DNA from: Acidobacteriota bacterium
GTDB taxonomy: Bacteria > Acidobacteriota > Terriglobia > Versatilivoradales > Versatilivoraceae
Length of the DNA: 64,000 nt
Direction of reading: 5' to 3'
Assembly: GCA_028875575.1 (NCBI GenBank)
Contig: JAPPDF010000030.1
Location: 1 to 64,000 of the forward strand
Shown one piece after another: positions 1-64,000 of the stretch (positions are counted from its first letter, which is position 1; the number at the start of each line of letters is the position of its first letter). A program made the translations under genes and the position numbers. The notes under the pieces are model-generated. The model did no database searches and was not told the origin of the DNA. It saw only the letters and a program-made list of their open reading frames with translations.

Positions 1-1913
1 CGCTCCAATCCAGCCGGCCCCTGCTGGTTTCCGCCCCGACAGGGATCGGCAAGACGGTGGCGGCGCTCTATGCCGCCCTGAGGTTCAGCCGCCGCCACGG
101 TCTGTCGGTGTTCTTTCTGACCTCCAAGACCACCCAGCAGCGCATTGTCGCAGACACGCTGAGCCTGTGGGACGAGGCGCGGAGCGAGGAGGATGGATCG
201 GGGCGTCCCTTCACCGGTCTGGTCCTCCGGTCCAAGGAGAAGATCTGCGCCAACGACGTGGTCTGCTGCCACCCCTCCCGCTGCGCCTACGCTCGAGACT
301 TCTACGGCAAGCTGGAGAGCAGCGACCTGAGGAGGAGCCTGGCGGACTTCACCGTGATCACCCCCGATCTGGTATACCAGAGAGCGGTGGAGAACGAAAT
401 CTGTCCCTTCGAACTGTCGGTGGAACTCTTGCCGGAAGCCGATCTGGTGCTGTGCGACTACAACTACCTCTACGATCCGCGAATCAGCCTCAAGCGCCGT
501 TTTTCCGGGGACAGCCGTGCGGCCGTGGTGATCATCGACGAAGCCCACAACCTGTATGGGCGGGCTCGAGACTACTACTCCCCCCGCCTGGACCTGGGAA
601 GGGTTCGCAGTCTCAAGAGGAAGATGCAGGCTCTTGCGGGCAAGGCGGATGCTGCCCAGGCGGCCATCGAGTTCGGGTCCAAGGAGAGAGCCGAGAATGC
701 CGGAGGAGAAGATGCCGGCTTCGCCCGGGACGTGGTGGACTGTCTGAACCGTTTGGAGTCCTACTTTGGAGAAGTGCGAGCCGACTTCCGAGAGAGTTCG
801 GAAGGGAACCCCTTTCCCGTCCGCCTGGACAGGTCCTTCTTTGACGATCTGGGGGGCCGCCTCCACGATCTGCTGCGCCGCTACCTGCTGAATCCGAAGC
901 GGCGTGCCGTTCCCCGCGGGGAGGACGAGTTCCTGGAAATGGCCCGCGGCCTGGAAGAGTTCCGCACCGTTCTGGAGATCGAGGGGGAGGAGTTTGTTCA
1001 TCTCTACGATGAGACCGGGAAGTCCGATCAGCTCCGCATCTTCTGTCTGAATCCCGCCCTGCAACTCCGGAAGCGGCATCGGTCCTTTCACTCGGTGGTG
1101 GCCATGTCGGCCACCCTGTCCCCGCTGGAATTCTACCGGGACGTTTTGGGTTTCGAGCCGGACGCCAGGCTGCTTTCCCTGCCTTCCCCCTTTCCCCCGG
1201 AGAATCGCAAGGTGGTGGTGGTTCCCGAAGTTTCCACCCGGTACCGGCACCGGGCGGAGACCGCCCCTCGGGTCGGGCGGATCATCGAGCGGGTGGTGGC
1301 CATCCGGCCGGGCAACTACCTGGCCTTTTTCCCCAGCTTCGAGTTCCTGGGCGCGGTTCGTTCCTTTCTCCGCCCGGAGGGCTATCGCCTGCTGGTTCAG
1401 AAGAGAACCATGGGCGACCATTCCCGCAACGCCCTGTTGGAGGAATTCGCCGGCGGCAGCCGGCCACACCTGTTGCTGGGGGTGCAAGGGGGGATATTCG
1501 CCGAGGGCGTCGACTATCCGGGAGATCTGGCCATCGGGGTCATCATCGTGGGGCCGGCACTTCCCCGGGTCGGCCGCGAGCTCGACCTCACGCGGCGGTA
1601 CTTTGAAGAGCAGTACGGCCGGGGCTTCGAGTACGCCTGCCTGTTCCCCGGGATGAACCGGGTGGTGCAGTCGGCGGGGCGAGTTATCCGCTCCGAGACC
1701 GATCGGGGAATCATCGTGCTCATCGGCCAGCGGTTCGGATACGAAAACTACATGAGCCTTTTCCCGGGGGATTGGTACGAGTCGTCGCCGGTCGAGCTGG
1801 TCTCCACGGCCTATGAGGCTGAATTGGTGCGGTTTTGGGGTGAGTGCCCGCCTGCAGCCGGTCCGGACCCGCTCCCCCCGCCGTCATTTGACAGCGGTGG
1901 GCGCATCGAATAG
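1..1913 (+). CDS. DinG/XPD-family ATP-dependent DNA helicase (5' end outside window)
   Basis: Superfamily 2 helicase that unwinds DNA with ATP. The reading frame is already open at base 3, so the start lies upstream. Walker A (PTGIGKT) is at 36-56 and the DEAH box (VVIIDEAHNL) near 525-554. Four cysteines between them (KIC, DVVCC, SRC, then ICPFE near 400) are arranged like the Fe-S cluster ligands of XPD/DinG helicases. Motif VI (QSAGRVIRS) is near 1670. Most of the core is present, and only a short N-terminal part is missing. The exact DinG or XPD subgroup cannot be settled by eye. Confidence 0.88.
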   Translation, partial: LQSSRPLLVSAPTGIGKTVAALYAALRFSRRHGLSVFFLTSKTTQQRIVADTLSLWDEARSEEDGSGRPFTGLVLRSKEKICANDVVCCHPSRCAYARDFYGKLESSDLRRSLADFTVITPDLVYQRAVENEICPFELSVELLPEADLVLCDYNYLYDPRISLKRRFSGDSRAAVVIIDEAHNLYGRARDYYSPRLDLGRVRSLKRKMQALAGKADAAQAAIEFGSKERAENAGGEDAGFARDVVDCLNRLESYFGEVRADFRESSEGNPFPVRLDRSFFDDLGGRLHDLLRRYLLNPKRRAVPRGEDEFLEMARGLEEFRTVLEIEGEEFVHLYDETGKSDQLRIFCLNPALQLRKRHRSFHSVVAMSATLSPLEFYRDVLGFEPDARLLSLPSPFPPENRKVVVVPEVSTRYRHRAETAPRVGRIIERVVAIRPGNYLAFFPSFEFLGAVRSFLRPEGYRLLVQKRTMGDHSRNALLEEFAGGSRPHLLLGVQGGIFAEGVDYPGDLAIGVIIVGPALPRVGRELDLTRRYFEEQYGRGFEYACLFPGMNRVVQSAGRVIRSETDRGIIVLIGQRFGYENYMSLFPGDWYESSPVELVSTAYEAELVRFWGECPPAAGPDPLPPPSFDSGGRIE

Positions 1914-1984
1914 GATTCAGCGTTTCTTTGGCAGCGCAGTCCCCCGGCCGCGGCCGGGTTCAGCCCATTATCGAGAGGCTCCGG

Positions 1985-2584
1985 ATGGCTGTGAGGAGAA
2001 TCGCCAGTACCGTGCTGCCGACCGCCCACGGCAACTTCGACCTGCTCGGTTACGAGGCCGGCACGGGCGGGGTCGCCAAGCCCTACGTGGTCTTGTACAA
2101 GGGTGCCCTCACGGCAGCATCGGCGCCGCTGGTTCGCATCCAGTCCCAGTGCCTGACCGGTGACGTCTTCGGCTCGATCCGATGCGACTGCGGCGAGCAG
2201 CTCAGGTTTGCCATGCAGAGGATTCAGGCGGAAGGGCAGGGAGTGATCATCTACCATCCGGAGGAGGGGAGAGGGATCGGGCTGCTCAACAAGTTGCGTG
2301 CCTACGAGCTTCAGGACCAGGGAATCGATACCGTGGAAGCCAACCACAGGTTGGGGTTCGATGCCGATCAGCGCGACTATTCCGTCTGCGCCGAGATCCT
2401 CAAGGATCTGGGTATTTCCCGGGTGCGGCTGCTCTCCAACAATCCCGGCAAGCTGAAGGCGTTGGAGGATGCCGGAGTCCGGGTCCCGCAGAGGATTCCT
2501 ATCGAGATATCTCCCCGAGGCTCTACCCGGAAATACCTCAAGACCAAGAAGGAGAAGCTGGGTCACTGGTTGAACCAGGTGTGA
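1985..2584 (+). CDS. ribA: GTP cyclohydrolase II
   Basis: Opens GTP to 2,5-diamino-6-ribosylamino-pyrimidinone phosphate, the first step of riboflavin synthesis. Zinc ligands Cys56, Cys67 and Cys69 lie in QCLTGD and RCDCG. The following HPEEGRGIGLLNKLRAYELQ stretch and the NHRLGF motif are family signatures. The frame is open from a TTG at 1928, but ATG 1985 (MAVRRIAST) aligns with the usual RibA N-terminus, giving 199 aa. It is a stand-alone enzyme, not fused to RibB. It follows the helicase by about 70 bases and may be cotranscribed with the TlpA-like gene. Confidence 0.93.
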   Translation: MAVRRIASTVLPTAHGNFDLLGYEAGTGGVAKPYVVLYKGALTAASAPLVRIQSQCLTGDVFGSIRCDCGEQLRFAMQRIQAEGQGVIIYHPEEGRGIGLLNKLRAYELQDQGIDTVEANHRLGFDADQRDYSVCAEILKDLGISRVRLLSNNPGKLKALEDAGVRVPQRIPIEISPRGSTRKYLKTKKEKLGHWLNQV

Positions 2585-2616
2585 GGTGAAGGAATAGGCG
2601 GTGTAGGAGAGAGCCG

Positions 2617-3168
2617 ATGGCCGGCAAACACGGCAGGGTCACTGCAAGTCGTTTCCTCCCAGGCCTGGCGGTTGCAAGTCTGGTCTGTCTGGTGCTGGCG
2701 GCCTGTTCCGGCTCCCGCTCCCCCTGCCTCCCCGGGATGGTGGCTCTCGACCGGCCGGCGCCGGAGTTCGCCGTACAGGACCGGGACGGCCAGGTGCACC
2801 GGCTGAGTGACTTCAAGGGCAAGGTGGTGCTGATCAACTTCTGGGCCACCTGGTGTCCTCCCTGTATCGAGGAAATGCCCTCCATGGAGTCGCTCCGCAA
2901 GGAGATCGACGAGACCCAATTGAAGATCATGGCCCTCAGCGTGGACGATTCCTGGGAACCGATCGACACCTTTCTGGTGAAATATTCCTTTGGTTTCGGA
3001 ATCTACGCGGACTTCCAGGAGAAAATCGCCAAACTCTACGGCACCCACATGGTTCCCGAGACCTATATCGTGGACAAGCAGGGCGTCATCCTGTGCAAGG
3101 TGACCGGGGACCGCGACTGGATGGACCCCGCCACCATCGCCTTCCTCAAGAGTCTGATCGCATCGTAG
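2617..3168 (+). CDS. TlpA-like thioredoxin-fold lipoprotein
   Basis: Predicted membrane-anchored thiol-disulfide oxidoreductase of 183 aa acting on the periplasmic side. A signal peptide ends in the lipobox LAAC with Cys30 as the lipidation site. The active site WCPPC (Cys80, Cys83) and the downstream VPETYIVD cis-proline loop are typical of the TlpA/ResA/AhpC-TSA group. ATG 2617 has AGGAGAG six bases upstream. Likely roles are cytochrome c maturation or general disulfide reduction, but no cytochrome gene is nearby to decide. Its last 23 bases overlap the convergent gene on the minus strand. Confidence 0.85.
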   Translation: MAGKHGRVTASRFLPGLAVASLVCLVLAACSGSRSPCLPGMVALDRPAPEFAVQDRDGQVHRLSDFKGKVVLINFWATWCPPCIEEMPSMESLRKEIDETQLKIMALSVDDSWEPIDTFLVKYSFGFGIYADFQEKIAKLYGTHMVPETYIVDKQGVILCKVTGDRDWMDPATIAFLKSLIAS

Positions 3169-4549
3169 CCTCTCCCGTCCCCAGGCCGGTTCCTCGCAGG
3201 CCGTCCGTCCCCAAACGACCGTCGGTGATCTGAAACAGGGCAGGAAACCTCGACTTCCAGCGCTGGTTGGCAGATGGAATGTACTGGCGGCTGTTGGCTT
3301 CAAGCGCGTGAACCCCGGGCAGATGCGCGGCCAGACCGGCGGAGTGGACCAGGGACAATCCCGGGCAGGTAAGGTCCTGAACGCAGAGGTAAGCCCCGTA
3401 CTTCCGGGCGGCCGCGGCCAGAAGCAGGGACTGGGATTGTCCCTTGCAGGTCTTCAGGGCCACTCCGCTGTAGCCGACTTCGCGGGCAAGCCGAAAGGAC
3501 TCCATGTCCACCAGGGCCTCGTCGGCCACCAGCGGAACCCTCCGGGCCGCCGGGTGCAGGCGGATCCTGGGAGGTCCGGCCAGATTGCGGGAGGTGGGCT
3601 GTTCGACGTATTGCAAACGGGCCGTCACTGACGGCGCCTGGTTCTCGATCTCTCGCAGGAAGTCCAGCAGGTAGTCCACGTCCCGGCATCCCTCATTGAA
3701 GTCCAGGGAGTACTTCCAATCCCGGAAATTCCGCTTTTCCTGGCTGACGCTCACCACCCGCTCGATATCCACCATTCGGTTCACGTCCAGGCGGAGGTCG
3801 CTCCCGTTCAACTTCACCTTGAAGTGGGTCAGGCCCTCGGCGGCAATCCATTCCGCCAGGGTTTGCGGCAGGCCGTCCTCCACCGCCGGGCCGCCATCAA
3901 GCGAATCGAGGGGATCGGAGGCGCCGACCGAGTGGTAAAGGTGCAGGTACGGGGCCGGGCTTTTCCGCAGGTAGCGATTCAGCCACTCCCCCTTGAAGTC
4001 TTCTCCCAGGTAGTAGCCGAGGTCCCGGCCCATGAACTCGGGGCCGTAGGCGTGGTAAGTGTTCACGCCGTTGACTTTCCCGAAGGCGTCGTGGATGGCC
4101 AGGTCGAATGGGCTGGCGACCACCAGAGCGCAGAGCTTGGGAATGGGTTCGGCCAATCGATTCTCGGTGCCGACCCGGGCGGCAACCCTGAGATAGAGCG
4201 GCTCCAGGCTGCGGTTGAGGTCGATGGGATGGGCCCTTCGGGGATGTTCGGCGGTGATGGAGGCGATCCGTTCTGCCAGCACTCGCATCGCTCGCAGTGA
4301 CTGATCGTGGGTGACCCGGGAGGAAGGGAAGGCCCAGGCGTTGCCCATCGGCATCGAACTCGCTCCCCTGGCCTGCCTGCCGTGCCCGTTCCTGACCAGG
4401 ACGGAGACATTCAAAAGGGTGAGGTGGGTGATGGTTCGACCGCCGAACTGGTAAGGCATGCGCAGTCGGAAGTCTTCGAAGTCGTGATCGACCTCCAGGA
4501 CGTGAATGTCGCTGGCCCGAGGGGAGGAGGGGGTCTTGGGGAGGGTCAC
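3146..4549 (-). CDS. enolase-superfamily protein (mandelate racemase/muconate lactonizing group)
   Basis: A roughly 467-aa enzyme of the enolase superfamily, which abstracts a proton alpha to a carboxylate using a bound divalent metal. Visible signatures are the KVKLNG lysines, metal ligands in LDFNEG, YVEQP and ADEAL, and a C-terminal barrel lysine in ALKTCKG. It is longer than typical members (about 350-400 aa), mainly at the N-terminus. Substrate unknown. It lies 11 bases after rapZ, so the two are probably cotranscribed. GTG 4549 is preferred over TTG 4555 because GAGGGAA then sits six bases upstream. Confidence 0.72.
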   Translation of the reverse strand: MTLPKTPSSPRASDIHVLEVDHDFEDFRLRMPYQFGGRTITHLTLLNVSVLVRNGHGRQARGASSMPMGNAWAFPSSRVTHDQSLRAMRVLAERIASITAEHPRRAHPIDLNRSLEPLYLRVAARVGTENRLAEPIPKLCALVVASPFDLAIHDAFGKVNGVNTYHAYGPEFMGRDLGYYLGEDFKGEWLNRYLRKSPAPYLHLYHSVGASDPLDSLDGGPAVEDGLPQTLAEWIAAEGLTHFKVKLNGSDLRLDVNRMVDIERVVSVSQEKRNFRDWKYSLDFNEGCRDVDYLLDFLREIENQAPSVTARLQYVEQPTSRNLAGPPRIRLHPAARRVPLVADEALVDMESFRLAREVGYSGVALKTCKGQSQSLLLAAAARKYGAYLCVQDLTCPGLSLVHSAGLAAHLPGVHALEANSRQYIPSANQRWKSRFPALFQITDGRLGTDGLRGTGLGTGEATMRSDS

Positions 4550-4560
4550 GAACAATTCCC

Positions 4561-5427
4561 TCAGGAAAGCGCCAGATCGCGATGGAGCACCTTGGCGGTG
4601 TAACCCTTCAGGTTCAGCATCCCGCCGATCTGGTTGGCTATCGCGACCGATCGGTGCCGGCCTCCGGTGCAGCCGAATGCGATGGTCAGATAGCTCTTGC
4701 CCTCGATGGCGTAGTTGGGAATCAGGAACAGGAACAGGTCCTCCAGGCGTTGGAGAAACTGCCGGGTCTGATCGAATGATTGAACGTAAGAGGCCACGGC
4801 CGGGTCGTTCCCGTTCTTGGGCTTGAGATTGGGCACGAAGTTGGGATTGGGCAGAAAGCGGACGTCGAAGACCAGGTCGGCCTCGGCGGGCAGGCCGTGC
4901 TTGAACCCGAAGCTGACCAGTGAAATGAGGAGGGCCGTCGAGTCCCGCTCCTGGAACTTGTCGACCATAAATCGCCTCAGTTCGTGAACGTTGAAAGGGC
5001 TGGTGTCGATGACCTGGTCGGCCAGTTTCCTCAAGGGAGCCAAACGGCGTCGCTCTTCGGCCAGGGCGGAGGCAATGGGCTCGTCTCCCTTGAGCGGATG
5101 CGGCCGGCGGGTCTCGCTGTAGCGACGGATCAGGGAGCCGGGAGTGGCCTCCAGATAGACCAGGGTGATGGCCAGGGACGTCTTCTTCAGGCTTTCGAAA
5201 AGCTGCGGGAACCGGGCCAGTTCGTCGCCCTCGCGCACGTCGATCACGATGGCGGCGCGCTTGATTTGCGCCCGGGCCTGGTTGCAGAGCTCGGCGAACT
5301 TGGGAATCAGCTCCAGGGGGAGATTGTCGACGCAGAAATACCCCATGTCCTCAAAGGCCTTCAGGACCGTATCTTTGCCGGATCCGCTCAGACCCGTGAT
5401 GATGACAAAGGGACTTCCGGCTTGCAT
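4561..5427 (-). CDS. rapZ: RapZ/YvcJ-type nucleotide- and RNA-binding adapter
   Basis: P-loop protein of 288 aa. In enterobacteria RapZ guides RNase E to the GlmZ small RNA and so sets glucosamine-6-phosphate synthesis; that role is not established here. Walker A is GLSGSGKDT at residues 12-20. The C-terminal domain carries the conserved GCTGGRHRSV motif. ATG 5427 is the first base block outside a repeat element whose end begins at 5428, so its ribosome binding site (AGGA about six bases upstream) lies inside that element. In relatives the gene sits in the rpoN-hpf operon; here 517 bases separate it from hpf. Confidence 0.92.
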   Translation of the reverse strand: MQAGSPFVIITGLSGSGKDTVLKAFEDMGYFCVDNLPLELIPKFAELCNQARAQIKRAAIVIDVREGDELARFPQLFESLKKTSLAITLVYLEATPGSLIRRYSETRRPHPLKGDEPIASALAEERRRLAPLRKLADQVIDTSPFNVHELRRFMVDKFQERDSTALLISLVSFGFKHGLPAEADLVFDVRFLPNPNFVPNLKPKNGNDPAVASYVQSFDQTRQFLQRLEDLFLFLIPNYAIEGKSYLTIAFGCTGGRHRSVAIANQIGGMLNLKGYTAKVLHRDLALS

Positions 5428-5700
5428 CGAGTGTCCTATCCCAGAAATACGCTTACCATCGCCGATGGAGGTTCCACCGGGAAACGGTCGGTAGGAGAGG
5501 CCCGTTGCGTTTCACACAACAAGCACCTTCTTGCTACCCCCATTGAGAACCTCCATCGGCCCTCCGGGTTCGGGCGGAACGGCGCCGTCTCCGTCGTCGC
5601 TCCTCCTCGCAATGAATCGCATTGGCTCGTCATCGCTCCTGGAATCCGGCGCCGTTGCGCTCCGAAAGATCGCAACCCTATTCCTGGGACAGAGCACGAG
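5428..5700. repeat. Family A element, copy A1 (MITE-like, about 273 bp)
   Basis: Imperfect terminal inverted repeats of about 33 bases: left TGTCCTATCCCAGAAATA, right ending CCTGGGACAGAGCAC. Both ends are bordered by CGAG (5428-5431 and 5697-5700), possibly a 4-bp target duplication. The interior aligns along its length with A2 at 14437 and contains paired arms around CGATGGAGGTTC and GGCGCCGTTGCGC, so it could fold into large hairpins. No coding potential. It directly touches the rapZ start codon. Confidence 0.82.
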
Positions 5701-5948
5701 CCCGCATTTCTCACCAGGGGGCATGATCATGGCGCAGGAATTTTCCCGTCAGCGCGTGCTCGCGACCGAAGAGCGTAGCGGTCACTACGGTCGAGGGAGC
5801 CTGTGCGCGCTGAATGGAAAAGGACCAGTCAGGGCATGCCCAGCGCCGTCTGTTACCTGCAAGCCCTTACCATGGAGCCAATCAAGGTACTGAAAGATAA
5901 ACTCCCGTTCGTCATGCTACCAGCGACCTGGTGAGAATTGCGGTCTAG
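5697..5948. repeat. Family B element, copy B2 (MITE-like, about 252 bp)
   Basis: Terminal inverted repeats of 22 bases (left AGCCCGCATTTCTCACCAGG, right CCTGGTGAGAATTGCGGTCT) match copy B1 at 14191, which lies in the opposite orientation. It shares the 4-bp border CGAG with A1. The hpf stop codon (5945-5947) lies inside its right-hand repeat. An internal hairpin region near 5745-5825 corresponds to the one in B1. Confidence 0.8.
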
Positions 5949-6469
5949 GGTTCAATCAGCCCGAAGTTGCCGTCCTTGCGCTTGTAGAGGACGTTGACTT
6001 TCTCGGACTCGGCGTTTCGGAAAACCAGGAAATTGCCGTTGCCGCCGTTGACTTCCTGGACGGCCTCCTCGACGGTCATGGGCTTGGCGGCGACAGAGGT
6101 TGACTTGATGACCCGTGGGGCTTGCGACGGGGGCCGGTTCGAGCTCGGGGAGTTGGTGGTCGGGCGGGAGGCGGGGTGGCGCTTTCTGGTGAGTTTCTTT
6201 CCCTTGTGCTTCAAGGCCTGGCGTTCGGCCTTTTCCAGCACGGCGTTTATGGAGGCGTGCATGTCGTTGGTTTCTTCAAGTCCGTTGATGTCCAGGGATC
6301 TGGAATGCAAATGGATCTCCGCGATTTGCCGGTGCTTTTGTACCGTCAGGGTCATGTGAACGTGGATGGCTTCACCCAGAATCTTGCGGATCTTCCTGAG
6401 GTGCCCCTCGGTGAAATCCCGCAGCGCAGGAGTGACTTCAATGTTTCGCCCCGTATATGCCACTTGCAT
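5945..6469 (-). CDS. hpf: ribosome hibernation-promoting factor, long form
   Basis: Binds the 30S decoding region and, in the long form, dimerises 70S ribosomes into inactive 100S particles. The N-terminal domain (residues 1-105) opens MQVAYTGRNIEVTPALRDF, followed by a Pro/Ser-rich linker and the C-terminal dimerisation domain ending YKRKDGNFGLIEP. ATG 6469 fits the family and has GGAGAAGA about seven bases upstream; the longer open frame to 6616 overlaps rpoN and is not needed. 174 aa. The stop codon falls inside element B2, so the last residues may have been trimmed by its insertion. Confidence 0.92.
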   Translation of the reverse strand: MQVAYTGRNIEVTPALRDFTEGHLRKIRKILGEAIHVHMTLTVQKHRQIAEIHLHSRSLDINGLEETNDMHASINAVLEKAERQALKHKGKKLTRKRHPASRPTTNSPSSNRPPSQAPRVIKSTSVAAKPMTVEEAVQEVNGGNGNFLVFRNAESEKVNVLYKRKDGNFGLIEP

Positions 6470-6563
6470 CGGGTCTTCTCCAGTGACTCGCCCGTGCCTG
6501 CTTCTCATTTGGAGCCGCCCGCTCCACCCGTGAGGAGCTGAGGGCGGCACCGCGGCGGGCGGC

Positions 6564-8063
6564 TCATTTATTGGCCTGTGCCGACTTGGGACGCGAGAGC
6601 GAATTCGTTCTGACACGGCGCTGATGAGTGCTCAGGATCTTCAGGTCTTCGCGGTACTTGGCCACGGTTCTCCGGGTGACCATGATACCTTCGCCGTTCA
6701 GTCTCCGCGTGATCTGCTCATCGGTCAGCGGCCTGGTCGGGTCTTCTTCCTGAATGAGCTGCTTGACTCTGCGTCGAGCAGTGGTCAGCGGAATGAGAGT
6801 CCCGGCAGGTCCTTGAACCCCCTCGGAAAAGAAAAAACGCAGCTCGTAGACCCCCTGAGGGGTTTGGGCGTACTTGTCGGCCACCGCCCGGCTGACAGTC
6901 GAGGGGTGGACGCCCACTTCTTCGGCGACCTCCTTGATCATCATGGGCCTCAGATGGTCGAGGCCGCGGTCCAGAAAGTCGGTTTGCCGCCGCACGATGG
7001 ACTCGCAGACGCGAATGATGGTCCGCTTGCGCTGTTCGACGTTCCTGATGAAGCGGAGAGCGGAGGAATAGCGCTCTTTCACGTACTCCAGGCCTTCCTT
7101 GGAAATACCGCCCCGGCTGATCACTCTCCGGTAGCGCCCGGACACGCGCAATTGCGGCAGGTCGTCCTCGTTGACACTCACCGAATAGCCGTTCTCACCC
7201 TTGACGATGAACACGTCCGGCTCGACGACCCGGGTCTCCGGCTTGTTGTAGCGCTGACCCGGCCGAGGGTCGAGATCCTTGATGACCCCTATATGGGACA
7301 GAACCTGCTCGAGCGGCTTGTTCAGCGCTCTGGCAATTTCCGCGTAATGCTTGTTTTGCAGCCGCTTCAGGTGATTGCTGACGATCTCGATGGCGACGGA
7401 CTGGTTCCCGGGCAGATGCTTCAACTGTATCAGCAGGCATTCCTGCACGTCTCGTGCTCCAACGCCTGCCGGATCGAAGGTCTGGATCAGCTGCAGGGCG
7501 CCGGCGATTTCCCCGGCGTTATGATTGCCGGTAGCGGAAATTTCTTCGATGTCCGCCGTCAGATACCCGTCCCGGTTGAGGTTGCCGATGATGGAGGCGG
7601 CCGCGTTGCGGACGGGCTCCGGGGCCACCGACAGGCTCAGTTGCCACTGCAGGTGGTCGCAGAGGTTGGTGGGTTCTGCCAGAAAGTTCTCAAAGGCAGG
7701 ACGTTCGGCGACCTCGCCCGATAACTGGGTGCGATAGCCGGGATCCAGGTAGTCGTCGAAAAAGCTTCCAAAGTCGATGTGTTCAAAGGGATCGCTGGGC
7801 TCTCCGTTCTGGGAGTCGGTGATCTCGATGATCTCCTTGTCGGCGGGGTCGGATGCCCGCTCCTCCCCGGTGGGACCGTCCTCGTTCGAGTCCGTGAGCT
7901 CGGTGGCTTCTTCCAGCACCGGATTTTCCATCAGTTCCTGGGAGATCATTTCCGCAAGTTCGAGTTTATTGAGGGCCAGGACGCTGACCATCTGAACCAG
8001 GCTGGGGGTCAGCACCTGCTTTTGGGTGGGTTTGAGGTTGAGCCGCTGCTCCAGGAAAGCCAT
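6564..8063 (-). CDS. rpoN: RNA polymerase sigma-54 factor
   Basis: Alternative sigma factor for -24/-12 promoters that need activator ATPases. 499 aa, a normal length. The Gln/Leu-rich region I (residues 1-50) opens MAFLEQRLNLKPTQKQVLTPSL, followed by an acidic region II, the core-binding domain, a helix-turn-helix (HPSTVSRAVADKY) and the RpoN box VTRRTVAKYRE near the C-terminus. No activator gene and no convincing GG-N10-GC promoter was seen in the window. It lies six bases after lptB, in the recJ-lptC-lptB-rpoN-hpf series. Confidence 0.96.
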   Translation of the reverse strand: MAFLEQRLNLKPTQKQVLTPSLVQMVSVLALNKLELAEMISQELMENPVLEEATELTDSNEDGPTGEERASDPADKEIIEITDSQNGEPSDPFEHIDFGSFFDDYLDPGYRTQLSGEVAERPAFENFLAEPTNLCDHLQWQLSLSVAPEPVRNAAASIIGNLNRDGYLTADIEEISATGNHNAGEIAGALQLIQTFDPAGVGARDVQECLLIQLKHLPGNQSVAIEIVSNHLKRLQNKHYAEIARALNKPLEQVLSHIGVIKDLDPRPGQRYNKPETRVVEPDVFIVKGENGYSVSVNEDDLPQLRVSGRYRRVISRGGISKEGLEYVKERYSSALRFIRNVEQRKRTIIRVCESIVRRQTDFLDRGLDHLRPMMIKEVAEEVGVHPSTVSRAVADKYAQTPQGVYELRFFFSEGVQGPAGTLIPLTTARRRVKQLIQEEDPTRPLTDEQITRRLNGEGIMVTRRTVAKYREDLKILSTHQRRVRTNSLSRPKSAQANK

Positions 8064-8068
8064 GGCGG

Positions 8069-8794
8069 TTATTCCAAGCGAAAGTTTTCTCCCAGGTACA
8101 ATCGCTTCACCTCTTGATTCAAGGCCAACTCCTGGGGAGTCCCTGCCTGCAGGATCTTTCCGTCATTGATGATGTAGGCGCGATCCGTCACTCTGAGGAT
8201 TTCCCGAACGTTGTGGTCGGTAATCAGGACCCCGATACCCTTGGCGCGCAGCCGATTGACGATGCGCTGAATGTCCAGCACCGCAATCGGATCGATTCCG
8301 GCGAAGGGCTCATCCAAAAGAATGAACGACGGAGAGATGACCAGCGAACGGGCGATCTCGACCCGCCGCCTTTCCCCGCCCGAAAGCGCATCGCCGAGGT
8401 TCTTGCGCACATGGATCAGTCCCAGCTCTTCAATCAGGTCATCCAGCCGTTTCCGCCTCTGAGCCCTGGTGTAGGGAAGCGTCTCCAGGATGGCCAGGAT
8501 GTTGTCGTCAACCGACAGCTTGCGGAAGACGGAAGGCTCCTGAGGCAGATAGCTGATACCGCTCCTGGCCCGGAGGTACATGGGCAGATCGGTAATCTCT
8601 CTGCCATCCAGGAATACCTGCCCCCGGTCGGGAGACGTGAGCCCCACCAGGATGTAGAAGGTGGTTGTCTTTCCGGCTCCATTGGGTCCAAGGAGCCCGA
8701 CCACTTCTCCCTGACGGATCCTGAGCGTGACGTCGTTCACAACCCGTCTGCCCTTGTAGGACTTGACCAGGTTGGCCGCTTTCAAGACTTGCAT
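8069..8794 (-). CDS. lptB: LPS export ABC transporter ATP-binding protein
   Basis: ATPase that powers extraction of lipopolysaccharide from the inner membrane with LptFG. 241 aa with Walker [10 protein letters not shown] near residue 36, signature [12 protein letters not shown], Walker B FILLDEPF and an H-loop in ITDHNV. The family-typical Q-loop region [15 protein letters not shown] is clear. It starts at ATG 8794, seven bases after the lptC/A-like gene, consistent with translational coupling. Its partners lptFG and lptD are not in the window. Confidence 0.96.
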
Positions 8795-8800
8795 CCTGGC

Positions 8801-11047
8801 CTATCTGGACAGACGTTGCGTCGTGACGGCACGATTCTGGGAATTGCCCTCGACGGCAACGCTACCACCCCCAATATCGATTGTCAATCGAGCCCCGGTG
8901 GTGGAACCTCGCTCGTAATCCACGACTTGGGGCGACCCTCCCCATAGGACCACCCTGCGCTCGCGGCCGCGATATTCCGCCCATTGCGAGGACGCGGTGC
9001 GGTTGGGCTGAGCCATTCTGACGTTTCCCTCTGCCAGGGCCTTGTCCACCGATGTCTGTCCCTTTTCCTGCCGGAGAAAAACCTGAAGTCGGTCCGACTG
9101 CAGCCTGCCCTCCGGCGTGGTGGTCGCGACCCCCTCTTCGTACACGATCTTGCGGGCCCCCTCTTCGTAGGTCATCTTTTCGGACCGGACTATGGTGCCG
9201 GGGGAGGATTCTGCCTCGCCCGGGCGGTGGAACAGGTTGGTTACCCCACCGGTTGCAACCAACTTCCCCTCGAGGCGATTCAACCGGATGTCCTCAGCGT
9301 AAAGGATCCTGTCTTTCTGCCAGAGCCGGGCGTTCTTCCGGTAGCGTCCGATTCCCTCCCGGGTCCGATACTCCATGAACTGGGCCGAGGCAAAGACTGC
9401 CGGATGGGCGGCGGGGCCGGACCCGGTGCCGAAATAGGCGGATCGAACCTCGCCCTGCGCCTTGAGCAGATGCCGGTCCCGATGGAATTCAATCACATCG
9501 GCCTCGGTCTCACCCTGGGAATCGGTCACCTTGGGGCGTCCCTCCAGCCTGATGAGAGAGGAATCGACCCGGTGGGTGGCCGATTCCGACCAGGCTTGCC
9601 TGCCTGGCTCCCGATAGTGGAAGTCTCCGGTCTGCCGGATCTCCGACAACCGGTCGGTCTTTCCGTCGAAAAGAGCCGTCAGGTGGTGACTCCTGGTTTC
9701 CCGGACAGTTCCCGAGGCCGAGGAGAATTCCAGTCTTACCTCCCGGTCGGCGGTAAAACGCTCCAGCTGTTCCGAATTCTCTCCGTAGAACAGACTCAGG
9801 GCGCGGGCCGACAGCCTCCGCTTTTCCTCTCCGGGTCCTCCGGGGACCTCTTCCAGGGTGCTGGGTCCCAGAGCATCAACCCGGGAGAGGCGGCCGGTTT
9901 CAGGCCGGAAGTGAGCGTTTACTCGGGGGGAAGTCAGAATACGCCGCGTGGTCCTATCGGGAGGTTGGGAGGACTCCTCGGTTCCGGTCCGGGTCCCTGC
10001 CTGGGAAGGACCCGGCGCCTGGAATTGGACCCGGGCGTCTCCAACGGCCGTTAGCTGCCTGACGGACTGGGACCGGGGCGGAAGAGACACGGTGATTTGC
10101 CGGGCGGACAGCTCGCGGAGAGACCGGGCGGTCAACGGACGGGCCACGGCATTCCCCTGGGCGACGATCTTGTCGAGGCCGTCCGGTCCATCCCCGAAGA
10201 GGTAGCGGAGGCGGTCGGCCCGAACCTGGATCATGACATCGGGATCCAGGGACCTGGATCGAACCTGGCCCTGGGCCTGGATACGGCTCAAAGTCCAGGC
10301 CGGTCTGGCAAAAAACGCCCGCATCACGTCCGCGGTCAATTCGGTGGGGCCCTTTTCCACCCGAACGTTGGAGCGCAGCGCCACCCTGCCGCTCCGTTTG
10401 TGGAACTTCAAGCTGTCGGCCCGGATCCGCAGGAGATGATCCCCTTCATGCGCTGGCAGCACCGTCACGTCCACTTCGGAGGGCAATAGGATCACGCCGC
10501 TGCGCGGCTGGTAGACCAGTCCCTGGCTGCTTCCGCTCACCCGTCCCCGTTCGAAGCTCACGGCGGCCTCGCTCGTTACCCGATCCCGGGTCCGCGAGTA
10601 GGTCATGCGTTCCGCCCTCACGATGGCGGGTATCGACTCGCCGCCGCCGTTGTCGGGGGTATCCAGGGTGACGACCACATTCTCGAGAAAGACCACGTCC
10701 TTGCTGACATTGTCCACTTCGCAACGCAAGCTGGTAATGGTGTCAAACTGTCCTTCCTGCGTGCGAAAGACCTTGGCCTTCACCTGCTCGAGAAGACTCT
10801 TGCTGTCCCGGAGTCCCAGCTGGACCTTGGCCGTGACTTCAATGGTCGTCTTTCCCTGTTCCGAGTGGGAGACGCTGAACCCTTCGATCAGGTCGGTGGC
10901 TTCTTCCGGAAGCGATTCCACTTGCGGGACAGGCCGGGTTCCGGGAGTTCGGGTGCTCCGGTAGTAGCTGATGCAGACAGCCCCGACCACGCTCACCACC
11001 ACCAGTAGCGGAATGATGCGGCCGAGCTTGAGCAAATTACGTCGCAT
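8801..11047 (-). CDS. large LptC/LptA-like periplasmic LPS transport protein
   Basis: A 748-aa protein with one N-terminal membrane anchor (residues 12-29) and a long beta-rich periplasmic part. The region after the anchor (IEGFSVSHSEQGKTTIEVTAKV) resembles LptC, and the rest has several OstA/LptA-like stretches such as FHRDRHLLKAQGEV and IRLNRLEGKLVATGGVTNLF. LptC and LptA are usually separate proteins of about 190 and 185 aa, so this looks like a fused or expanded bridge. Position directly before lptB supports the role. Domain borders need a structure-based search. Confidence 0.82.
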   Translation of the reverse strand: MRRNLLKLGRIIPLLVVVSVVGAVCISYYRSTRTPGTRPVPQVESLPEEATDLIEGFSVSHSEQGKTTIEVTAKVQLGLRDSKSLLEQVKAKVFRTQEGQFDTITSLRCEVDNVSKDVVFLENVVVTLDTPDNGGGESIPAIVRAERMTYSRTRDRVTSEAAVSFERGRVSGSSQGLVYQPRSGVILLPSEVDVTVLPAHEGDHLLRIRADSLKFHKRSGRVALRSNVRVEKGPTELTADVMRAFFARPAWTLSRIQAQGQVRSRSLDPDVMIQVRADRLRYLFGDGPDGLDKIVAQGNAVARPLTARSLRELSARQITVSLPPRSQSVRQLTAVGDARVQFQAPGPSQAGTRTGTEESSQPPDRTTRRILTSPRVNAHFRPETGRLSRVDALGPSTLEEVPGGPGEEKRRLSARALSLFYGENSEQLERFTADREVRLEFSSASGTVRETRSHHLTALFDGKTDRLSEIRQTGDFHYREPGRQAWSESATHRVDSSLIRLEGRPKVTDSQGETEADVIEFHRDRHLLKAQGEVRSAYFGTGSGPAAHPAVFASAQFMEYRTREGIGRYRKNARLWQKDRILYAEDIRLNRLEGKLVATGGVTNLFHRPGEAESSPGTIVRSEKMTYEEGARKIVYEEGVATTTPEGRLQSDRLQVFLRQEKGQTSVDKALAEGNVRMAQPNRTASSQWAEYRGRERRVVLWGGSPQVVDYERGSTTGARLTIDIGGGSVAVEGNSQNRAVTTQRLSR

Positions 11048-11062
11048 CGGAAGATTGGTCCT

Positions 11063-12754
11063 CTATTCGGTCCGAATGTCTCGAACCACCAATTGCAGAG
11101 CCCTGAATCCCTGGTAAAGGTTCTCGGACAACTCGAACGCCAGCGAAACCACACCGCCGGACTCTTGAATGGATGGAAGCCGGTCCGCCATGTTCCATGC
11201 CACGGCATCCATGGCCTTTCCATCCTGCTCCACCCGAAACTTGAGATGCCTGCCCTTGAGGATGCGTGGTTCGGCGATGAGGGTCAGTTGCCGCGCCACG
11301 AACAGGGGGGCCGGATTCTCCTTTCCGAAAGGGGAAAGGCGTTGAGTTTGGCGATAGACCGTATCGTCCAGGTCGGACAAACAAACTTCAGCGTCCACGT
11401 TGAGTTGGCGTTCGCCAGGTTTGAAACCGCCGGCCGAGGCGGCATATCGGTTGATTCGCCGCCGCAGTTCGGACACTTTGGACGCGGGAAGCTGAAATCC
11501 GGCTGCCTGGGCGTGTCCTCCGAACCGATCCATCAGGTCCCGGCAGCTTTCCAGCGCCTGGAGCAAATGGAATCCCTCGGGAGCCCGACCCGAACCCGAA
11601 CCCACCCGGTCGATCTTGGAAATGATCAGTGTTGGGCTCTGGAAGCGCTCTGCGATCTTGCTGGCTACGATTCCAAGTACCCCGATGTGCCAATTGTCGC
11701 CATCGATCACCTTGATCGGGGAGGCCACCAGATCCGGATCGGAAGCGATTTGGCGCTCGATCGCTCTCAGGATCTGCTCCTCGATGATCTGGCGTTCCCG
11801 GTTCAGCCGATTCATCTCGCCGGCAAGGCGCCTGGCTTCTCCCTCGTCGCTGGCGGCAAACAGCTCTACAGCTTCCCTGCTGCCTCCCATGCGTCCGACG
11901 GCGTTGATTCTCGGAGCCAATCGGAAGCCCACGTCGGTGCTGGTGATCGACCGTCCCCCCAGTCCGGCGGTTTCAATCAAGGATCTCAACCCCGGATTGG
12001 CGGGGGATTGGAGCCCCTCCAGTCCGAGTTTGGCGAAGACCCGGTTTTCGCCAATGAGCGGAACGACGTCGGCAATGGTGCCGATGGCCACCACCTTGAG
12101 GAAAGCGGGGAGGTGCTTTTCGTTGCCGGTCTTCATGAACAGAGCCTGAACCAGCTTGAAGGCGATCCCCACCCCGCAAAGGTGCTTGTCCGGGTAGGGA
12201 CAGTCGGAACGCTTGGGATTGACTACCGCCAGAGCTTTGGGCAGACCGTTTTCCGGCAGGTGATGATCGGTGATCACGCAGTCGAGATTGAGGACTCGGG
12301 CACGATCCACGGCCTCGTAAGCCTTGATGCCGGTGTCTACGGTTACCACCAGTTGGACTCCCTCGCGGGCGGCCTTCTCCAGGATCGGAATCCTCATGCC
12401 GTAGCCCTCCACCAACCGTTCAGGGATGTGGTAGGAGCACTCGGCGCCCAACATCTCCAGGGCCTTCCTGAGGATGACCACGGCGGTGCTTCCGTCAACG
12501 TCGTAGTCGCCGTAGATCAGGATCTTCTGACGCCGGTCGATAGCCTCCCGGATTCGGTTGACGGCGAGTTCCAGGTCACACATGAGGAAGGGATTGTGGA
12601 GATGGCTGAACTGGGGGTCCAGAAATTTTTTGGCGAGTTCGGTAGCGTGGAGGCCGCGGTTCAGCAGGAGCGCTGCCAGAATCCCCGAGATATTCAGGGC
12701 CCCGGCCAACTCCCTGACCCGGGCGAGGTCCGGTTGGGCGATCTTCCATATCAT
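11063..12754 (-). CDS. recJ: single-stranded-DNA-specific exonuclease RecJ
   Basis: 5'-3' exonuclease of recombination and mismatch repair, in the DHH phosphoesterase family. Metal-binding motifs are YGDYDVDGSTA, VTVDTG, CVITDHHLPENG and, further on, FGGHAQAAGFQLP (DHHA1 domain). ATG 12754 (MIWKIAQPD) is chosen over the open frame to 12805; GGAGGG lies about 13 bases upstream. 563 aa. A possible -10 (TGTAGAAT on the minus strand, 12824-12817) precedes it, so it may head the operon with the lpt genes, which begin 15 bases downstream. Confidence 0.95.
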   Translation of the reverse strand: MIWKIAQPDLARVRELAGALNISGILAALLLNRGLHATELAKKFLDPQFSHLHNPFLMCDLELAVNRIREAIDRRQKILIYGDYDVDGSTAVVILRKALEMLGAECSYHIPERLVEGYGMRIPILEKAAREGVQLVVTVDTGIKAYEAVDRARVLNLDCVITDHHLPENGLPKALAVVNPKRSDCPYPDKHLCGVGIAFKLVQALFMKTGNEKHLPAFLKVVAIGTIADVVPLIGENRVFAKLGLEGLQSPANPGLRSLIETAGLGGRSITSTDVGFRLAPRINAVGRMGGSREAVELFAASDEGEARRLAGEMNRLNRERQIIEEQILRAIERQIASDPDLVASPIKVIDGDNWHIGVLGIVASKIAERFQSPTLIISKIDRVGSGSGRAPEGFHLLQALESCRDLMDRFGGHAQAAGFQLPASKVSELRRRINRYAASAGGFKPGERQLNVDAEVCLSDLDDTVYRQTQRLSPFGKENPAPLFVARQLTLIAEPRILKGRHLKFRVEQDGKAMDAVAWNMADRLPSIQESGGVVSLAFELSENLYQGFRALQLVVRDIRTE

Positions 12755-12844
12755 GTTGTTTTCAAAGCCCTCCGCCGGCGCACTGGCGCCACCGTTCCGA
12801 TTCACCCTGCGAATTCATTCTACACGAAAGCGGGGGGCCGCAGT

Positions 12845-13059
12845 CCCCCCACCGCATCAGCCTTCGCCTGACGGCGCTGCTTTGCGGCTCGCGTATGCCC
12901 CCCTCCGCATCAGCCACCGCCTGCGGCTCGGCTTCTGCGACTCCCCCTCAAGGGGGGAGTGATTCCTGAGTCATACATACGGAGCTCGAGTATCACTCCC
13001 CCCTTGAGGGGGAGTCGGTGAGACAAGGGCTCCGCCCGCAGTCGAACCAGTGGGGGGGC
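12845..13059. repeat. Family D element, copy D1 (GC-rich, central 24-bp inverted repeat)
   Basis: Begins CCCCCCACCGCATCAGCC and ends CCAGTGGGGGGGC. In the middle a perfect 24-base inverted repeat (12939-12962 and 12993-13016; core CTCAAGGGGGGAGTGA) encloses a 30-base loop. Sister copies lie at 55352 and 56858. The left part is partly duplicated (a second CCGCATCAGCC at 12904). This fills most of the gap between recJ and the transporter gene; the rest of that gap shows nothing beyond a -10-like TATAAT at 13202. Confidence 0.8.
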
Positions 13060-13201
13060 GGAATCGGCGAGATCGCCACATAGGAGAGTCAGCCCGCCTT
13101 CGAGCCGGAGGGGGCAGACGCGGCGCTGCGTGAGTGAATGTCGTCGGTACGGGCAGCAACGCGCTGTCGGCCTCGTTCGAGCATTGGGCAGCTGCCGGCG
13201 C

Positions 13202-13207
13202 TATAAT
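13202..13207 (+). promoter_or_regulatory. possible -10 element before the zinc transporter gene
   Basis: A perfect TATAAT about 50 bases before ATG 13256. The -35 region (13179-13184) is poor, so this is only a candidate. It is the one recognisable promoter-like feature between element D1 and the gene. Confidence 0.35.
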
Positions 13208-13255
13208 GGAGACGCAAGCCGGCCGGTCCGGCGGTCGACCCCCTCGGCATGAGTC

Positions 13256-14188
13256 ATGGCCCATCATCATCACCACCACCGTCCAGGTGAAGGGCGAACC
13301 GGCCGGGGGTCTTCGCCTCTCAGGGCGCTACGCATCGCCCTTCTTCTCACCACCACCTATCTGGTGATCGAGTTTCTGGGTGGACTCTATACCGGAAGTC
13401 TGGCGCTTATCGCCGACGCTGGGCATATGCTGGTGGATGCGGCGGCTCTGGGCCTGAGCCTGTTCGCTCTCTGGTGCGCGGGCCGGCCGGCCACGGCCTC
13501 CAAGACCTATGGGTATCACCGGGCAGAGATTCTGGCGGCCCTGCTGAATGGAGTGGCCCTGGTGGTGATTTCCCTCGGGATCCTCTACGAGGCCTACCAC
13601 CGGCTCTTGAATCCCCAGGAGGTCAAGAGCGGATGGATGCTGCTGATCGCTTCGTTGGGGTTGGGCGTCAACCTGGCGAGCGCCTACTTCCTGCATGGTT
13701 CCCAATCCGCCAGCTTGAACGTTCGCAGCGCCTTCCTGCATGTGGCCGGAGACGCCCTGAGCTCGGTGGGAGCCATTGTGGCAGGCCTGCTGATGGCCTA
13801 CAAGCAGTGGTACCTTGCCGATCCCCTGGCCAGCATCGTGGTGGCCTCCCTCATCCTCTACAACGCCTGGCGATTGGTCAGGGACTCGGTCAACATCCTG
13901 CTGGAGGCGGCGCCCGTGCACATCGACCTGGCTGCCGTGCAGGAAGAGTTGTGCCGGGTCGAAGGCGTCGACTCGATCCACGATCTGCATGTCTGGACCC
14001 TCACATCGGGGTTTCACGCCATGAGCTGCCATGCGGTGCTGTCCGGCAACCGGAGAACCCACCAGGTCCTGGAGCGCCTCAGCGCCATCGTGCGGGATCG
14101 GTTTCAGATCGAGCACTCCACAATCCAGCTTGAGGAGCGGAGCCTCGAGCATGAGGAGATGGGGACCTGTCATTCCGGGGTCCGTTGA
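13256..14188 (+). CDS. cation diffusion facilitator (CzcD-like zinc/cobalt efflux)
   Basis: Proton-coupled divalent metal exporter, 310 aa with six predicted membrane segments and a cytoplasmic C-terminal domain. Metal-site motifs HMLVDAAALGLSL and HVAGDALSSVGAI in helices II and V, and DLHVWTLTSGF in the C-terminal domain, are CDF signatures. The protein starts MAHHHHHH, a native run of histidines likely to bind metal; CDF proteins more often keep such a stretch in the loop between helices IV and V, which is short here. ATG 13256 is the only sensible start. Zinc is the most likely substrate. Confidence 0.9.
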   Translation: MAHHHHHHRPGEGRTGRGSSPLRALRIALLLTTTYLVIEFLGGLYTGSLALIADAGHMLVDAAALGLSLFALWCAGRPATASKTYGYHRAEILAALLNGVALVVISLGILYEAYHRLLNPQEVKSGWMLLIASLGLGVNLASAYFLHGSQSASLNVRSAFLHVAGDALSSVGAIVAGLLMAYKQWYLADPLASIVVASLILYNAWRLVRDSVNILLEAAPVHIDLAAVQEELCRVEGVDSIHDLHVWTLTSGFHAMSCHAVLSGNRRTHQVLERLSAIVRDRFQIEHSTIQLEERSLEHEEMGTCHSGVR

Positions 14189-14190
14189 AT

Positions 14191-14440
14191 CTAGCCCGCA
14201 TTTCTCACCAGGCCGCTGGAGGCATTACAAGAAGCAGATTATCTTCAGCATCTTGATTGGCACCATGTCAAGGGCTTGCGCATCACAGACGGTGCTGGGC
14301 ATGCCCTGGCTTGTCCTTTTCCCCTCAGCGCGCACAGGCTCCCTCGACCGTAGAAACCGCTACGCTCTTCGGTCGCGAGCACGCGCTGAGGGGAAAGTCC
14401 TGCGCCATGATCATGCCCCCTGGTGAGAAATGCGGGCTAG
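14191..14440. repeat. Family B element, copy B1 (MITE-like, 250 bp)
   Basis: Perfect 22-base terminal inverted repeats, 14191-14212 and 14419-14440 (CTAGCCCGCATTTCTCACCA and its complement). The ends read CTAG. A long interior hairpin has arms CCCCTCAGCGCG (14321-14332) and CGCGCTGAGGGG (14382-14393). No open frame of its own. It abuts A2 and shares CTAG (14437-14440) with it. The repeat ends recall IS1380-like termini from memory, which is a weak inference. Confidence 0.83.
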
Positions 14441-14710
14441 TGTCCTGTCTCAGAAATAGGGCTACCATCTCCGATGGAGGTTCCACCGGGAAACGGTCGG
14501 CAGGAGAGACTCGTTGCGTTTCAGCCATGAGGCACCGTTGTGCTCAATCAATCCGGAACCTCCATCGGCCCTCCGGGTTCGGGCGCAACGGCGCCGTCTT
14601 CGTCTTCGCTCCTCCCCGCAATGAATGAGCGTTGGCTCATCGTCGCTGCTGGAATCCGGCGCCGTTGCGCTCCGAAAGACGGCAACCCTGTTTCTGAGAC
14701 AGAACACCAG
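14437..14710. repeat. Family A element, copy A2 (MITE-like, 274 bp)
   Basis: Imperfect terminal inverted repeats: left TGTCCTGTCTCAGAAATAGG, right ending TTTCTGAGACAGAACACC. Inside is a perfect 14-base inverted repeat (14471-14484 with 14555-14568) and a second pair around GGCGCC. It aligns with A1 along its length, in the same orientation. Small open frames inside are by-products of the inverted repeats. Confidence 0.82.
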
Positions 14711-14734
14711 CCGTAAAAATAAAAGCAGCCAATG

Positions 14735-14763
14735 TTGACAGGACGTGGCGGCGGACGGAAAAT
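14735..14763 (+). promoter_or_regulatory. candidate promoter for mutS2
   Basis: TTGACA (14735-14740), a 17-base spacer and GAAAAT (14758-14763), located 30 bases before the mutS2 start codon and just outside element A2. The -35 is perfect and the -10 is moderate. It suggests mutS2 is transcribed independently of the repeat pair. Confidence 0.4.
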
Positions 14764-14792
14764 TAAGGATTTTGAATTTCCTCTGATTTTCA

Positions 14793-17183
14793 ATGACCGT
14801 TTCCGACCTGGATGTCCTGGACTATCGAGACCTGAAGCGGGTCATCGCCGGGTTTGCCGATTGTCCCCTGGGGTCCCAGCGGTTTGACGGACTGATTCCC
14901 GCCGGGGACCTGGAAGAAGTCCGCAAGCAACTCCGAATGGTGCGCGAGTGTCTGGAGATGCTTGAATCGGGGCAACCCTTGCGCTTCCACCGGGTGGTGG
15001 AGGTGGGCCCGATCTTCGGCAGGCTCGGGGTGCAGGGCGCCGTCCTGGATCCTGGCGAAATCCGGAAGGTTCTCGATCTGGCCGAGGTGGCCGTGGCCTG
15101 CCGCAAGGCTCTTGAGGCCGCCGATCGGCAATTCCCGGCTCTCTCCGGCCTGGCTTGCAGTCAGGTCGGCGACCTGAGCGGACTGATTTCCCAACTGGCC
15201 GGAAAGATCGATCCCACAGGCGAGCTTGAGGACGGGGCCAGTCCCCGGTTGCGCACCCTGAGGCGGCAGGTCGGCGGCCTCAGATCCCGCATCTGCCGTT
15301 CATTGGTCAACCTGCTGCGGGGAGGGGAGAAGACCGGCTCACTGCAGGATGAGGTGGTGACCGTCCGCAACGAGCGGTTCGTCATCCCGGTGCGCACCGA
15401 TCGCAAGAGGACTCTTCCCGGTGTGGTCCACGGAAGCAGCTCCACCGGCTCGACCCTCTTCATTGAACCGTTGCAGAGTGTCGAGCTCAACAACCGGCTG
15501 ATCCAACTCAAGGAACAGGTCGCTGAAGAGGTTCTTCGCGTCCTTCGGGCGCTGACGCAGGCCATCCGGCAGCATCTGCCGGAGTTGCAGGCGGCGGCCG
15601 GGTTTGTAGGCGTCCTCGATTTCAGCTTCGCCAAGGCTCGCTTCTGCCGGAAGTTCCAATGCGTTTTTCCCAAGCTCGACACGAGCCCGGTACTTGAGAT
15701 CGAGAGGGGACGCCACCCCCTGCTGGAGATGCACCTGAAGGAGCAGGGACGGGAGATCGTTCCCGTTTCGGTGAATCTGGGGGAACGCAGCCAGATCCTG
15801 GTGATCAGCGGTCCCAATGCCGGCGGGAAGACGGTTGCCCTCAAGACCGTCGGCATGTTGACCCTGATGGCGCTATCGGGAATTCCCATTCCTGCCGTAT
15901 CGGCCCGGATCGGCCTGTTTCGGCAGATATTCGCCGATATCGGCGACCGCCAGTCCATGACCGATGATCTGAGCACCTTTTCCGCTCATCTCGGAAAGAT
16001 TCGCAGCATCCTGGAGGAGGTGAGTCCTCCGGCGCTGGTGCTGCTCGACGAGTTGGGTACGGGCACAGATCCGGGCGAGGGAGCCGCTCTGGGATCCGCC
16101 ATCCTGGAGGATCTCCGCTCCCGAGGCATCCTGACCGTAGTCACTACCCACCTCAACGGGCTCAAGAGGTATGCCTTTCAGACCGACCGGGTGGTCAATG
16201 CCAGTGTGGAGTTCAAGCAGGCCGACCTGCGCCCCACCTACAGGCTGATCCAGGGGATTCCGGGCAACAGCAGCGGGATCGACATGGCAAGTCAGCTCGG
16301 ACTTCCGGAGACGTTGATCGTCCGTGCCCGAGGGCTGGTTTCGGAACCGGAGCTGGAGATTGCCGGATACGCTCGGGCGCTCGGCCAACAGCTCACGGAG
16401 GCTACCCGGCTGCGGAGCCAACTGGAATTGGAACAGGCTGGGCTGAAGGATCAGAGGGCGGAGCTTGAAAAAAAGCAGCGGGAACTGGAAGAATCCATGA
16501 ACCGGGAGATCGCCCGCTGCCGCAAGCAGGCGCGCCAGCGCTTCGAGAAAGAGGCGTCGCAACTCCTGGCGAGAATCCGGGACCGGTTTGAAGAAGCCAG
16601 GCTGCGAAGCGAAGTTCGCAGAAGGTCCAGGGACCTGGAAGAGGTCCGGGTCAACGGCTCGCGGCCGGCTGAAAGCGCCGGCCCCGGGTTGCCGGAGAGA
16701 GAGAAAGCCCCCGGGGAAGGAATTCGATCCGGAGTCCGGGTCCGAGTGGCCCGCCTGGGTTCGATCGGCACCATCACCGGACCTAGAGGAGACGGCGCTT
16801 GGGAAGTGGATGTGGGGGCCTTGAAGTGTGTGTTGAAGGGCGAGGAACTGGAGCCGGTGGGGCCGGACAGCGGTCCGCCGCCTCCGGTGACGGGAGGCTC
16901 CCGCGGGGTCTCGATCCGGTTACAGTCCGGGGAGTTGCCCTCCAACGAGATCAATCTGGTCGGGTGCACGGCGGACGAGGCCATTCGGAGGGCCGACAAG
17001 TTTCTGGACAGCGCGCTGCTGGCTTCCTTGTCTCCGGTTCGCCTGATTCACGGAAGCGGAATGGGCGTGTTGCGCCGGGCCATTTCCGAGTGGCTTTCCG
17101 ACCAGGCCCATGTTTCCGAATTTCATCCGGCTGCATCCGATGAGGGAGGAAACGGAGTGACGGTGGTCTCTCTCCATGTCTGA
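14793..17183 (+). CDS. mutS2: endonuclease MutS2
   Basis: MutS-family ATPase with a C-terminal Smr nuclease domain, 796 aa. In other bacteria MutS2 suppresses homologous recombination or rescues collided ribosomes. Walker A (GPNAGGKT) is near residue 340, followed by STFSAHLGKI and the Walker B LVLLDELGTGTDP. A charged coiled coil spans about residues 520-620. The Smr domain keeps the HGSGMG loop; the usual LDLRG motif reads INLVG, so nuclease activity may be altered. The Shine-Dalgarno sequence before ATG 14793 is weak. dnaG follows 62 bases later. Confidence 0.94.
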   Translation: MTVSDLDVLDYRDLKRVIAGFADCPLGSQRFDGLIPAGDLEEVRKQLRMVRECLEMLESGQPLRFHRVVEVGPIFGRLGVQGAVLDPGEIRKVLDLAEVAVACRKALEAADRQFPALSGLACSQVGDLSGLISQLAGKIDPTGELEDGASPRLRTLRRQVGGLRSRICRSLVNLLRGGEKTGSLQDEVVTVRNERFVIPVRTDRKRTLPGVVHGSSSTGSTLFIEPLQSVELNNRLIQLKEQVAEEVLRVLRALTQAIRQHLPELQAAAGFVGVLDFSFAKARFCRKFQCVFPKLDTSPVLEIERGRHPLLEMHLKEQGREIVPVSVNLGERSQILVISGPNAGGKTVALKTVGMLTLMALSGIPIPAVSARIGLFRQIFADIGDRQSMTDDLSTFSAHLGKIRSILEEVSPPALVLLDELGTGTDPGEGAALGSAILEDLRSRGILTVVTTHLNGLKRYAFQTDRVVNASVEFKQADLRPTYRLIQGIPGNSSGIDMASQLGLPETLIVRARGLVSEPELEIAGYARALGQQLTEATRLRSQLELEQAGLKDQRAELEKKQRELEESMNREIARCRKQARQRFEKEASQLLARIRDRFEEARLRSEVRRRSRDLEEVRVNGSRPAESAGPGLPEREKAPGEGIRSGVRVRVARLGSIGTITGPRGDGAWEVDVGALKCVLKGEELEPVGPDSGPPPPVTGGSRGVSIRLQSGELPSNEINLVGCTADEAIRRADKFLDSALLASLSPVRLIHGSGMGVLRRAISEWLSDQAHVSEFHPAASDEGGNGVTVVSLHV

Positions 17184-17245
17184 CCCGAACTGCGGTGGGT
17201 CCGGAACCGGTGAGAAATTCGAGCCTGGATTCCGGTGAGGTGAGC

Positions 17246-18985
17246 ATGAACTTGGCCGGCGATGGAATAGACCGAGTGAAGAGCGCTGCCGACCTGGTGC
17301 AGATCGTTGGAGAGCATGTCCGGCTGCGCAAGTCCGGGAGCAACTTCATCGGGCTCTGCCCCTTTCACTCCGAGAAGACTCCATCCTTTCACGTCCACGT
17401 GGAACGGCAGTTCTTTTACTGTTTCGGCTGCCACGCCAAGGGAGACGTAATCCACTTCGTGGAGAAGATGGAGGGGTTGACGTTCGCTGATGCCCTTCGA
17501 TGGTTGGGAGAGCGATACGGTATTCCGATAGACAGTCGGAGTCGCTCGAGCGAACGCAAAGCCGGCGAGCGCCGGACTTTGCTCGAGATTCAGGACAAGG
17601 CCGGCCGGTACTTCCGCCGGGAATTGACCGGCGGCGGCGCCCGCCAGGCTCGACGCTATCTGGAAGCTCGGGGTCTGACTTCCGAGTTTCAGAAACGCTT
17701 CGGTATCGGCTACGCCCCCAGGCGGTCGGATGGACTGCTTCAGGAACTGAGAGACGGGTATCCCCTGGATCAATTGCGTCTGAGCGGCTTGATCCAGCGA
17801 AATGAGCGGGATTCAAGGCACTTTGACCGTTTTCGAGGCAGGGTGATGTTTCCCATCTGGAACGAGGCGGGTAAAATCGTGGGCTTTGGGGGCCGGGCAT
17901 TGGGAGAGGAGCAGCCCAAGTACCTGAACTCGCCCGAGACTTCTCTCTACAGCAAGAGCCGAACGCTCTACGCCCTCAACCTGGCGCGGGAATCCATTCG
18001 ACGACAGGGCCGGTCCGTTCTGGTGGAGGGATATCTGGACTGCATCGCACTGCATCAGGCCGGATTTGAAAATGCGGTCGCCGTGTGCGGGACCAGTCTG
18101 ACCGAAGACCAGGTCCGATTGCTTGGCCGCTTCACCAAAAAGGTGGTGGTGAATTTCGATCCTGACGAAGCCGGGGATTCGGCCACACTTCGATCGCTTG
18201 CCGTCCTGTCGCAGGGTGGTTTCGGCGTGCGTGTCCTGGCTCTGCCCGATCGGCTCGATCCCGACGCCTACATCAGGCGCCATGGGGCCGCCGCCTACAG
18301 GCAGTTGCTGGAGCGGGCGCCCACCGACTTCGAATACCTGCTGGCACGCGCTCGGGGAAAGTATCCCCTGGAGACCATCGAGGGGAAGGTTGCCGCCATC
18401 GAAGAGTTGTTGCCCTACCTGGCCCGCGTCTCCAACCGTATAGAGCGGGAGGAGAAGACCCGGCGGGTGGCGGAGTATTTCCAGGTGGAGGAAACCGCGG
18501 TTCGGGCGGAACTGCACAAGGCGGCCGGCGGCGGCCCCAGGAAGCTGGAGCTGGGACGCTCTCGCAAGCCTTCCCTGGGTCCGGCCGAGCGGCAACTGAT
18601 CAAAGTCATTCTGGACCTCGATCGGAAGGCCGGCGAAATCGTGGAACAACTGGAGCGCTCGCAGGTTCACCTGGGAATGGAGTCGGAAGTCGTCTTTAGC
18701 GCCATGGTTGCTCTCTACAGGAAAGAGGGGCGGGTCGAGGCGGAGCGCCTGAGGGAGTCGCTTCCCGGGGACCGCGAGCAGAATTGGATCAGCGAGGCCG
18801 TTTTTGAGGAAGTGGACCAGCAGCAGGTCGACGGTTGTCTGGAGTGGCTGGCACGCAAGAAGGTGGAAGACGAGGTTGCCCGCCTGCAACGGCAGATCGT
18901 ACAGGCTGACCGCGCCGAGGACTTTGAACTGGTTGCCAGTCTTGTTTCGAAAAAAGCCAAGCTCATCTTGTCCATCGCCGGCTGA
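17246..18985 (+). CDS. dnaG: DNA primase
   Basis: Synthesises RNA primers for replication. 579 aa. The N-terminal CHC2-type zinc finger reads CPFHSEKTPSF and CFGCHAKGD; the TOPRIM catalytic core shows LVEGYLDCIAL and VVNFDPDEAGDSA. The C-terminal part should contain the DnaB-binding helicase interaction domain. ATG 17246 (MNLAGDGIDRVK) is chosen over the upstream frame start at 17195, with GTGAGGTGAG just before it. The gene lies between mutS2 and rpoD; dnaG-rpoD adjacency is the common macromolecular-synthesis arrangement. Confidence 0.96.
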   Translation: MNLAGDGIDRVKSAADLVQIVGEHVRLRKSGSNFIGLCPFHSEKTPSFHVHVERQFFYCFGCHAKGDVIHFVEKMEGLTFADALRWLGERYGIPIDSRSRSSERKAGERRTLLEIQDKAGRYFRRELTGGGARQARRYLEARGLTSEFQKRFGIGYAPRRSDGLLQELRDGYPLDQLRLSGLIQRNERDSRHFDRFRGRVMFPIWNEAGKIVGFGGRALGEEQPKYLNSPETSLYSKSRTLYALNLARESIRRQGRSVLVEGYLDCIALHQAGFENAVAVCGTSLTEDQVRLLGRFTKKVVVNFDPDEAGDSATLRSLAVLSQGGFGVRVLALPDRLDPDAYIRRHGAAAYRQLLERAPTDFEYLLARARGKYPLETIEGKVAAIEELLPYLARVSNRIEREEKTRRVAEYFQVEETAVRAELHKAAGGGPRKLELGRSRKPSLGPAERQLIKVILDLDRKAGEIVEQLERSQVHLGMESEVVFSAMVALYRKEGRVEAERLRESLPGDREQNWISEAVFEEVDQQQVDGCLEWLARKKVEDEVARLQRQIVQADRAEDFELVASLVSKKAKLILSIAG

Positions 18986-19021
18986 AGGCGCTCACGGTTG
19001 CCTGGGCCTGCAGGGAGAAGG

Positions 19022-20782
<1,761 letters not shown>

Positions 20783-20792
20783 GCCGCCGGAA

Positions 20793-20850
20793 CCGGTGTC
20801 CTGACTCGGAAACAGGATACGGCAACCTTACGCCTGAGACAGAACACAAG
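20793..20850. repeat. Family A remnant, copy A3 (58 bp, termini only)
   Basis: Left TGTCCTGACTCGGAAACAGG and right GCCTGAGACAGAACACAAG are the two ends of family A with the entire interior missing. The result is a short imperfect hairpin between the rpoD stop codon and tRNA-Met. It could influence rpoD mRNA 3' end formation, though no T-run follows. Confidence 0.72.
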
Positions 20851-20877
20851 CGGTGGACCACCCCTTTTCTCCAGTTT

Positions 20878-20954
20878 GGGCCCATAGCTCAGTTGGTTAG
20901 AGCCGCCGGCTCATAACCGGCCGGTCGTAGGTTCGAGTCCTACTGGGCCCACCA
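20878..20954 (+). tRNA. tRNA with CAT anticodon (Met, or Ile after lysidine modification)
   Basis: Complete cloverleaf of 77 bases including an encoded CCA (20952-20954). Acceptor stem GGGCCCA/TGGGCCC, D arm GCTC-AGTTGGTTA-GAGC, anticodon arm GCCGG-CTCATAA-CCGGC with anticodon CAT at 20912-20914, and T arm GTAGG-TTCGAGT-CCTAC. The fully paired first acceptor pair (G1-C72) excludes an initiator tRNA. Elongator Met and Ile2 cannot be told apart with certainty by eye. Confidence 0.95.
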
Positions 20955-20976
20955 TTCCTCCCTGACAGATTCATTC

Positions 20977-21699
20977 ATGCATCCGGTTATAGAAAAACTC
21001 ATCGAGCTTCAAGAGCTTGAAACTCGAATCCGGCATGCCACCGGCAGGCTCGAGCAGCTACCCCGGCAGATAGCCGCCATGGAGGAGCAATTGGGTGCAA
21101 TTAGAAGCCTGCTGGACCGCCAGGCGGTGGAGTTGGATCGGATTGCCGCCGAGCGGCGCCAGCTCGAAGGGGAAATACAGATCATCGAAGAACGGATTTC
21201 CAAGTATCGTTCCCAGCTTTCCGATGTGAAGACCAATGAACAATACAAGGCGCTCCTGCACGAAATTGACTTTCACGGTGAGCGAATCGGCAAGATGGAG
21301 GACGAGATCCTGGACAATATGGAAAAAGAGGAGGGTCTGCGGGAGGAACGGCTGCTGTTGGAGCAGCGGCTTCAGAAGGAAAGTGCTCAGGTCGCTCGGG
21401 AAAAGCAGGCGGTGCAAAAAGAGATCGAGGGGACAAGAATCGAGTTGGACCGTCGCCAGGGAGAGGCCGGTGCCCTGATTGCCCGGATTGCCCCGGAGGA
21501 TTACGGCACCTATCGCAAAATAGCCACGCTGCGCAAGGGTGTGGCTCTGGCTCGAGCCGATGAGATCTGCCAGGGGTGTCACGTGCGGATTCGCCCGAGT
21601 GTGCTCGGTCAGGTCATGGCCGGGAAGCAGATCGTTTACTGCGACAGCTGCGGTCGCATTCTCTACTGGGATCCGGACGCATCGATCGAATCGAAATAG
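20977..21699 (+). CDS. coiled-coil protein with C-terminal zinc ribbon
   Basis: A 240-aa protein of the CT398-like family: a long helical hairpin (about residues 5-170), including the conserved KTNEQYKALLHEI turn, then a four-cysteine zinc ribbon (CQGC and CDSC). Such proteins are widespread; the precise role is unresolved, with links proposed to flagella, secretion or nucleic-acid handling. The gene lies between tRNA-Met and an RNase HI gene, whose start is only 15 bases after its stop, implying cotranscription. Confidence 0.8.
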   Translation: MHPVIEKLIELQELETRIRHATGRLEQLPRQIAAMEEQLGAIRSLLDRQAVELDRIAAERRQLEGEIQIIEERISKYRSQLSDVKTNEQYKALLHEIDFHGERIGKMEDEILDNMEKEEGLREERLLLEQRLQKESAQVAREKQAVQKEIEGTRIELDRRQGEAGALIARIAPEDYGTYRKIATLRKGVALARADEICQGCHVRIRPSVLGQVMAGKQIVYCDSCGRILYWDPDASIESK

Positions 21700-21713
21700 G
21701 AGGGGAGAAGCGG

Positions 21714-22127
21714 TTGAAAAGCCTGGTGGCCTACGTCGATGGCGGATCGCGTGGAAATCCCGGGCCTGCCGGCTACGGGGCTCACGTCCTGGATGGGGAG
21801 GGTCGGGTTCTGGCGAACCTCTCCGGCTGCCTGGGCGTCCGCAGCAACAACTACGCCGAGTACGCGGGTCTGATTGCGGCGCTCGACTATGCCCTCGCCA
21901 ATCGTTTCGAGAAAGTGACCGTCTATGCCGATTCGGAGCTGATGGTGCGGCAGATCGGTGGGGTCTACAAGGTCAGGAGTCCCAACCTCATTGGTTCCTT
22001 CCGGCAGGCGCGCGCCCTGATTGGGCGGCTCAAGGCATTCTCCATCCGGCACATCCCTCGGTCCCGCAATCCGGAGGCTGACCGTTTGGCCAACCTGGCC
22101 ATGGACAAGCAGGCCGGCAGGACCTGA
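21714..22127 (+). CDS. RNase H type I domain protein
   Basis: Cleaves RNA in RNA-DNA hybrids. 137 aa with the catalytic acidic residues in YVDGGSRGNPGPAG, NYAEYAGLIAAL, YADSELMVRQIGG and NPEADRLANLAM. It resembles the compact Rv2228c/YpdQ-like RNase HI group rather than E. coli RnhA. The start is TTG 21714, supported by a strong AGGAGGGGAG upstream and by the family N-terminus KSLVAYVDGGSRGN; an ATG at 21576 would run deep into the previous gene. RNase HII (rnhB) is also encoded in the window. Confidence 0.85.
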   Translation: MKSLVAYVDGGSRGNPGPAGYGAHVLDGEGRVLANLSGCLGVRSNNYAEYAGLIAALDYALANRFEKVTVYADSELMVRQIGGVYKVRSPNLIGSFRQARALIGRLKAFSIRHIPRSRNPEADRLANLAMDKQAGRT

Positions 22128-22919
22128 CTATCGGACGAATTGCAGGGGTTTGGATTCCGCGATCAGCTTCATCTCCCGGGCCAGCCGGTAGAAATGGAGC
22201 AACCCGTCCAGGTTTTGCTCGTCCAGTGAGTAATCGATGCACCGGGTAAGGTAGGAGTGAACCTGCTCGGCGGGCATCCGCAGTTGGCGTGATTGCCGGC
22301 GGACAATGTCGTCCAGGTGGGCTTGTCCGTAGCGGTAGGACTCCTCGAAGGGGGAACTGTCCTCCAGCCCGCTTTCGGCGCGGCATGCCCAGAAGGCAAA
22401 CACGAAAGGCTTGCCGGTTTCCTCCAGCCAGGCTTCCGCCAGGTCGTAGCGGTACAGGCCGGCGGTATCGGCGGTCAGGGCGGCATCACCGATCAGGAGC
22501 GCGGCGTCGCGCCGCCGCAACATGGAGGCTAGATCCGGCTCATGGGAGTAGAGGGTCGGATCGAGTCGAAATCTCATCCGGAGCAGGATCCGGAGGAGGA
22601 TCACCGAGGTTCTCGAGGATCGATCCAGGGCGACGCTCCTGATCCGGGCCCACGGCACATTACTGACCAGCAGGACGCTTCGGACGCTTCTCCTGGATGC
22701 CACTGAAAGGTTGGGGATGATTCTGAGATTTGGGATGCGCTGGTACTCGATGGCGGGGATCAGACCGATATCCGCCGTTCCGGCCGCTATCTTGTCGGCG
22801 CACAGCGCGGGCGGTGAGAATTCCAGCTCGAAACGGTGTTTCGGCCGGTTTTGGATAAAGCCCCAGCACAGCGGCAGCGAATTGATGTAGCTGACGATCG
22901 CGAGCTTGAGTTTCCTCAC
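22128..22919 (-). CDS. mqnA: chorismate dehydratase (futalosine pathway of menaquinone synthesis)
   Basis: Converts chorismate to 3-enolpyruvylbenzoate, the entry step of the futalosine route to menaquinone. 263 aa, periplasmic-binding-protein fold. Family features are the N-terminal VSYINSLPLCWGF, the GTADIGLIPAIEYQRI segment, VALDRSSRTSVILLRILL and ALLIGDAAL. The gene stands alone; mqnB, C and D are elsewhere. It is convergent with the RNase HI gene (stop codons next to each other) and divergent from the S41 protease gene. Confidence 0.88.
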   Translation of the reverse strand: MRKLKLAIVSYINSLPLCWGFIQNRPKHRFELEFSPPALCADKIAAGTADIGLIPAIEYQRIPNLRIIPNLSVASRRSVRSVLLVSNVPWARIRSVALDRSSRTSVILLRILLRMRFRLDPTLYSHEPDLASMLRRRDAALLIGDAALTADTAGLYRYDLAEAWLEETGKPFVFAFWACRAESGLEDSSPFEESYRYGQAHLDDIVRRQSRQLRMPAEQVHSYLTRCIDYSLDEQNLDGLLHFYRLAREMKLIAESKPLQFVR

Positions 22920-23028
22920 CCGTGCATTCTAGCCGCTTTCAGGAACCGGGGAAAGCGGCGATCTTGAATCGAGTCCGCCGGGCTGCACCCTGGCGATTCC
23001 GGAATCCGGAGGGGAGAAACCTGCAGTG

Positions 23029-23050
23029 CTGGAAGCATTTCCAGTATAAT
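23029..23050 (+). promoter_or_regulatory. dyad operator abutting a perfect -10, before the S41 protease gene
   Basis: CTGGAA-GCAT-TTCCAG (23029-23044) is a 6+4+6 inverted repeat ending directly at TATAAT (23045-23050), which lies 33 bases before ATG 23084. The dyad fills the spacer between -35 and -10, a placement typical of a repressor or of a MerR-type activator site. The -35 hexamer is weak, which would fit an activated promoter. The bound protein is unknown. Confidence 0.5.
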
Positions 23051-23083
23051 TGCAGTCAAGGAGTCGTTCAGCCTGGAGGCAAA

Positions 23084-24298
23084 ATGAGCTACCGCAACAA
23101 GTTCCTGGTGATTCTGGTCTCAACCGTGCTGGTGTTCTATTCCGTGGTGGGAGGTCTGCTGGGGAGAGACGGTGGCGGCGACGGCTATGCGCCACTCAGC
23201 ATCTTCATTGAAGTGCTGGGCAAGATCCAGGGCGTCTACGTAGAGGATCCGAATCTCTCCAAGGTGATGCACGGGGCCCTGCTGGGCCTGCTGGAGTCTC
23301 TGGACCCCTACAGCACCTATCTGACGGCTGAGGAATATCGCCGATACCGGAAGACCAGGACCAGCGGCGAAGGTGACATCGGGCTGGATCTATCCAAGGA
23401 AAGGTCGCTCGGCTATATCTGGGTCATTCACCCCATCGAAGGGAGCGCGGCGGAGGAATCGGGCGTGAAACCGGGCGATATCATTGAGTCCATCGATGGA
23501 GTCACCACTCGCAATATCGGACTGGTTCAGGCCGGCTACCTGCTTTCCGGGGATGCCGGTTCCGAGGTGCAGCTCAAGATCCGCAGGCTCGGACGATCCG
23601 AGCCTGTGCTGATGTCGGTTTCGAGGGAGCATAGTCAGCCCCCTTCGGTCCGGGGGCGCCTGCTGAAAGGCGACGTTGGCTACCTGCGAATTCCCCGCTT
23701 TGTGGAAGGAGTGAGCGCCGCCACGCGTGAAAAATTGAAGAGCCTGGAAGCCCAGGGGGCCCGCAAGCTCGTGCTGGATCTCCGAAATTGCGGGGGTGAG
23801 GCCTTTGAGGAGGGGGTTGGAGTGGCCAATCTGTTCCTGGACCACGGGGTGATCGCCTATTCCGAAGGGCAGAGGTCTCCCAGGAAGGAGTTCGTGGCCG
23901 ATCCGGGCAAGGTTGCCTCGAGGTTGCCGCTGGCAGTGCTTCAGAACAAGGGCAGCGCCTCGGCAGCCGAGATCGTGTCGGTGGCTATCAAGGAAAACCG
24001 AAGAGGAGATATCGTCGGTGTCCGCAGCTTCGGAAAAGCCTCCGTTCAAAAGCTCTTTGCCCTTCCCGGAGGTGCGGCCGTGCTGCTTTCGGTCTACAAG
24101 TACTACTCTCAGTCGGGCCAGGTGATACAGGCCCGAGGCGTGGCTCCCGACCACGAAGTCACCGGGGCTTCGATCCATCCCACCTCCGGAAAGGCTCCCG
24201 ATGGACCCGATTCCGGACCGAAAGAAAAAGACCTGCAGCTGAAAAAAGCCATCGAGATTCTCAACTCGCCTGCCGTCCCCAAGCGTGAGGCTGCATGA
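23084..24298 (+). CDS. S41-family C-terminal processing protease (CtpA-like)
   Basis: Membrane-anchored serine protease, 404 aa. An N-terminal hydrophobic segment (KFLVILVSTVLVFYSVVGGLL) is followed by an S41 N-terminal helical region (LLESLDPYSTYLTAEEY), a PDZ domain (IEGSAAEESGVKPGDIIESIDG) and the peptidase core. The catalytic serine is in NKGSASAAEIVS and the lysine in SFGKASVQ. ATG 23084 has TGGAGG six bases upstream; the open frame from 22922 crosses the promoter and is rejected. Usual targets are envelope proteins and lytic enzymes; the substrate here is unknown. Confidence 0.9.
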   Translation: MSYRNKFLVILVSTVLVFYSVVGGLLGRDGGGDGYAPLSIFIEVLGKIQGVYVEDPNLSKVMHGALLGLLESLDPYSTYLTAEEYRRYRKTRTSGEGDIGLDLSKERSLGYIWVIHPIEGSAAEESGVKPGDIIESIDGVTTRNIGLVQAGYLLSGDAGSEVQLKIRRLGRSEPVLMSVSREHSQPPSVRGRLLKGDVGYLRIPRFVEGVSAATREKLKSLEAQGARKLVLDLRNCGGEAFEEGVGVANLFLDHGVIAYSEGQRSPRKEFVADPGKVASRLPLAVLQNKGSASAAEIVSVAIKENRRGDIVGVRSFGKASVQKLFALPGGAAVLLSVYKYYSQSGQVIQARGVAPDHEVTGASIHPTSGKAPDGPDSGPKEKDLQLKKAIEILNSPAVPKREAA

Positions 24299-24307
24299 CC
24301 CGCGATG

Positions 24308-24680
24308 AATTGTAGATTGCTGATTTCAGATTTTTGATCGGGCTTGAAATCGAAAACAGTCACAAACGACTTTAACTGTATGTCCTGCTGATACTTAAAC
24401 GATTGCTTGGCACCTCTAACGGGACAATTCTGGTCCACACTGATCCACAATCCAAAATCAACAGAGCCTTTTGCAAAGTTCGGCTGCGGGACGGTTGCCG
24501 GGAATGGCCACAAAAGGCACAAAAACATCACCTGTGACTTTTGTGCTTTTTGTGGTTAGGCAGCATTGTTCACCTGGTCGCACCCGATATTGAAAAAGGG
24601 CAGAACCTCAGGTTTTCCAGCAAGGTGACCTGCTCCGCTACGAATTTTGCAACAGACTCAACAATCTAAAATCTACAATC
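24308..24680. repeat. AT-rich inverted flanks around element C1
   Basis: Stretches such as TTGTAGATTGCTGATTTCAG (24308 on) and their inverse CAATCTAAAATCTACAATCC (24661-24680) bracket element C1. Similar AT-rich text occurs beside C3 (40632-40655) and at 63214-63313. The remainder of this 412-base gap (24299-24710) contains no gene that I can see. Confidence 0.5.
24471..24652. repeat. Family C element, copy C1 (182 bp)
   Basis: Termini TTGCAAAGTTCGGCTGCGGG and, inverted at the right end, CCGCTACGAATTTTGCAA. The interior has a near-perfect hairpin (GGCCACAAAAGGCACAAA with TTTGTGCTTTTTGTGGTT). Copies C2 (30990) and C3 (40660) lie in the opposite orientation. Confidence 0.8.
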
Positions 24681-24710
24681 CAACGTGTCCGCTCGTGGAT
24701 AACTCTCCAA

Positions 24711-25487
24711 TCAGGCGCTTCCCTTGAGTTTGGCCTGCGCCTCCTCCCTCAGCCCGTCGACATCGGATCTCATCTTTTTCATGGCTGCGGCATAGCCTGC
24801 CGGAGTTGCCGTGGGTGAGTTCAGGTAGTCCAGTACGTTCTGCTCGGCTCGTATGAAGGGCCGGCAAAACTCCAGCAGGTAGGGAGCGATGCGATTGGGG
24901 ATCGAAACCACGCCGTTGCCGTCGGCATGAATCAGGTCCCCGGGATGGACCTGAAGTCCGCCCACGACCACCGGCAGGTGGAAATCCAGAAACCGGCAGT
25001 AACCGTGGGAGACCACGATGGAGGAAGCCCAGCAGGGGAATCGCAACTCACGGACCTGCTCGATGTCCCGTCCGGCTCCGCTGGTGATGATCCCGGTGAA
25101 TCCGAAGGTCTGAAAGGCGGTGACCATCACTTCCCCGTAAGTGGCCGCCCGGGGCGTCTCGTCCATGTCCTGAACCACCATGATCCTGGGTGCGGGCAGG
25201 GAAGCGGCGTCCTGGATGAGCTGTCCCATTCCCCCATAGGAGTCTCCCTTGTCGGCCGGATAGCCGGAGCGGTAGGTTGCGGTGACGGCGTAGCCGACGA
25301 CCGGAGGCAGTTCCGGATAGATGGCCTTGAGCGAGTGGTTGCTGAAGCCTGCGGCTCGGGAGCGCAGGTTGAACAGCTCGATGACGTTGGCGATGGTCGG
25401 CGAATCGAACTGCGTGAGTTCCTCCAGCCGACTGCCGCTGAGTGGAGACGTGCTGCCGGACGGTTGGTCCTGAGCGGATGGGTTCAT
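24711..25487 (-). CDS. RraA/HMG-aldolase-like family protein
   Basis: A 258-aa protein of the family that includes 4-hydroxy-4-methyl-2-oxoglutarate aldolase and the RNase E inhibitor RraA. Typical features are GGMGQLIQDAA, the metal/substrate site in TSGAGRDIEQVREL and the late HPGDLIHADGNGVVSIP. The arginine-aspartate pair after the glycine-rich loop favours an aldolase or oxaloacetate decarboxylase-type enzyme, but substrate and pathway are not evident from the neighbours. Older databases mislabel this family as dimethylmenaquinone methyltransferase. thiE lies 54 bases upstream on the same strand. Confidence 0.75.
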   Translation of the reverse strand: MNPSAQDQPSGSTSPLSGSRLEELTQFDSPTIANVIELFNLRSRAAGFSNHSLKAIYPELPPVVGYAVTATYRSGYPADKGDSYGGMGQLIQDAASLPAPRIMVVQDMDETPRAATYGEVMVTAFQTFGFTGIITSGAGRDIEQVRELRFPCWASSIVVSHGYCRFLDFHLPVVVGGLQVHPGDLIHADGNGVVSIPNRIAPYLLEFCRPFIRAEQNVLDYLNSPTATPAGYAAAMKKMRSDVDGLREEAQAKLKGSA

Positions 25488-25541
25488 GGCTGATCTCCTC
25501 CTTCAGCAGGAACTGCCCCCACGGATCGAGCATTGTCCTGC

Positions 25542-26168
25542 TCAACCGGAGGGGGCTGCCCTGCGCGATGATATGGCCGAAACCAGCCTGCTGAGACCGG
25601 GTTCGGGCCGCTGAAAAAGCCGAATGCCGGCAATCCCTGCAGCACCCTGCTTGAGACAGTCCAGGTAGTTGTGAAGATCGATCCCCCCCAGTGCGAAAAT
25701 CGGTCGGTTCGATTGCCGGACGGCCTCTCCCAAGGCCGACGGTGTTACCGGAGATCCGTATTTTCGTTTGGAAGGGGTTGCGAACACGGGGCCGAAAACC
25801 AGGAAGTCGGCTCCCTGGCGGAGGGCTTCGTCCACTTCCAAATGGTTGTGGGTGGAGACTCCGATCAGAAATCCCCTTTTCGAAACCCGGCTCCGAACAG
25901 CATCGGCCGGCAGGGAGGCCTGCGCCAGGTGGACCCCGTCCAGGTCTGCCGCCAGCGCGATGTCCAAGCGGTCATTGATCAGGATCCTGGTGTTTCCGCC
26001 CCGAGCCATGACCCGCGCCTGCAGGGCGAGCCGGTACAGTTCCCGAGCGGGCAGGTCCTTTTCCCGAATCTGAAGAAAATCGACTCCCGCGCGGATGACT
26101 TGACGAATCTGTTGAAGAATGGGGACCTCTAAGGTCTTGCGGTCCGTGATGCAGTAGGTCCATGCCAT
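25542..26168 (-). CDS. thiE: thiamine-phosphate synthase (ThiE/TenI family)
   Basis: Joins the HMP-pyrophosphate and thiazole phosphate halves of thiamine. 208 aa TIM barrel: YCITDRKTL, DFLQIREKDLPARELY, ILINDRLDIALAADLDGVHLAQ, VSTHNHLEVDEAL, GADFLVFGPVFATPSK and ALGGI. All steps of the ThiE pattern are visible, but TenI-type regulators share much of it, so the activity is probable rather than certain. It begins at ATG 26168, immediately after the TAG of the preceding small membrane protein, suggesting coupled translation. No TPP riboswitch was recognised upstream. Confidence 0.8.
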   Translation of the reverse strand: MAWTYCITDRKTLEVPILQQIRQVIRAGVDFLQIREKDLPARELYRLALQARVMARGGNTRILINDRLDIALAADLDGVHLAQASLPADAVRSRVSKRGFLIGVSTHNHLEVDEALRQGADFLVFGPVFATPSKRKYGSPVTPSALGEAVRQSNRPIFALGGIDLHNYLDCLKQGAAGIAGIRLFQRPEPGLSRLVSAISSRRAAPSG

Positions 26169-26420
26169 CTATTTGGCGTTGAGCTGGGCCAGGGTTGCCT
26201 TGAAGTGAATGGCCTCCCACAGGCCGATGCCGATGTCGACAATTCCCAAACCGGACACGGCCCCCCGAAAATAGTTGCTGATCACCAGTTGCTTCATCAA
26301 GGGGAGGTAGTGGAGAAAGAGATTGCGTTCCCAATAGGGTGTCCAGGGGAAGATCACGAGGAAGAGGCCGAGCTCGAAGCAAAAGAATATAAAGACGATA
26401 ACCAGGATCTTGTTAGCCAT
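26169..26420 (-). CDS. small two-helix membrane protein, unknown function
   Basis: An 83-aa protein starting MANKILVIVFIFFCFELGLFL. It has two hydrophobic segments (about residues 4-22 and 48-66) separated by an aromatic, charged loop (PWTPYWERNLFLHYLPLMK). I do not recognise a named family. ATG 26420 is preferred to the open frame at 26444 because GGGCGGGG lies directly upstream and the N-terminal helix then starts normally. Its stop codon abuts the thiE start, so it is very likely a real translated gene of the same transcript. Confidence 0.68.
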   Translation of the reverse strand: MANKILVIVFIFFCFELGLFLVIFPWTPYWERNLFLHYLPLMKQLVISNYFRGAVSGLGIVDIGIGLWEAIHFKATLAQLNAK

Positions 26421-26487
26421 GCCCCGCCCTGCGGTACGGATCATTCACTGTGAAACAACGGATACTTCATGGCCGGTCGGGTACAAG

Positions 26488-26745
26488 GACCCCCTCCGGC
26501 TCGAGGGACGCCGCGATTGCCCCCTCCGGCTCGACTGCGGGCTGGCGCTCCCGCAACGCCGCGATTGCCCCCCTCCGGTTCGACTGCGGGCTGGCGCTCC
26601 CGCAACGCCGCGATTGCCCCCCTCCGGTTCGACTGCGGGCTGGCGCTCCCGCAACGCCGCGATTGCCCCCCTCCGGTTCGACTGCGGGCGGAGCCCTTGT
26701 CTCACCGAAGCCGAGCCGCAGGCGAAGGCTGATGCGGAGGGGGGC
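26488..26745. repeat. Family D derivative, copy D4, with a 49-bp tandem array
   Basis: The right part is the complement of family D outer sequences joined without the central hairpin (CTCACCGA directly followed by AGCCGAGCC). To its left, a 48-49 base unit (core GCGATTGCCCCCCTCCGGTT, then CGACTGCGGGCTGGCGC) is repeated four times, starting at 26513, 26561, 26610 and 26659. Open frames through it in several phases are artefacts of the repeat. It fills the gap between the small membrane protein and rnhB. Confidence 0.82.
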
Positions 26746-26763
26746 ATATGTGACGCCGCAAAG

Positions 26764-27381
26764 CTACGGCTTCCTGAGACGCAGCGTTTGTTTCAAGTAA
26801 GTTCCTTCTTCCGGGTCGACTCCGGAGCCCGGATCCGCTGAATTCAGACCACAGACGCCCCGAAAGCTGGCTCGGTGGAGAGGAGTCGGTCCCAGCCGCA
26901 TCAGGGCTTCCCGATGCTTCCGGGTGCCGTACCCCATGTTGTTTCTCAGGTCATACCCCGGGTACCGCGCGTCCAGGTTCACGATCAAGCGGTCCCTGGC
27001 GACCTTGGCCAGGATCGAGGCGGCCGCGATAGAGAGGGAGCGCCGGTCTCCTCCCACGATGGACTGCTGGGGCAAGGGAATGGGCACGACCATATCGCCG
27101 TCGCTCAGCAGAAAGTCCGGCCTTGTTTCCAGCTTTTCGACAGCCAGGACCATGGCTCTGCGGGTTGCTTCCAGGATGTTGATCCGATCGATGGTGGATG
27201 CGTCCACGAAGGCCACCGCTGACGCTTCAGCCGCCTCTCGGATGTCATCGGCCAGTTTCGACCTTTGCCGGGGACTCAGTGTCTTGGAGTCGTTGATGCC
27301 AGAGGGAATGCGCTGGGGGTTCATGATCACTGCGCCGGCACAAACGGGGCCGAACAAGGCTCCGCGGCCCACCTCGTCCAA
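26764..27381 (-). CDS. rnhB: ribonuclease HII, start codon unresolved
   Basis: Removes ribonucleotides from DNA. Catalytic residues are in LDEVGRGALFGPVCAGAV, NDSKTLSPRQR, DASTIDRINI, DGDMVVP, ASILAKVARDR and the C-terminal YPGYDLRNNMGYGT. TTG 27381 would begin inside the first active-site motif. The frame stays open upstream and encodes family-like residues (EFEVHAQNRGFLRIAG), but no ATG, GTG or TTG occurs in it back to the rplS stop; ATT at 27534 and CTG at 27486 are the nearest alternatives. The true gene is therefore longer than shown. It is last in the rpsP-rplS operon. Confidence 0.85.
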   Translation of the reverse strand: MDEVGRGALFGPVCAGAVIMNPQRIPSGINDSKTLSPRQRSKLADDIREAAEASAVAFVDASTIDRINILEATRRAMVLAVEKLETRPDFLLSDGDMVVPIPLPQQSIVGGDRRSLSIAAASILAKVARDRLIVNLDARYPGYDLRNNMGYGTRKHREALMRLGPTPLHRASFRGVCGLNSADPGSGVDPEEGTYLKQTLRLRKP

Positions 27382-27568
27382 CCCGGCGATCCTGAGGAAT
27401 CCTCGGTTTTGGGCGTGGACTTCGAATTCTAGATTGCAGTGGGTGGGTTGGCTGTGTCGGGTGGGGCGGGTGGATGCAAGCGGCAGGAGTGCCTCGCAGA
27501 ATAAACCTGGATTGTCCGCAGGCTCCGGGGAAATCCTCCGAACTCCCTGCCGGCGGGATCGCTCCGGT

Positions 27569-27916
27569 TCAATAGTCTCTGAGTTCCTTGATTTTGGCTG
27601 CTTTTCCTCGACGGCTACGGAGGTAGTAGAGCTTGGCTCTCCGCACGCGACCTTTTCGAACCCGCTCGATTTTGTCGATGATGGGGGAGTGCAAGGGAAA
27701 GATTCGTTCCACTCCCTGCCCGAACGATGTCTTTCTGACGGTAAAGGAAGACCGGAGGTCGCCGTCCTTCCTGGCGATCACAGCCCCTTCGAACACCTGC
27801 ACCCGTTCTTTCTCGCCTTCCCTGATCTTTACGTGCACCCGGACCGTGTCTCCCACCCTGAAATCGGGGTGGTCGGTGCGCAACCGGCTCTGTTCCAACT
27901 CGCTCAAGGAATGCAT
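27569..27916 (-). CDS. rplS: 50S ribosomal protein L19
   Basis: Sits at the 30S-50S interface. 115 aa with the family core [30 protein letters not shown], the [15 protein letters not shown] segment and the C-terminal [23 protein letters not shown] 27916 is clear. It follows trmD by 21 bases in the classic rpsP-rimM-trmD-rplS order. In proteobacteria, translation of L19 in this operon is controlled by mRNA structure; that cannot be judged here. Confidence 0.97.
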
Positions 27917-27937
27917 CAGACAATCCGGGGAAACGGG

Positions 27938-28735
27938 TTACCCCTCGAATTCCGTTTTCAGCAAGCGTTTATCCGCTTCCGACAAGCAGCCGTATTCTAG
28001 TAGATCGGGGCGGTTTCTCAAAGTCTTTTCTAGGGCCTTCCTTCGTCTCCAGAGTCTGATTTTTCGATGGTCTCCGGATAGCAAAAGAGGGGGGACGTCC
28101 AGGCCCTGGAAGTTTTCCGGACGGGTGTATTGAGGATGGTCCAGGATTGCGGGTTCCAGGATGCGATCGCCCGGATGGGTGGCCGCCGAGGGGCGGGAAA
28201 AGGATTCATTGAGGTTGCTGCGATAGTTGTGCAGCACGCCTGGAACCATTCTCACGATGCAGTCGATCAGCACGCAGGCGGCCAGTTCGCCGCCGCTCAG
28301 AACAAAATCGCCAATGGAGACTTCATCGGTGACCAGGTGGTCGGTGACTCGTTCGTCCACGCCTTCGTAGCGGCCGCAAATCAGGATGAGGTGCCGGCAG
28401 TCAGTCAATTCCCGGACCGTGTCCTGGGTCAGCCTGCGGCCCTGGGCCGAGAGCAGGACGATCCTGCAGGCCGGGAAGGAGAGGTCTTGGGAAGCGATGC
28501 TGCCGACGGCCCGGAAGAGAGGCTCCGGCTTGAGGACCATGCCCTCTCCTCCCCCGAAGGGCCTGTCGTCGACCGTCCGGTGGCGGTCACTGGTGTGGTC
28601 ACGGAGGTTGTGAATCGCGATCGAAATCAGGTTTTTCTTGAGAGCCTGCCTGACCATGCCGAATTCGAACGGTCCCTGGAAGAACTCTGGAAAGATGGTG
28701 ATGATATCGAATCGGAGGGGAGTCGTTCCGGACAC
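27938..28735 (-). CDS. trmD: tRNA (guanine-37-N1)-methyltransferase
   Basis: Methylates G37 next to the anticodon, preventing +1 frameshifting. 265 aa; SPOUT fold with a trefoil knot. Key motifs: RFDIITIFPEFF, DDRPFGGGEGMVLKPEPLF, LSAQGRRLTQ, LILICGRYEGVDERV, SIGDFVLSGGELAA and the C-terminal DVPPLLLSGDH. The start is a GTG at 28735 and could be a few codons later. rimM ends 25 bases upstream. Confidence 0.97.
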   Translation of the reverse strand: MSGTTPLRFDIITIFPEFFQGPFEFGMVRQALKKNLISIAIHNLRDHTSDRHRTVDDRPFGGGEGMVLKPEPLFRAVGSIASQDLSFPACRIVLLSAQGRRLTQDTVRELTDCRHLILICGRYEGVDERVTDHLVTDEVSIGDFVLSGGELAACVLIDCIVRMVPGVLHNYRSNLNESFSRPSAATHPGDRILEPAILDHPQYTRPENFQGLDVPPLLLSGDHRKIRLWRRRKALEKTLRNRPDLLEYGCLSEADKRLLKTEFEG

Positions 28736-28760
28736 CGGTTGCAGAATCCTCGGGACGTTC

Positions 28761-29282
28761 TTATGGGAGATCCTCGAGCCCTGGAGGGAGCTCGCAGATC
28801 AGCTCCTTTTTGGACAGGTCTACCCTCCGGACGATGTCCTTGGCAAAGGGAACCAACAGCTCCTTTTGGTCCCGCCTCAAGTTGAGCAGGAAATTGCCTC
28901 CAACTTCGAGCACCTCGGTGACTCTGCCAAGAATGTGGCCCCGGCTGTCTTTGGCAATGCAGCCTACCAGGTCGAACTGATAGTAGGTTCCATGGGGCAG
29001 GTCCAGGAGGTTTTCGCGATCGATTCTCACTTCGTGGCCGCGCAGACCTTCGGCGGTCCCGATATCGTCGATGCCGGAAAATTTCAGGATGATGCGCTGC
29101 CTGTGGAACCGGAATGCTTCCAGGTCCAGGGGGAAAGGGCAGTGGTCGTTCTTCTGCAGGTAGACTTTCTGGAGATGGTGAAATCTCTGGGGGTAATCGG
29201 TGAGCAGCTCGGCGGCCACCTCACCCTTGTTGCCCTGGGGCTTGATCACCTTGGCAACGCTTACGAGCCGGTTGCGCGACAA
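28761..29282 (-). CDS. rimM: 16S rRNA processing protein RimM
   Basis: Assists maturation of the 30S head by binding S19. 173 aa with an N-terminal RimM barrel (VSVAKVIKPQGNKGEVAAELLTD, GIDDIGTAEGLRGHEV) and a C-terminal PRC barrel (LGRVTEVLEVGGNFLL, LVPFAKDIVRRVDL). The start is TTG 29282 with GGAG about ten bases upstream; no ATG fits. It sits six bases after the KH-domain gene. Confidence 0.94.
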   Translation of the reverse strand: MSRNRLVSVAKVIKPQGNKGEVAAELLTDYPQRFHHLQKVYLQKNDHCPFPLDLEAFRFHRQRIILKFSGIDDIGTAEGLRGHEVRIDRENLLDLPHGTYYQFDLVGCIAKDSRGHILGRVTEVLEVGGNFLLNLRRDQKELLVPFAKDIVRRVDLSKKELICELPPGLEDLP

Positions 29283-29288
29283 ATGGTT

Positions 29289-29519
29289 CTACTCCAGGAT
29301 CTCGAGTGTGAACCGTTTCTTGAGTTTCATGCCTGCTGCTCCCAGGATGGTACGAATGGAACGGGCCGTTCTCCCCTGCTTGCCGATCACTTTCCCCAGA
29401 TCGCTGGGAGCCACCCTCAACTCGAGAACAGTAGTCTGCTCGCCCTCGATCGGTTTCACCACGACCTGGTCCGGATGGTCCACCAATGCCTTCGCTATCT
29501 CTTCGATCAGCTCCTTCAT
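29289..29519 (-). CDS. khpA: KH-domain RNA-binding protein KhpA
   Basis: A 76-aa single KH domain protein. The GXXG loop reads [14 protein letters not shown] and the N-terminus [21 protein letters not shown] is typical. In Gram-positive bacteria KhpA pairs with KhpB/EloR in cell elongation; in most phyla its position between rpsP and rimM points to ribosome-related RNA binding. AGGAGG is visible upstream of ATG 29519. Confidence 0.93.
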
Positions 29520-29589
29520 GGCTACCTCCTTGGTGAATCCTGGTCGACTCGTAGAACCACCACTTCAGGTAAAAGGGAGATGCCGTGGA

Positions 29590-29823
29590 TTACCCGATCT
29601 TGCCGAGGAAGCTCTTGACGGTATCGGTAGGCTGCGCTCCCCTGGCTACCCAGAAGTCATATTTCTCCTTGTCCAGATGAATGGAAGCTGGATCGGTCTT
29701 GGGATTGTAATGCCCGAGTTGGTCGATATACCTGCCGTCACGCCGTTTGGACTTCTCCAGGACGACAATCCGGAAGGAAGGATGTTTCTTCTTTCCGGTA
29801 CGGGCCAGTCTAATGGTCAACAA
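29590..29823 (-). CDS. rpsP: 30S ribosomal protein S16
   Basis: 77-aa assembly protein of the 30S body. The family start VIRLAR-type sequence appears as LTIRLARTGKKKHPSFRIVV, then RRDGRYIDQLGHYNPK and WVARGAQPTDTV. The start is TTG 29823 with GGAGG eight bases before it (a second TTG follows directly); the open frame up to 29895 is not homologous. It is the first ribosomal gene of the operon; ffh, often its upstream neighbour, is absent. Confidence 0.95.
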   Translation of the reverse strand: MLTIRLARTGKKKHPSFRIVVLEKSKRRDGRYIDQLGHYNPKTDPASIHLDKEKYDFWVARGAQPTDTVKSFLGKIG

Positions 29824-29860
29824 TGCGTCTTCCTCCTTGCAGCAACAAATTGAAATCAGG

Positions 29861-30397
29861 TCAGATGAACATCTCCTCATCCTGGTGGACTTCATTCACC
29901 GGGTTGCGCTTGCGGCCGAACAGGGCGTTAAGCCCGCCCGACAACCCGCGTATCAGTGCCGACAACTCCCCGATGGGAGTCAGGATGCTTTCCTGGACAA
30001 CCTTCGAAGTGGCTTCCATTCTCTTGATGGCGTGGGTGACCACTTCGTCGGCCTTGGAAATCTGCAGGCGGGCCCGATTGGTGGTCTCCTCGATTACGGA
30101 GTTGACGTCCCGAATCTGGCTCCGCACCGCTTCCGTGACTCCCGTCAGGTTTTCGGTGGCTGTCCGGGCGCTACGCAGAATGTCCTTGACCTCGCCAAGA
30201 ACCTCGCGAAGCTCCTTGATGGCCGGGGTTCCCTGTTGTTCCACCATGGCGCGCATCCGATCGAGGTTCCCCCCCATTTTGCGAACCGCAGCCATGAGCA
30301 CGAACATGGTTCCCAACTGGAGGCAGATGAAGACCGCCACCAGGATCAGCAGCACACCGACCAGATTTTCCAGATTTCCGCCGACTAGATTCTCCAC
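29861..30397 (-). CDS. membrane-anchored coiled-coil protein (DUF948-like)
   Basis: 178 aa. One N-terminal membrane segment (LENLVGVLLILVAVFICLQL) is followed by a long amphipathic helical region rich in Ala, Glu and Val with heptad character (about residues 45-150), then a charged tail ending DEEMFI. This layout resembles DUF948 proteins, which often accompany YtxH proteins; the neighbouring gene is in fact YtxH-like. Function unknown, possibly envelope stress or membrane organisation. The gene ends 37 bases before the rpsP start, so readthrough into the ribosomal operon is possible. Confidence 0.66.
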   Translation of the reverse strand: MENLVGGNLENLVGVLLILVAVFICLQLGTMFVLMAAVRKMGGNLDRMRAMVEQQGTPAIKELREVLGEVKDILRSARTATENLTGVTEAVRSQIRDVNSVIEETTNRARLQISKADEVVTHAIKRMEATSKVVQESILTPIGELSALIRGLSGGLNALFGRKRNPVNEVHQDEEMFI

Positions 30398-30468
30398 GGT
30401 GCTTCTCCGGGTTTTGACGATGCGGTCAGCCGGTCAGGGCCGGACATCGGTTCCGCAGCCCCCCGCCT

Positions 30469-30789
30469 CTAGGACTCCGCCTCAGACTTGCCCTTTTCTT
30501 CCTGATAGGCCTGCTTGCCGGCCGCGATGGCTGCGGAAATCTGGTCTTTTTGGGTGCTGACGGCTTCCCTGCCTTTATCAAGGCCCTTGTCCAGATAATC
30601 GGTCACCTTCTCGGAAGTGACGCGGGTTGCCGAGGCGACCCGTTCCCGGCTGTCGGCCGTCCGCTGAGAGATGATATCCCGGGTTTCCCGGCCGGTGCGG
30701 GGCGCAAACAGCAGAGCTACGATTGCCCCGATGCCGCCGCCAACCAGGAAGTAAGCCAGTTTTGAACCGCGGCCTGTGCCTTCTCCCAT
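30469..30789 (-). CDS. YtxH-domain protein
   Basis: 106 aa. A glycine-rich membrane segment (LAYFLVGGGIGAIVALLFAPRTGRETR) at the N-terminus matches the YtxH pattern, followed by a soluble helical tail with repeated Ser/Thr/Lys positions. ATG 30789 has GGAGGAGG about ten bases upstream and gives a normal-length protein; the longer frame to 30879 is rejected. YtxH proteins are linked to general stress in Bacillus. The pair with the DUF948-like gene downstream supports the call. Confidence 0.78.
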   Translation of the reverse strand: MGEGTGRGSKLAYFLVGGGIGAIVALLFAPRTGRETRDIISQRTADSRERVASATRVTSEKVTDYLDKGLDKGREAVSTQKDQISAAIAAGKQAYQEEKGKSEAES

Positions 30790-30989
30790 TAACGTGTTAC
30801 CTCCTCCTGTCGGGTCCTGCTGAGAGGTGTTACCGGATAGCTTGAGTTTAGCACAGTCTCCGGGTCCTTTGTGAGCCAAACACTGGCCAAAAAGAGTTAT
30901 CCACCAGGGCCACTAAGGGGTTGGAGAAAGCCAAGGTTGCCCCTCAATCTTCGTGTCTATTCGTGGTTCGCCGTTATTGAGGGAACTTT

Positions 30990-31191
30990 TTGCAATATTC
31001 GTAGCGGGCAAGTTCTTTTGCCGGCACAGGTGATGTTCTGCCACTTTCAATTATCGGGTGCCACTTTGTGAGCAATACGGGTTCACCACAAAAAGCACAA
31101 AAGTCACAAAATGGATTATCTGATTTCGTTCTGCTCTTTTTGTGCCTTTTGTGGCCATTGCCGGCAAGGGTCCCGCTGCCGAATCTTGCAA
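30990..31191. repeat. Family C element, copy C2 (202 bp)
   Basis: Termini TTGCAATATTCGTAGCGGGC and CCCGCTGCCGAATCTTGCAA. The central hairpin arms are ACCACAAAAAGCACAAAAG and TTTTTGTGCCTTTTGTGG. It is longer than C1 and C3 because of extra sequence in the loop. The rest of the 481-base gap (30790-31270) shows no gene. Confidence 0.8.
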
Positions 31192-31270
31192 GCGCCTACC
31201 GTGTATGATCGGCTCCGTCGTCCAGGGCGAGGGGCCGGGCTAAGCGCGTTCGTTCCCCGGAACCAATCGG

Positions 31271-32329
31271 TCAAGGCTGGGCGTCGGAGGGAAAGAAAAG
31301 CCGGGCCGGATGGGTCAACCGCATGGTGGGGGAAAGCGTGGCGCCGAGCCTGGCCTCGATCTCGAACAAGCCGCTGGGCCTCGGAGGGACTTCGAATTCA
31401 ACCGCATAGAAACTGTCTGCCCATTCAAAGGCTTCCTGGAGAGTGCGGGGAATATCCCCTGTGGACTTGGAAAGGAAGAGCCGGCCCCCTGCGGCGCCGG
31501 TCACCTGCACCAGGCCGTCCTGGTAAGTGCGGTTGAGCGAGTCTCTCCCGGGATCCACGTGCACCACCAGCAGGGGGATGGGGAAACGCACCATGGCCGT
31601 CGACAGGCGAGAGATCTCATCCTGCAGCGCCCGGCCTTCAAAGCGGCGGCTGAGGTCCCTGCGGTCGCTGCGGTTGATTGGGGGGTTGCTGTATTCGGTT
31701 CTGTAGTTGGCCACATCGCTGTCGGTGACCAGAATGACGGCCACCCGGACACTGCTCTTGCGCATCAGGGCAGAGGAGAAGTCGGCCAATGCCTGGATGG
31801 ATTCGAGAAGGCCGGCCTTGCCGAACTGACGACTCTGTCGGATTTTCTTCAACAGGAGCCGTTTGTCCTTGGTCGGATCCTGGATCACCGAGAGGGTTTC
31901 CTGAACTCCGATGAGCCCCACCCAGTACTCCGGTCCCAACTTCCTGACCTCTTGGGCCAGTGACTGCTTGGCGGCGTTTATGGGAGCCTGATCTTCGACC
32001 AGGTCGAAGGCCAGAAAGAGAAAGGTAGGGGTGCCCGGTTGCTCCTGCCGAGTAATCTGCAAGGGCTCCGGACCGGCGAAGATGGAGAGGTCCTCGCGGC
32101 CCATCCGCGGTTGAACCGGGGCTCCGTCTTTCAATATCCAGAAGGGAATACAAAAGCGAATGCCGTCGGCGCCGGGAGTCTTTTCGACAGGCAGGCCGGA
32201 GGGCGACAGCAGGAGGCAAAGCCCCAGTACCGCCAGCCATTTGGCTGATCGAATGCCTCTGGAAGGTACCAGCCCGCATTTCTCGCCGCAGAGCTGGGCA
32301 CTGGCTTCGAAAGTATTGGTCTTTGGCAC
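31271..32329 (-). CDS. VWFA-related secreted protein of the acidobacterial type, start uncertain
   Basis: About 352 aa. A signal-like segment (SAKWLAVLGLCLLLSPSG) is followed by a segment DLSIFAGPEPLQITRQEQ, then a von Willebrand A-like domain with FLAFDLVEDQAP, VAVILVTDSDVANYRTEY and late YAVEFEVPPRPSGLFEIEARL. This arrangement fits the Acidobacteria-expanded VWFA-related family. The frame is open to 32425. No ATG, GTG or TTG lies just before the signal segment; GTG 32329 is the nearest. A family B end fragment lies in that N-terminal stretch, so the 5' end may be rearranged. Confidence 0.68.
   Translation of the reverse strand: MPKTNTFEASAQLCGEKCGLVPSRGIRSAKWLAVLGLCLLLSPSGLPVEKTPGADGIRFCIPFWILKDGAPVQPRMGREDLSIFAGPEPLQITRQEQPGTPTFLFLAFDLVEDQAPINAAKQSLAQEVRKLGPEYWVGLIGVQETLSVIQDPTKDKRLLLKKIRQSRQFGKAGLLESIQALADFSSALMRKSSVRVAVILVTDSDVANYRTEYSNPPINRSDRRDLSRRFEGRALQDEISRLSTAMVRFPIPLLVVHVDPGRDSLNRTYQDGLVQVTGAAGGRLFLSKSTGDIPRTLQEAFEWADSFYAVEFEVPPRPSGLFEIEARLGATLSPTMRLTHPARLFFPSDAQP
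32269..32287. repeat. Family B terminal fragment, copy B3
   Basis: CCAGCCCGCATTTCTCGCC matches the end of family B at 17 of 19 positions, but neither interior nor second end follows. It lies in the 5' part of the VWFA gene frame. Confidence 0.5.
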
Positions 32330-32679
32330 TTTGCGGCTTATTGAAACCCCCGGCCTGCGCCCGGAGTTGATCCCTTTGAATAATCCTGTCCCGCGGCAGC
32401 GTTGTGGGTCAGGGGAGAGCAGCATAGCTGCGGCTCAGGGTCGCCTGCTGGGCGAACCTGACGGAGCATGTGACGGTTTGCGTTTGGCTGCCAAGTCGGC
32501 GTCCTTCCGCGGGCGGAGGCAGGGCCCCGGGGTGGTGTGAAACCTGCACAGCCGCAGCCGCGTACGCGGCGAATCGGATGCGCCCTTCCCGTGCGCACCA
32601 ACTCTCCAAAATCACGCCCATCACCTACCTCGCTCCCTGCACTTTCCTCGGGAGCCCGGCGACCCGGCGAGCACTGTGG
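32330..32679. other. gap between the VWFA and TonB receptor genes
   Basis: No gene, terminator or repeat copy recognised. The VWFA frame remains open to 32425 without homology to the signal segment. It includes a GC-rich palindromic patch near 32555-32575 (GCCGCGTACGCGGCG). Confidence 0.4.
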
Positions 32680-35652
32680 CTAGAAACTCAAACGGAGTCC
32701 AAGCTGGACGATGCGTCCGCCGCGGGAGCCGATGATCCTGCCGGCGTTGCTGTTGGGATTTTCGTGGGACCCGATGAAGGTGTCGGGCCGGTTGAGGTTG
32801 GCGTGGTTGAGGGCGTTGAAGGCCTCGCCGATCAGCTCCAACGTCCAGTCCTCGCTCACCGGCAACCGCTTGCTCAGGGACATGTCGAGGTTCCAGAAGC
32901 TGGGGTTCCGCAAGGTTGGATGATAGCGCGACCCATTTCCCAGGGTGAAGTCGGCCGGCTGCTCGAAGGCCAAAGGATTGAACCAACGCCACGGCGAGCG
33001 ATCCTCCAGGTGGGGATCGACCCCGGGCACCAGATTGACCCTCAAGGATTCGGCGACTCCGCCGGTGTTGTTGAACAGCGGTCTCAGCTGAATCGGAGTG
33101 CCGCTCTGGAAGATGCTCATGCCGCTCATGGTCCATCCTCGCCCCAGGGCGTTGATCCAATTACGGGAGCTGGAGAAACGGCGGCCTTCGCCGAAGGGCA
33201 GCTCATAGAGATAACTGGCTCGCAAGCGGTGGGTTCTGTCGTTGGAGGAAAGCGACTTTTCGGCTTGCAGGTTGGTCGAATTCTGGGGAGGCTTGCCTTT
33301 CAGCAGGTTGTCGATGGCCTTGGAATAGGAGTATGAGCCGGTGAAGCTGAGACCCCTGGAAAGCCGCTTGTCGACCCGGAGCACCCCACGATGGATGGCG
33401 TTCGATCCGGCAGGGTAGCCGTACCCATGGGCGATGCGGCGATACTGGGGAAAGGGTCGCAGCGACTGTCTGAAGTCCAGGTCGTTCAGTTGGTCCCGGA
33501 ACTGCAGGGCGGAAGGGGGCAGCGGGTTGAGATTCACGTCGTTACCCATGGGGAGATGAGTCCCGCGTTCCCCGAAGTAGCCCACACGCACTGCGAAATC
33601 GGAAAAGTCTCTCTCGACTTCGAGCCGCCACTCGTGGACTTCGGGCGTTTCGGCATCGGGCTCGAAGTATGCGGCATCCTGGTGGTTGGCGGCAGTCGAA
33701 GTGAGGTCCGGCGGGTTGGCCACCTGAGGGAATCCTTGCCGGAGCAGCATTACCGGCTCCAACTGCCGGTTGGGCGAAGTGAGGAGCGGCGAGGCGTTAA
33801 ACCCCAAGGTGCCCAGGTGGGTCGGGTCCAGTGGGAGGGAACCGGAATAAAGCCCGTAGTTGGCGCGTATGACCGTCCTGCGATCCCCCCAGGGGCTCAC
33901 CGCGACGGCGACTCCAGGTTCCCAATTGAGCTGGTTAGGCAAAAAGGATCTTGGCTGGCCATCCCGGCCCGCGAAAACCAGGATCCCCGGTCGCCCGTTC
34001 TCTGGGTTCAGACCCTCGAAATCCAAGCTGGAGTGCCGGTCGAATTTTTCGCGAGGCGCCGCGTCGAATTCCAAATTCAACCGAAATGTCCAGGTGAGTT
34101 TGGGAGTGATCTGATATTCGTCAGTGACTCCCACCTCATACTGCTCGGATCGCAGGTAGGTGGGGTGCAATACCATCGACTGCTCGGCACGGTCGGGCAT
34201 CCCCAGCAGGAACTGGGCGGCGGGGCTTCCCGTGTTGTTGATGCCCGGCAGCCCTGTCAGTTCGCCGGAAAAATCGAATCGGCCCGAAGGGTACCGGGAG
34301 CGAAAGCTGTTCAACTGTCGCCGGTAGGCCTTGCCGTGCAGCTTCAGATTGTGTTTGTTGTAGCGCAGGCTGATTGCTTCAGACAGAGAATAGTCGGCAA
34401 TCTGGTAACGGGCCAACGCCCCGGGTCGGGTGCCGATATCGACAAAGCGGCCCAGGCTGAATCGAGGAAAGGCGCCGCTTCCCAGTCCGCTGATCCCGAG
34501 CTGTTCCGGGAAATGGGTCCGGTAGATATTTTCCTGGGCACTGGCCAGGGATCGATGCCGCGCCCACAAGGAGAACTGGTTGACCACTCGGGGCGAGACG
34601 CTGAAGGTGTGGCTGAACCGTCCACTCCGGGAGCCGACACGGCGCTGGGGCCTGCGCGGGTTGGCCGGGTTGTCGAAAATCGGGGAAGAGCCGTCGATCC
34701 CGCTGGAGAAGCGGCCGTTCCAGGTGAGCTTGTGCCTGGTTCCGACATCGTGGTCAAGCTTCCAGGCCGTTCCGTTGGGCGTGTTGGTTTCGGCCGCGTT
34801 GGTAAAAAAATTGTTCCGCAGGAATGGGCCGACGCTGGTGTTGGGATGGGGATAGTAGGTCAGGGCTTTCAGGGCGACCGGGTCCAGCCGCTGGGCCGGG
34901 ATGCGGTTCCCCGGAAAGGGGTCGCGCAGGTACTGCAGATTGGACAAGGACACCGGTTGGCCGGGATCGTATTCGGGGTTGGGCCGGGTGGTGGCCGGGT
35001 CGTAGATCTGGACCGGGCGACCGGCGTTGTCGACCAGGTCGGAAAAGTCTCCCGAACGTTGCAGTGGCGTTAGTACGTCTCCCAAAAAGGGTCGCGAGAT
35101 CCTTTCCCGGGTGCCCTCGTAGACGATGGAGAAGAAGGTCTGCCCCCTGCCGTCGTAGAGCCCCGGAACCGTGACCGGTCCGGTCAGGTTGAAACCGAAC
35201 TGATTCCGCCGCAATATCGACTTGGTCCCGTTGGCCTGCCGGACCTCGTGGGGCAGGGCATCCAGCGCGTCGTTGCGAAAGTAATGGTAGAGGTTGCCGC
35301 GGTAATCCCGCGAGATGCGCCGGGAACCGTTGCCCTTCTCGCCGCCGGGGTAATCCAGCGTGATCCGTTGGATCTGGGCCCGGTATTCACGAATGGCCCT
35401 CCGCAGCTCGACGGGAACGGCTGGAGCCGGGGATGCCGACCCCACGGGCTCGAGGGGACCCAGCCCGGCAATGGTCCGCGGAGCCGAGGTCGCGGCGGCA
35501 GGTTGCGCCGCAGCCTTCTTCTCCTCCCCCAGAACGGCTGGCGGGGAAGAGGCCAGGCTGAGCAAAGCCAGGGCAAGAAGGGTCCCCGAGTTCCGCAAAC
35601 AGAATCGATTGAGGTTGCTGAAATCCAAGATCAAGGCAGCTCGTTTTCGCAC
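32680..35652 (-). CDS. Oar-like TonB-dependent outer-membrane receptor
   Basis: About 990 aa. A signal peptide (GTLLALALLSLASSPPAVLG) and a Pro/Ala-rich linker are followed by a plug-like region with HYFRNDALDALP and FFSIVYEGTRERISR, the acidobacterial block VQIYDPATTRPNPEY, FPGNRIPAQRLDPVALKALTYYP, and a beta-barrel ending in FNALNHANLNRPDTFIG and LGLRLSF. The N-terminal carboxypeptidase-like domain usual in such receptors is missing or shortened. GTG 35652 is chosen: GGTGGAG lies six bases upstream, and TTG 35667 would coincide with the predicted transcription start. Substrate unknown. Confidence 0.87.
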   Translation of the reverse strand: MRKRAALILDFSNLNRFCLRNSGTLLALALLSLASSPPAVLGEEKKAAAQPAAATSAPRTIAGLGPLEPVGSASPAPAVPVELRRAIREYRAQIQRITLDYPGGEKGNGSRRISRDYRGNLYHYFRNDALDALPHEVRQANGTKSILRRNQFGFNLTGPVTVPGLYDGRGQTFFSIVYEGTRERISRPFLGDVLTPLQRSGDFSDLVDNAGRPVQIYDPATTRPNPEYDPGQPVSLSNLQYLRDPFPGNRIPAQRLDPVALKALTYYPHPNTSVGPFLRNNFFTNAAETNTPNGTAWKLDHDVGTRHKLTWNGRFSSGIDGSSPIFDNPANPRRPQRRVGSRSGRFSHTFSVSPRVVNQFSLWARHRSLASAQENIYRTHFPEQLGISGLGSGAFPRFSLGRFVDIGTRPGALARYQIADYSLSEAISLRYNKHNLKLHGKAYRRQLNSFRSRYPSGRFDFSGELTGLPGINNTGSPAAQFLLGMPDRAEQSMVLHPTYLRSEQYEVGVTDEYQITPKLTWTFRLNLEFDAAPREKFDRHSSLDFEGLNPENGRPGILVFAGRDGQPRSFLPNQLNWEPGVAVAVSPWGDRRTVIRANYGLYSGSLPLDPTHLGTLGFNASPLLTSPNRQLEPVMLLRQGFPQVANPPDLTSTAANHQDAAYFEPDAETPEVHEWRLEVERDFSDFAVRVGYFGERGTHLPMGNDVNLNPLPPSALQFRDQLNDLDFRQSLRPFPQYRRIAHGYGYPAGSNAIHRGVLRVDKRLSRGLSFTGSYSYSKAIDNLLKGKPPQNSTNLQAEKSLSSNDRTHRLRASYLYELPFGEGRRFSSSRNWINALGRGWTMSGMSIFQSGTPIQLRPLFNNTGGVAESLRVNLVPGVDPHLEDRSPWRWFNPLAFEQPADFTLGNGSRYHPTLRNPSFWNLDMSLSKRLPVSEDWTLELIGEAFNALNHANLNRPDTFIGSHENPNSNAGRIIGSRGGRIVQLGLRLSF

Positions 35653-35674
35653 GCAATTCTCCACCAAACAGGCT

Positions 35675-35704
35675 AGTATCCACCAACTAACATCGGATTG
35701 TCAA
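35675..35704 (-). promoter_or_regulatory. sigma-70-type promoter of the TonB receptor gene
   Basis: On the minus strand, a perfect TTGACA (35704-35699), an 18-base spacer and GATACT (35680-35675). Transcription would begin near 35668, giving a leader of about 16 bases before GTG 35652. Confidence 0.58.
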
Positions 35705-35820
35705 TAGTTTAGCGGGAATTCGGTTAAACCTGACGGCTCGGTCGCGATCGTCCGTGCCGGATGTTGTGGGGAGGAGACGCCGCCCAAGACCGCCGACACA
35801 CACTCACGGAGCGCCGCGTT

Positions 35821-35885
35821 GCCCCCCCTGCGGCTCGTCTGCCGGCTCCGCCGAGCCGAATGGCGAAGGCTGATGCGGTGGGGAG
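35821..35885. repeat. Family D fragment, copy D5
   Basis: Reverse-orientation piece of the outer family D sequence (GGCGAAGGCTGATGCGGTGG) with no central hairpin. The rest of the gap 35653-36011 holds only the receptor promoter. Confidence 0.6.
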
Positions 35886-36011
35886 CGATCCCGGACCGGC
35901 GCTCCAGGGCTCAATGAATCCGATGCCGCCGCAGCCGCTAAAGTGGCGAATCAGGTCCATCATTCCGGAACCAACCACCTCTCCCTGTCACAACAACTTG
36001 TCTCCCCCGAC

Positions 36012-36404
36012 TCATCCGCCGGACCGGAGCTTTATCATCAGGGATTCGTTGGCCGGAGGGAAGCGGTAGTTCCCGAGATCATCGGGAGTCACCCATGCGA
36101 AGCGTTGGCATCCCAAAGCCTGAATTTCGCCACCGACGTAACGGCACTTGAAGAATTTCAGGCAAACGGTTTTCTCCGGATAGTCGTATTCAATGGTTTC
36201 GAACAACTCTCCTGCAACCACCTCAATGTTGAGTTCCTCCCGTAGTTCGCGGACCAGGCATTCCCGGATGGATTCCTCCTGCTTGCGCTTGCCGCCAGGA
36301 AGTTCCCACAGCCCGGAAAGATGGGAGCCCGGCAGCCTCTGGGTAATGAGCAGGCGCCCTTCCCGGAAGAGAATGGCGGCAGCGACTTCGACAGTGGGTT
36401 TCAC
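36012..36404 (-). CDS. MutT-like Nudix hydrolase
   Basis: 130 aa. The Nudix box is complete: GGKRKQEESIRECLVRELREELNI at about residues 37-60, with the catalytic REL-REE glutamates. The N-terminus VEVAAAILFREGRLLITQR and the late FAWVTPDDL match the MutT (8-oxo-dGTP pyrophosphohydrolase) subgroup. That activity is likely but not proven; CTP pyrophosphatases look similar. It is divergent from the atp operon. Confidence 0.85.
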   Translation of the reverse strand: MKPTVEVAAAILFREGRLLITQRLPGSHLSGLWELPGGKRKQEESIRECLVRELREELNIEVVAGELFETIEYDYPEKTVCLKFFKCRYVGGEIQALGCQRFAWVTPDDLGNYRFPPANESLMIKLRSGG

Positions 36405-36472
36405 GGGACGGAGGGCCTTGCGGCGGGTTCCCCTATGCTCTTCAGAGGCGATGGTTTGAGGTAAAAGGGACC

Positions 36473-36501
36473 TTGACCGGAATCCCAGTTTGTGATAATT
36501 T
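36473..36501 (+). promoter_or_regulatory. candidate promoter of the atp operon
   Basis: TTGACC (36473-36478), a 17-base spacer and TAATTT (36496-36501); an overlapping GATAAT preceded by TG offers an extended -10. The leader to ATG 36600 would be about 90 bases. Confidence 0.48.
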
Positions 36502-36599
36502 TCTCATGCTTTTTCGGCTTCCGGTGGCAGCCGTAAAACGGACTCGGAATCTGGTATGTTCCCGGCCGTTGCCGGGATGAGGTCGCGAATCGCTGAAAT

Positions 36600-37022
36600 A
36601 TGGAATTGGTGCAGCCAGATCTGTCGGTGCTAGTGGTTATTCTGCTGGTCCTGTCCCTCTATTTCATCTTAAAACGATCATTTTTCAATCCCATCAACAA
36701 GATATTGGAGGATCGGGAGGCGGCGATTCATGGTGCGCAGCGAAAAGCCAACGACAGGCTTGGCGAATTCGAGGAGAAGTCTCGCATTTATCAAGACCAA
36801 TTGAACGCTGCCCGCCAGAAGATCTACCGTCAACAGGAGACCCTTCGCTCGGAAGCCCTCGACCAGAGAGCCGGAATTCTGGCCAGGGGACGTCAGGAGG
36901 CGGAGGGACTCATCCAGTCTACCCGAGACGAACTGCAAAACCAGGTTGCTTCCGCCAAGAACGACCTGGAATCCGACTTGACCAAATTCGCAGATGGAAT
37001 CGTTAAGGCGATCCTGCGCTAG
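36600..37022 (+). CDS. ATP synthase F0 subunit b'
   Basis: 140 aa. One N-terminal membrane helix (LSVLVVILLVLSLYFILKRSFF) then a continuous charged helix that forms the peripheral stalk (NPINKILEDREAAIHGAQRKA). It has no signal-like N-terminus, unlike the second b-type subunit that follows. Two different b subunits occur in cyanobacteria, alphaproteobacteria and several other phyla. The b gene overlaps it by 29 bases. No genes for subunits a, c or AtpI precede it. Confidence 0.88.
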   Translation: MELVQPDLSVLVVILLVLSLYFILKRSFFNPINKILEDREAAIHGAQRKANDRLGEFEEKSRIYQDQLNAARQKIYRQQETLRSEALDQRAGILARGRQEAEGLIQSTRDELQNQVASAKNDLESDLTKFADGIVKAILR

Positions 37023-37629
37023 GTTGTCCTCGCCAGGATCTTTTCTCATCGCTCTGACAGGGGTGTCGCTTGCTTTCTGTCTGGTTCTGCCGGTTCCCGG
37101 GGCAGCGGCATCGGGCGGTGACGCCGCCGCCGCGGGCGACGATCACGGCAGCCCTCTTTCGAGCGTCTGGAAGTGGGGAAACTTCGTTCTCCTCTTCGGG
37201 GGACTGGCCTACTATTTGCGACGGCCGCTGCGGGAGTTTCTCCAAGCGAGGGCTCGGGGTATTGAAGAGGGGCTCGCCAGCGGCAAGCGGGCCCAGGAGG
37301 AAGCCGAGGCAAAAACGTCCGCAATCGAGTCTAAACTGGCTCGCCTGGACGAAGAGATCGACGGCTTGAAGCAGCAGGCGGCCCGTGAGTCCGAGGAGGA
37401 GAGGCAGCGCGTCATCGACAGTTCCCGGGCCGAGGCGGAAAGAATCGTGGCCATGGCCAGAAGGGAAATCGAGGTGTTGCAGCGTTCGGCGCAAGCGGAG
37501 CTCAAGGCTCACGTGGCCCGGTTGGCGGTCGATCTGGCGGAGGAACGGCTGCGAGGGGACCTGGAGCCGAGCCAGAACCAACACATTATTTCCAGGTTTG
37601 TTCGTTCTCTGAAGGAAACCCGGTCCTGA
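36994..37629 (+). CDS. atpF: ATP synthase F0 subunit b
   Basis: About 211 aa. A cleavable-looking leader (FLIALTGVSLAFCLVLPVPGAAA) is followed by a short Gly/Ala-rich piece, a second hydrophobic segment (VWKWGNFVLLFGGLAYYL) and the stalk helix with RPLREFLQARARGIEEGLASGKRAQEEAEAK. The start is uncertain: ATG 36994 overlaps the b' gene, and TTG 37024 just after the b' stop would keep the leader. The extra N-terminal segment is seen in b subunits of Acidobacteria and some deltaproteobacteria, from memory. Confidence 0.88.
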   Translation: MESLRRSCARLSSPGSFLIALTGVSLAFCLVLPVPGAAASGGDAAAAGDDHGSPLSSVWKWGNFVLLFGGLAYYLRRPLREFLQARARGIEEGLASGKRAQEEAEAKTSAIESKLARLDEEIDGLKQQAARESEEERQRVIDSSRAEAERIVAMARREIEVLQRSAQAELKAHVARLAVDLAEERLRGDLEPSQNQHIISRFVRSLKETRS

Positions 37630-37661
37630 CTGGGCGCGGGCGAAGCACTTGGGGTTGCGGG

Positions 37662-38201
37662 ATGGCGACCATTGCCAATCGGTATGCCAGGGCGCTGGCG
37701 GACGTCAGTTTCAAGCTCGGCCGGCACGAGGCGGTTGAGCGGGAGTTGGAGCAGTTCGGGCGGTTGCTCGATGGCAATCGGGAACTGTCGGCATTTTACG
37801 AGGACCCCGCCATCAGCGCGGTCAGAAAAAAGGCCGCCACGAGGCAACTGCTTGCCAGGCTGGATTTCTGCAAGACGACCGGCAATTTCATTCACGTCCT
37901 GGTCGAGCGCGACCGGATGGGTCATTTCAAGGAGATGCTGGAAGCGTTTCGGCGGGGGGTCCGGGATCGCCTGGGGATCGTGGAAGTCGGGGTGACCACC
38001 TCGACCCAGATCGGCCAGCCGCTTCGGGACCAGTTGACACGGGTCCTGGAGCAGCTCAGCGGCAAGCGGGTCCAGCTCCACTTCCGCACCGACCCGCATA
38101 TCCTGGGTGGAGTCATCGCGCGTGTGGGCGACACCATCTACGACGGTTCGGTTCGACAGCAGTTGCAGCAGATGAGGGAGCGTCTCAGCACGCAGGGTTG
38201 A
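37662..38201 (+). CDS. atpH: ATP synthase F1 subunit delta
   Basis: 179 aa subunit linking the F1 head to the peripheral stalk. It starts [20 protein letters not shown], with the family C-terminal domain [20 protein letters not shown] and the last motif [23 protein letters not shown] 37662 is clear. It lies 32 bases after atpF. Confidence 0.95.
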
Positions 38202-38223
38202 ACTGAGCCAGGGAGAGAACCCG

Positions 38224-39762
38224 ATGGGAATCAAGGCGGAAGAGATCAGTCAGATCATTCGGGCGCAGATCGAGGAGTTCGACGCGGGTCCGGTGGTCAG
38301 CGAAGTGGGAACGGTCATTTCGGTCGGGGACGGCATCGCCCGGATCCACGGCCTGGAAAAAGTGATGTACAGCGAGCTGTTGGAGTTCCCCCACGGGATT
38401 TCCGGCATGGCGCTCAACCTGGAGGAGGACCAGGTAGGCTCGGTGCTGCTGGGAGAGGCTTCCGAAATCAAGGAAGGCGACCTGGTGAAGCGGACCAGGA
38501 AGATCATGGCGGTTCCGGTGGGAGAAGCCATGGTCGGCCGTGTGGTGGATCCCCTGGGGCAGCCGGTCGACGGCAAGGGGCCCATTCCAACCGATCGTCT
38601 CAATCCGGTCGAGCGCATCGCGCCGGGAATCGTGGACCGCGAGCCCGTCAAGCAGCCCTTGCAGACGGGGCTCAAATCCATCGACTCCATGATCCCCATC
38701 GGACGGGGGCAGCGGGAGCTCATTATCGGCGACCGCCAGACCGGAAAGACGGCCGTGGCCGTGGACACGATCATCAATCAGAAGGACGGCGACGTCATCT
38801 GCATCTACGTGGCCATCGGCCAGAAGCGCTCCACCATCGCCCAGGTGGTTCAGACCCTGGTGGACAACGACGCCATGGACTACACCATCGTGGTGTCGGC
38901 CTCCGCCTCCGAGCCGGCTCCCCTGCAGTACCTGGCCCCCTACGCCGGCTGCGCCATCGGTGAATATTTCCGCGACAGCGGGCGGCACACGGTCTGCATC
39001 TACGACGACCTCTCCAAGCACGCGGCCGCCTACCGGGAGATCTCGCTGCTGCTGCGGCGCCCGCCGGGCCGGGAGGCTTATCCGGGCGACGTCTTCTACC
39101 TGCACTCCCGCCTGCTGGAGCGGGCGGCCAAGCTGAACGATTCTCAGGGAGGCGGGTCACTGACGGCCCTGCCGATTATCGAGACCCAGGCCGGAGACGT
39201 TTCCGCCTACATCCCCACCAACGTGATTTCGATCACCGATGGACAGATCTACCTGGAAGCCGACCTCTTTCACTCGGGCATCCGGCCTGCCATCAACGTG
39301 GGGCTGTCGGTCTCCCGCGTGGGAGGCAGCGCTCAGATCAAGGCCATGCGCCAGATCGCGGGGACCTTGCGGCTGGAACTGGCCCAATACCGCGAGCTGG
39401 CGGCTTTCGCCCAGTTCGGAAGCGACCTCGACAAGGCATCGCAGGCCCAGCTCAACCGCGGGCAGCGATTGGTCGAGGTGCTGAAGCAGGGCCAGTACGC
39501 ACCCCTGCCGGTTGACAAGCAGGTCATCACAATCTACGCCGCCACCAACGGCTATCTCGATTCCCTGGAGGTTGCCGACTGCGGGGCCTTCGAGGAGGCG
39601 CTCTACCATTTTCTGGACACCCACCATCCCTCCCTGGGAGCCAGGATTCTGGAGCAGGGGCAGCTCGACGATTCGCTGAGGGCGGAACTCGAGACTGTCC
39701 TGGATGAGTTCGGCCGGAAATTCGCTGCCGAAAAGACGCAGCCGGGTTCGAGCGCTGCCTGA
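38224..39762 (+). CDS. atpA: ATP synthase F1 subunit alpha
   Basis: Non-catalytic nucleotide-binding subunit, 512 aa. The P-loop is [11 protein letters not shown] near residue 169; other signatures are [61 protein letters not shown] and [14 protein letters not shown]. Spacing to the delta gene is 22 bases, with GGGAGAGAA before ATG 38224. Normal length; the mobile-element insertion in this operon is further downstream. Confidence 0.98.
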
Positions 39763-39769
39763 GGGGAAC

Positions 39770-40627
39770 ATGCCCAACGTCCTGGACATCCGGCGCCGCA
39801 TTCGCTCGGTCCGCAACACCCAGCAGATCACCAAGGCCATGAAGATGGTCTCCGCCGCCAAGCTGAGGAGAGCCCAGGAGGCCATCTTGAGAGCCCGGCC
39901 CTACGCCGGCCAAATCCTCGAGGTGGTCAGGAGCCTGATGGCCCGCTCCGAGATCCGGCGGCATCCCCTTCTGGAAGAGCGGGAGGAAAAGAGCATTCAG
40001 TTGGTGGTGGTCACCGCCGACAAGGGGCTGTGCGGCGCCTTCAACGCCAACATCGTGAAGGCGGCGGAAGGATTCATCCGGGAAAAGGGCGACCGTTCGC
40101 TCGACCTGTTCTGCGTCGGGCGCAAGGGCCTGGAATACTTCGGCAAACGCACCACCCCCATCCGGCACCGGCAGGTCAACCTCTTTCAACGGGTCGAGTA
40201 CGCCCACGCCCGCCAGATCACCGGCAAGCTGGTTTCCCAGTTCCTGTCCGGAGAGCGCGACGCCGTCTACCTGCTCTACAACGAGTTCAAGTCGGTCATC
40301 CAGCAGCGGATCGCGGTGGAGCGGCTGCTGCCCATTCCGCCGATCGCGCTGTCTCCGGAGCAGAGTCCGGTCGACTACATCTACGAGCAGCCCGCGGCCG
40401 TGATTCTCAACACCCTTATGCCCAGGCATGTCGAAGTCCAGGTCTTTCGGGCCCTGCTGGAGTCTTCCGCGGCCGAGCACGGCGCCCGGATGACCGCCAT
40501 GGACGCCGCCACCAACAACGCGGTGGAGATGATCGAGTCGCTGACCCTCACCATGAACCGGGCTCGCCAGGCGGGAATTACCAAGGAGATTATCGAGGTG
40601 GTGAGCGGCGCCGCCGCTCTGACCTAG
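39770..40627 (+). CDS. atpG: ATP synthase F1 subunit gamma
   Basis: Central rotor shaft, 285 aa. The N-terminus MPNVLDIRRRIRSVRNTQQITKAMKMVSAAKLRRAQ and the C-terminus AATNNAVEMIESLTLTMNRARQAGITKEIIEVVSGAAAL are diagnostic. ATG 39770 follows GAGGGGAA, seven bases after atpA. A 349-base gap containing repeat C3 separates it from atpD, whereas these two genes are normally almost adjacent. Confidence 0.97.
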   Translation: MPNVLDIRRRIRSVRNTQQITKAMKMVSAAKLRRAQEAILRARPYAGQILEVVRSLMARSEIRRHPLLEEREEKSIQLVVVTADKGLCGAFNANIVKAAEGFIREKGDRSLDLFCVGRKGLEYFGKRTTPIRHRQVNLFQRVEYAHARQITGKLVSQFLSGERDAVYLLYNEFKSVIQQRIAVERLLPIPPIALSPEQSPVDYIYEQPAAVILNTLMPRHVEVQVFRALLESSAAEHGARMTAMDAATNNAVEMIESLTLTMNRARQAGITKEIIEVVSGAAALT

Positions 40628-40659
40628 AGTGAATTGTTGATTTTTGATTTCTGAGGTTT

Positions 40660-40832
40660 TTGCAAGATTCGCAGCGGGGCAGGACATCTTGCCGGTAAAC
40701 CTGAGGTTCTGCCTTTTTCAATATCGGGTGCGACCTGGTGAAAAATGCTGTCTAACCACAAAAAGCACAAATAATTTTTTTTGTGCCTTTTGTGGCCATT
40801 ACCGATAAACGTCCCGCTGCCGAATTTTGCAA
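40660..40832. repeat. Family C element, copy C3, between atpG and atpD (173 bp)
   Basis: Termini TTGCAAGATTCGCAGCGGGG and CCCGCTGCCGAATTTTGCAA with the central hairpin AACCACAAAAAGCACAAA / TTTGTGCCTTTTGTGGCC. AT-rich text of the kind beside C1 flanks it. The rest of the gap (40628-40976) holds only a GGAGGGAGA-type ribosome binding site for atpD. Confidence 0.82.
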
Positions 40833-40910
40833 AGGGCTCTTGTGATTGTTGAATGAGGGTAAGGACAACGGGTATTGCCTCAATTCTGCAATCCGAAATT
40901 CACGAGCTGA

Positions 40911-42392
<1,482 letters not shown>

Positions 42393-42397
42393 TTCCC

Positions 42398-42808
42398 ATG
42401 GCGGACTCGACCTTCAAGCTCTCGGTGGTCTCCCCCGAACGCCTGGTTCTCTCCGAGGAGGTGGAGGAAGCCCAGGTCCCGGGCAAGAACGGCTACCTGG
42501 GCATTCTGCCCGGCCATGCCCCCATGATGACGGAGTTGGATATCGGCGAGCTGTCCTATCGCCAGGGGGATCGCACCAGCTACCTGGCAGTGACCTGGGG
42601 CTATTGCGAGGTATTGTCCGACCAGGTGATCGTCCTGGCCGAACGGGCCGAGCGGGCCGAGGAAGTGGATCGGGAGCGGGCCCAGGCCTCCATGGAGCGG
42701 GCCCGGAAGCGGCTGTCGAACCTGCAGGATCCCGACACCGATTTCCTCAGGGCCGGAACCAGCCTGCAGCGGGCCCTGATTCGGGTGCAGGTGAGCCAAA
42801 AAGCCTGA
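42398..42808 (+). CDS. atpC: ATP synthase F1 subunit epsilon
   Basis: 136 aa regulatory rotor subunit. N-terminal beta sandwich (FKLSVVSPERLVLSEEVEEAQVPGKNGYLGILPGHAPMMTELDIGELSY) and C-terminal helical hairpin (ERARKRLSNLQ). ATG 42398 is five bases after the atpD stop. It is the last gene of the atp operon; the riboswitch for the next gene starts 45 bases later. Confidence 0.95.
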   Translation: MADSTFKLSVVSPERLVLSEEVEEAQVPGKNGYLGILPGHAPMMTELDIGELSYRQGDRTSYLAVTWGYCEVLSDQVIVLAERAERAEEVDRERAQASMERARKRLSNLQDPDTDFLRAGTSLQRALIRVQVSQKA

Positions 42809-42853
42809 GACATTTGCTGTTTTTGCCATACAATGGAGAGGGTAGGACAAGGC

Positions 42854-44245
<1,392 letters not shown>

Positions 44246-44247
44246 AG

Positions 44248-44540
44248 AAGTTTGAAGTTTGAAGGATGAAGTTTGAAGGATGAAGGGTGAATGGTGGAGA
44301 GTGGAGTGCGAAGTTTGAAGTTAGAAGTGTGAAGTTTGAAGGGTGGCGTGTGGATAGTTATGTGATCCACACGGAAAGCATCCTGTCGGTCTCGGCGCAG
44401 TCATTCAAACAAGCACAGTCAGTTCATCAGGTGCTTGCCTGTTCCCGAAACCCTCCACTGACCACCCGTCCCCCTTCAAACTTCAAACTTCATCCTTCAT
44501 ATTTCAAACTTCATCCTTCAAACTTCACACTTCAAAGGCT
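44248..44540. repeat. Family E arrays of AAGTTTGAAG-type units in inverted arrangement
   Basis: From 44248 to 44343 the units AAGTTTGAAG, GGATGAAG and GTGTGAAG are repeated in direct order. From 44476 to 44536 their complements (CTTCAAACTTC, CATCCTTCA) appear. The two arrays could form a long imperfect hairpin around about 130 bases of unique sequence. This is all that the 306-base gap holds. Another array lies at 50389. Confidence 0.72.
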
Positions 44541-44551
44541 ACACTTTTTTC

Positions 44552-45355
44552 ATGAGTCTTAAGCAATCTCGAATGTTGATGTTGCGGCGCACGGGGGTCA
44601 CGGTTGCGACGGCCGTGCTTTTCCTTTTGGCGGCGCCGGGTCCGCTGCCGGGGCAATCCGATTTCCTGCGCCGATCGGAGGAAAGAGCCAGGGAGATTCT
44701 GAACAAGACCGTGGAGGCTCTCGGAGGGGAAGCCTACTTGATGGCCCAAAACATCGTCCGCAAAGGGAAGTTCTACCAGTTTCGCCGGGACGTTCTACGG
44801 GGCTCCAACGAATTTCGCACGGTGGTGGCGCCCCCCTGGAAACGGCGGGTGGAGTTTGGCAAGAAAGCCCGGATCGTCCACATCAACGACGGCGAGCAGG
44901 GTTGGAAGATCGAGTACAAGAACGTCAAGACCCAGACCGAGGAAGAGCTTCGCAACTACCGCATCGACACGAGGCACGACCTGGACCACATTCTCAGGTT
45001 CCGGCTTCGGGAGAAGGGCCTGAAGGTACGCTATCTGGGAAAATCGCGGACCCACCTGGAGCAGTTGGACGGGGTTCAGATCATGGATACCTCGGGAGAC
45101 AAGGTCAGGATCTTCGTCAACTCCAGCACCCACCTGCCCGTAAGGATGGAGTATGAATCCCCTCCCCGCGGCAAGCGCTGGGCCACCGAAGACGAGAAGT
45201 TCTTTCACAACTACCACGAGATCGACGGTGTCAGAATTCCCTTCACCGTCATTTTGAATTCCAACGGGTACAAGGCCTTGGAGACACAGCTTTCCTCTGC
45301 GCAGATCAACGCCGACCTGTCGGACACCCTGTTTTCATCCCCTTCCAAAAAGTAG
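44552..45355 (+). CDS. secreted LolA-like outer-membrane lipoprotein-sorting family protein
   Basis: 267 aa. A signal peptide ([19 protein letters not shown], ending near residue 36) is followed by [30 protein letters not shown] and a beta-rich fold with [13 protein letters not shown] and [13 protein letters not shown]. The 'ALGG' start and repeating strands recall LolA/LolB-like proteins that are common in Acidobacteria. Function not known. It lies 11 bases before hslV, so it may share its transcript. Confidence 0.62.
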
Positions 45356-45366
45356 AGCGGGCATTT

Positions 45367-45906
45367 ATGGGAGCGGCATTGATCAAAGGCACCACCGTCG
45401 TTTGCATACGAAGAAGCGGGCGTACCGCTCTGGCTGCCGATGGCCAGGTCACCCTCGGGGAGACGGTGATCAAGCAGGGCGCCCGGAAGCTCCGCCGCCT
45501 CTACAATGGCCAGGTTCTGGCCGGATTTGCCGGGTCCACGGCCGACGCCTTTGCCTTGTTTACCCGTTTCGAGGCCAAGCTGGAGGAGTTTCGGGGTAAT
45601 CTGGCCCGGGCGGCCGTGGAGTTGGCCAAGGAATGGCGGACCGACCGGGTCCTGCGCCACCTGCAGGCGTTGCTGATAGTGGCCGACAAGGAACGGATTT
45701 TCCTGGTCAGTGGCAACGGCGATCTGATTGAGCCAGACGATGCCATCGCGGCCATCGGTTCCGGCGGACCCATCGCGCTGGCCGCCGCTCAAGCTCTGGT
45801 CAGGCACTCCGAACTGTCGGCCGCGGAGATTGCCGCCGAAGCCCTGAAGATTGCCGCCGGCATCTGCATCTACACCAACTCGTCGACGACCATCGAGGAG
45901 CTGTGA
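45367..45906 (+). CDS. hslV: ATP-dependent protease subunit HslV
   Basis: Proteasome-like peptidase, 179 aa. The catalytic N-terminal threonine follows the short propeptide MGAALIKG (TTVVCIRR). Other features are [36 protein letters not shown] and [14 protein letters not shown]. The propeptide of eight residues is longer than in E. coli (one Met). hslU begins seven bases after the stop, with GAGGGG as ribosome binding site. Confidence 0.97.
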
Positions 45907-45913
45907 GGGGAAT

Positions 45914-47320
45914 ATGGTCATTTACTTGCCTGGAGCGGTGGAATCGGAGGATCAGGTGGAAGCGTTGGATGAGTTGACTCCCAGGCAGATCGTGGCCCAC
46001 CTGGACAAGCATGTGGTTGGGCAGAAGGCCGCCAAGCGGGCGGTGGCCATCGCCCTCCGCAACCGCATTCGACGGCAAAAGCTCCCCGAGGACATGGCCG
46101 AGGAGGTCGTGCCCAAGAATATCATCATGATCGGCTCCACAGGCGTCGGCAAGACCGAGATTGCCCGGCGCTTGTCGAGGCTGGCCAACTCACCGTTTCT
46201 GAAAGTGGAAGCCTCCAAGTTTACCGAGGTGGGTTACGTCGGTCGTGACGTCGAGTCCATGATCCGTGACCTGGTGGAAATCGCCATCGACCTGGTGCGA
46301 GAGGAAAAGCTGGAGGATGTGGCCGACAAGGCTGAGCAGAACGCGGAGGAGCGGGTTCTCGACCTGCTGCTTCCCCCCGTTCCGCAGTCGGCCCGCAATT
46401 CAGCCTCTGCCGAGGAAAAGGCAAGGGCTCAGGAGACCTTCGCCAAGACTCGGGAGAAGCTTCGGGAACAGTTGCGCGGCGGCAAGCTGGATGAACGCAT
46501 GGTGGAGGTGGAGACCCGCGAGAGAAGCTTGCCGGCCTTCGAGATCATTTCCAGCTCCGGCATCGAGGAAATGGACATCAACGTCAAGGACATTCTGCCG
46601 GGCATCTTCGGGCAGAAGACCAAGAAACGAAAGATGCCCGTTGCCGACGCCATGGACCATCTCATTCAGGAGGAGGAGCAGAAACTGATCGATATGGATC
46701 AGGTGACTCGCCTGGCGGTGGACCGGGTGGAGCAGAACGGCATCATCTTCCTCGACGAGATCGACAAGATCGCCGGACGGGAGGGGGGGCACGGCCCCGA
46801 TGTCAGCCGCGAAGGCGTGCAGCGGGATATTCTCCCCATCGTGGAAGGGACTACGGTGAATACCCGCTATGGCATCGTGCGGACCGACCACATCCTGTTT
46901 GTGGCGGCGGGCGCCTTTCACGTCAGCAAGCCGTCCGACCTCATTCCCGAACTTCAGGGCCGGTTCCCCATCCGAGTGGAGCTGGATACGCTCACCGTCG
47001 AGGATTTCGTGCGCATCCTGACGGAACCCAAGAGCGCACTGATCAAACAGTACGTGGGCCTGATGGAAACCGAGGGAATCAAGCTCTGCTTCACCGAGGA
47101 AGCGACCCGCAGCATTGCCGGGTTTGCCGCCCTGGTCAATGAGCGGACCGAAAACATCGGGGCCCGGCGGCTGCAAACCATCATGGAAAAACTCCTGGAC
47201 GAGATCTCTTTCGAGGGGCCGGATCTGAAACCGAAAGACATCACCATCGACGAGGAGTACGTACAGAAGATGCTGGCCTCCATCGTGGATGACCAGGACC
47301 TGACCCGATACATCCTTTAA
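45914..47320 (+). CDS. hslU: ATP-dependent protease ATPase subunit HslU
   Basis: AAA+ unfoldase feeding HslV, 468 aa. [18 protein letters not shown], Walker [15 protein letters not shown], the pore motif GYVGRDVES, the I domain (about residues 110-230), Walker [15 protein letters not shown], and the sensor region [22 protein letters not shown]. The C-terminus DQDLTRYIL inserts into HslV. ATG 45914 is set by homology. Confidence 0.97.
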
Positions 47321-47394
47321 GCTGCGCCGTGGGGAATGGCTCGGTCGTGGCTTAGTTGAAAAGGAGCGTGCTTGGCATCTCTTCGGCGGGCACT

Positions 47395-47600
47395 CCGTTC
47401 GCGACCGGTGCCCCTGATCCGCCGCCTACGCGGCTGCTACAGCGCCGGGTCCATACGACCCCGGGCTTCCGCCCGGGGCTACCCTAAGCCGCAGCTACGC
47501 TGCTCTATAAGGAAGACCCGTAGGAAACGTCACCTCGGCCATCCTGCGTCAACCGCGGCTACGCCGCTCTCCCCTCAACCACGACACTGCCGCGGGGATA
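47395..47600. repeat. GC-rich palindromic repeat region after hslU
   Basis: Contains a perfect hairpin CCCCGGGC-TTCC-GCCCGGGG (47459-47478) and several related short units (GCCGCCTACGCGGCTGCTAC, CCGCGGCTACGCCGCTC). The 380-base gap 47321-47700 has no credible gene. The hairpin could end hslVU transcription, but no T-run follows. Confidence 0.55.
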
Positions 47601-47700
47601 GGATTTTCCGATAGATTTTCCCGGGACGCCAAGGCGGCGTCGGCGGGGCGCCGCTCCCAAAAATAGCTAACCTCGTCCATTGCCTTTCCCGTCCCTGCCC

Positions 47701-48786
47701 ATGACCATAACTACATCTTCCGGCCCAAACCTGCGTTTGGGCAGTATTCTCCTATTTCTTTTCCTGACCTCGGCCTGCGGAAAGATTGGAGAGCCGCTGC
47801 CTCCGTTGATCCGTATTCCCCAACCAATCGCGGACCTGACGGCCCGGCAGCAGGGGGCGGAGGTGATGCTCAGCTGGACGTTGCCTCACTTGAACACCGA
47901 CGGCAGCGCAGCCACCACACTGGCCTCGATCGAGATCTATCGGTCGATCCGGGAACCCTCCTCGGCTGCGGGTGCCAGGCCGGCCCCGGGAGACTTGGAT
48001 CTCTGGCGGGTATTGAAGACCGAGCCTGCCCGGGGGCGGGAGGAGAATAGGAGCATCCGAGATCGCCTGAAGGGCCGGGACTTTTCCGAGGTGTTGGAGG
48101 GAGAGTTCAGCTATGCCGTCAAGGTCTTCAATCGGAAGGGGCAGACGGCGGGGCTTTCCAATATCGCCACCCTGTGGCTGCAGCCGGTCCCGCATCCTCC
48201 CGGCAGGCCGAGCCTGAACCCTGCCGAAGCGTTTGTCGAGGTTTCCTGGGCGCCGTCCTCCACCAATATCGATGGATCTCCGGTGGCTGCCGGAGTGGCA
48301 TTCAACCTCTACCGCACTTCATCCGAGAGCCGTTCCACCGGGAGTCCCCTCAATTCGACTCCGGTAGCCGGGACCTCCTACCGGGATGGGTCGGCCCGTC
48401 TGGGTAAGACTTACCTCTACCGGGTGCGTGCGCTGCTGGAAACCGATCGAGGACGGGTGGAGAGCCGGGACTCGGAGGAGGCCACCTTGTTCCACCGGGA
48501 CCTGTACCCACCCGGCCCCCCGCGGCAACTCACCCTGGTGGCGGGCCGGGAGTTCCTGAGCCTGGCCTGGCTTCCCAACTCCGAAGCCGATCTGGCCGGC
48601 TACCATGTTTTCCGGCGTCAAGGCCCGGGCGAGTTCCAACCCCTCACCACCACGGCCACCCAACGGACCTCCTACGAGGACCGGGACCTCCAAAAGGGTC
48701 CTGTCTATTCCTATCGGGTCACGGCCGCGGACCAGGCCGGAAACCAAAGCAGTTATTCGAATGTCGTAAGCGATACGTTAGAATAG
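47701..48786 (+). CDS. lipoprotein with fibronectin type III repeats
   Basis: 361 aa. Signal peptide ending in the lipobox LTSAC (Cys26 counting from ATG 47701), then a proline-rich stretch and three FN3-like units, recognised by PIADLTARQQGAEVMLSWTLP, GRPSLNPAEAFVEVSWAPSSTN and GPPRQLTLVAGREFLSLAWLPNSEADLAGYHVFRR. The ends of each repeat carry YRVRALL, YSYRVTAAD. Probably a surface-attached binding or structural protein. TTG 47680 is an alternative start. The carboxylase gene follows 30 bases later. Confidence 0.74.
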   Translation: MTITTSSGPNLRLGSILLFLFLTSACGKIGEPLPPLIRIPQPIADLTARQQGAEVMLSWTLPHLNTDGSAATTLASIEIYRSIREPSSAAGARPAPGDLDLWRVLKTEPARGREENRSIRDRLKGRDFSEVLEGEFSYAVKVFNRKGQTAGLSNIATLWLQPVPHPPGRPSLNPAEAFVEVSWAPSSTNIDGSPVAAGVAFNLYRTSSESRSTGSPLNSTPVAGTSYRDGSARLGKTYLYRVRALLETDRGRVESRDSEEATLFHRDLYPPGPPRQLTLVAGREFLSLAWLPNSEADLAGYHVFRRQGPGEFQPLTTTATQRTSYEDRDLQKGPVYSYRVTAADQAGNQSSYSNVVSDTLE

Positions 48787-48816
48787 CTGCCTGCGATCAA
48801 GCCAGGGAGCCGCCGC

Positions 48817-50388
48817 TTGTCCACCCATCCACCCCCCACTCCCGGGAAGTCCCCATTGGAAGATCTTCAGCGACTCAATCGGCTGGCCGAGTCCGGCGGG
48901 GGCAAGAAGCGCCTGGAGCGGCAGCACGCCGCGGGCAAGATGAGTGCCCGCGAGCGCATCGATCTCCTGCTGGACGCGGAGTCCTTTCAGGAGATGGACA
49001 AATTCGTGAAGCACCGCTGCCAGGATTTCGGGATGGAGGGCCAGGAGATCCTAGGAGATGGGGTGGTCTCGGGTCACGGCCGCATCGACGGGAGGCTGGT
49101 ATACGTTTTTGCCCAGGATTTTACCGTCTTCGGCGGTTCCCTTTCGGAGACCAACGCGGCCAAGATCTGCAAGGTGATGGAGTTGGCGATGAAGGCCGGC
49201 GCCCCCATCATCGGTCTCAACGACTCCGGGGGGGCCAGAATCCAGGAGGGCGTGGTCTCGCTGGCCGGCTATGCCGACATCTTCCTGCGCAATACCCTGG
49301 CGTCGGGGGTCGTCCCCCAGATCTCGGCCATCATGGGTCCCTGCGCCGGGGGAGCCGTCTACTCACCCGCCATCACCGATTTCGTGGTCATGGTCAAGCA
49401 GAGCAGCTACATGTTCATCACCGGCCCTGAAGTGATCAAGGTGGTGACCCACGAAGAGGTCTCGAAGGAAGAGCTTGGGGGGGCCATGACCCACAACTCA
49501 CAGAGCGGCGTGGCCCATTTCGCCGTCGAGGACGATCGGGAATGCTGCCGTTTCATCAGGGACCTGATCTCCTATCTCCCCTCCAACAACATGGAGAGCC
49601 CTCCGCGCAAGGAGACCCGGGATCCCGTGGACCGCTCCGAAGCGAGGCTCGACAGCCTGATTCCGGCCGAGTCCGATCAGCCTTACGACGTCAAGGAGAT
49701 CATCGGCGCGGTGGCGGATGACGGACACTTCCTGGAAGTCCAGGCGCTCTTCGCCCGCAATATCGTGGTGGGATTTGCCCGGTTGGGAGGTCGTCCGGTG
49801 GGAATCGTGGCCAACCAGCCGGCGGTCCTGGCCGGATGCCTGGACATCGACGCTTCCATCAAGGCCGCCCGGTTTGTCCGGTTTTGCGACGCCTTCAACA
49901 TCCCGCTCATCTGCTTTGAGGATGTCCCCGGGTTTCTTCCCGGGACCTCGCAGGAATTTGGGGGGATTATCAAGCATGGGGCCAAGTTGATCTATGCCTT
50001 TGCCGAGGCGACCGTCCCCAAGATCACGGTGATTACCCGGAAGGCCTACGGGGGGGCCTACTGCGTGATGGCCTCCAAGCATCTGCGTACCGACGTCAAT
50101 CTCGCCTATCCCACTGCCGAGATTGCAGTGATGGGCCCCGAGGGCGCCGTCAAGATCGTCTATCGCAAGGAGTTGGCGGCGGCCGCCGATCTGGAGGCGG
50201 AAACGGCTCGGCGGGTCGAGGAATTCCGGGAGAAGTTCGCCAATCCCTACGTCGCGGCAGGACGGGGCTTTGTCGACGAGGTGATTCGCCCGCGTGAAAC
50301 CCGTCGAAAGTTGATCAGCGCCTTGGCGATGCTGGAGAACAAGCGCGACACGACACCTCCGAAGAAGCATGGGAACATTCCTCTTTAG
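48817..50388 (+). CDS. acyl-CoA carboxylase carboxyltransferase (beta) subunit
   Basis: Transfers CO2 from biotin to an acyl-CoA, most likely propionyl-CoA. 523 aa. Family features: [59 protein letters not shown], the [16 protein letters not shown] oxyanion loop, [74 protein letters not shown] 48817 has AGGGAG upstream and gives a normal N-terminus. The biotin carboxylase and carrier subunits are encoded downstream, beyond an unknown gene. Confidence 0.93.
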
Positions 50389-50430
50389 TGAAGTTTGAAG
50401 TGTGAAGTGTGAAGTGGGAAGGGTGGAGAG
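50389..50430. repeat. Family E array after the carboxyltransferase gene
   Basis: AAGTTTGAAG, TGTGAAG, TGTGAAG and TGGGAAG in tandem, beginning at the stop codon of the carboxylase gene. These are the same units as at 44248. Confidence 0.6.
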
Positions 50431-50485
50431 AGGTTAGCCGTGCCCGCAGTGGGGCAGGTCAATCGAGAAGGATTATAAATTGAAC

Positions 50486-50614
50486 ATGGATGCACAGGAT
50501 AATCAGGACGCGACGCTGCTGCACACGAGGCTGACTCCGGCGATGATCGCGTACGGACTTGCGGATGTTTAGGACTGCAAGCCCACCGTCTCCAGAAAAA
50601 TCCTGTGCATCCAT
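50486..50614. repeat. perfect 15-base inverted repeat pair
   Basis: ATGGATGCACAGGAT (50486-50500) and its complement (50600-50614) enclose 99 bases. It looks like a short terminal-repeat element. Nothing else is seen in the 320-base gap 50389-50708 apart from the family E array. Confidence 0.55.
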
Positions 50615-50708
50615 ATCAAAAAACGATCTGCCCTTGCGTGACTTTGAACCGGTTTCCAGCCACCAGGCGCAGGCGTTTGTTTCAGGTAAACCTCGCCGGT
50701 GCTTGAAG

Positions 50709-51827
50709 ATGACCCGCGGAAAAAAGTTTGGCCTGTTGGCGCCTCTGGCCTTGGCGAGCGTGCTGGTCTGGGGCTTTCGGCCGCTTTTTGCCTTCGACTC
50801 CAGCCGGATAAAGATACTTTCCGACCCCAACCTGGACGTGATCTACCACACCCTGGCCCACTTCAACCTTCCGGGGGACCGCTTCAATCTTTTCTCCGAG
50901 GACTACGTTCGGCGGATGGGCCAGGCCAAGCGCGACCTGGAGGTGGGGGAGACTCGGCTGGATCGGGAGGCCGCGGCATTGGAGCAGCCTTACCGGCAAC
51001 GCCCCCGTCTTCGCTTTCTGATCCAGGCACCCTTTCTGGCGGACGACCTTTCCTCCTTCAAGCAGGCCCTGGCCCTGATCGACTACGATTTCCGCACCCG
51101 GACCGTTCCGGTCGGCCCCAAGGGCCAACGCAGGAAGGAACCCTTGATGTTCGGCAACAGCCGCAGGTTGATTCCGGTCTTCAGAAACCACTTTCAAGCC
51201 CCCCAGGAGCGGGCGTTTGCCAAGCGGTTCGCCGGCTGCCTGGAGGAGGAGCTCTCGCGTTTCTACATGCTTTATCGCGAGGCCCGAACCGAGTGGGACC
51301 AACAAGGCATGCAGTGGTTCACCAGCTTTTGGAAGTCACAGGGCATGAGCATCCTGGAGCCGTGGGCTTCCAGGTCCGAAGTGACCCAATTCAAGGTGTT
51401 CCTGACTCCGGTGATGAAGGGGAGGGGGCTGGGCGTGCCGGTGGAACAGGGCGGCGAGGTTCTGTTTCACGTTCTGACCCCACTGCCGGAGAGCCGTCAG
51501 GAGGCAATGCACTCCTTTTTCGTGCTGCTCTATGAAACGACGCGCCGTTCCACCGACGCGCTGGCGGTCTTTCCCGGTTCCTCCAGCCCCTCCAACCGGG
51601 ACTCCATGGAGTCGAGGGTCCGCAAGAATGCCGCCCTTCTTGCCGGCCACCTTTATCTGAAGGCCCGATTCCCCGGGGTCCACCGATCCTATCTGAACTT
51701 TTTCCTGAAACTGCCGGCCGGGAAGGCCTCCGATGTGGAATCGCTGGAGCCTCTGTTCGCTCGGCAATTCCCTCTGAACCCCGCCTCCCGAAGGCGGGTG
51801 GAGGCGTTCGTTGCCCGGCTCCCTTGA
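50709..51827 (+). CDS. secreted protein of unknown function between carboxylase subunits
   Basis: 372 aa from ATG 50709. A hydrophobic leader (FGLLAPLALASVLVWGFRPLFA) is followed by an all-soluble protein rich in Arg, Leu and Phe with IYHTLAHFNLPGDRFNLFSEDYVRRMGQAKR, IDYDFRTRTVPVGPKGQRR and VVEQGGEVLFHVLTP-like segments. No zinc protease HExxH motif or other catalytic signature is visible. I do not recognise the family. It is in the same direction as, and only 21 bases before, the biotin carboxylase gene. The upstream frame to 50559 crosses a repeat and is rejected. Confidence 0.62.
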   Translation: MTRGKKFGLLAPLALASVLVWGFRPLFAFDSSRIKILSDPNLDVIYHTLAHFNLPGDRFNLFSEDYVRRMGQAKRDLEVGETRLDREAAALEQPYRQRPRLRFLIQAPFLADDLSSFKQALALIDYDFRTRTVPVGPKGQRRKEPLMFGNSRRLIPVFRNHFQAPQERAFAKRFAGCLEEELSRFYMLYREARTEWDQQGMQWFTSFWKSQGMSILEPWASRSEVTQFKVFLTPVMKGRGLGVPVEQGGEVLFHVLTPLPESRQEAMHSFFVLLYETTRRSTDALAVFPGSSSPSNRDSMESRVRKNAALLAGHLYLKARFPGVHRSYLNFFLKLPAGKASDVESLEPLFARQFPLNPASRRRVEAFVARLP

Positions 51828-51848
51828 GCAGCCGTGCCATCTGCGACC

Positions 51849-53345
51849 ATGTTCTCGAAGATCCTGATCGCCAACCGGGGTGAGATCGCTGTCCGCGTCA
51901 TGCGTACCGCCCGCGAGATGAATATCGCAACCGTGGCGGTCTATTCCGATTGCGACCGTGCGGCCCTGCACGTGCGTCTGGCTGACGAGGCTCACGGGCT
52001 GGGTGCTTCTCCTTCGGTGGAAAGCTATCTGAATATGGACAGGATCCTGCAGGCGGCCGAGGCCAGCGGCGCCGAAGCCATCCATCCCGGTTACGGGTTT
52101 CTGTCCGAAAACGCCGAATTCGCCCGCCGCTGTCAGGACCGCGGGATCTGCTTCATCGGTCCTCCACCGAGAGCCATGGAGTTGATGGGGGAAAAGACGG
52201 CTGCCCGAAGATTGGCCGCACAGGCAGGGGTGCCGGTGGTGCCGGGCACCGGACCGCAGCTCGGAGATAGCACGGAAGCGGAACGGGCGGCCCGGGACAT
52301 CGGTTTCCCGATCCTGGTCAAGGCGGCGGCCGGTGGAGGGGGAAAGGGGATGAGGCTGGTGACCTCTCCCGACCACTTGGCCTCGGCCCTGCGGGACGCC
52401 AGCTCCGAAGCTCGGAGCGCTTTCGGGGATGCGGCGGTCTACCTGGAGAAATACCTCCAGAGCCCCCGCCATATCGAGTTTCAGGTCCTGGCCGACAGTC
52501 ACGGCAACACCCTTCACCTGGGAGAGCGGGAGTGCTCCATCCAGAGGCGCCATCAGAAAGTCATCGAGGAGTGTCCTTCGCCGGTCATGACCGAGGCCTT
52601 GCGGGACAGGATGGGCCGGGCCGCCGTCAGCATGGCTCAGGCGTGCGGATACCGCAATGCCGGAACCGTCGAATTCCTGGTGGATGAGCGACAGGACTTT
52701 TATTTCCTGGAGATGAACACCCGCCTCCAGGTCGAGCACCCCGTCACCGAGATGGTCACCGGGCTGGACCTGGTGAGAAAACAGATTCAGATTGCCGCTG
52801 GACAACCCCTGGGATTGAATCAGGAAGAAGTCTCCTGGCGCGGCGCCGCGCTGGAATGCCGAATCTATGCCGAGGATCCCGAGAAGGGTTTTCTCCCTTC
52901 GCCGGGGCTGATCCGGAGCTTGCGGCAGCCCTCCGGCCCCGGCGTCCGCGAAGACAGTGGTATCTACCAAGGGTGGGAAGTGCCCGTATTTTACGATCCG
53001 ATGCTGTCCAAGCTGGTGACCTGGGCGGAAACCCGCTCCGAGGCCGTCAGCCGCATGGATCGGGCCTTGGCCGAGTACCGGATCTCGGGGATCAAGACGA
53101 CCATCCCCTTCTTCCGGACCATCCTTGCCCATCCGAAATTTCTGTCGGCGGAGCTGAGCACCGACTTCATCGAAAAGTTCTATCGTCCCGACCGGTCTCT
53201 GGCCGGCCGGGAAGAGTTGCGGGAGGTGGCGGCTATTGGCGCCGCCCTCTATGCCAGCCGGGGTCGAGCCTCGAACACCGGCCGCGCCGACCCGCAGGAA
53301 AGCCCGTGGAAGTTGTGGGGGCGCTGGAACGGGCTGCGGAGATAG
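51849..53345 (+). CDS. biotin carboxylase subunit of acyl-CoA carboxylase
   Basis: Carboxylates biotin with ATP and bicarbonate. 498 aa ATP-grasp enzyme: MFSKILIANRGEIAVRVMRTA, GYGFLSENAEFARRC, the glycine-rich loop KAAAGGGGKGMRLV, ECSIQRRHQKVIEECPSP, FLEMNTRLQVEHPVTEMVTGLDLV, and the C-terminal biotin-carboxylase domain. ATG 51849 fits the family; GTG 51834 is an alternative. It lacks the fused biotin carrier found in PccA/MccA alpha chains; the carrier is a separate gene 28 bases downstream. Confidence 0.94.
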   Translation: MFSKILIANRGEIAVRVMRTAREMNIATVAVYSDCDRAALHVRLADEAHGLGASPSVESYLNMDRILQAAEASGAEAIHPGYGFLSENAEFARRCQDRGICFIGPPPRAMELMGEKTAARRLAAQAGVPVVPGTGPQLGDSTEAERAARDIGFPILVKAAAGGGGKGMRLVTSPDHLASALRDASSEARSAFGDAAVYLEKYLQSPRHIEFQVLADSHGNTLHLGERECSIQRRHQKVIEECPSPVMTEALRDRMGRAAVSMAQACGYRNAGTVEFLVDERQDFYFLEMNTRLQVEHPVTEMVTGLDLVRKQIQIAAGQPLGLNQEEVSWRGAALECRIYAEDPEKGFLPSPGLIRSLRQPSGPGVREDSGIYQGWEVPVFYDPMLSKLVTWAETRSEAVSRMDRALAEYRISGIKTTIPFFRTILAHPKFLSAELSTDFIEKFYRPDRSLAGREELREVAAIGAALYASRGRASNTGRADPQESPWKLWGRWNGLRR

Positions 53346-53373
53346 GCTTCGAGCGGAAGAGGGGAGGCGCCCG

Positions 53374-53886
53374 GTGGAGCGGGTCGTAGCCACTTACGAG
53401 CTGGTGCTGGAGGGGCGGCGCCGAAAGCTGCGCCTGGAACGTTCCGAGAGTGGCGCCCGGGTGGAGCTCGGTGGGAAAATGCTTGAAGTCGACGTCTCAC
53501 AGTTGTCGGAAGATGCTTTTTCCCTGATTCTGGAGGGCCGATCCCACGATGTCAGCGTGAGTCCGAATGCCGGTGGATTTCAGGTGATCGTAGATGGAGA
53601 GAGTTTCCAGGTGGGTCTGGTCGACCCGCGACGGGACAGCCCCTCGGCCTCCGGGAGGACGGAAGCCGCCGGACCCGTGGCCGTGTCGGCCCCCATGCCC
53701 GGGAAAGTGGTCAGGATCCTGACGGCCGAGGGAGAAGAAGTACGCCAAGGGCAGGGGCTGGTTGTGGTAGAGGCCATGAAAATGCAGAACGAGCTGGGGG
53801 CTCCCAAATCGGGCAGGATTCGGGCCGTTCGGGTGGCGGAGGGCCAGGCGGTCAACGCGGGCGAACCGCTGGTGCTGGTGGAGTGA
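53374..53886 (+). CDS. biotin carboxyl carrier protein of acyl-CoA carboxylase
   Basis: 170 aa. The C-terminal biotinyl domain holds EAMKM with the biotin lysine at residue 136 (codon 53779) and the paired SAPMPGKVVRIL and GEPLVLVE strands. The N-terminal half (YELVLEGRRRKLRLERSESG, LEVDVSQLSEDAFSLILEGRSHDVSV) resembles the BT-type domain that links carrier and transferase. GTG 53374 is chosen because GGGGAGG lies seven bases upstream. The set corresponds to a split alpha chain. Confidence 0.9.
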   Translation: MERVVATYELVLEGRRRKLRLERSESGARVELGGKMLEVDVSQLSEDAFSLILEGRSHDVSVSPNAGGFQVIVDGESFQVGLVDPRRDSPSASGRTEAAGPVAVSAPMPGKVVRILTAEGEEVRQGQGLVVVEAMKMQNELGAPKSGRIRAVRVAEGQAVNAGEPLVLVE

Positions 53887-54002
53887 TCCGGCCCGGGGTC
53901 AAAAGAGTTGTCCACGAGGGGGCGCGAAGGACCGCGAAGGGACATGAAGAATGACTTCTCTCCGTCGCGGAGAGGCGCCCGTGACGAGCCATCGGAATCG
54001 GA

Positions 54003-55295
54003 TCAACCCAGGCCGGGGTGACCCGGGACAATTCTTTCCAATCCGTTCAGGTAGGGCTGGAGGTCGGGGGGTATCGCCACGCTGCCGTCCGATTGCTGGT
54101 GGTTTTCCACCAGGGCGACCCAGGTGCGTCCCACGGCCAGACCCGATCCGTTGAGGGTGTGAACGAATTCCGGCTTGGCCCCGCGTTCCCGCCGGAAACG
54201 GATGTTGGAACGGCGGGCCTGGAAGTCCACGAAGTTGCTGCAGGAGGAAATCTCCCGGTAGGCCTGCTGACCCGGCAGCCAGACCTCCAGATCGTAGGTC
54301 TTGGCCGCGGAGAATCCGAGATCGCCGGTGCAGAGGGTGACCACGCGGTAGTGGAGCTGGAGGCGGCGGAGGATTTCTTCGGCGCTCCGAGTCAGGTTTT
54401 CCAGCTCGGCATAGGAGTTCTCGGGCCGGGTGAAGTTGACCAGCTCCACCTTGTTGAACTGGTGCTGGCGGATGAGGCCCCTCGTGTCCTTGCCGTGGGC
54501 GCCGGCTTCGCTGCGGAAGCAGGGAGTATAGGCCGTCAGCCGAATGGGCAGTTGGTCCGCCTGCAGCGTTTCTCTCGCATAGATGTTGGTAACCGGAACC
54601 TCGGCCGTGGGAACCAGCCAGTAATCCGTTTCTTCCAACTTGAACAGATCGCCGGAGAACTTGGGGAGTTGACCCGTCCCCGTCATGCTGGTCGAATTGG
54701 CCATGAAGGGGGGTAGCACCTCCAGGTAGCCGTGTTCCCGGGTGTGAACGTCCAGCATGAAGTTGATCAGGGCCCTTTCCAGGCGGGCCCCCGCTCCCGT
54801 GTAGAGGCTGAACCGGGCCCCGGCGATCTTGGCGGCGCGCTCCAGGTCCAGAATGCCCAGGTTGGTTCCCAGGTCCCAGTGGGCACGGGGTTGAAAGTCG
54901 AAGTCGGGCTTTTGGCCGTGGGTCCGGATTTCGACGTTCTCGGAGGCATCGGCGCCGACCGGGACGCTGTCGTCAGGGAGGTTGGGCAGGGCCAACTGCA
55001 GGCTCTTGAGATGTTCCTCGCAGGACCGCAGTTTTTCGTCCAACTGCTTGATCCGAAGCGACAACTCCTTCATTTCCGCAATCTTGTCCGAGGCGTCCTG
55101 TCCCGCCTTCTTCAGGGCAGGAATGGCCTGGTTGTTGCGGTTGCGTCGATGCTTGAGCTGCTCGGTCTCCTGCAGCAACTGCCGTCGTTGCCGATCGAAG
55201 TTCTCCACCTCCTCCAGCGGCGTCGGGGTGTGGCGCTGGACCAGCTTTCGACGCACCAACTCGGGGTGATTTCGGATGTAGACCGGATCCAGCAT
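54003..55295 (-). CDS. serS: seryl-tRNA synthetase
   Basis: Charges tRNA-Ser. 430 aa class II synthetase. The N-terminal tRNA-binding coiled coil spans about residues 25-105; motif 2 reads [28 protein letters not shown], and motif 3 [54 protein letters not shown] is a standard start at ATG 55295. The 382-base gap on its upstream side is filled by repeat D2. Confidence 0.97.
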
Positions 55296-55351
55296 AGGGC
55301 TCAGTATAGAGGAGGCGCCGAAAGACAGGCAAGGACCGGCCCTGCTTCACA

Positions 55352-55566
55352 CTCCCCACCGCATCAGCCTTCGCCATTCGGCGCTGCTTTGCGACGTCGC
55401 GATTGCCCCCCTCCGCATCAGCCTTCGCCTGCGGCTCGGCTTCTGCGACTCCCCCTCAAGGGGGGAGTGATTCTTGAGGCCAGCAAAAGACGCACGAGTA
55501 TCACTCCCCCCTTGAGGGGGAGTCGGTGAGACAAGGGCTGCGCCCGCAGTCGAACCGGAGGGGGGC
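55352..55566. repeat. Family D element, copy D2
   Basis: Same plan as D1: outer CTCCCCACCGCATCAGCC and CCGGAGGGGGGC, with perfect 24-base arms at 55447-55470 and 55501-55524 and a 30-base loop (TTCTTGAGGCCAGCAAAAGA, then CGCACGAGTA). A further short unit follows up to about 55622. No gene in the gap 55296-55677. Confidence 0.82.
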
Positions 55567-55677
55567 ATACGCGGCGTTCCTTCGACCACACCGAAGCCCG
55601 CCGTCGAGCCGGTGGGGGGCAACGCTACGCCCCGTGAATGACTATCGGTGGCTTCGGCACTTCCGGTAGGCGGCGAC

Positions 55678-56598
55678 TCAGGAACCGGACGCTGAAACGC
55701 ACTGACTCTCACGAGGGAGGTCAGTATCGCCGCCGCAACTGCGCAGCGGCGGGTGAGTCGTTTCACTGTAACAGGAGGGATCGCTCAGGATGCGGGTTAC
55801 CAGGTGAGTGTGCAGGGCGTGACCTGCCTTGTGGGCCACTACGCGAGCCAGCAGCGGCTTGCCGATCAATGCCAGGTCGCCGATTCCGTCCAGCACCTTG
55901 TGCCGGACAAATTCGTCGTCGAACCTCAGAATGTCGTTCAGGATACCCTGATCGGTCAGGACAATGGCGTTGTCGAGAGAACCTCCTCGAACCAGACCCT
56001 TTTTCCTCAAATCTTCCACTTCCCGGTAGAAACCGAAAGTGCGAGCCGGCGCCACCTCCCTGGAGAAGACCTCGGGCGAGGCCTCGAAGTCGAAGCTCTG
56101 TCGACCGATCATGGGATGGTCGAAGTCGATGGTGTAGCTGATCTGCAAGCGGTCGGACGGATAAACGGCGATGCTGCGGTCACGGTCCTGGATCTCCAGG
56201 GCCTTTTTAACTTTCAGATAGCGGCGCCGGGACGACTGCTGCTGTAGCCCGGTGTGGGCGATCGCTTCCACGAACTCCAGGGCGCTCCCATCCAGAATAG
56301 GAACTTCCAGGTTGTCGATTTCGATCAGAGCATTGTCCACACCGAAGATGTAGAGCGAGGAGAGCAGGTGCTCCACGGTGGAAATCAGGACTCCCTGCTT
56401 CATCAAGGTAGTGGCGTAGGCCACTCGGGCCACGTTTTGCACCACCGCCTCGATCTCGAAGTCGTCCAGATCCACCCGGCGAAACCTCAATCCGGTGTCG
56501 GGAGGAGCCGGCACGACTCTCACTCGCACCGACTCGCCGGTGTGCAGGCCCGGGCCGGAAAATTCGATCGGGCCGGCCAGCGTTTGTTGGGATTCCAT
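55678..56598 (-). CDS. lpxC: UDP-3-O-acyl-N-acetylglucosamine deacetylase
   Basis: Committed step of lipid A synthesis; zinc enzyme. 306 aa. GLHTGESVRVRVVPAPPDTG, the zinc histidine in TVEHLLSSLYIFGVDNALIEID, PILDGSALEFVEAI, ARTFGFYREVEDLRKKGLVRGGSLDNAIVL, FDDEFVRHKVLDGIGDLAL with the second site, and GHALHTHLV. The C-terminal 25 or so residues (after LVTRILSDPS) are not family-like and run into sequence at the edge of D2. ATG 56598 is clear. Confirms an LPS-containing outer membrane. Confidence 0.95.
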   Translation of the reverse strand: MESQQTLAGPIEFSGPGLHTGESVRVRVVPAPPDTGLRFRRVDLDDFEIEAVVQNVARVAYATTLMKQGVLISTVEHLLSSLYIFGVDNALIEIDNLEVPILDGSALEFVEAIAHTGLQQQSSRRRYLKVKKALEIQDRDRSIAVYPSDRLQISYTIDFDHPMIGRQSFDFEASPEVFSREVAPARTFGFYREVEDLRKKGLVRGGSLDNAIVLTDQGILNDILRFDDEFVRHKVLDGIGDLALIGKPLLARVVAHKAGHALHTHLVTRILSDPSCYSETTHPPLRSCGGDTDLPRESQCVSASGS

Positions 56599-56857
56599 GA
56601 GGTGGGTTTCTTTCTGACCGGACAGGTACGTCCGGCATTGTCAGCGTCAGCAAGTCTCTTGCCAAAAGAGGGAGTCTGTGGTCAAGCCGTTGATAATCGG
56701 TTCCTTACAGGCTTGTTCCGGGGATCCGTCCCGGCCGGGCCCTGTGACCCGGATGCAACACACCAACCAAGTTTTCGTGCTCCATTGCCAACAGTCCCAC
56801 GGTAATCCGGATGCACCCAGGGATCTCCCGCGCCGCAGCTTGGCGCCCTGGCGTCCG

Positions 56858-57023
56858 TCCCCCACCGCATCAGCCTTCGCCATCCGGCTCGGCTTCTGCG
56901 ATTCCCCCTCAAGGGGGGAGTGACAGTGTTCTACTGGAAGCCTTGTGCTGGCCTCAAGCACTCCCCCCTGGAGGGGGAGTCGGTGAGACAAGGGCTCCGC
57001 CCGCAGTCGAACCGGTGGGGGGC
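56858..57023. repeat. Family D element, copy D3, with inverted loop
   Basis: Outer flanks match D2 in the same orientation. Arms at 56900-56923 and 56958-56981 pair with one G-G-type variation in the centre. The loop, read as its complement, starts TTGAGGCCAGCACAAG and so resembles the loop of D2 in reverse. The rest of the gap 56599-57174 shows no gene. Confidence 0.78.
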
Positions 57024-57174
57024 AAACACTCCGGCCTCCCTTCGCTCGTGTGCCCCTTCGGGCAAAGGGAACTGCCGCTCTTCGGTGGGTTGTGGTGCTG
57101 GGAAGCCAAACTCGCCGCGGCAATCCGGAAGGCTGTCCCTACGGACCCACCCGCCGAATCTTAACTGATAAGGG

Positions 57175-57203
57175 TTGACTTCCGCCGCTGGAGTCCGCAT
57201 AAT
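57175..57203 (+). promoter_or_regulatory. promoter of the Rrf2-suf operon
   Basis: TTGACT (57175-57180), a 17-base spacer and CATAAT (57198-57203). Transcription should start near 57210, just before the operator palindrome. Confidence 0.72.
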
Positions 57204-57217
57204 GTCTGATGCTAAAC

Positions 57218-57234
57218 CGGACCAAATTGGTCCG
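57218..57234 (+). promoter_or_regulatory. operator palindrome for the Rrf2-type regulator
   Basis: CGGACCAA-A-TTGGTCCG, a perfect 8+1+8 dyad at about +8 to +24, 13 bases before ATG 57248. Its shape and A/T-rich centre agree with Rrf2/IscR-type sites. The position after the promoter suggests repression by blocking RNA polymerase, with autoregulation. Confidence 0.72.
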
Positions 57235-57247
57235 ATATGGGCCGTCC

Positions 57248-57760
57248 ATGTTAAGACTTTCAAAAAAAACAGACTATGCCCTGATGGCTCTCATCCACCT
57301 GGCCCAGAGTTCCGGCCGGGTTGCCTGGAGTGCGCGCGAAATCGCCCGGTCCTACAACATCCCGCCGCACCTGATGGCCAAGGTGCTGCAGAGGATGGCG
57401 CAGAGCGGGATCGTGGTTTCGCATCAGGGGACCCGCGGGGGTTACGCCCTGGGTCGGCCTGCCCACCTGATCAATGCTGCCGAAGTGATCGAATCGATCG
57501 AAGGGCCCTTTTCCATGACGAGTTGCGTATCGGAGACGGGCTACTGTCTGCAGTTCGAGAAATGCACCATCAAGAGTCCGCTCCAGTTGCTCAGTGACAG
57601 CGTGGTGCAGATGCTGAGACGGATGACGGTGGCCCAAATGAGCCTTCACGGCCTGGGGGCGCCGAACTCGAATCGGGAAAAAGATCCGGCTCGCAGCCGA
57701 GCGGAGCAAGAAGAGAACTTCTCGCAACTGGTGCAGTTGCGGGGAGATCCACGCGCCTGA
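57248..57760 (+). CDS. Rrf2-family Fe-S cluster-sensing regulator of the suf operon
   Basis: 170 aa. The winged-helix N-terminus MLRLSKKTDYALMALIHLAQ and RGGYALGRPAHLINAAEVIESIEG is the Rrf2 signature. Three cysteines in SCVSETGYCLQFEKC (spacing C-x6-C-x5-C) match the cluster ligands of IscR, indicating a [2Fe-2S] sensor. ATG 57248 is chosen because the longer frame from 57209 would start at the promoter. The C-terminal 40 residues are charged and unlike IscR. It heads the sufBCDSU genes and carries an operator upstream. Confidence 0.9.
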   Translation: MLRLSKKTDYALMALIHLAQSSGRVAWSAREIARSYNIPPHLMAKVLQRMAQSGIVVSHQGTRGGYALGRPAHLINAAEVIESIEGPFSMTSCVSETGYCLQFEKCTIKSPLQLLSDSVVQMLRRMTVAQMSLHGLGAPNSNREKDPARSRAEQEENFSQLVQLRGDPRA

Positions 57761-57828
57761 GCACCGCACGCGCCGACCTTCCATCTTTCGGTTGGCGGGC
57801 GAGCGGCGACGACGCTTAAGGAGTCGAC

Positions 57829-59277
57829 ATGCCTTCAGCCAACGAAACCATTCAGGAACTGGCCAACCAGGAGTACAAGTACGGGTTCGTCACCGACATC
57901 GAGTCCGATGCCATTCCCCGAGGATTGAACGAAGAGGTCGTTCGCACCATCTCGGCCAGAAAGAACGAGCCGGACTTCCTGCTGGAGTGGCGGCTGCGGG
58001 CCTACCGGCACTGGCTCACCATGAAGGAGCCGGCTTGGCACAATGTCCACTATCCGCCGATCGACTACCAGGACATCATCTACTACGCCGCCCCCAAGAG
58101 CGGCAAGGACGGCCCCAAGAGTCTGGACGAGGTCGATCCCGAGCTGCTGCAGACCTACGAAAAGCTGGGGATTTCCCTGCAGGAGCAGGAGCGCCTGAGC
58201 GGCGTGGCCGTGGATGCCGTCTTCGACAGCGTTTCGGTGGCCACCACCTTTCGCGAGAAGCTGGCGGAGCTCGGCATTATCTTCTGTTCCTTCTCGGAGG
58301 CCGTCCAGAGCCACCCGGAGCTGGTGAAGCAGTATCTGGGCTCGGTGGTTCCCTATACCGACAACTTCTTTGCCACGCTCAACTCGGCCGTGTTCAGCGA
58401 CGGATCGTTCTGCTATATCCCCAAGGGGGTTCGTTGCCCCATGGAGCTCTCCACCTATTTCCGCATCAACGCCAAGGACACCGGGCAATTCGAACGCACG
58501 CTGATCATTGCCGACGACGACAGCTACGTGAGCTATCTGGAGGGCTGCACGGCGCCCCGCAGGGACGAGAACCAGCTCCACGCGGCGGTGGTCGAACTGG
58601 TAGCCCTGGACCGGGCCCAAATCAAGTACTCGACCGTGCAGAACTGGTATCCCGGGGACAAGGAGGGCAAGGGAGGCATCTACAACTTCGTCACCAAGCG
58701 GGGCAAGTGCCGGGGAGTGGAATCCAAGATCTCCTGGACCCAGGTGGAGACGGGCTCGTCCATCACCTGGAAGTATCCGAGCTGTCTCCTGCAGGGGGAT
58801 CGCTCAATCGGCGAGTTCTACTCGGTGGCGGTCACCAACAATTTCCAGCAGGCCGACACCGGAACCAAGATGATCCACATCGGCCGGGATACCCGGAGCA
58901 CCATTGTCTCCAAGGGGATATCGGCGGGCCATGGCCAGAACACATACCGGGGGGCGGTCAAGATCCTCAAGGGCGCTGCCGGGGCTCGCAACTATTCCCA
59001 GTGCGACTCGATGCTCATGGGGGACGCCTGCGGCGCCCACACATTTCCCTACATCGAGGTCAAGAACAGCACGGCTCAGATGGAGCATGAGGCCTCGACC
59101 TCGAAGATCGGGGAAGACCAGATTTTCTACTGCAAGCAGCGAGGCATTGAGGCGGAAGATGCCGTCTCCATGATCGTGAATGGCTTCTGCAAGGAAGTGT
59201 TTCGCGAGTTGCCCATGGAGTTTGCGGTCGAGGCTCGCAAGCTGCTGGGCGTCAGCCTGGAGGGCAGCGTCGGATAA
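57829..59277 (+). CDS. sufB: Fe-S cluster assembly scaffold protein SufB
   Basis: Scaffold of the SufBC2D complex on which clusters are built. 482 aa. Conserved stretches: [99 protein letters not shown], and the C-terminal [22 protein letters not shown] with the cluster-relevant cysteine. TAAGGAG lies eight bases before ATG 57829. sufC follows 55 bases downstream. Confidence 0.97.
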
Positions 59278-59332
59278 CCGTCCAGCTCAGCTGCGCCGGT
59301 GGGGAGACAGACTAAGGAGGAAGGGGAACGCG

Positions 59333-60106
59333 GTGCTGAAGATCGAAGATTTGCACGTTGAAGTGGAGGGGAAGCCGATTCTGAAAGGGGTGAACCTGGA
59401 AGTGGCTTCGGGAGAAGTGCACGCCATCATGGGTCCCAACGGGTCGGGCAAGAGCACGCTGGCCCAGGTGTTGGCGGGCCGGGAAAGTTTCGAAGTGACC
59501 CGGGGCAGGGTTTTCTACAGGGACCGGGACCTGTTGGACATGGAGCCCGAGGAGCGGGCCTGCGAAGGCGTCTTCATGGCCTTTCAATACCCGGTGGAGA
59601 TCCCTGGAGTGAGCAACGTCTATTTCCTGAAAGCCGCCATGAACGCCATCCGCAATCATCGGGGCGAGGAAGAGCTGGACGCCATGGAGTTCATGAAGGT
59701 CGTTCGGGAAAAAATCAAGCTGGTGAACCTGGACCAGAGCTTCATCAGCCGTTCCGTCAACGAGGGTTTCTCGGGCGGCGAGAAGAAGCGAAACGAGATT
59801 TTTCAGATGGCGGTGCTCGACCCGACTCTGGCCATCCTCGACGAAACCGACTCGGGACTCGACATCGACGCCCTCAAGACGGTCGCCGACGGCGTCAACG
59901 CCTTGCGCCGGCCCGACCGCGCCATCGTGGTCATCACTCACTACCAGCGGTTGCTGAACTACATCGTGCCCGATCGCGTGCATGTGCTTTCGGGCGGGGA
60001 GATCGTCAAGTCGGGGGACAAGGATCTTGCCCTCGAACTGGAAGCCAGGGGCTACGGTTGGATCGAAGCTCAGGTTGCCGTGACACCGGCTGAGAGACAC
60101 GCATGA
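59333..60106 (+). CDS. sufC: Fe-S assembly ATPase SufC
   Basis: ABC-type ATPase of the SufBC2D complex, 257 aa. Walker A GPNGSGKSTLAQVLAG near residue 37, the SufC-specific AFQYPVEIPGVSNVYFLK, signature FSGGEKKRNEIFQMAVL, and Walker B LAILDETDSGLDIDALK. The start is GTG 59333 with AAGGAGGAAGGGG before it; upstream frame starts would lie inside sufB. Its stop overlaps the sufD ATG (ATGA). Confidence 0.97.
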   Translation: MLKIEDLHVEVEGKPILKGVNLEVASGEVHAIMGPNGSGKSTLAQVLAGRESFEVTRGRVFYRDRDLLDMEPEERACEGVFMAFQYPVEIPGVSNVYFLKAAMNAIRNHRGEEELDAMEFMKVVREKIKLVNLDQSFISRSVNEGFSGGEKKRNEIFQMAVLDPTLAILDETDSGLDIDALKTVADGVNALRRPDRAIVVITHYQRLLNYIVPDRVHVLSGGEIVKSGDKDLALELEARGYGWIEAQVAVTPAERHA

Positions 60107-61449
60107 ATCGAAACCCGGCTGAATCGGCCCCCGAGCAGCAACGCTACCTGTCCCAGTTCGACTCTTTTTCTCGCCGCCAGTCGGACCGCGACCCTGCCTG
60201 GCTGACTGAGAAGCGCCAGGCGGCGATCCGGTGCTTCACCCGGCACGGATTCCCGACCACTCACCATGAGGCCTGGCGTTTTACCAGCCTCACGCCGCTG
60301 ACGCGGACTGCCTTTGCTCATGCCGGCGCTACGGATTCCCGGCCCTCCCCGGTTGGCCTGGACTCCCTGACGGGAGCCGACTCTTCGGCCTGCCGGCTGG
60401 TTTTCCTGAACGGACGATTCTCTCCGGAACACTCTTCTCTCGGCGAGCTGCCGCCGGGCGTTCGGGTTCAGGGAGCGGGGCAACTCCTCAACGGGGAAAC
60501 CCCTTCCGTCCGGCAGGCACTGGGTCTCTACGCCGGAAACGGGGAAGAAGTCTTCGCCGCCCTGAATACGGCTTTCCTGCAGGATTTCGCCCTGGTCCAT
60601 CTTCCCGGAAACACCGTGGTGGAGCAGCCCATACACTTGCATTTTCACTCGGGCAGCGAAGGGGAACCGGTGGTTTCCTATCCGCGATGCCTGGTGCTGG
60701 CCGGCGCCAACAGCCAGGCCCGCATCGTGGAAAGCTATTCGGGCGCCCCCGACTCCCTTTACTTCACCAACACGGTGACCGAGTTGGTGGCGCGGGAGGG
60801 TGCGGTCGTGGAGCACTACAAGCTGCAGCAAGAGAGCCTCAGGGCCTTTCATATCTCCACCATGCAATTTCAGCTCGGACGCAGCGCCACCGTATCTTCC
60901 CATTCCATTTCCCTGGGAGGAGCCCTGGTCCGCAATCACGTCAACGCGGTCCTGGATGGCGAGGGCGCCGAAGCCACCTTGAACGGCTTCTCTCTCACGA
61001 CCGGCAAGCAGCACGTGGACAACCACACCTCCATCGACCACGCCAAGCCCCATTGCAACAGCTTCGAGCTTTACAAGGGGATCCTGGATGACCGTTCCAG
61101 CGGGGTCTTCAACGGCCGCATCATCGTGCGGCCCCACGCCCAGAAAACCGATTCGAAGCAGACCAACCAGAATCTGCTGCTCTCCGAGGAGGCCCTGGTC
61201 AACACCAACCCCCAGTTGGAGATCTATGCCGACGACGTGAAATGCACCCACGGGGCCACCATCGGGCAATTGGACCCCCAGGCCGTCTTCTATCTGCAGT
61301 CGCGGGGGATCGGCCGGGAGGCTGCCCGCCAGCTCTTGACCTTTGCCTTTGCCAACGACATTGCCTCCCAGATCCGAATCGAGCCCATTCGCGCCCGGCT
61401 GGAGAAGACGCTCTTTCACCGCCTGGCGGAGAAGGGACCCAAGGGGTGA
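60103..61449 (+). CDS. sufD: Fe-S cluster assembly protein SufD
   Basis: Partner of SufB in the scaffold, 448 aa. The N-terminal helical part ends near RFSPEHSSLGELPPGVRVQ; the beta-helix core includes GALVRNHVNAVLDGEGAEATLNGF, DNHTSIDHAKPHCNSFELYKGILDDRSSGVFNGRIIVRPHAQKTDSKQTNQNLLLSEEALVNTNPQLEIYADDVKCTHGATIGQLD, with the conserved histidine. Four-base overlap with sufC indicates translational coupling. Confidence 0.96.
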   Translation: MNRNPAESAPEQQRYLSQFDSFSRRQSDRDPAWLTEKRQAAIRCFTRHGFPTTHHEAWRFTSLTPLTRTAFAHAGATDSRPSPVGLDSLTGADSSACRLVFLNGRFSPEHSSLGELPPGVRVQGAGQLLNGETPSVRQALGLYAGNGEEVFAALNTAFLQDFALVHLPGNTVVEQPIHLHFHSGSEGEPVVSYPRCLVLAGANSQARIVESYSGAPDSLYFTNTVTELVAREGAVVEHYKLQQESLRAFHISTMQFQLGRSATVSSHSISLGGALVRNHVNAVLDGEGAEATLNGFSLTTGKQHVDNHTSIDHAKPHCNSFELYKGILDDRSSGVFNGRIIVRPHAQKTDSKQTNQNLLLSEEALVNTNPQLEIYADDVKCTHGATIGQLDPQAVFYLQSRGIGREAARQLLTFAFANDIASQIRIEPIRARLEKTLFHRLAEKGPKG

Positions 61450-61469
61450 CCCGGATGAGGAGGGCAACC

Positions 61470-62726
61470 ATGCCATTGGTGCAGCCGGCCGCGCCGCCGC
61501 TGGATGTCGACCGGGTGCGCCGCGACTTCCCCATCCTTTCGAACCGCGCCGCCGGCAAACCGCTGGTCTATCTCGACAGCGCGGCGTCCACACAGAAACC
61601 GACTCCGGTAATCGAAGCCATGAACGCCTTCTATCGCGAGGGCTATTCCAACATTCACCGGGGCCTCTACGCGCTCAGCATGGAAGCCACCGAGGCCTAC
61701 GAGGAAGTTCGCTGCAAAGTGCAGCGGTTCATCAATGCCCGGGAGTCCCGCGAGGTCGTGTTCGTCAGGGGAACAACCGAGGCCATCAACCTGGTGGCCG
61801 GCACACTGGCCCGCCAGCGGCTCGAGGCCGGCGACGAGATCCTGATCTCGACCCTGGAGCACCACTCCAACATCGTGCCCTGGCAGAGGATCTGCGAGGA
61901 AAAGGGCGGGACTCTGCGAGTAGCCCCCATCGATGACAACGGGGAAGTCCGCCTGGAGGCCTTTGAAAAGGCTCTAGGCTCCCGAACCCGCCTGGTGGCC
62001 ATCGCCCACGTCTCCAACGCCCTGGGAACCGTCAATCCCGTCGCCGAAATGGTTCGGATGGCCCATCGCCGGGAGATCCCGGTGCTGGTGGACGGAGCCC
62101 AGGCCGCTCCCCACCTCCAACTGGACGTTCAAGCCCTGGACTGCGACTTCTATGCCTTTTCGGGACACAAGGTCTACGGTCCCACCGGAGTGGGCGTTCT
62201 CTACGGGAAAGCGTCCCTGCTGGAAGCCATGCCGCCCTACCAGTGTGGAGGCGAGATGATTCGTTCGGTCTCCTTCGAGCGCACCAGCTACAGGGAGATC
62301 CCCTACCGGTTCGAGGCGGGGACGCCCGATATCGTCGGGGTCATCGGACTGGGAGCTGCCCTGGACTACTTGGACGCCATCGACCTGGAAGACATTGCCG
62401 CTCACGAAGCTGAGCTCTTGTCCTACGCGACCGAAGCGCTCGCCTCGGTTCCGGGAGTACGAATCGTCGGTCGAGCCGGGCGCAAGGCAGGCGTGCTCTC
62501 CTTTGTGGTCGAGGGCGCCCACCCCCACGATATCGGGACCATTCTGGACCGGGAGGGAATCGCCATTCGCGGCGGCCATCACTGCGCCCAGCCGCTGATG
62601 GAACGCCTGGGACTGCCGGCCACGGCCCGCGCCTCCTTCGGTCTCTACAACACGCAGGCGGAGGTGGACCGACTGCTGGATGGGGTTCGCAAGGTCAGGG
62701 AGATTTTTGGTTCATGTCCGAGTTGA
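61470..62726 (+). CDS. sufS: cysteine desulfurase SufS
   Basis: PLP enzyme that frees sulfur from cysteine. 418 aa. VRRDFPILSNRAAGKPLVYLDSAASTQKP, REVVFVRGTTEAINLVA, STLEHHSNIVPWQ, the PLP lysine in FSGHKVYGPTGVGVLYG and the active-site cysteine in RGGHHCAQPLMERLG. ATG 61470 is selected over ATG 61455 since AGGAGGG lies five to six bases before it. It overlaps the sufU start by 13 bases. Confidence 0.96.
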   Translation: MPLVQPAAPPLDVDRVRRDFPILSNRAAGKPLVYLDSAASTQKPTPVIEAMNAFYREGYSNIHRGLYALSMEATEAYEEVRCKVQRFINARESREVVFVRGTTEAINLVAGTLARQRLEAGDEILISTLEHHSNIVPWQRICEEKGGTLRVAPIDDNGEVRLEAFEKALGSRTRLVAIAHVSNALGTVNPVAEMVRMAHRREIPVLVDGAQAAPHLQLDVQALDCDFYAFSGHKVYGPTGVGVLYGKASLLEAMPPYQCGGEMIRSVSFERTSYREIPYRFEAGTPDIVGVIGLGAALDYLDAIDLEDIAAHEAELLSYATEALASVPGVRIVGRAGRKAGVLSFVVEGAHPHDIGTILDREGIAIRGGHHCAQPLMERLGLPATARASFGLYNTQAEVDRLLDGVRKVREIFGSCPS

Positions 62727-63160
62727 TGGACCTCTACCAGGAGGTTATCCTGGACCACACGCGGAAGCCGCGCAATTTCGGCAGCCTGGATAGTGCCACC
62801 CACCGGGCCGAAGGCCACAATCCGCTCTGCGGGGATAAAGTGTCGGTTGCCCTGGAGCTCGACGGGGACGTCGTCCGGGACATTCGCTTCCAGGGCAAGG
62901 GTTGCGCCATTTCCACCGCTTCCGCCTCCATGATGACCGAGTTGCTGAAGGGCCAAAAAGCCGCTGTTCTCACCACGGTCTTTCGTCAGTTCCAGGACCT
63001 GGTGACCGGCAAGACGATCGAGCCGCCGGAAGATCTGGGGAAGCTGGTGGCTTTTGCCGGCGTGGCCGCCTTTCCGGTTCGGGTCAAGTGCGCCACCCTG
63101 GCCTGGCACACGGTCAAGGCCGCCCTGGAGAACCGGGAGCAATCCGTTACCACCGAGTAG
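62714..63160 (+). CDS. sufU: SufU-type sulfur transfer protein
   Basis: 148-aa zinc-dependent partner that accepts persulfide sulfur from SufS. MDLYQEVILDHTRKPRNFG, the zinc/sulfur-site cysteines in NPLCGDKV, GKGCAISTASASMMTELLKG, and VKCATLAWHTV. The insertion typical of SufU relative to IscU (PEDLGKLVAFAGVAAFPVR) is present. Its gene order after sufS is the Gram-positive-like SufBCDSU arrangement. Confidence 0.93.
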   Translation: MSELMDLYQEVILDHTRKPRNFGSLDSATHRAEGHNPLCGDKVSVALELDGDVVRDIRFQGKGCAISTASASMMTELLKGQKAAVLTTVFRQFQDLVTGKTIEPPEDLGKLVAFAGVAAFPVRVKCATLAWHTVKAALENREQSVTTE

Positions 63161-63213
63161 GCGGAAGCCAAGTTTCCGAGGTCTTGGCGAGCCAGCGCCT
63201 CAGACCGACTAAC

Positions 63214-63313
63214 CATTGAATTGTTGATTGCAGATTTCCGGTTGTCGATTCGGCAGTAAGCACAACTGATCTTGCCTCAAATCAAAAATCCGCAATCGAG
63301 AATCCGAAATTTA
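63214..63313. repeat. AT-rich inverted-repeat patch between sufU and sufT
   Basis: TTGAATTGTTGATTGCAGAT (63217 on) faces CAAATCAAAAATCCGCAATC (63277 on). Same low-complexity style as the flanks of C1 and C3. It separates sufU from sufT by 164 bases. Confidence 0.5.
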
Positions 63314-63324
63314 AGGATGCGACC

Positions 63325-63666
63325 ATGACCACCGACACCACCCCCAGCGAGTCCCCTCCCTCGGAAGCGTTGAAGCAGCGGATTATCGAGGTGCTGCAAA
63401 CGGTTTACGACCCTGAAATTCCCGTCAACATCTACGAGATCGGACTCATCTACGAAATCGATATCGATCCCTCCAATGCCGTCAAGATCCAAATGACCCT
63501 CACCTCGCCGGCCTGTCCGGTTGCCGGCACACTGCCGGGCGAGGTCGAATCGAGGGTTGCCGGGGCGGAAGGGGTGTCCTCTGCACAAGTCGAATTGGTT
63601 TGGGATCCGCCCTGGAGTCCGGCCAAGATGTCGGAAGCCGCCAAGCTGCAATTGGGGATGCTCTGA
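63325..63666 (+). CDS. sufT: SufT-like MIP18-family protein (DUF59)
   Basis: 113 aa, probably an Fe-S cluster carrier or assembly helper. QRIIEVLQTVYDPEIPVNIYEIGLIYEIDID, the TSPACPVAGTLPGEVESRV loop with the conserved cysteine, and VELVWDPPWSPAKMSEAAKLQLGM are SufT/PaaD-type features. Its position after sufBCDSU supports the SufT call over PaaD. ATG 63325 follows 'AAGGATGCGACC'; the two start options are only a few codons apart. Confidence 0.88.
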   Translation: MTTDTTPSESPPSEALKQRIIEVLQTVYDPEIPVNIYEIGLIYEIDIDPSNAVKIQMTLTSPACPVAGTLPGEVESRVAGAEGVSSAQVELVWDPPWSPAKMSEAAKLQLGML

Positions 63667-63716
63667 CCCCGACATTTCCTGTTGAATTCTGCCCCAAAAG
63701 AAATCAGACTTTTTGC

Positions 63717-64000
63717 ATGAACCTTCCGAATCTGCTGACCCTGTCCCGCATCTTCGCGGTCCCTCTTCTGGTCGTCGTCCTTCTCACCCGAGTTTACAAC
63801 CCGGAAAGGCAGGTCGAGAGCCTCTCCGTCATCCTGGCCACCGTGATCTTTCTCGGTGCCTCCATCACCGACTACTTCGACGGCTACCTGGCTCGACGGC
63901 GCCGGCAAGTGACCACGCTCGGCATGCTCCTGGATCCAATGGCGGACAAATTACTGATTTCGGCTGCCTTCATCTCGCTGGTGGAGCTGGGTTGGGCGCC
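63717..64000 (+). CDS. pgsA: CDP-diacylglycerol-glycerol-3-phosphate 3-phosphatidyltransferase, partial
   Basis: First 94 residues of a membrane enzyme making phosphatidylglycerol phosphate. MNLPNLLTLSRIFAVPLLVV is the usual PgsA start. The CDP-alcohol phosphotransferase motif D-x2-D-G-x2-A-R-x8-G-x3-D-x3-D is complete (DYFDGYLARRRR through LLDPMADK). The gene runs off the window. It was not in a track of complete frames because no stop is reached. Phosphatidylserine synthase is an alternative but the N-terminus favours PgsA. Confidence 0.88.
   Translation, partial: MNLPNLLTLSRIFAVPLLVVVLLTRVYNPERQVESLSVILATVIFLGASITDYFDGYLARRRRQVTTLGMLLDPMADKLLISAAFISLVELGWA

Follow-up and report, generated by a model that had tools for sequence, protein, structure and literature searches.

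Two dispersed non-coding elements, very probably nested MITEs, at the hpf-rapZ junction of an Acidobacteriota genome

The hpf-rapZ junction

In the window, by which we mean the whole stretch of 64,000 nucleotides that was analysed, the genes follow the minus-strand order lptB-rpoN-hpf-[517 bp]-rapZ, and the gene calls of rpoN, hpf and rapZ were confirmed to be correct. In this sponge-associated acidobacterium the gap of 517 bp between the conserved genes hpf and rapZ (5428-5944) harbours two dispersed non-coding elements, A and B, represented here by the copies A1 and B2. The junction comprises the following features:

4561-5427, minus strand: rapZ, encoding the RNase adapter RapZ, intact and under purifying selection
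5429-5430, no strand: GA, rapZ-side copy of the A1 target duplication (flanks GA...GA)
5431-5697, minus strand: element A1, a putative MITE of family A, about 267 bp, hairpin-folding, inverted ends GTGTCCTATCCCAGAAATA.../GTGCTCTGTCCCAGGAATA..., delimited from aligned copies
5434-5437, minus strand: AGGA, putative Shine-Dalgarno-like site for rapZ within the A1 terminal repeat
5697-5700, no strand: CGAG, the other B2 flank, differing from CTAG at one position and overlapping the A1 end and the A1 target duplication
5698-5699, no strand: GA, B-side copy of the A1 target duplication
5701-5944, minus strand: element B2, best read as an IS1380-type MITE, 244 bp, ends CCCGCATTTCTCACCAGG.../...CCTGGTGAGAATTGCGG(T), delimited from aligned copies
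5945-5948, no strand: CTAG, B2 target site, holding the hpf stop codon (complement of CTA, 5945-5947)
5945-6484, minus strand: hpf, encoding the long form of the ribosome hibernation-promoting factor

That two inserted non-coding elements fill this gap, as the first-pass annotation had proposed, is borne out by their dispersed copies: in the 4.49-Mb genome 144 sites match the B end CCCGCATTTCTCACCAGG with no more than one mismatch, while the reversed control gives 0 matches. The borders drawn by that annotation need adjustment. A1 does not begin one base past the rapZ ATG but 3 bp from it, a single C (5428) and the duplicated GA (5429-5430) lying in between, and the hpf stop codon is indeed situated at the B2 border, not however inside the terminal repeat of B2 but just outside of it, in the CTAG target. 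In most congeners, as in the window, hpf terminates in ...CCC TAG. B comes immediately after the window's CTAG at 5945-5948, and the C-terminus GLIEP* of the encoded protein is identical in congeners and family relatives. A search of the literature revealed no paper on this genus, whose nearest named relative, Candidatus Versatilivorator, is a sponge acidobacterium, and no paper naming rapZ, hpf, ptsN, rpoN and operon together.

A1 and B2 share 85-89% identity with the window copies at 14439-14712 and 14196-14470 and match dozens of further sites across the genome. B and A stand side by side a second time in the window (14196-14712), where B (about 14196-14437) precedes A (about 14440-14707) and the pair is flanked by a cation-efflux gene and a mutS2-like gene, and once more in L045. 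Both families are present in 6/6 congeners and in 0/5 family relatives of other genera, and they are ordinary mobile DNA of the genus. The window contains other features of its own. A decayed A end (20796-20854) lies just before a tRNA gene (20878-20951), a further family of dispersed, GC-rich repeats (CCCCCTCCGGTTCGACTGCGGGC..., CACTCCCCCCTTGAGGGGGAGTC...) is found at 12847-13125, 26509-26770, 55352-55578 and 56831-57027, and TTTGTGCTTTTTGTGG-type segments characterise a third dispersed family at 24440-24682, 31018-31191 and 40630-40863. A single open frame of 748 amino acids at 8801-11047 combines an LptC domain near its start with an LptA domain near its end.

Anatomy of elements A and B

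The genome contains about 70 copies of B, numerous and dispersed and devoid of a transposase gene. Full-length copies span 241-245 bp, and a short form of 126-148 bp also exists (at L211-L213, L215-L218, L226, L236, L240 and L241, several of these in the complete congener genome G001). Of 62 distinct copies from the genus, 20 are flanked by CTAG/CTAG and 8 by TTAA/TTAA, so that 28/62 carry identical CTAG or TTAA flanks, B2 itself having CTAG/CGAG. The inverted ends of 18 bp are common to B and a decayed IS1380-family transposase copy of the same genome: at locus L242, positions 1268-1979, an element of 712 bp is bounded by B-like ends (15/18 and 16/18 identity) and encodes the initial portion of an IS1380-family transposase (PF13701, E 2.8e-34; NF033539, E 3.6e-27, which lies below the curated cut-off). 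A PF13701 profile search of the genome for an intact partner of B returned one truncated copy and a weak match over 44 positions only, and the solo B ends retrieved from congeners had no IS1380 transposase fragment match beside them. IS1380 transposases are the prokaryotic outgroup of the eukaryotic piggyBac, which duplicates TTAA (PMC10813416). Because B shares its ends with an IS1380 transposase remnant, and because of this kinship and target preference, B is best read as an IS1380-type MITE, for which mobilisation by an IS1380-family transposase is putative. The 4-bp CTAG/TTAA target duplications of B resemble the TTAA of piggyBac; its lack of a transposase gene and its small size set it apart from the IS1380 family.

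Family A comprises about 40 copies in the genome, most of them 266-269 bp long and a small number near 230 bp, and its ends of about 26 bp have 82 genome matches with at most two mismatches (control 0). The flanks are most often TA/TA (11/42 copies), A1 having GA/GA, and the two ends of one copy usually share a variant, TCTC, TAAC, TCCC or TTTC. Three 47-bp palindromes in G001 (C1:3727221-3727267, C1:3743353-3743399 and C1:3909751-3909797) consist of two A ends with nearly no interior. Inspection by eye of the listed A-end sites gave no inverted pair at a distance of 0.8-2 kb beyond those explained by short A copies. A is best classed as a MITE of a second family, with the IS5 family, IS427 group, or IS630 as candidate kin. 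These would fit its 2-bp duplication and mostly TA targets, the comparison with IS5/IS427 being one by description, and IS427-group elements are listed with 2-bp repeats (PMC3281130). Unlike IS630, A has no PF13358 (DDE_3) transposase domain in its genome, and an IS630 partner was rejected on this ground. Like IS-derived bacterial MITEs, both A and B are short and non-coding, possess inverted ends, target duplications and hairpins, occur in many copies and often sit at gene borders; they differ in that their sequences are genus-specific and that their internal stems carry compensatory changes.

States of the junction in the genus

At the junction, five congeners (L062-L065 and G002) are without full elements and the sister species L061 has A only. 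In L061 the A copy sits on the same hpf CTAG; it is taken as an independent insertion because it is only 70% identical and lies in opposite orientation. Just 28-29 bp separate the hpf stop from rapZ in L062, L063, L064 and G002, and these short junctions correspond to the left end of B, also past the inverted repeat (shuffles reaching the score: 0/2000 for L062, 2/2000 for L063 and 0/2000 for L064; the same kind of B-end sequence in G002, judged by eye). The sequence of about 28 bp is likeliest a B remnant inherited by descent, and the full B of the window may be the surviving ancestral copy or a later copy recombined into the remnant. As four congeners keep this B-end match, the junction appears to have been remodelled repeatedly. 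L065 groups with L063 in the rapZ tree (supports 93/96, slightly under the starred level), and its hpf and rapZ genes overlap as TGATG.

Expression of rapZ

The rapZ genes of the window and of the sister species L061 differ with a dN/dS of 0.066, indicating purifying selection. The claim of the first-pass annotation that rapZ takes its ribosome binding site from the element is plausible: an AGGA in the A end is separated by a spacer of 6 nt from the rapZ ATG and its predicted anti-Shine-Dalgarno duplex amounts to -6.8 kcal/mol versus -1.5 to -6.2 kcal/mol in congeners. The intact rapZ is probably translated from this site. Neither a sigma-70-like promoter nor an intrinsic terminator was found within the interval, and the untranslated gap of 517 nt could putatively cut read-through to rapZ.

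Origin of the interval

We are confident that the interval represents two nested non-autonomous MITEs, first B on the CTAG of the hpf stop and then A, and that no gene was replaced, since hpf and rapZ were already neighbours. B, with its IS1380-family ends, would have inserted into the CTAG containing the hpf stop, and because such an insertion recreates a CTAG on either side, the stop codon and the hpf protein would have been kept, as copies and congeners suggest. A, with its mostly TA targets and its long hairpin, would then have inserted at the border of B and rapZ, 3 bp from the rapZ ATG and with duplication of GA; that it came after B is suggested by the nesting, as A, flanked by GA at either end, separates B from rapZ. 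The elements would accordingly be genomic parasites tolerated at a gene end. Several observations stand against nested MITEs: the B2 flanks differ by one base (CTAG/CGAG), the A1 duplication is GA and not the usual TA, the internal hairpins with compensatory changes exceed the needs of a MITE, and no intact autonomous partner was found for A or B, for which reason transposition of both is deduced from their anatomy.

In many bacteria ptsN or hprK sits between hpf and rapZ, and this general knowledge is what favours the proposal of the first-pass annotation that A and B replaced such a gene, insertion and gene loss having gone together. The comparison of the interval argues against it, as the five congeners lacking full elements show hpf next to rapZ and an identical hpf terminus, hpf-rapZ or rpoN-rapZ are adjacent in family and class relatives wherever the upstream gene was readable, and hpf-rapZ are adjacent in Rokubacteria. 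The state of the five congeners is what the first-pass annotation had itself named as refuting its proposal. Domains of ptsN type are absent from 7/7 genomes of the genus and from 40/41 genomes of the class sample (found in 1/41), and hprK had no match in the genus and short, weak matches elsewhere in the class sample, none of them convincing. The ptsN/hprK-free order thus appears, from these gene orders, to long predate the elements, and the replacement, to which we assign next to no probability, was rejected. A wrong joining of repeat copies within the contig has only a very slight probability in turn: several contigs of the draft genome start exactly at B copies and B2 is 98% identical to a copy on contig C52, yet the gene order on both sides is that of the congeners, the sister species L061 also has an insertion at the same stop codon, and the flanks of A1 match (GA/GA).

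It was further considered that A and B are portable structured-RNA modules at stop codons, in which 3' UTR hairpins would process, stabilise or terminate the upstream mRNA and uncouple hpf from rapZ. Both elements fold better than shuffled sequences (z -7.2 for A, z -3.8 for B), and the compensatory changes exceed shuffled and slid controls (A, 11 pairs and 33 cells against a shuffled mean of 8.6 cells; B, 8 pairs and 37 cells against 10.4), these counts being inflated by related copies and based on a fold that was itself predicted from the counted alignment. The A hairpin is stronger on one strand in 34/35 copies, and about half of all copies abut a stop codon, the target TAG or TAA terminating an open frame of 100 codons or more in 33/62 B and 17/42 A copies. 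This placement is however explained by the CTAG target. Outside of the elements CTAG is rare: 122 kb contain 27 sites, of which 15 (56%) terminate open frames of this length, so the elements land on stop codons without special aim, and a special targeting of stop codons was dismissed. Moreover, the copies favour neither orientation with respect to the upstream gene (A 8 vs 10, B 12 vs 19), which speaks against an RNA role tied to that gene; paired inverted ends can also stem from transposase recognition or palindrome-templated mutation; and the interval has no terminator-like site and, at 5428-5944, no Rfam match at gathering score. On account of the related copies, the same-alignment structure and the missing orientation preference, an RNA function is a minority reading that we consider unlikely. 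It is likewise improbable that the hairpins are selected as RNA or as DNA cruciform and that the elements act as portable 3' UTRs re-regulating their neighbours hpf and rapZ. Elsewhere in the window, a lysine riboswitch (RF00168, 109 bits) is located at 42848-43028 and an Acido-Lenti-1 RNA (RF01687, 46.5 bits) at 47459-47504.

Significance

The analysis removes the suspected tie between element insertion and the loss of a PTS gene, and it shows in a clear case how mobile DNA that requires CTAG ends up on stop codons and leaves the protein unharmed. The sequence state of a single junction can be read in seven species of the genus, and if the hairpins were functional, A and B would be mobile 3' UTRs.
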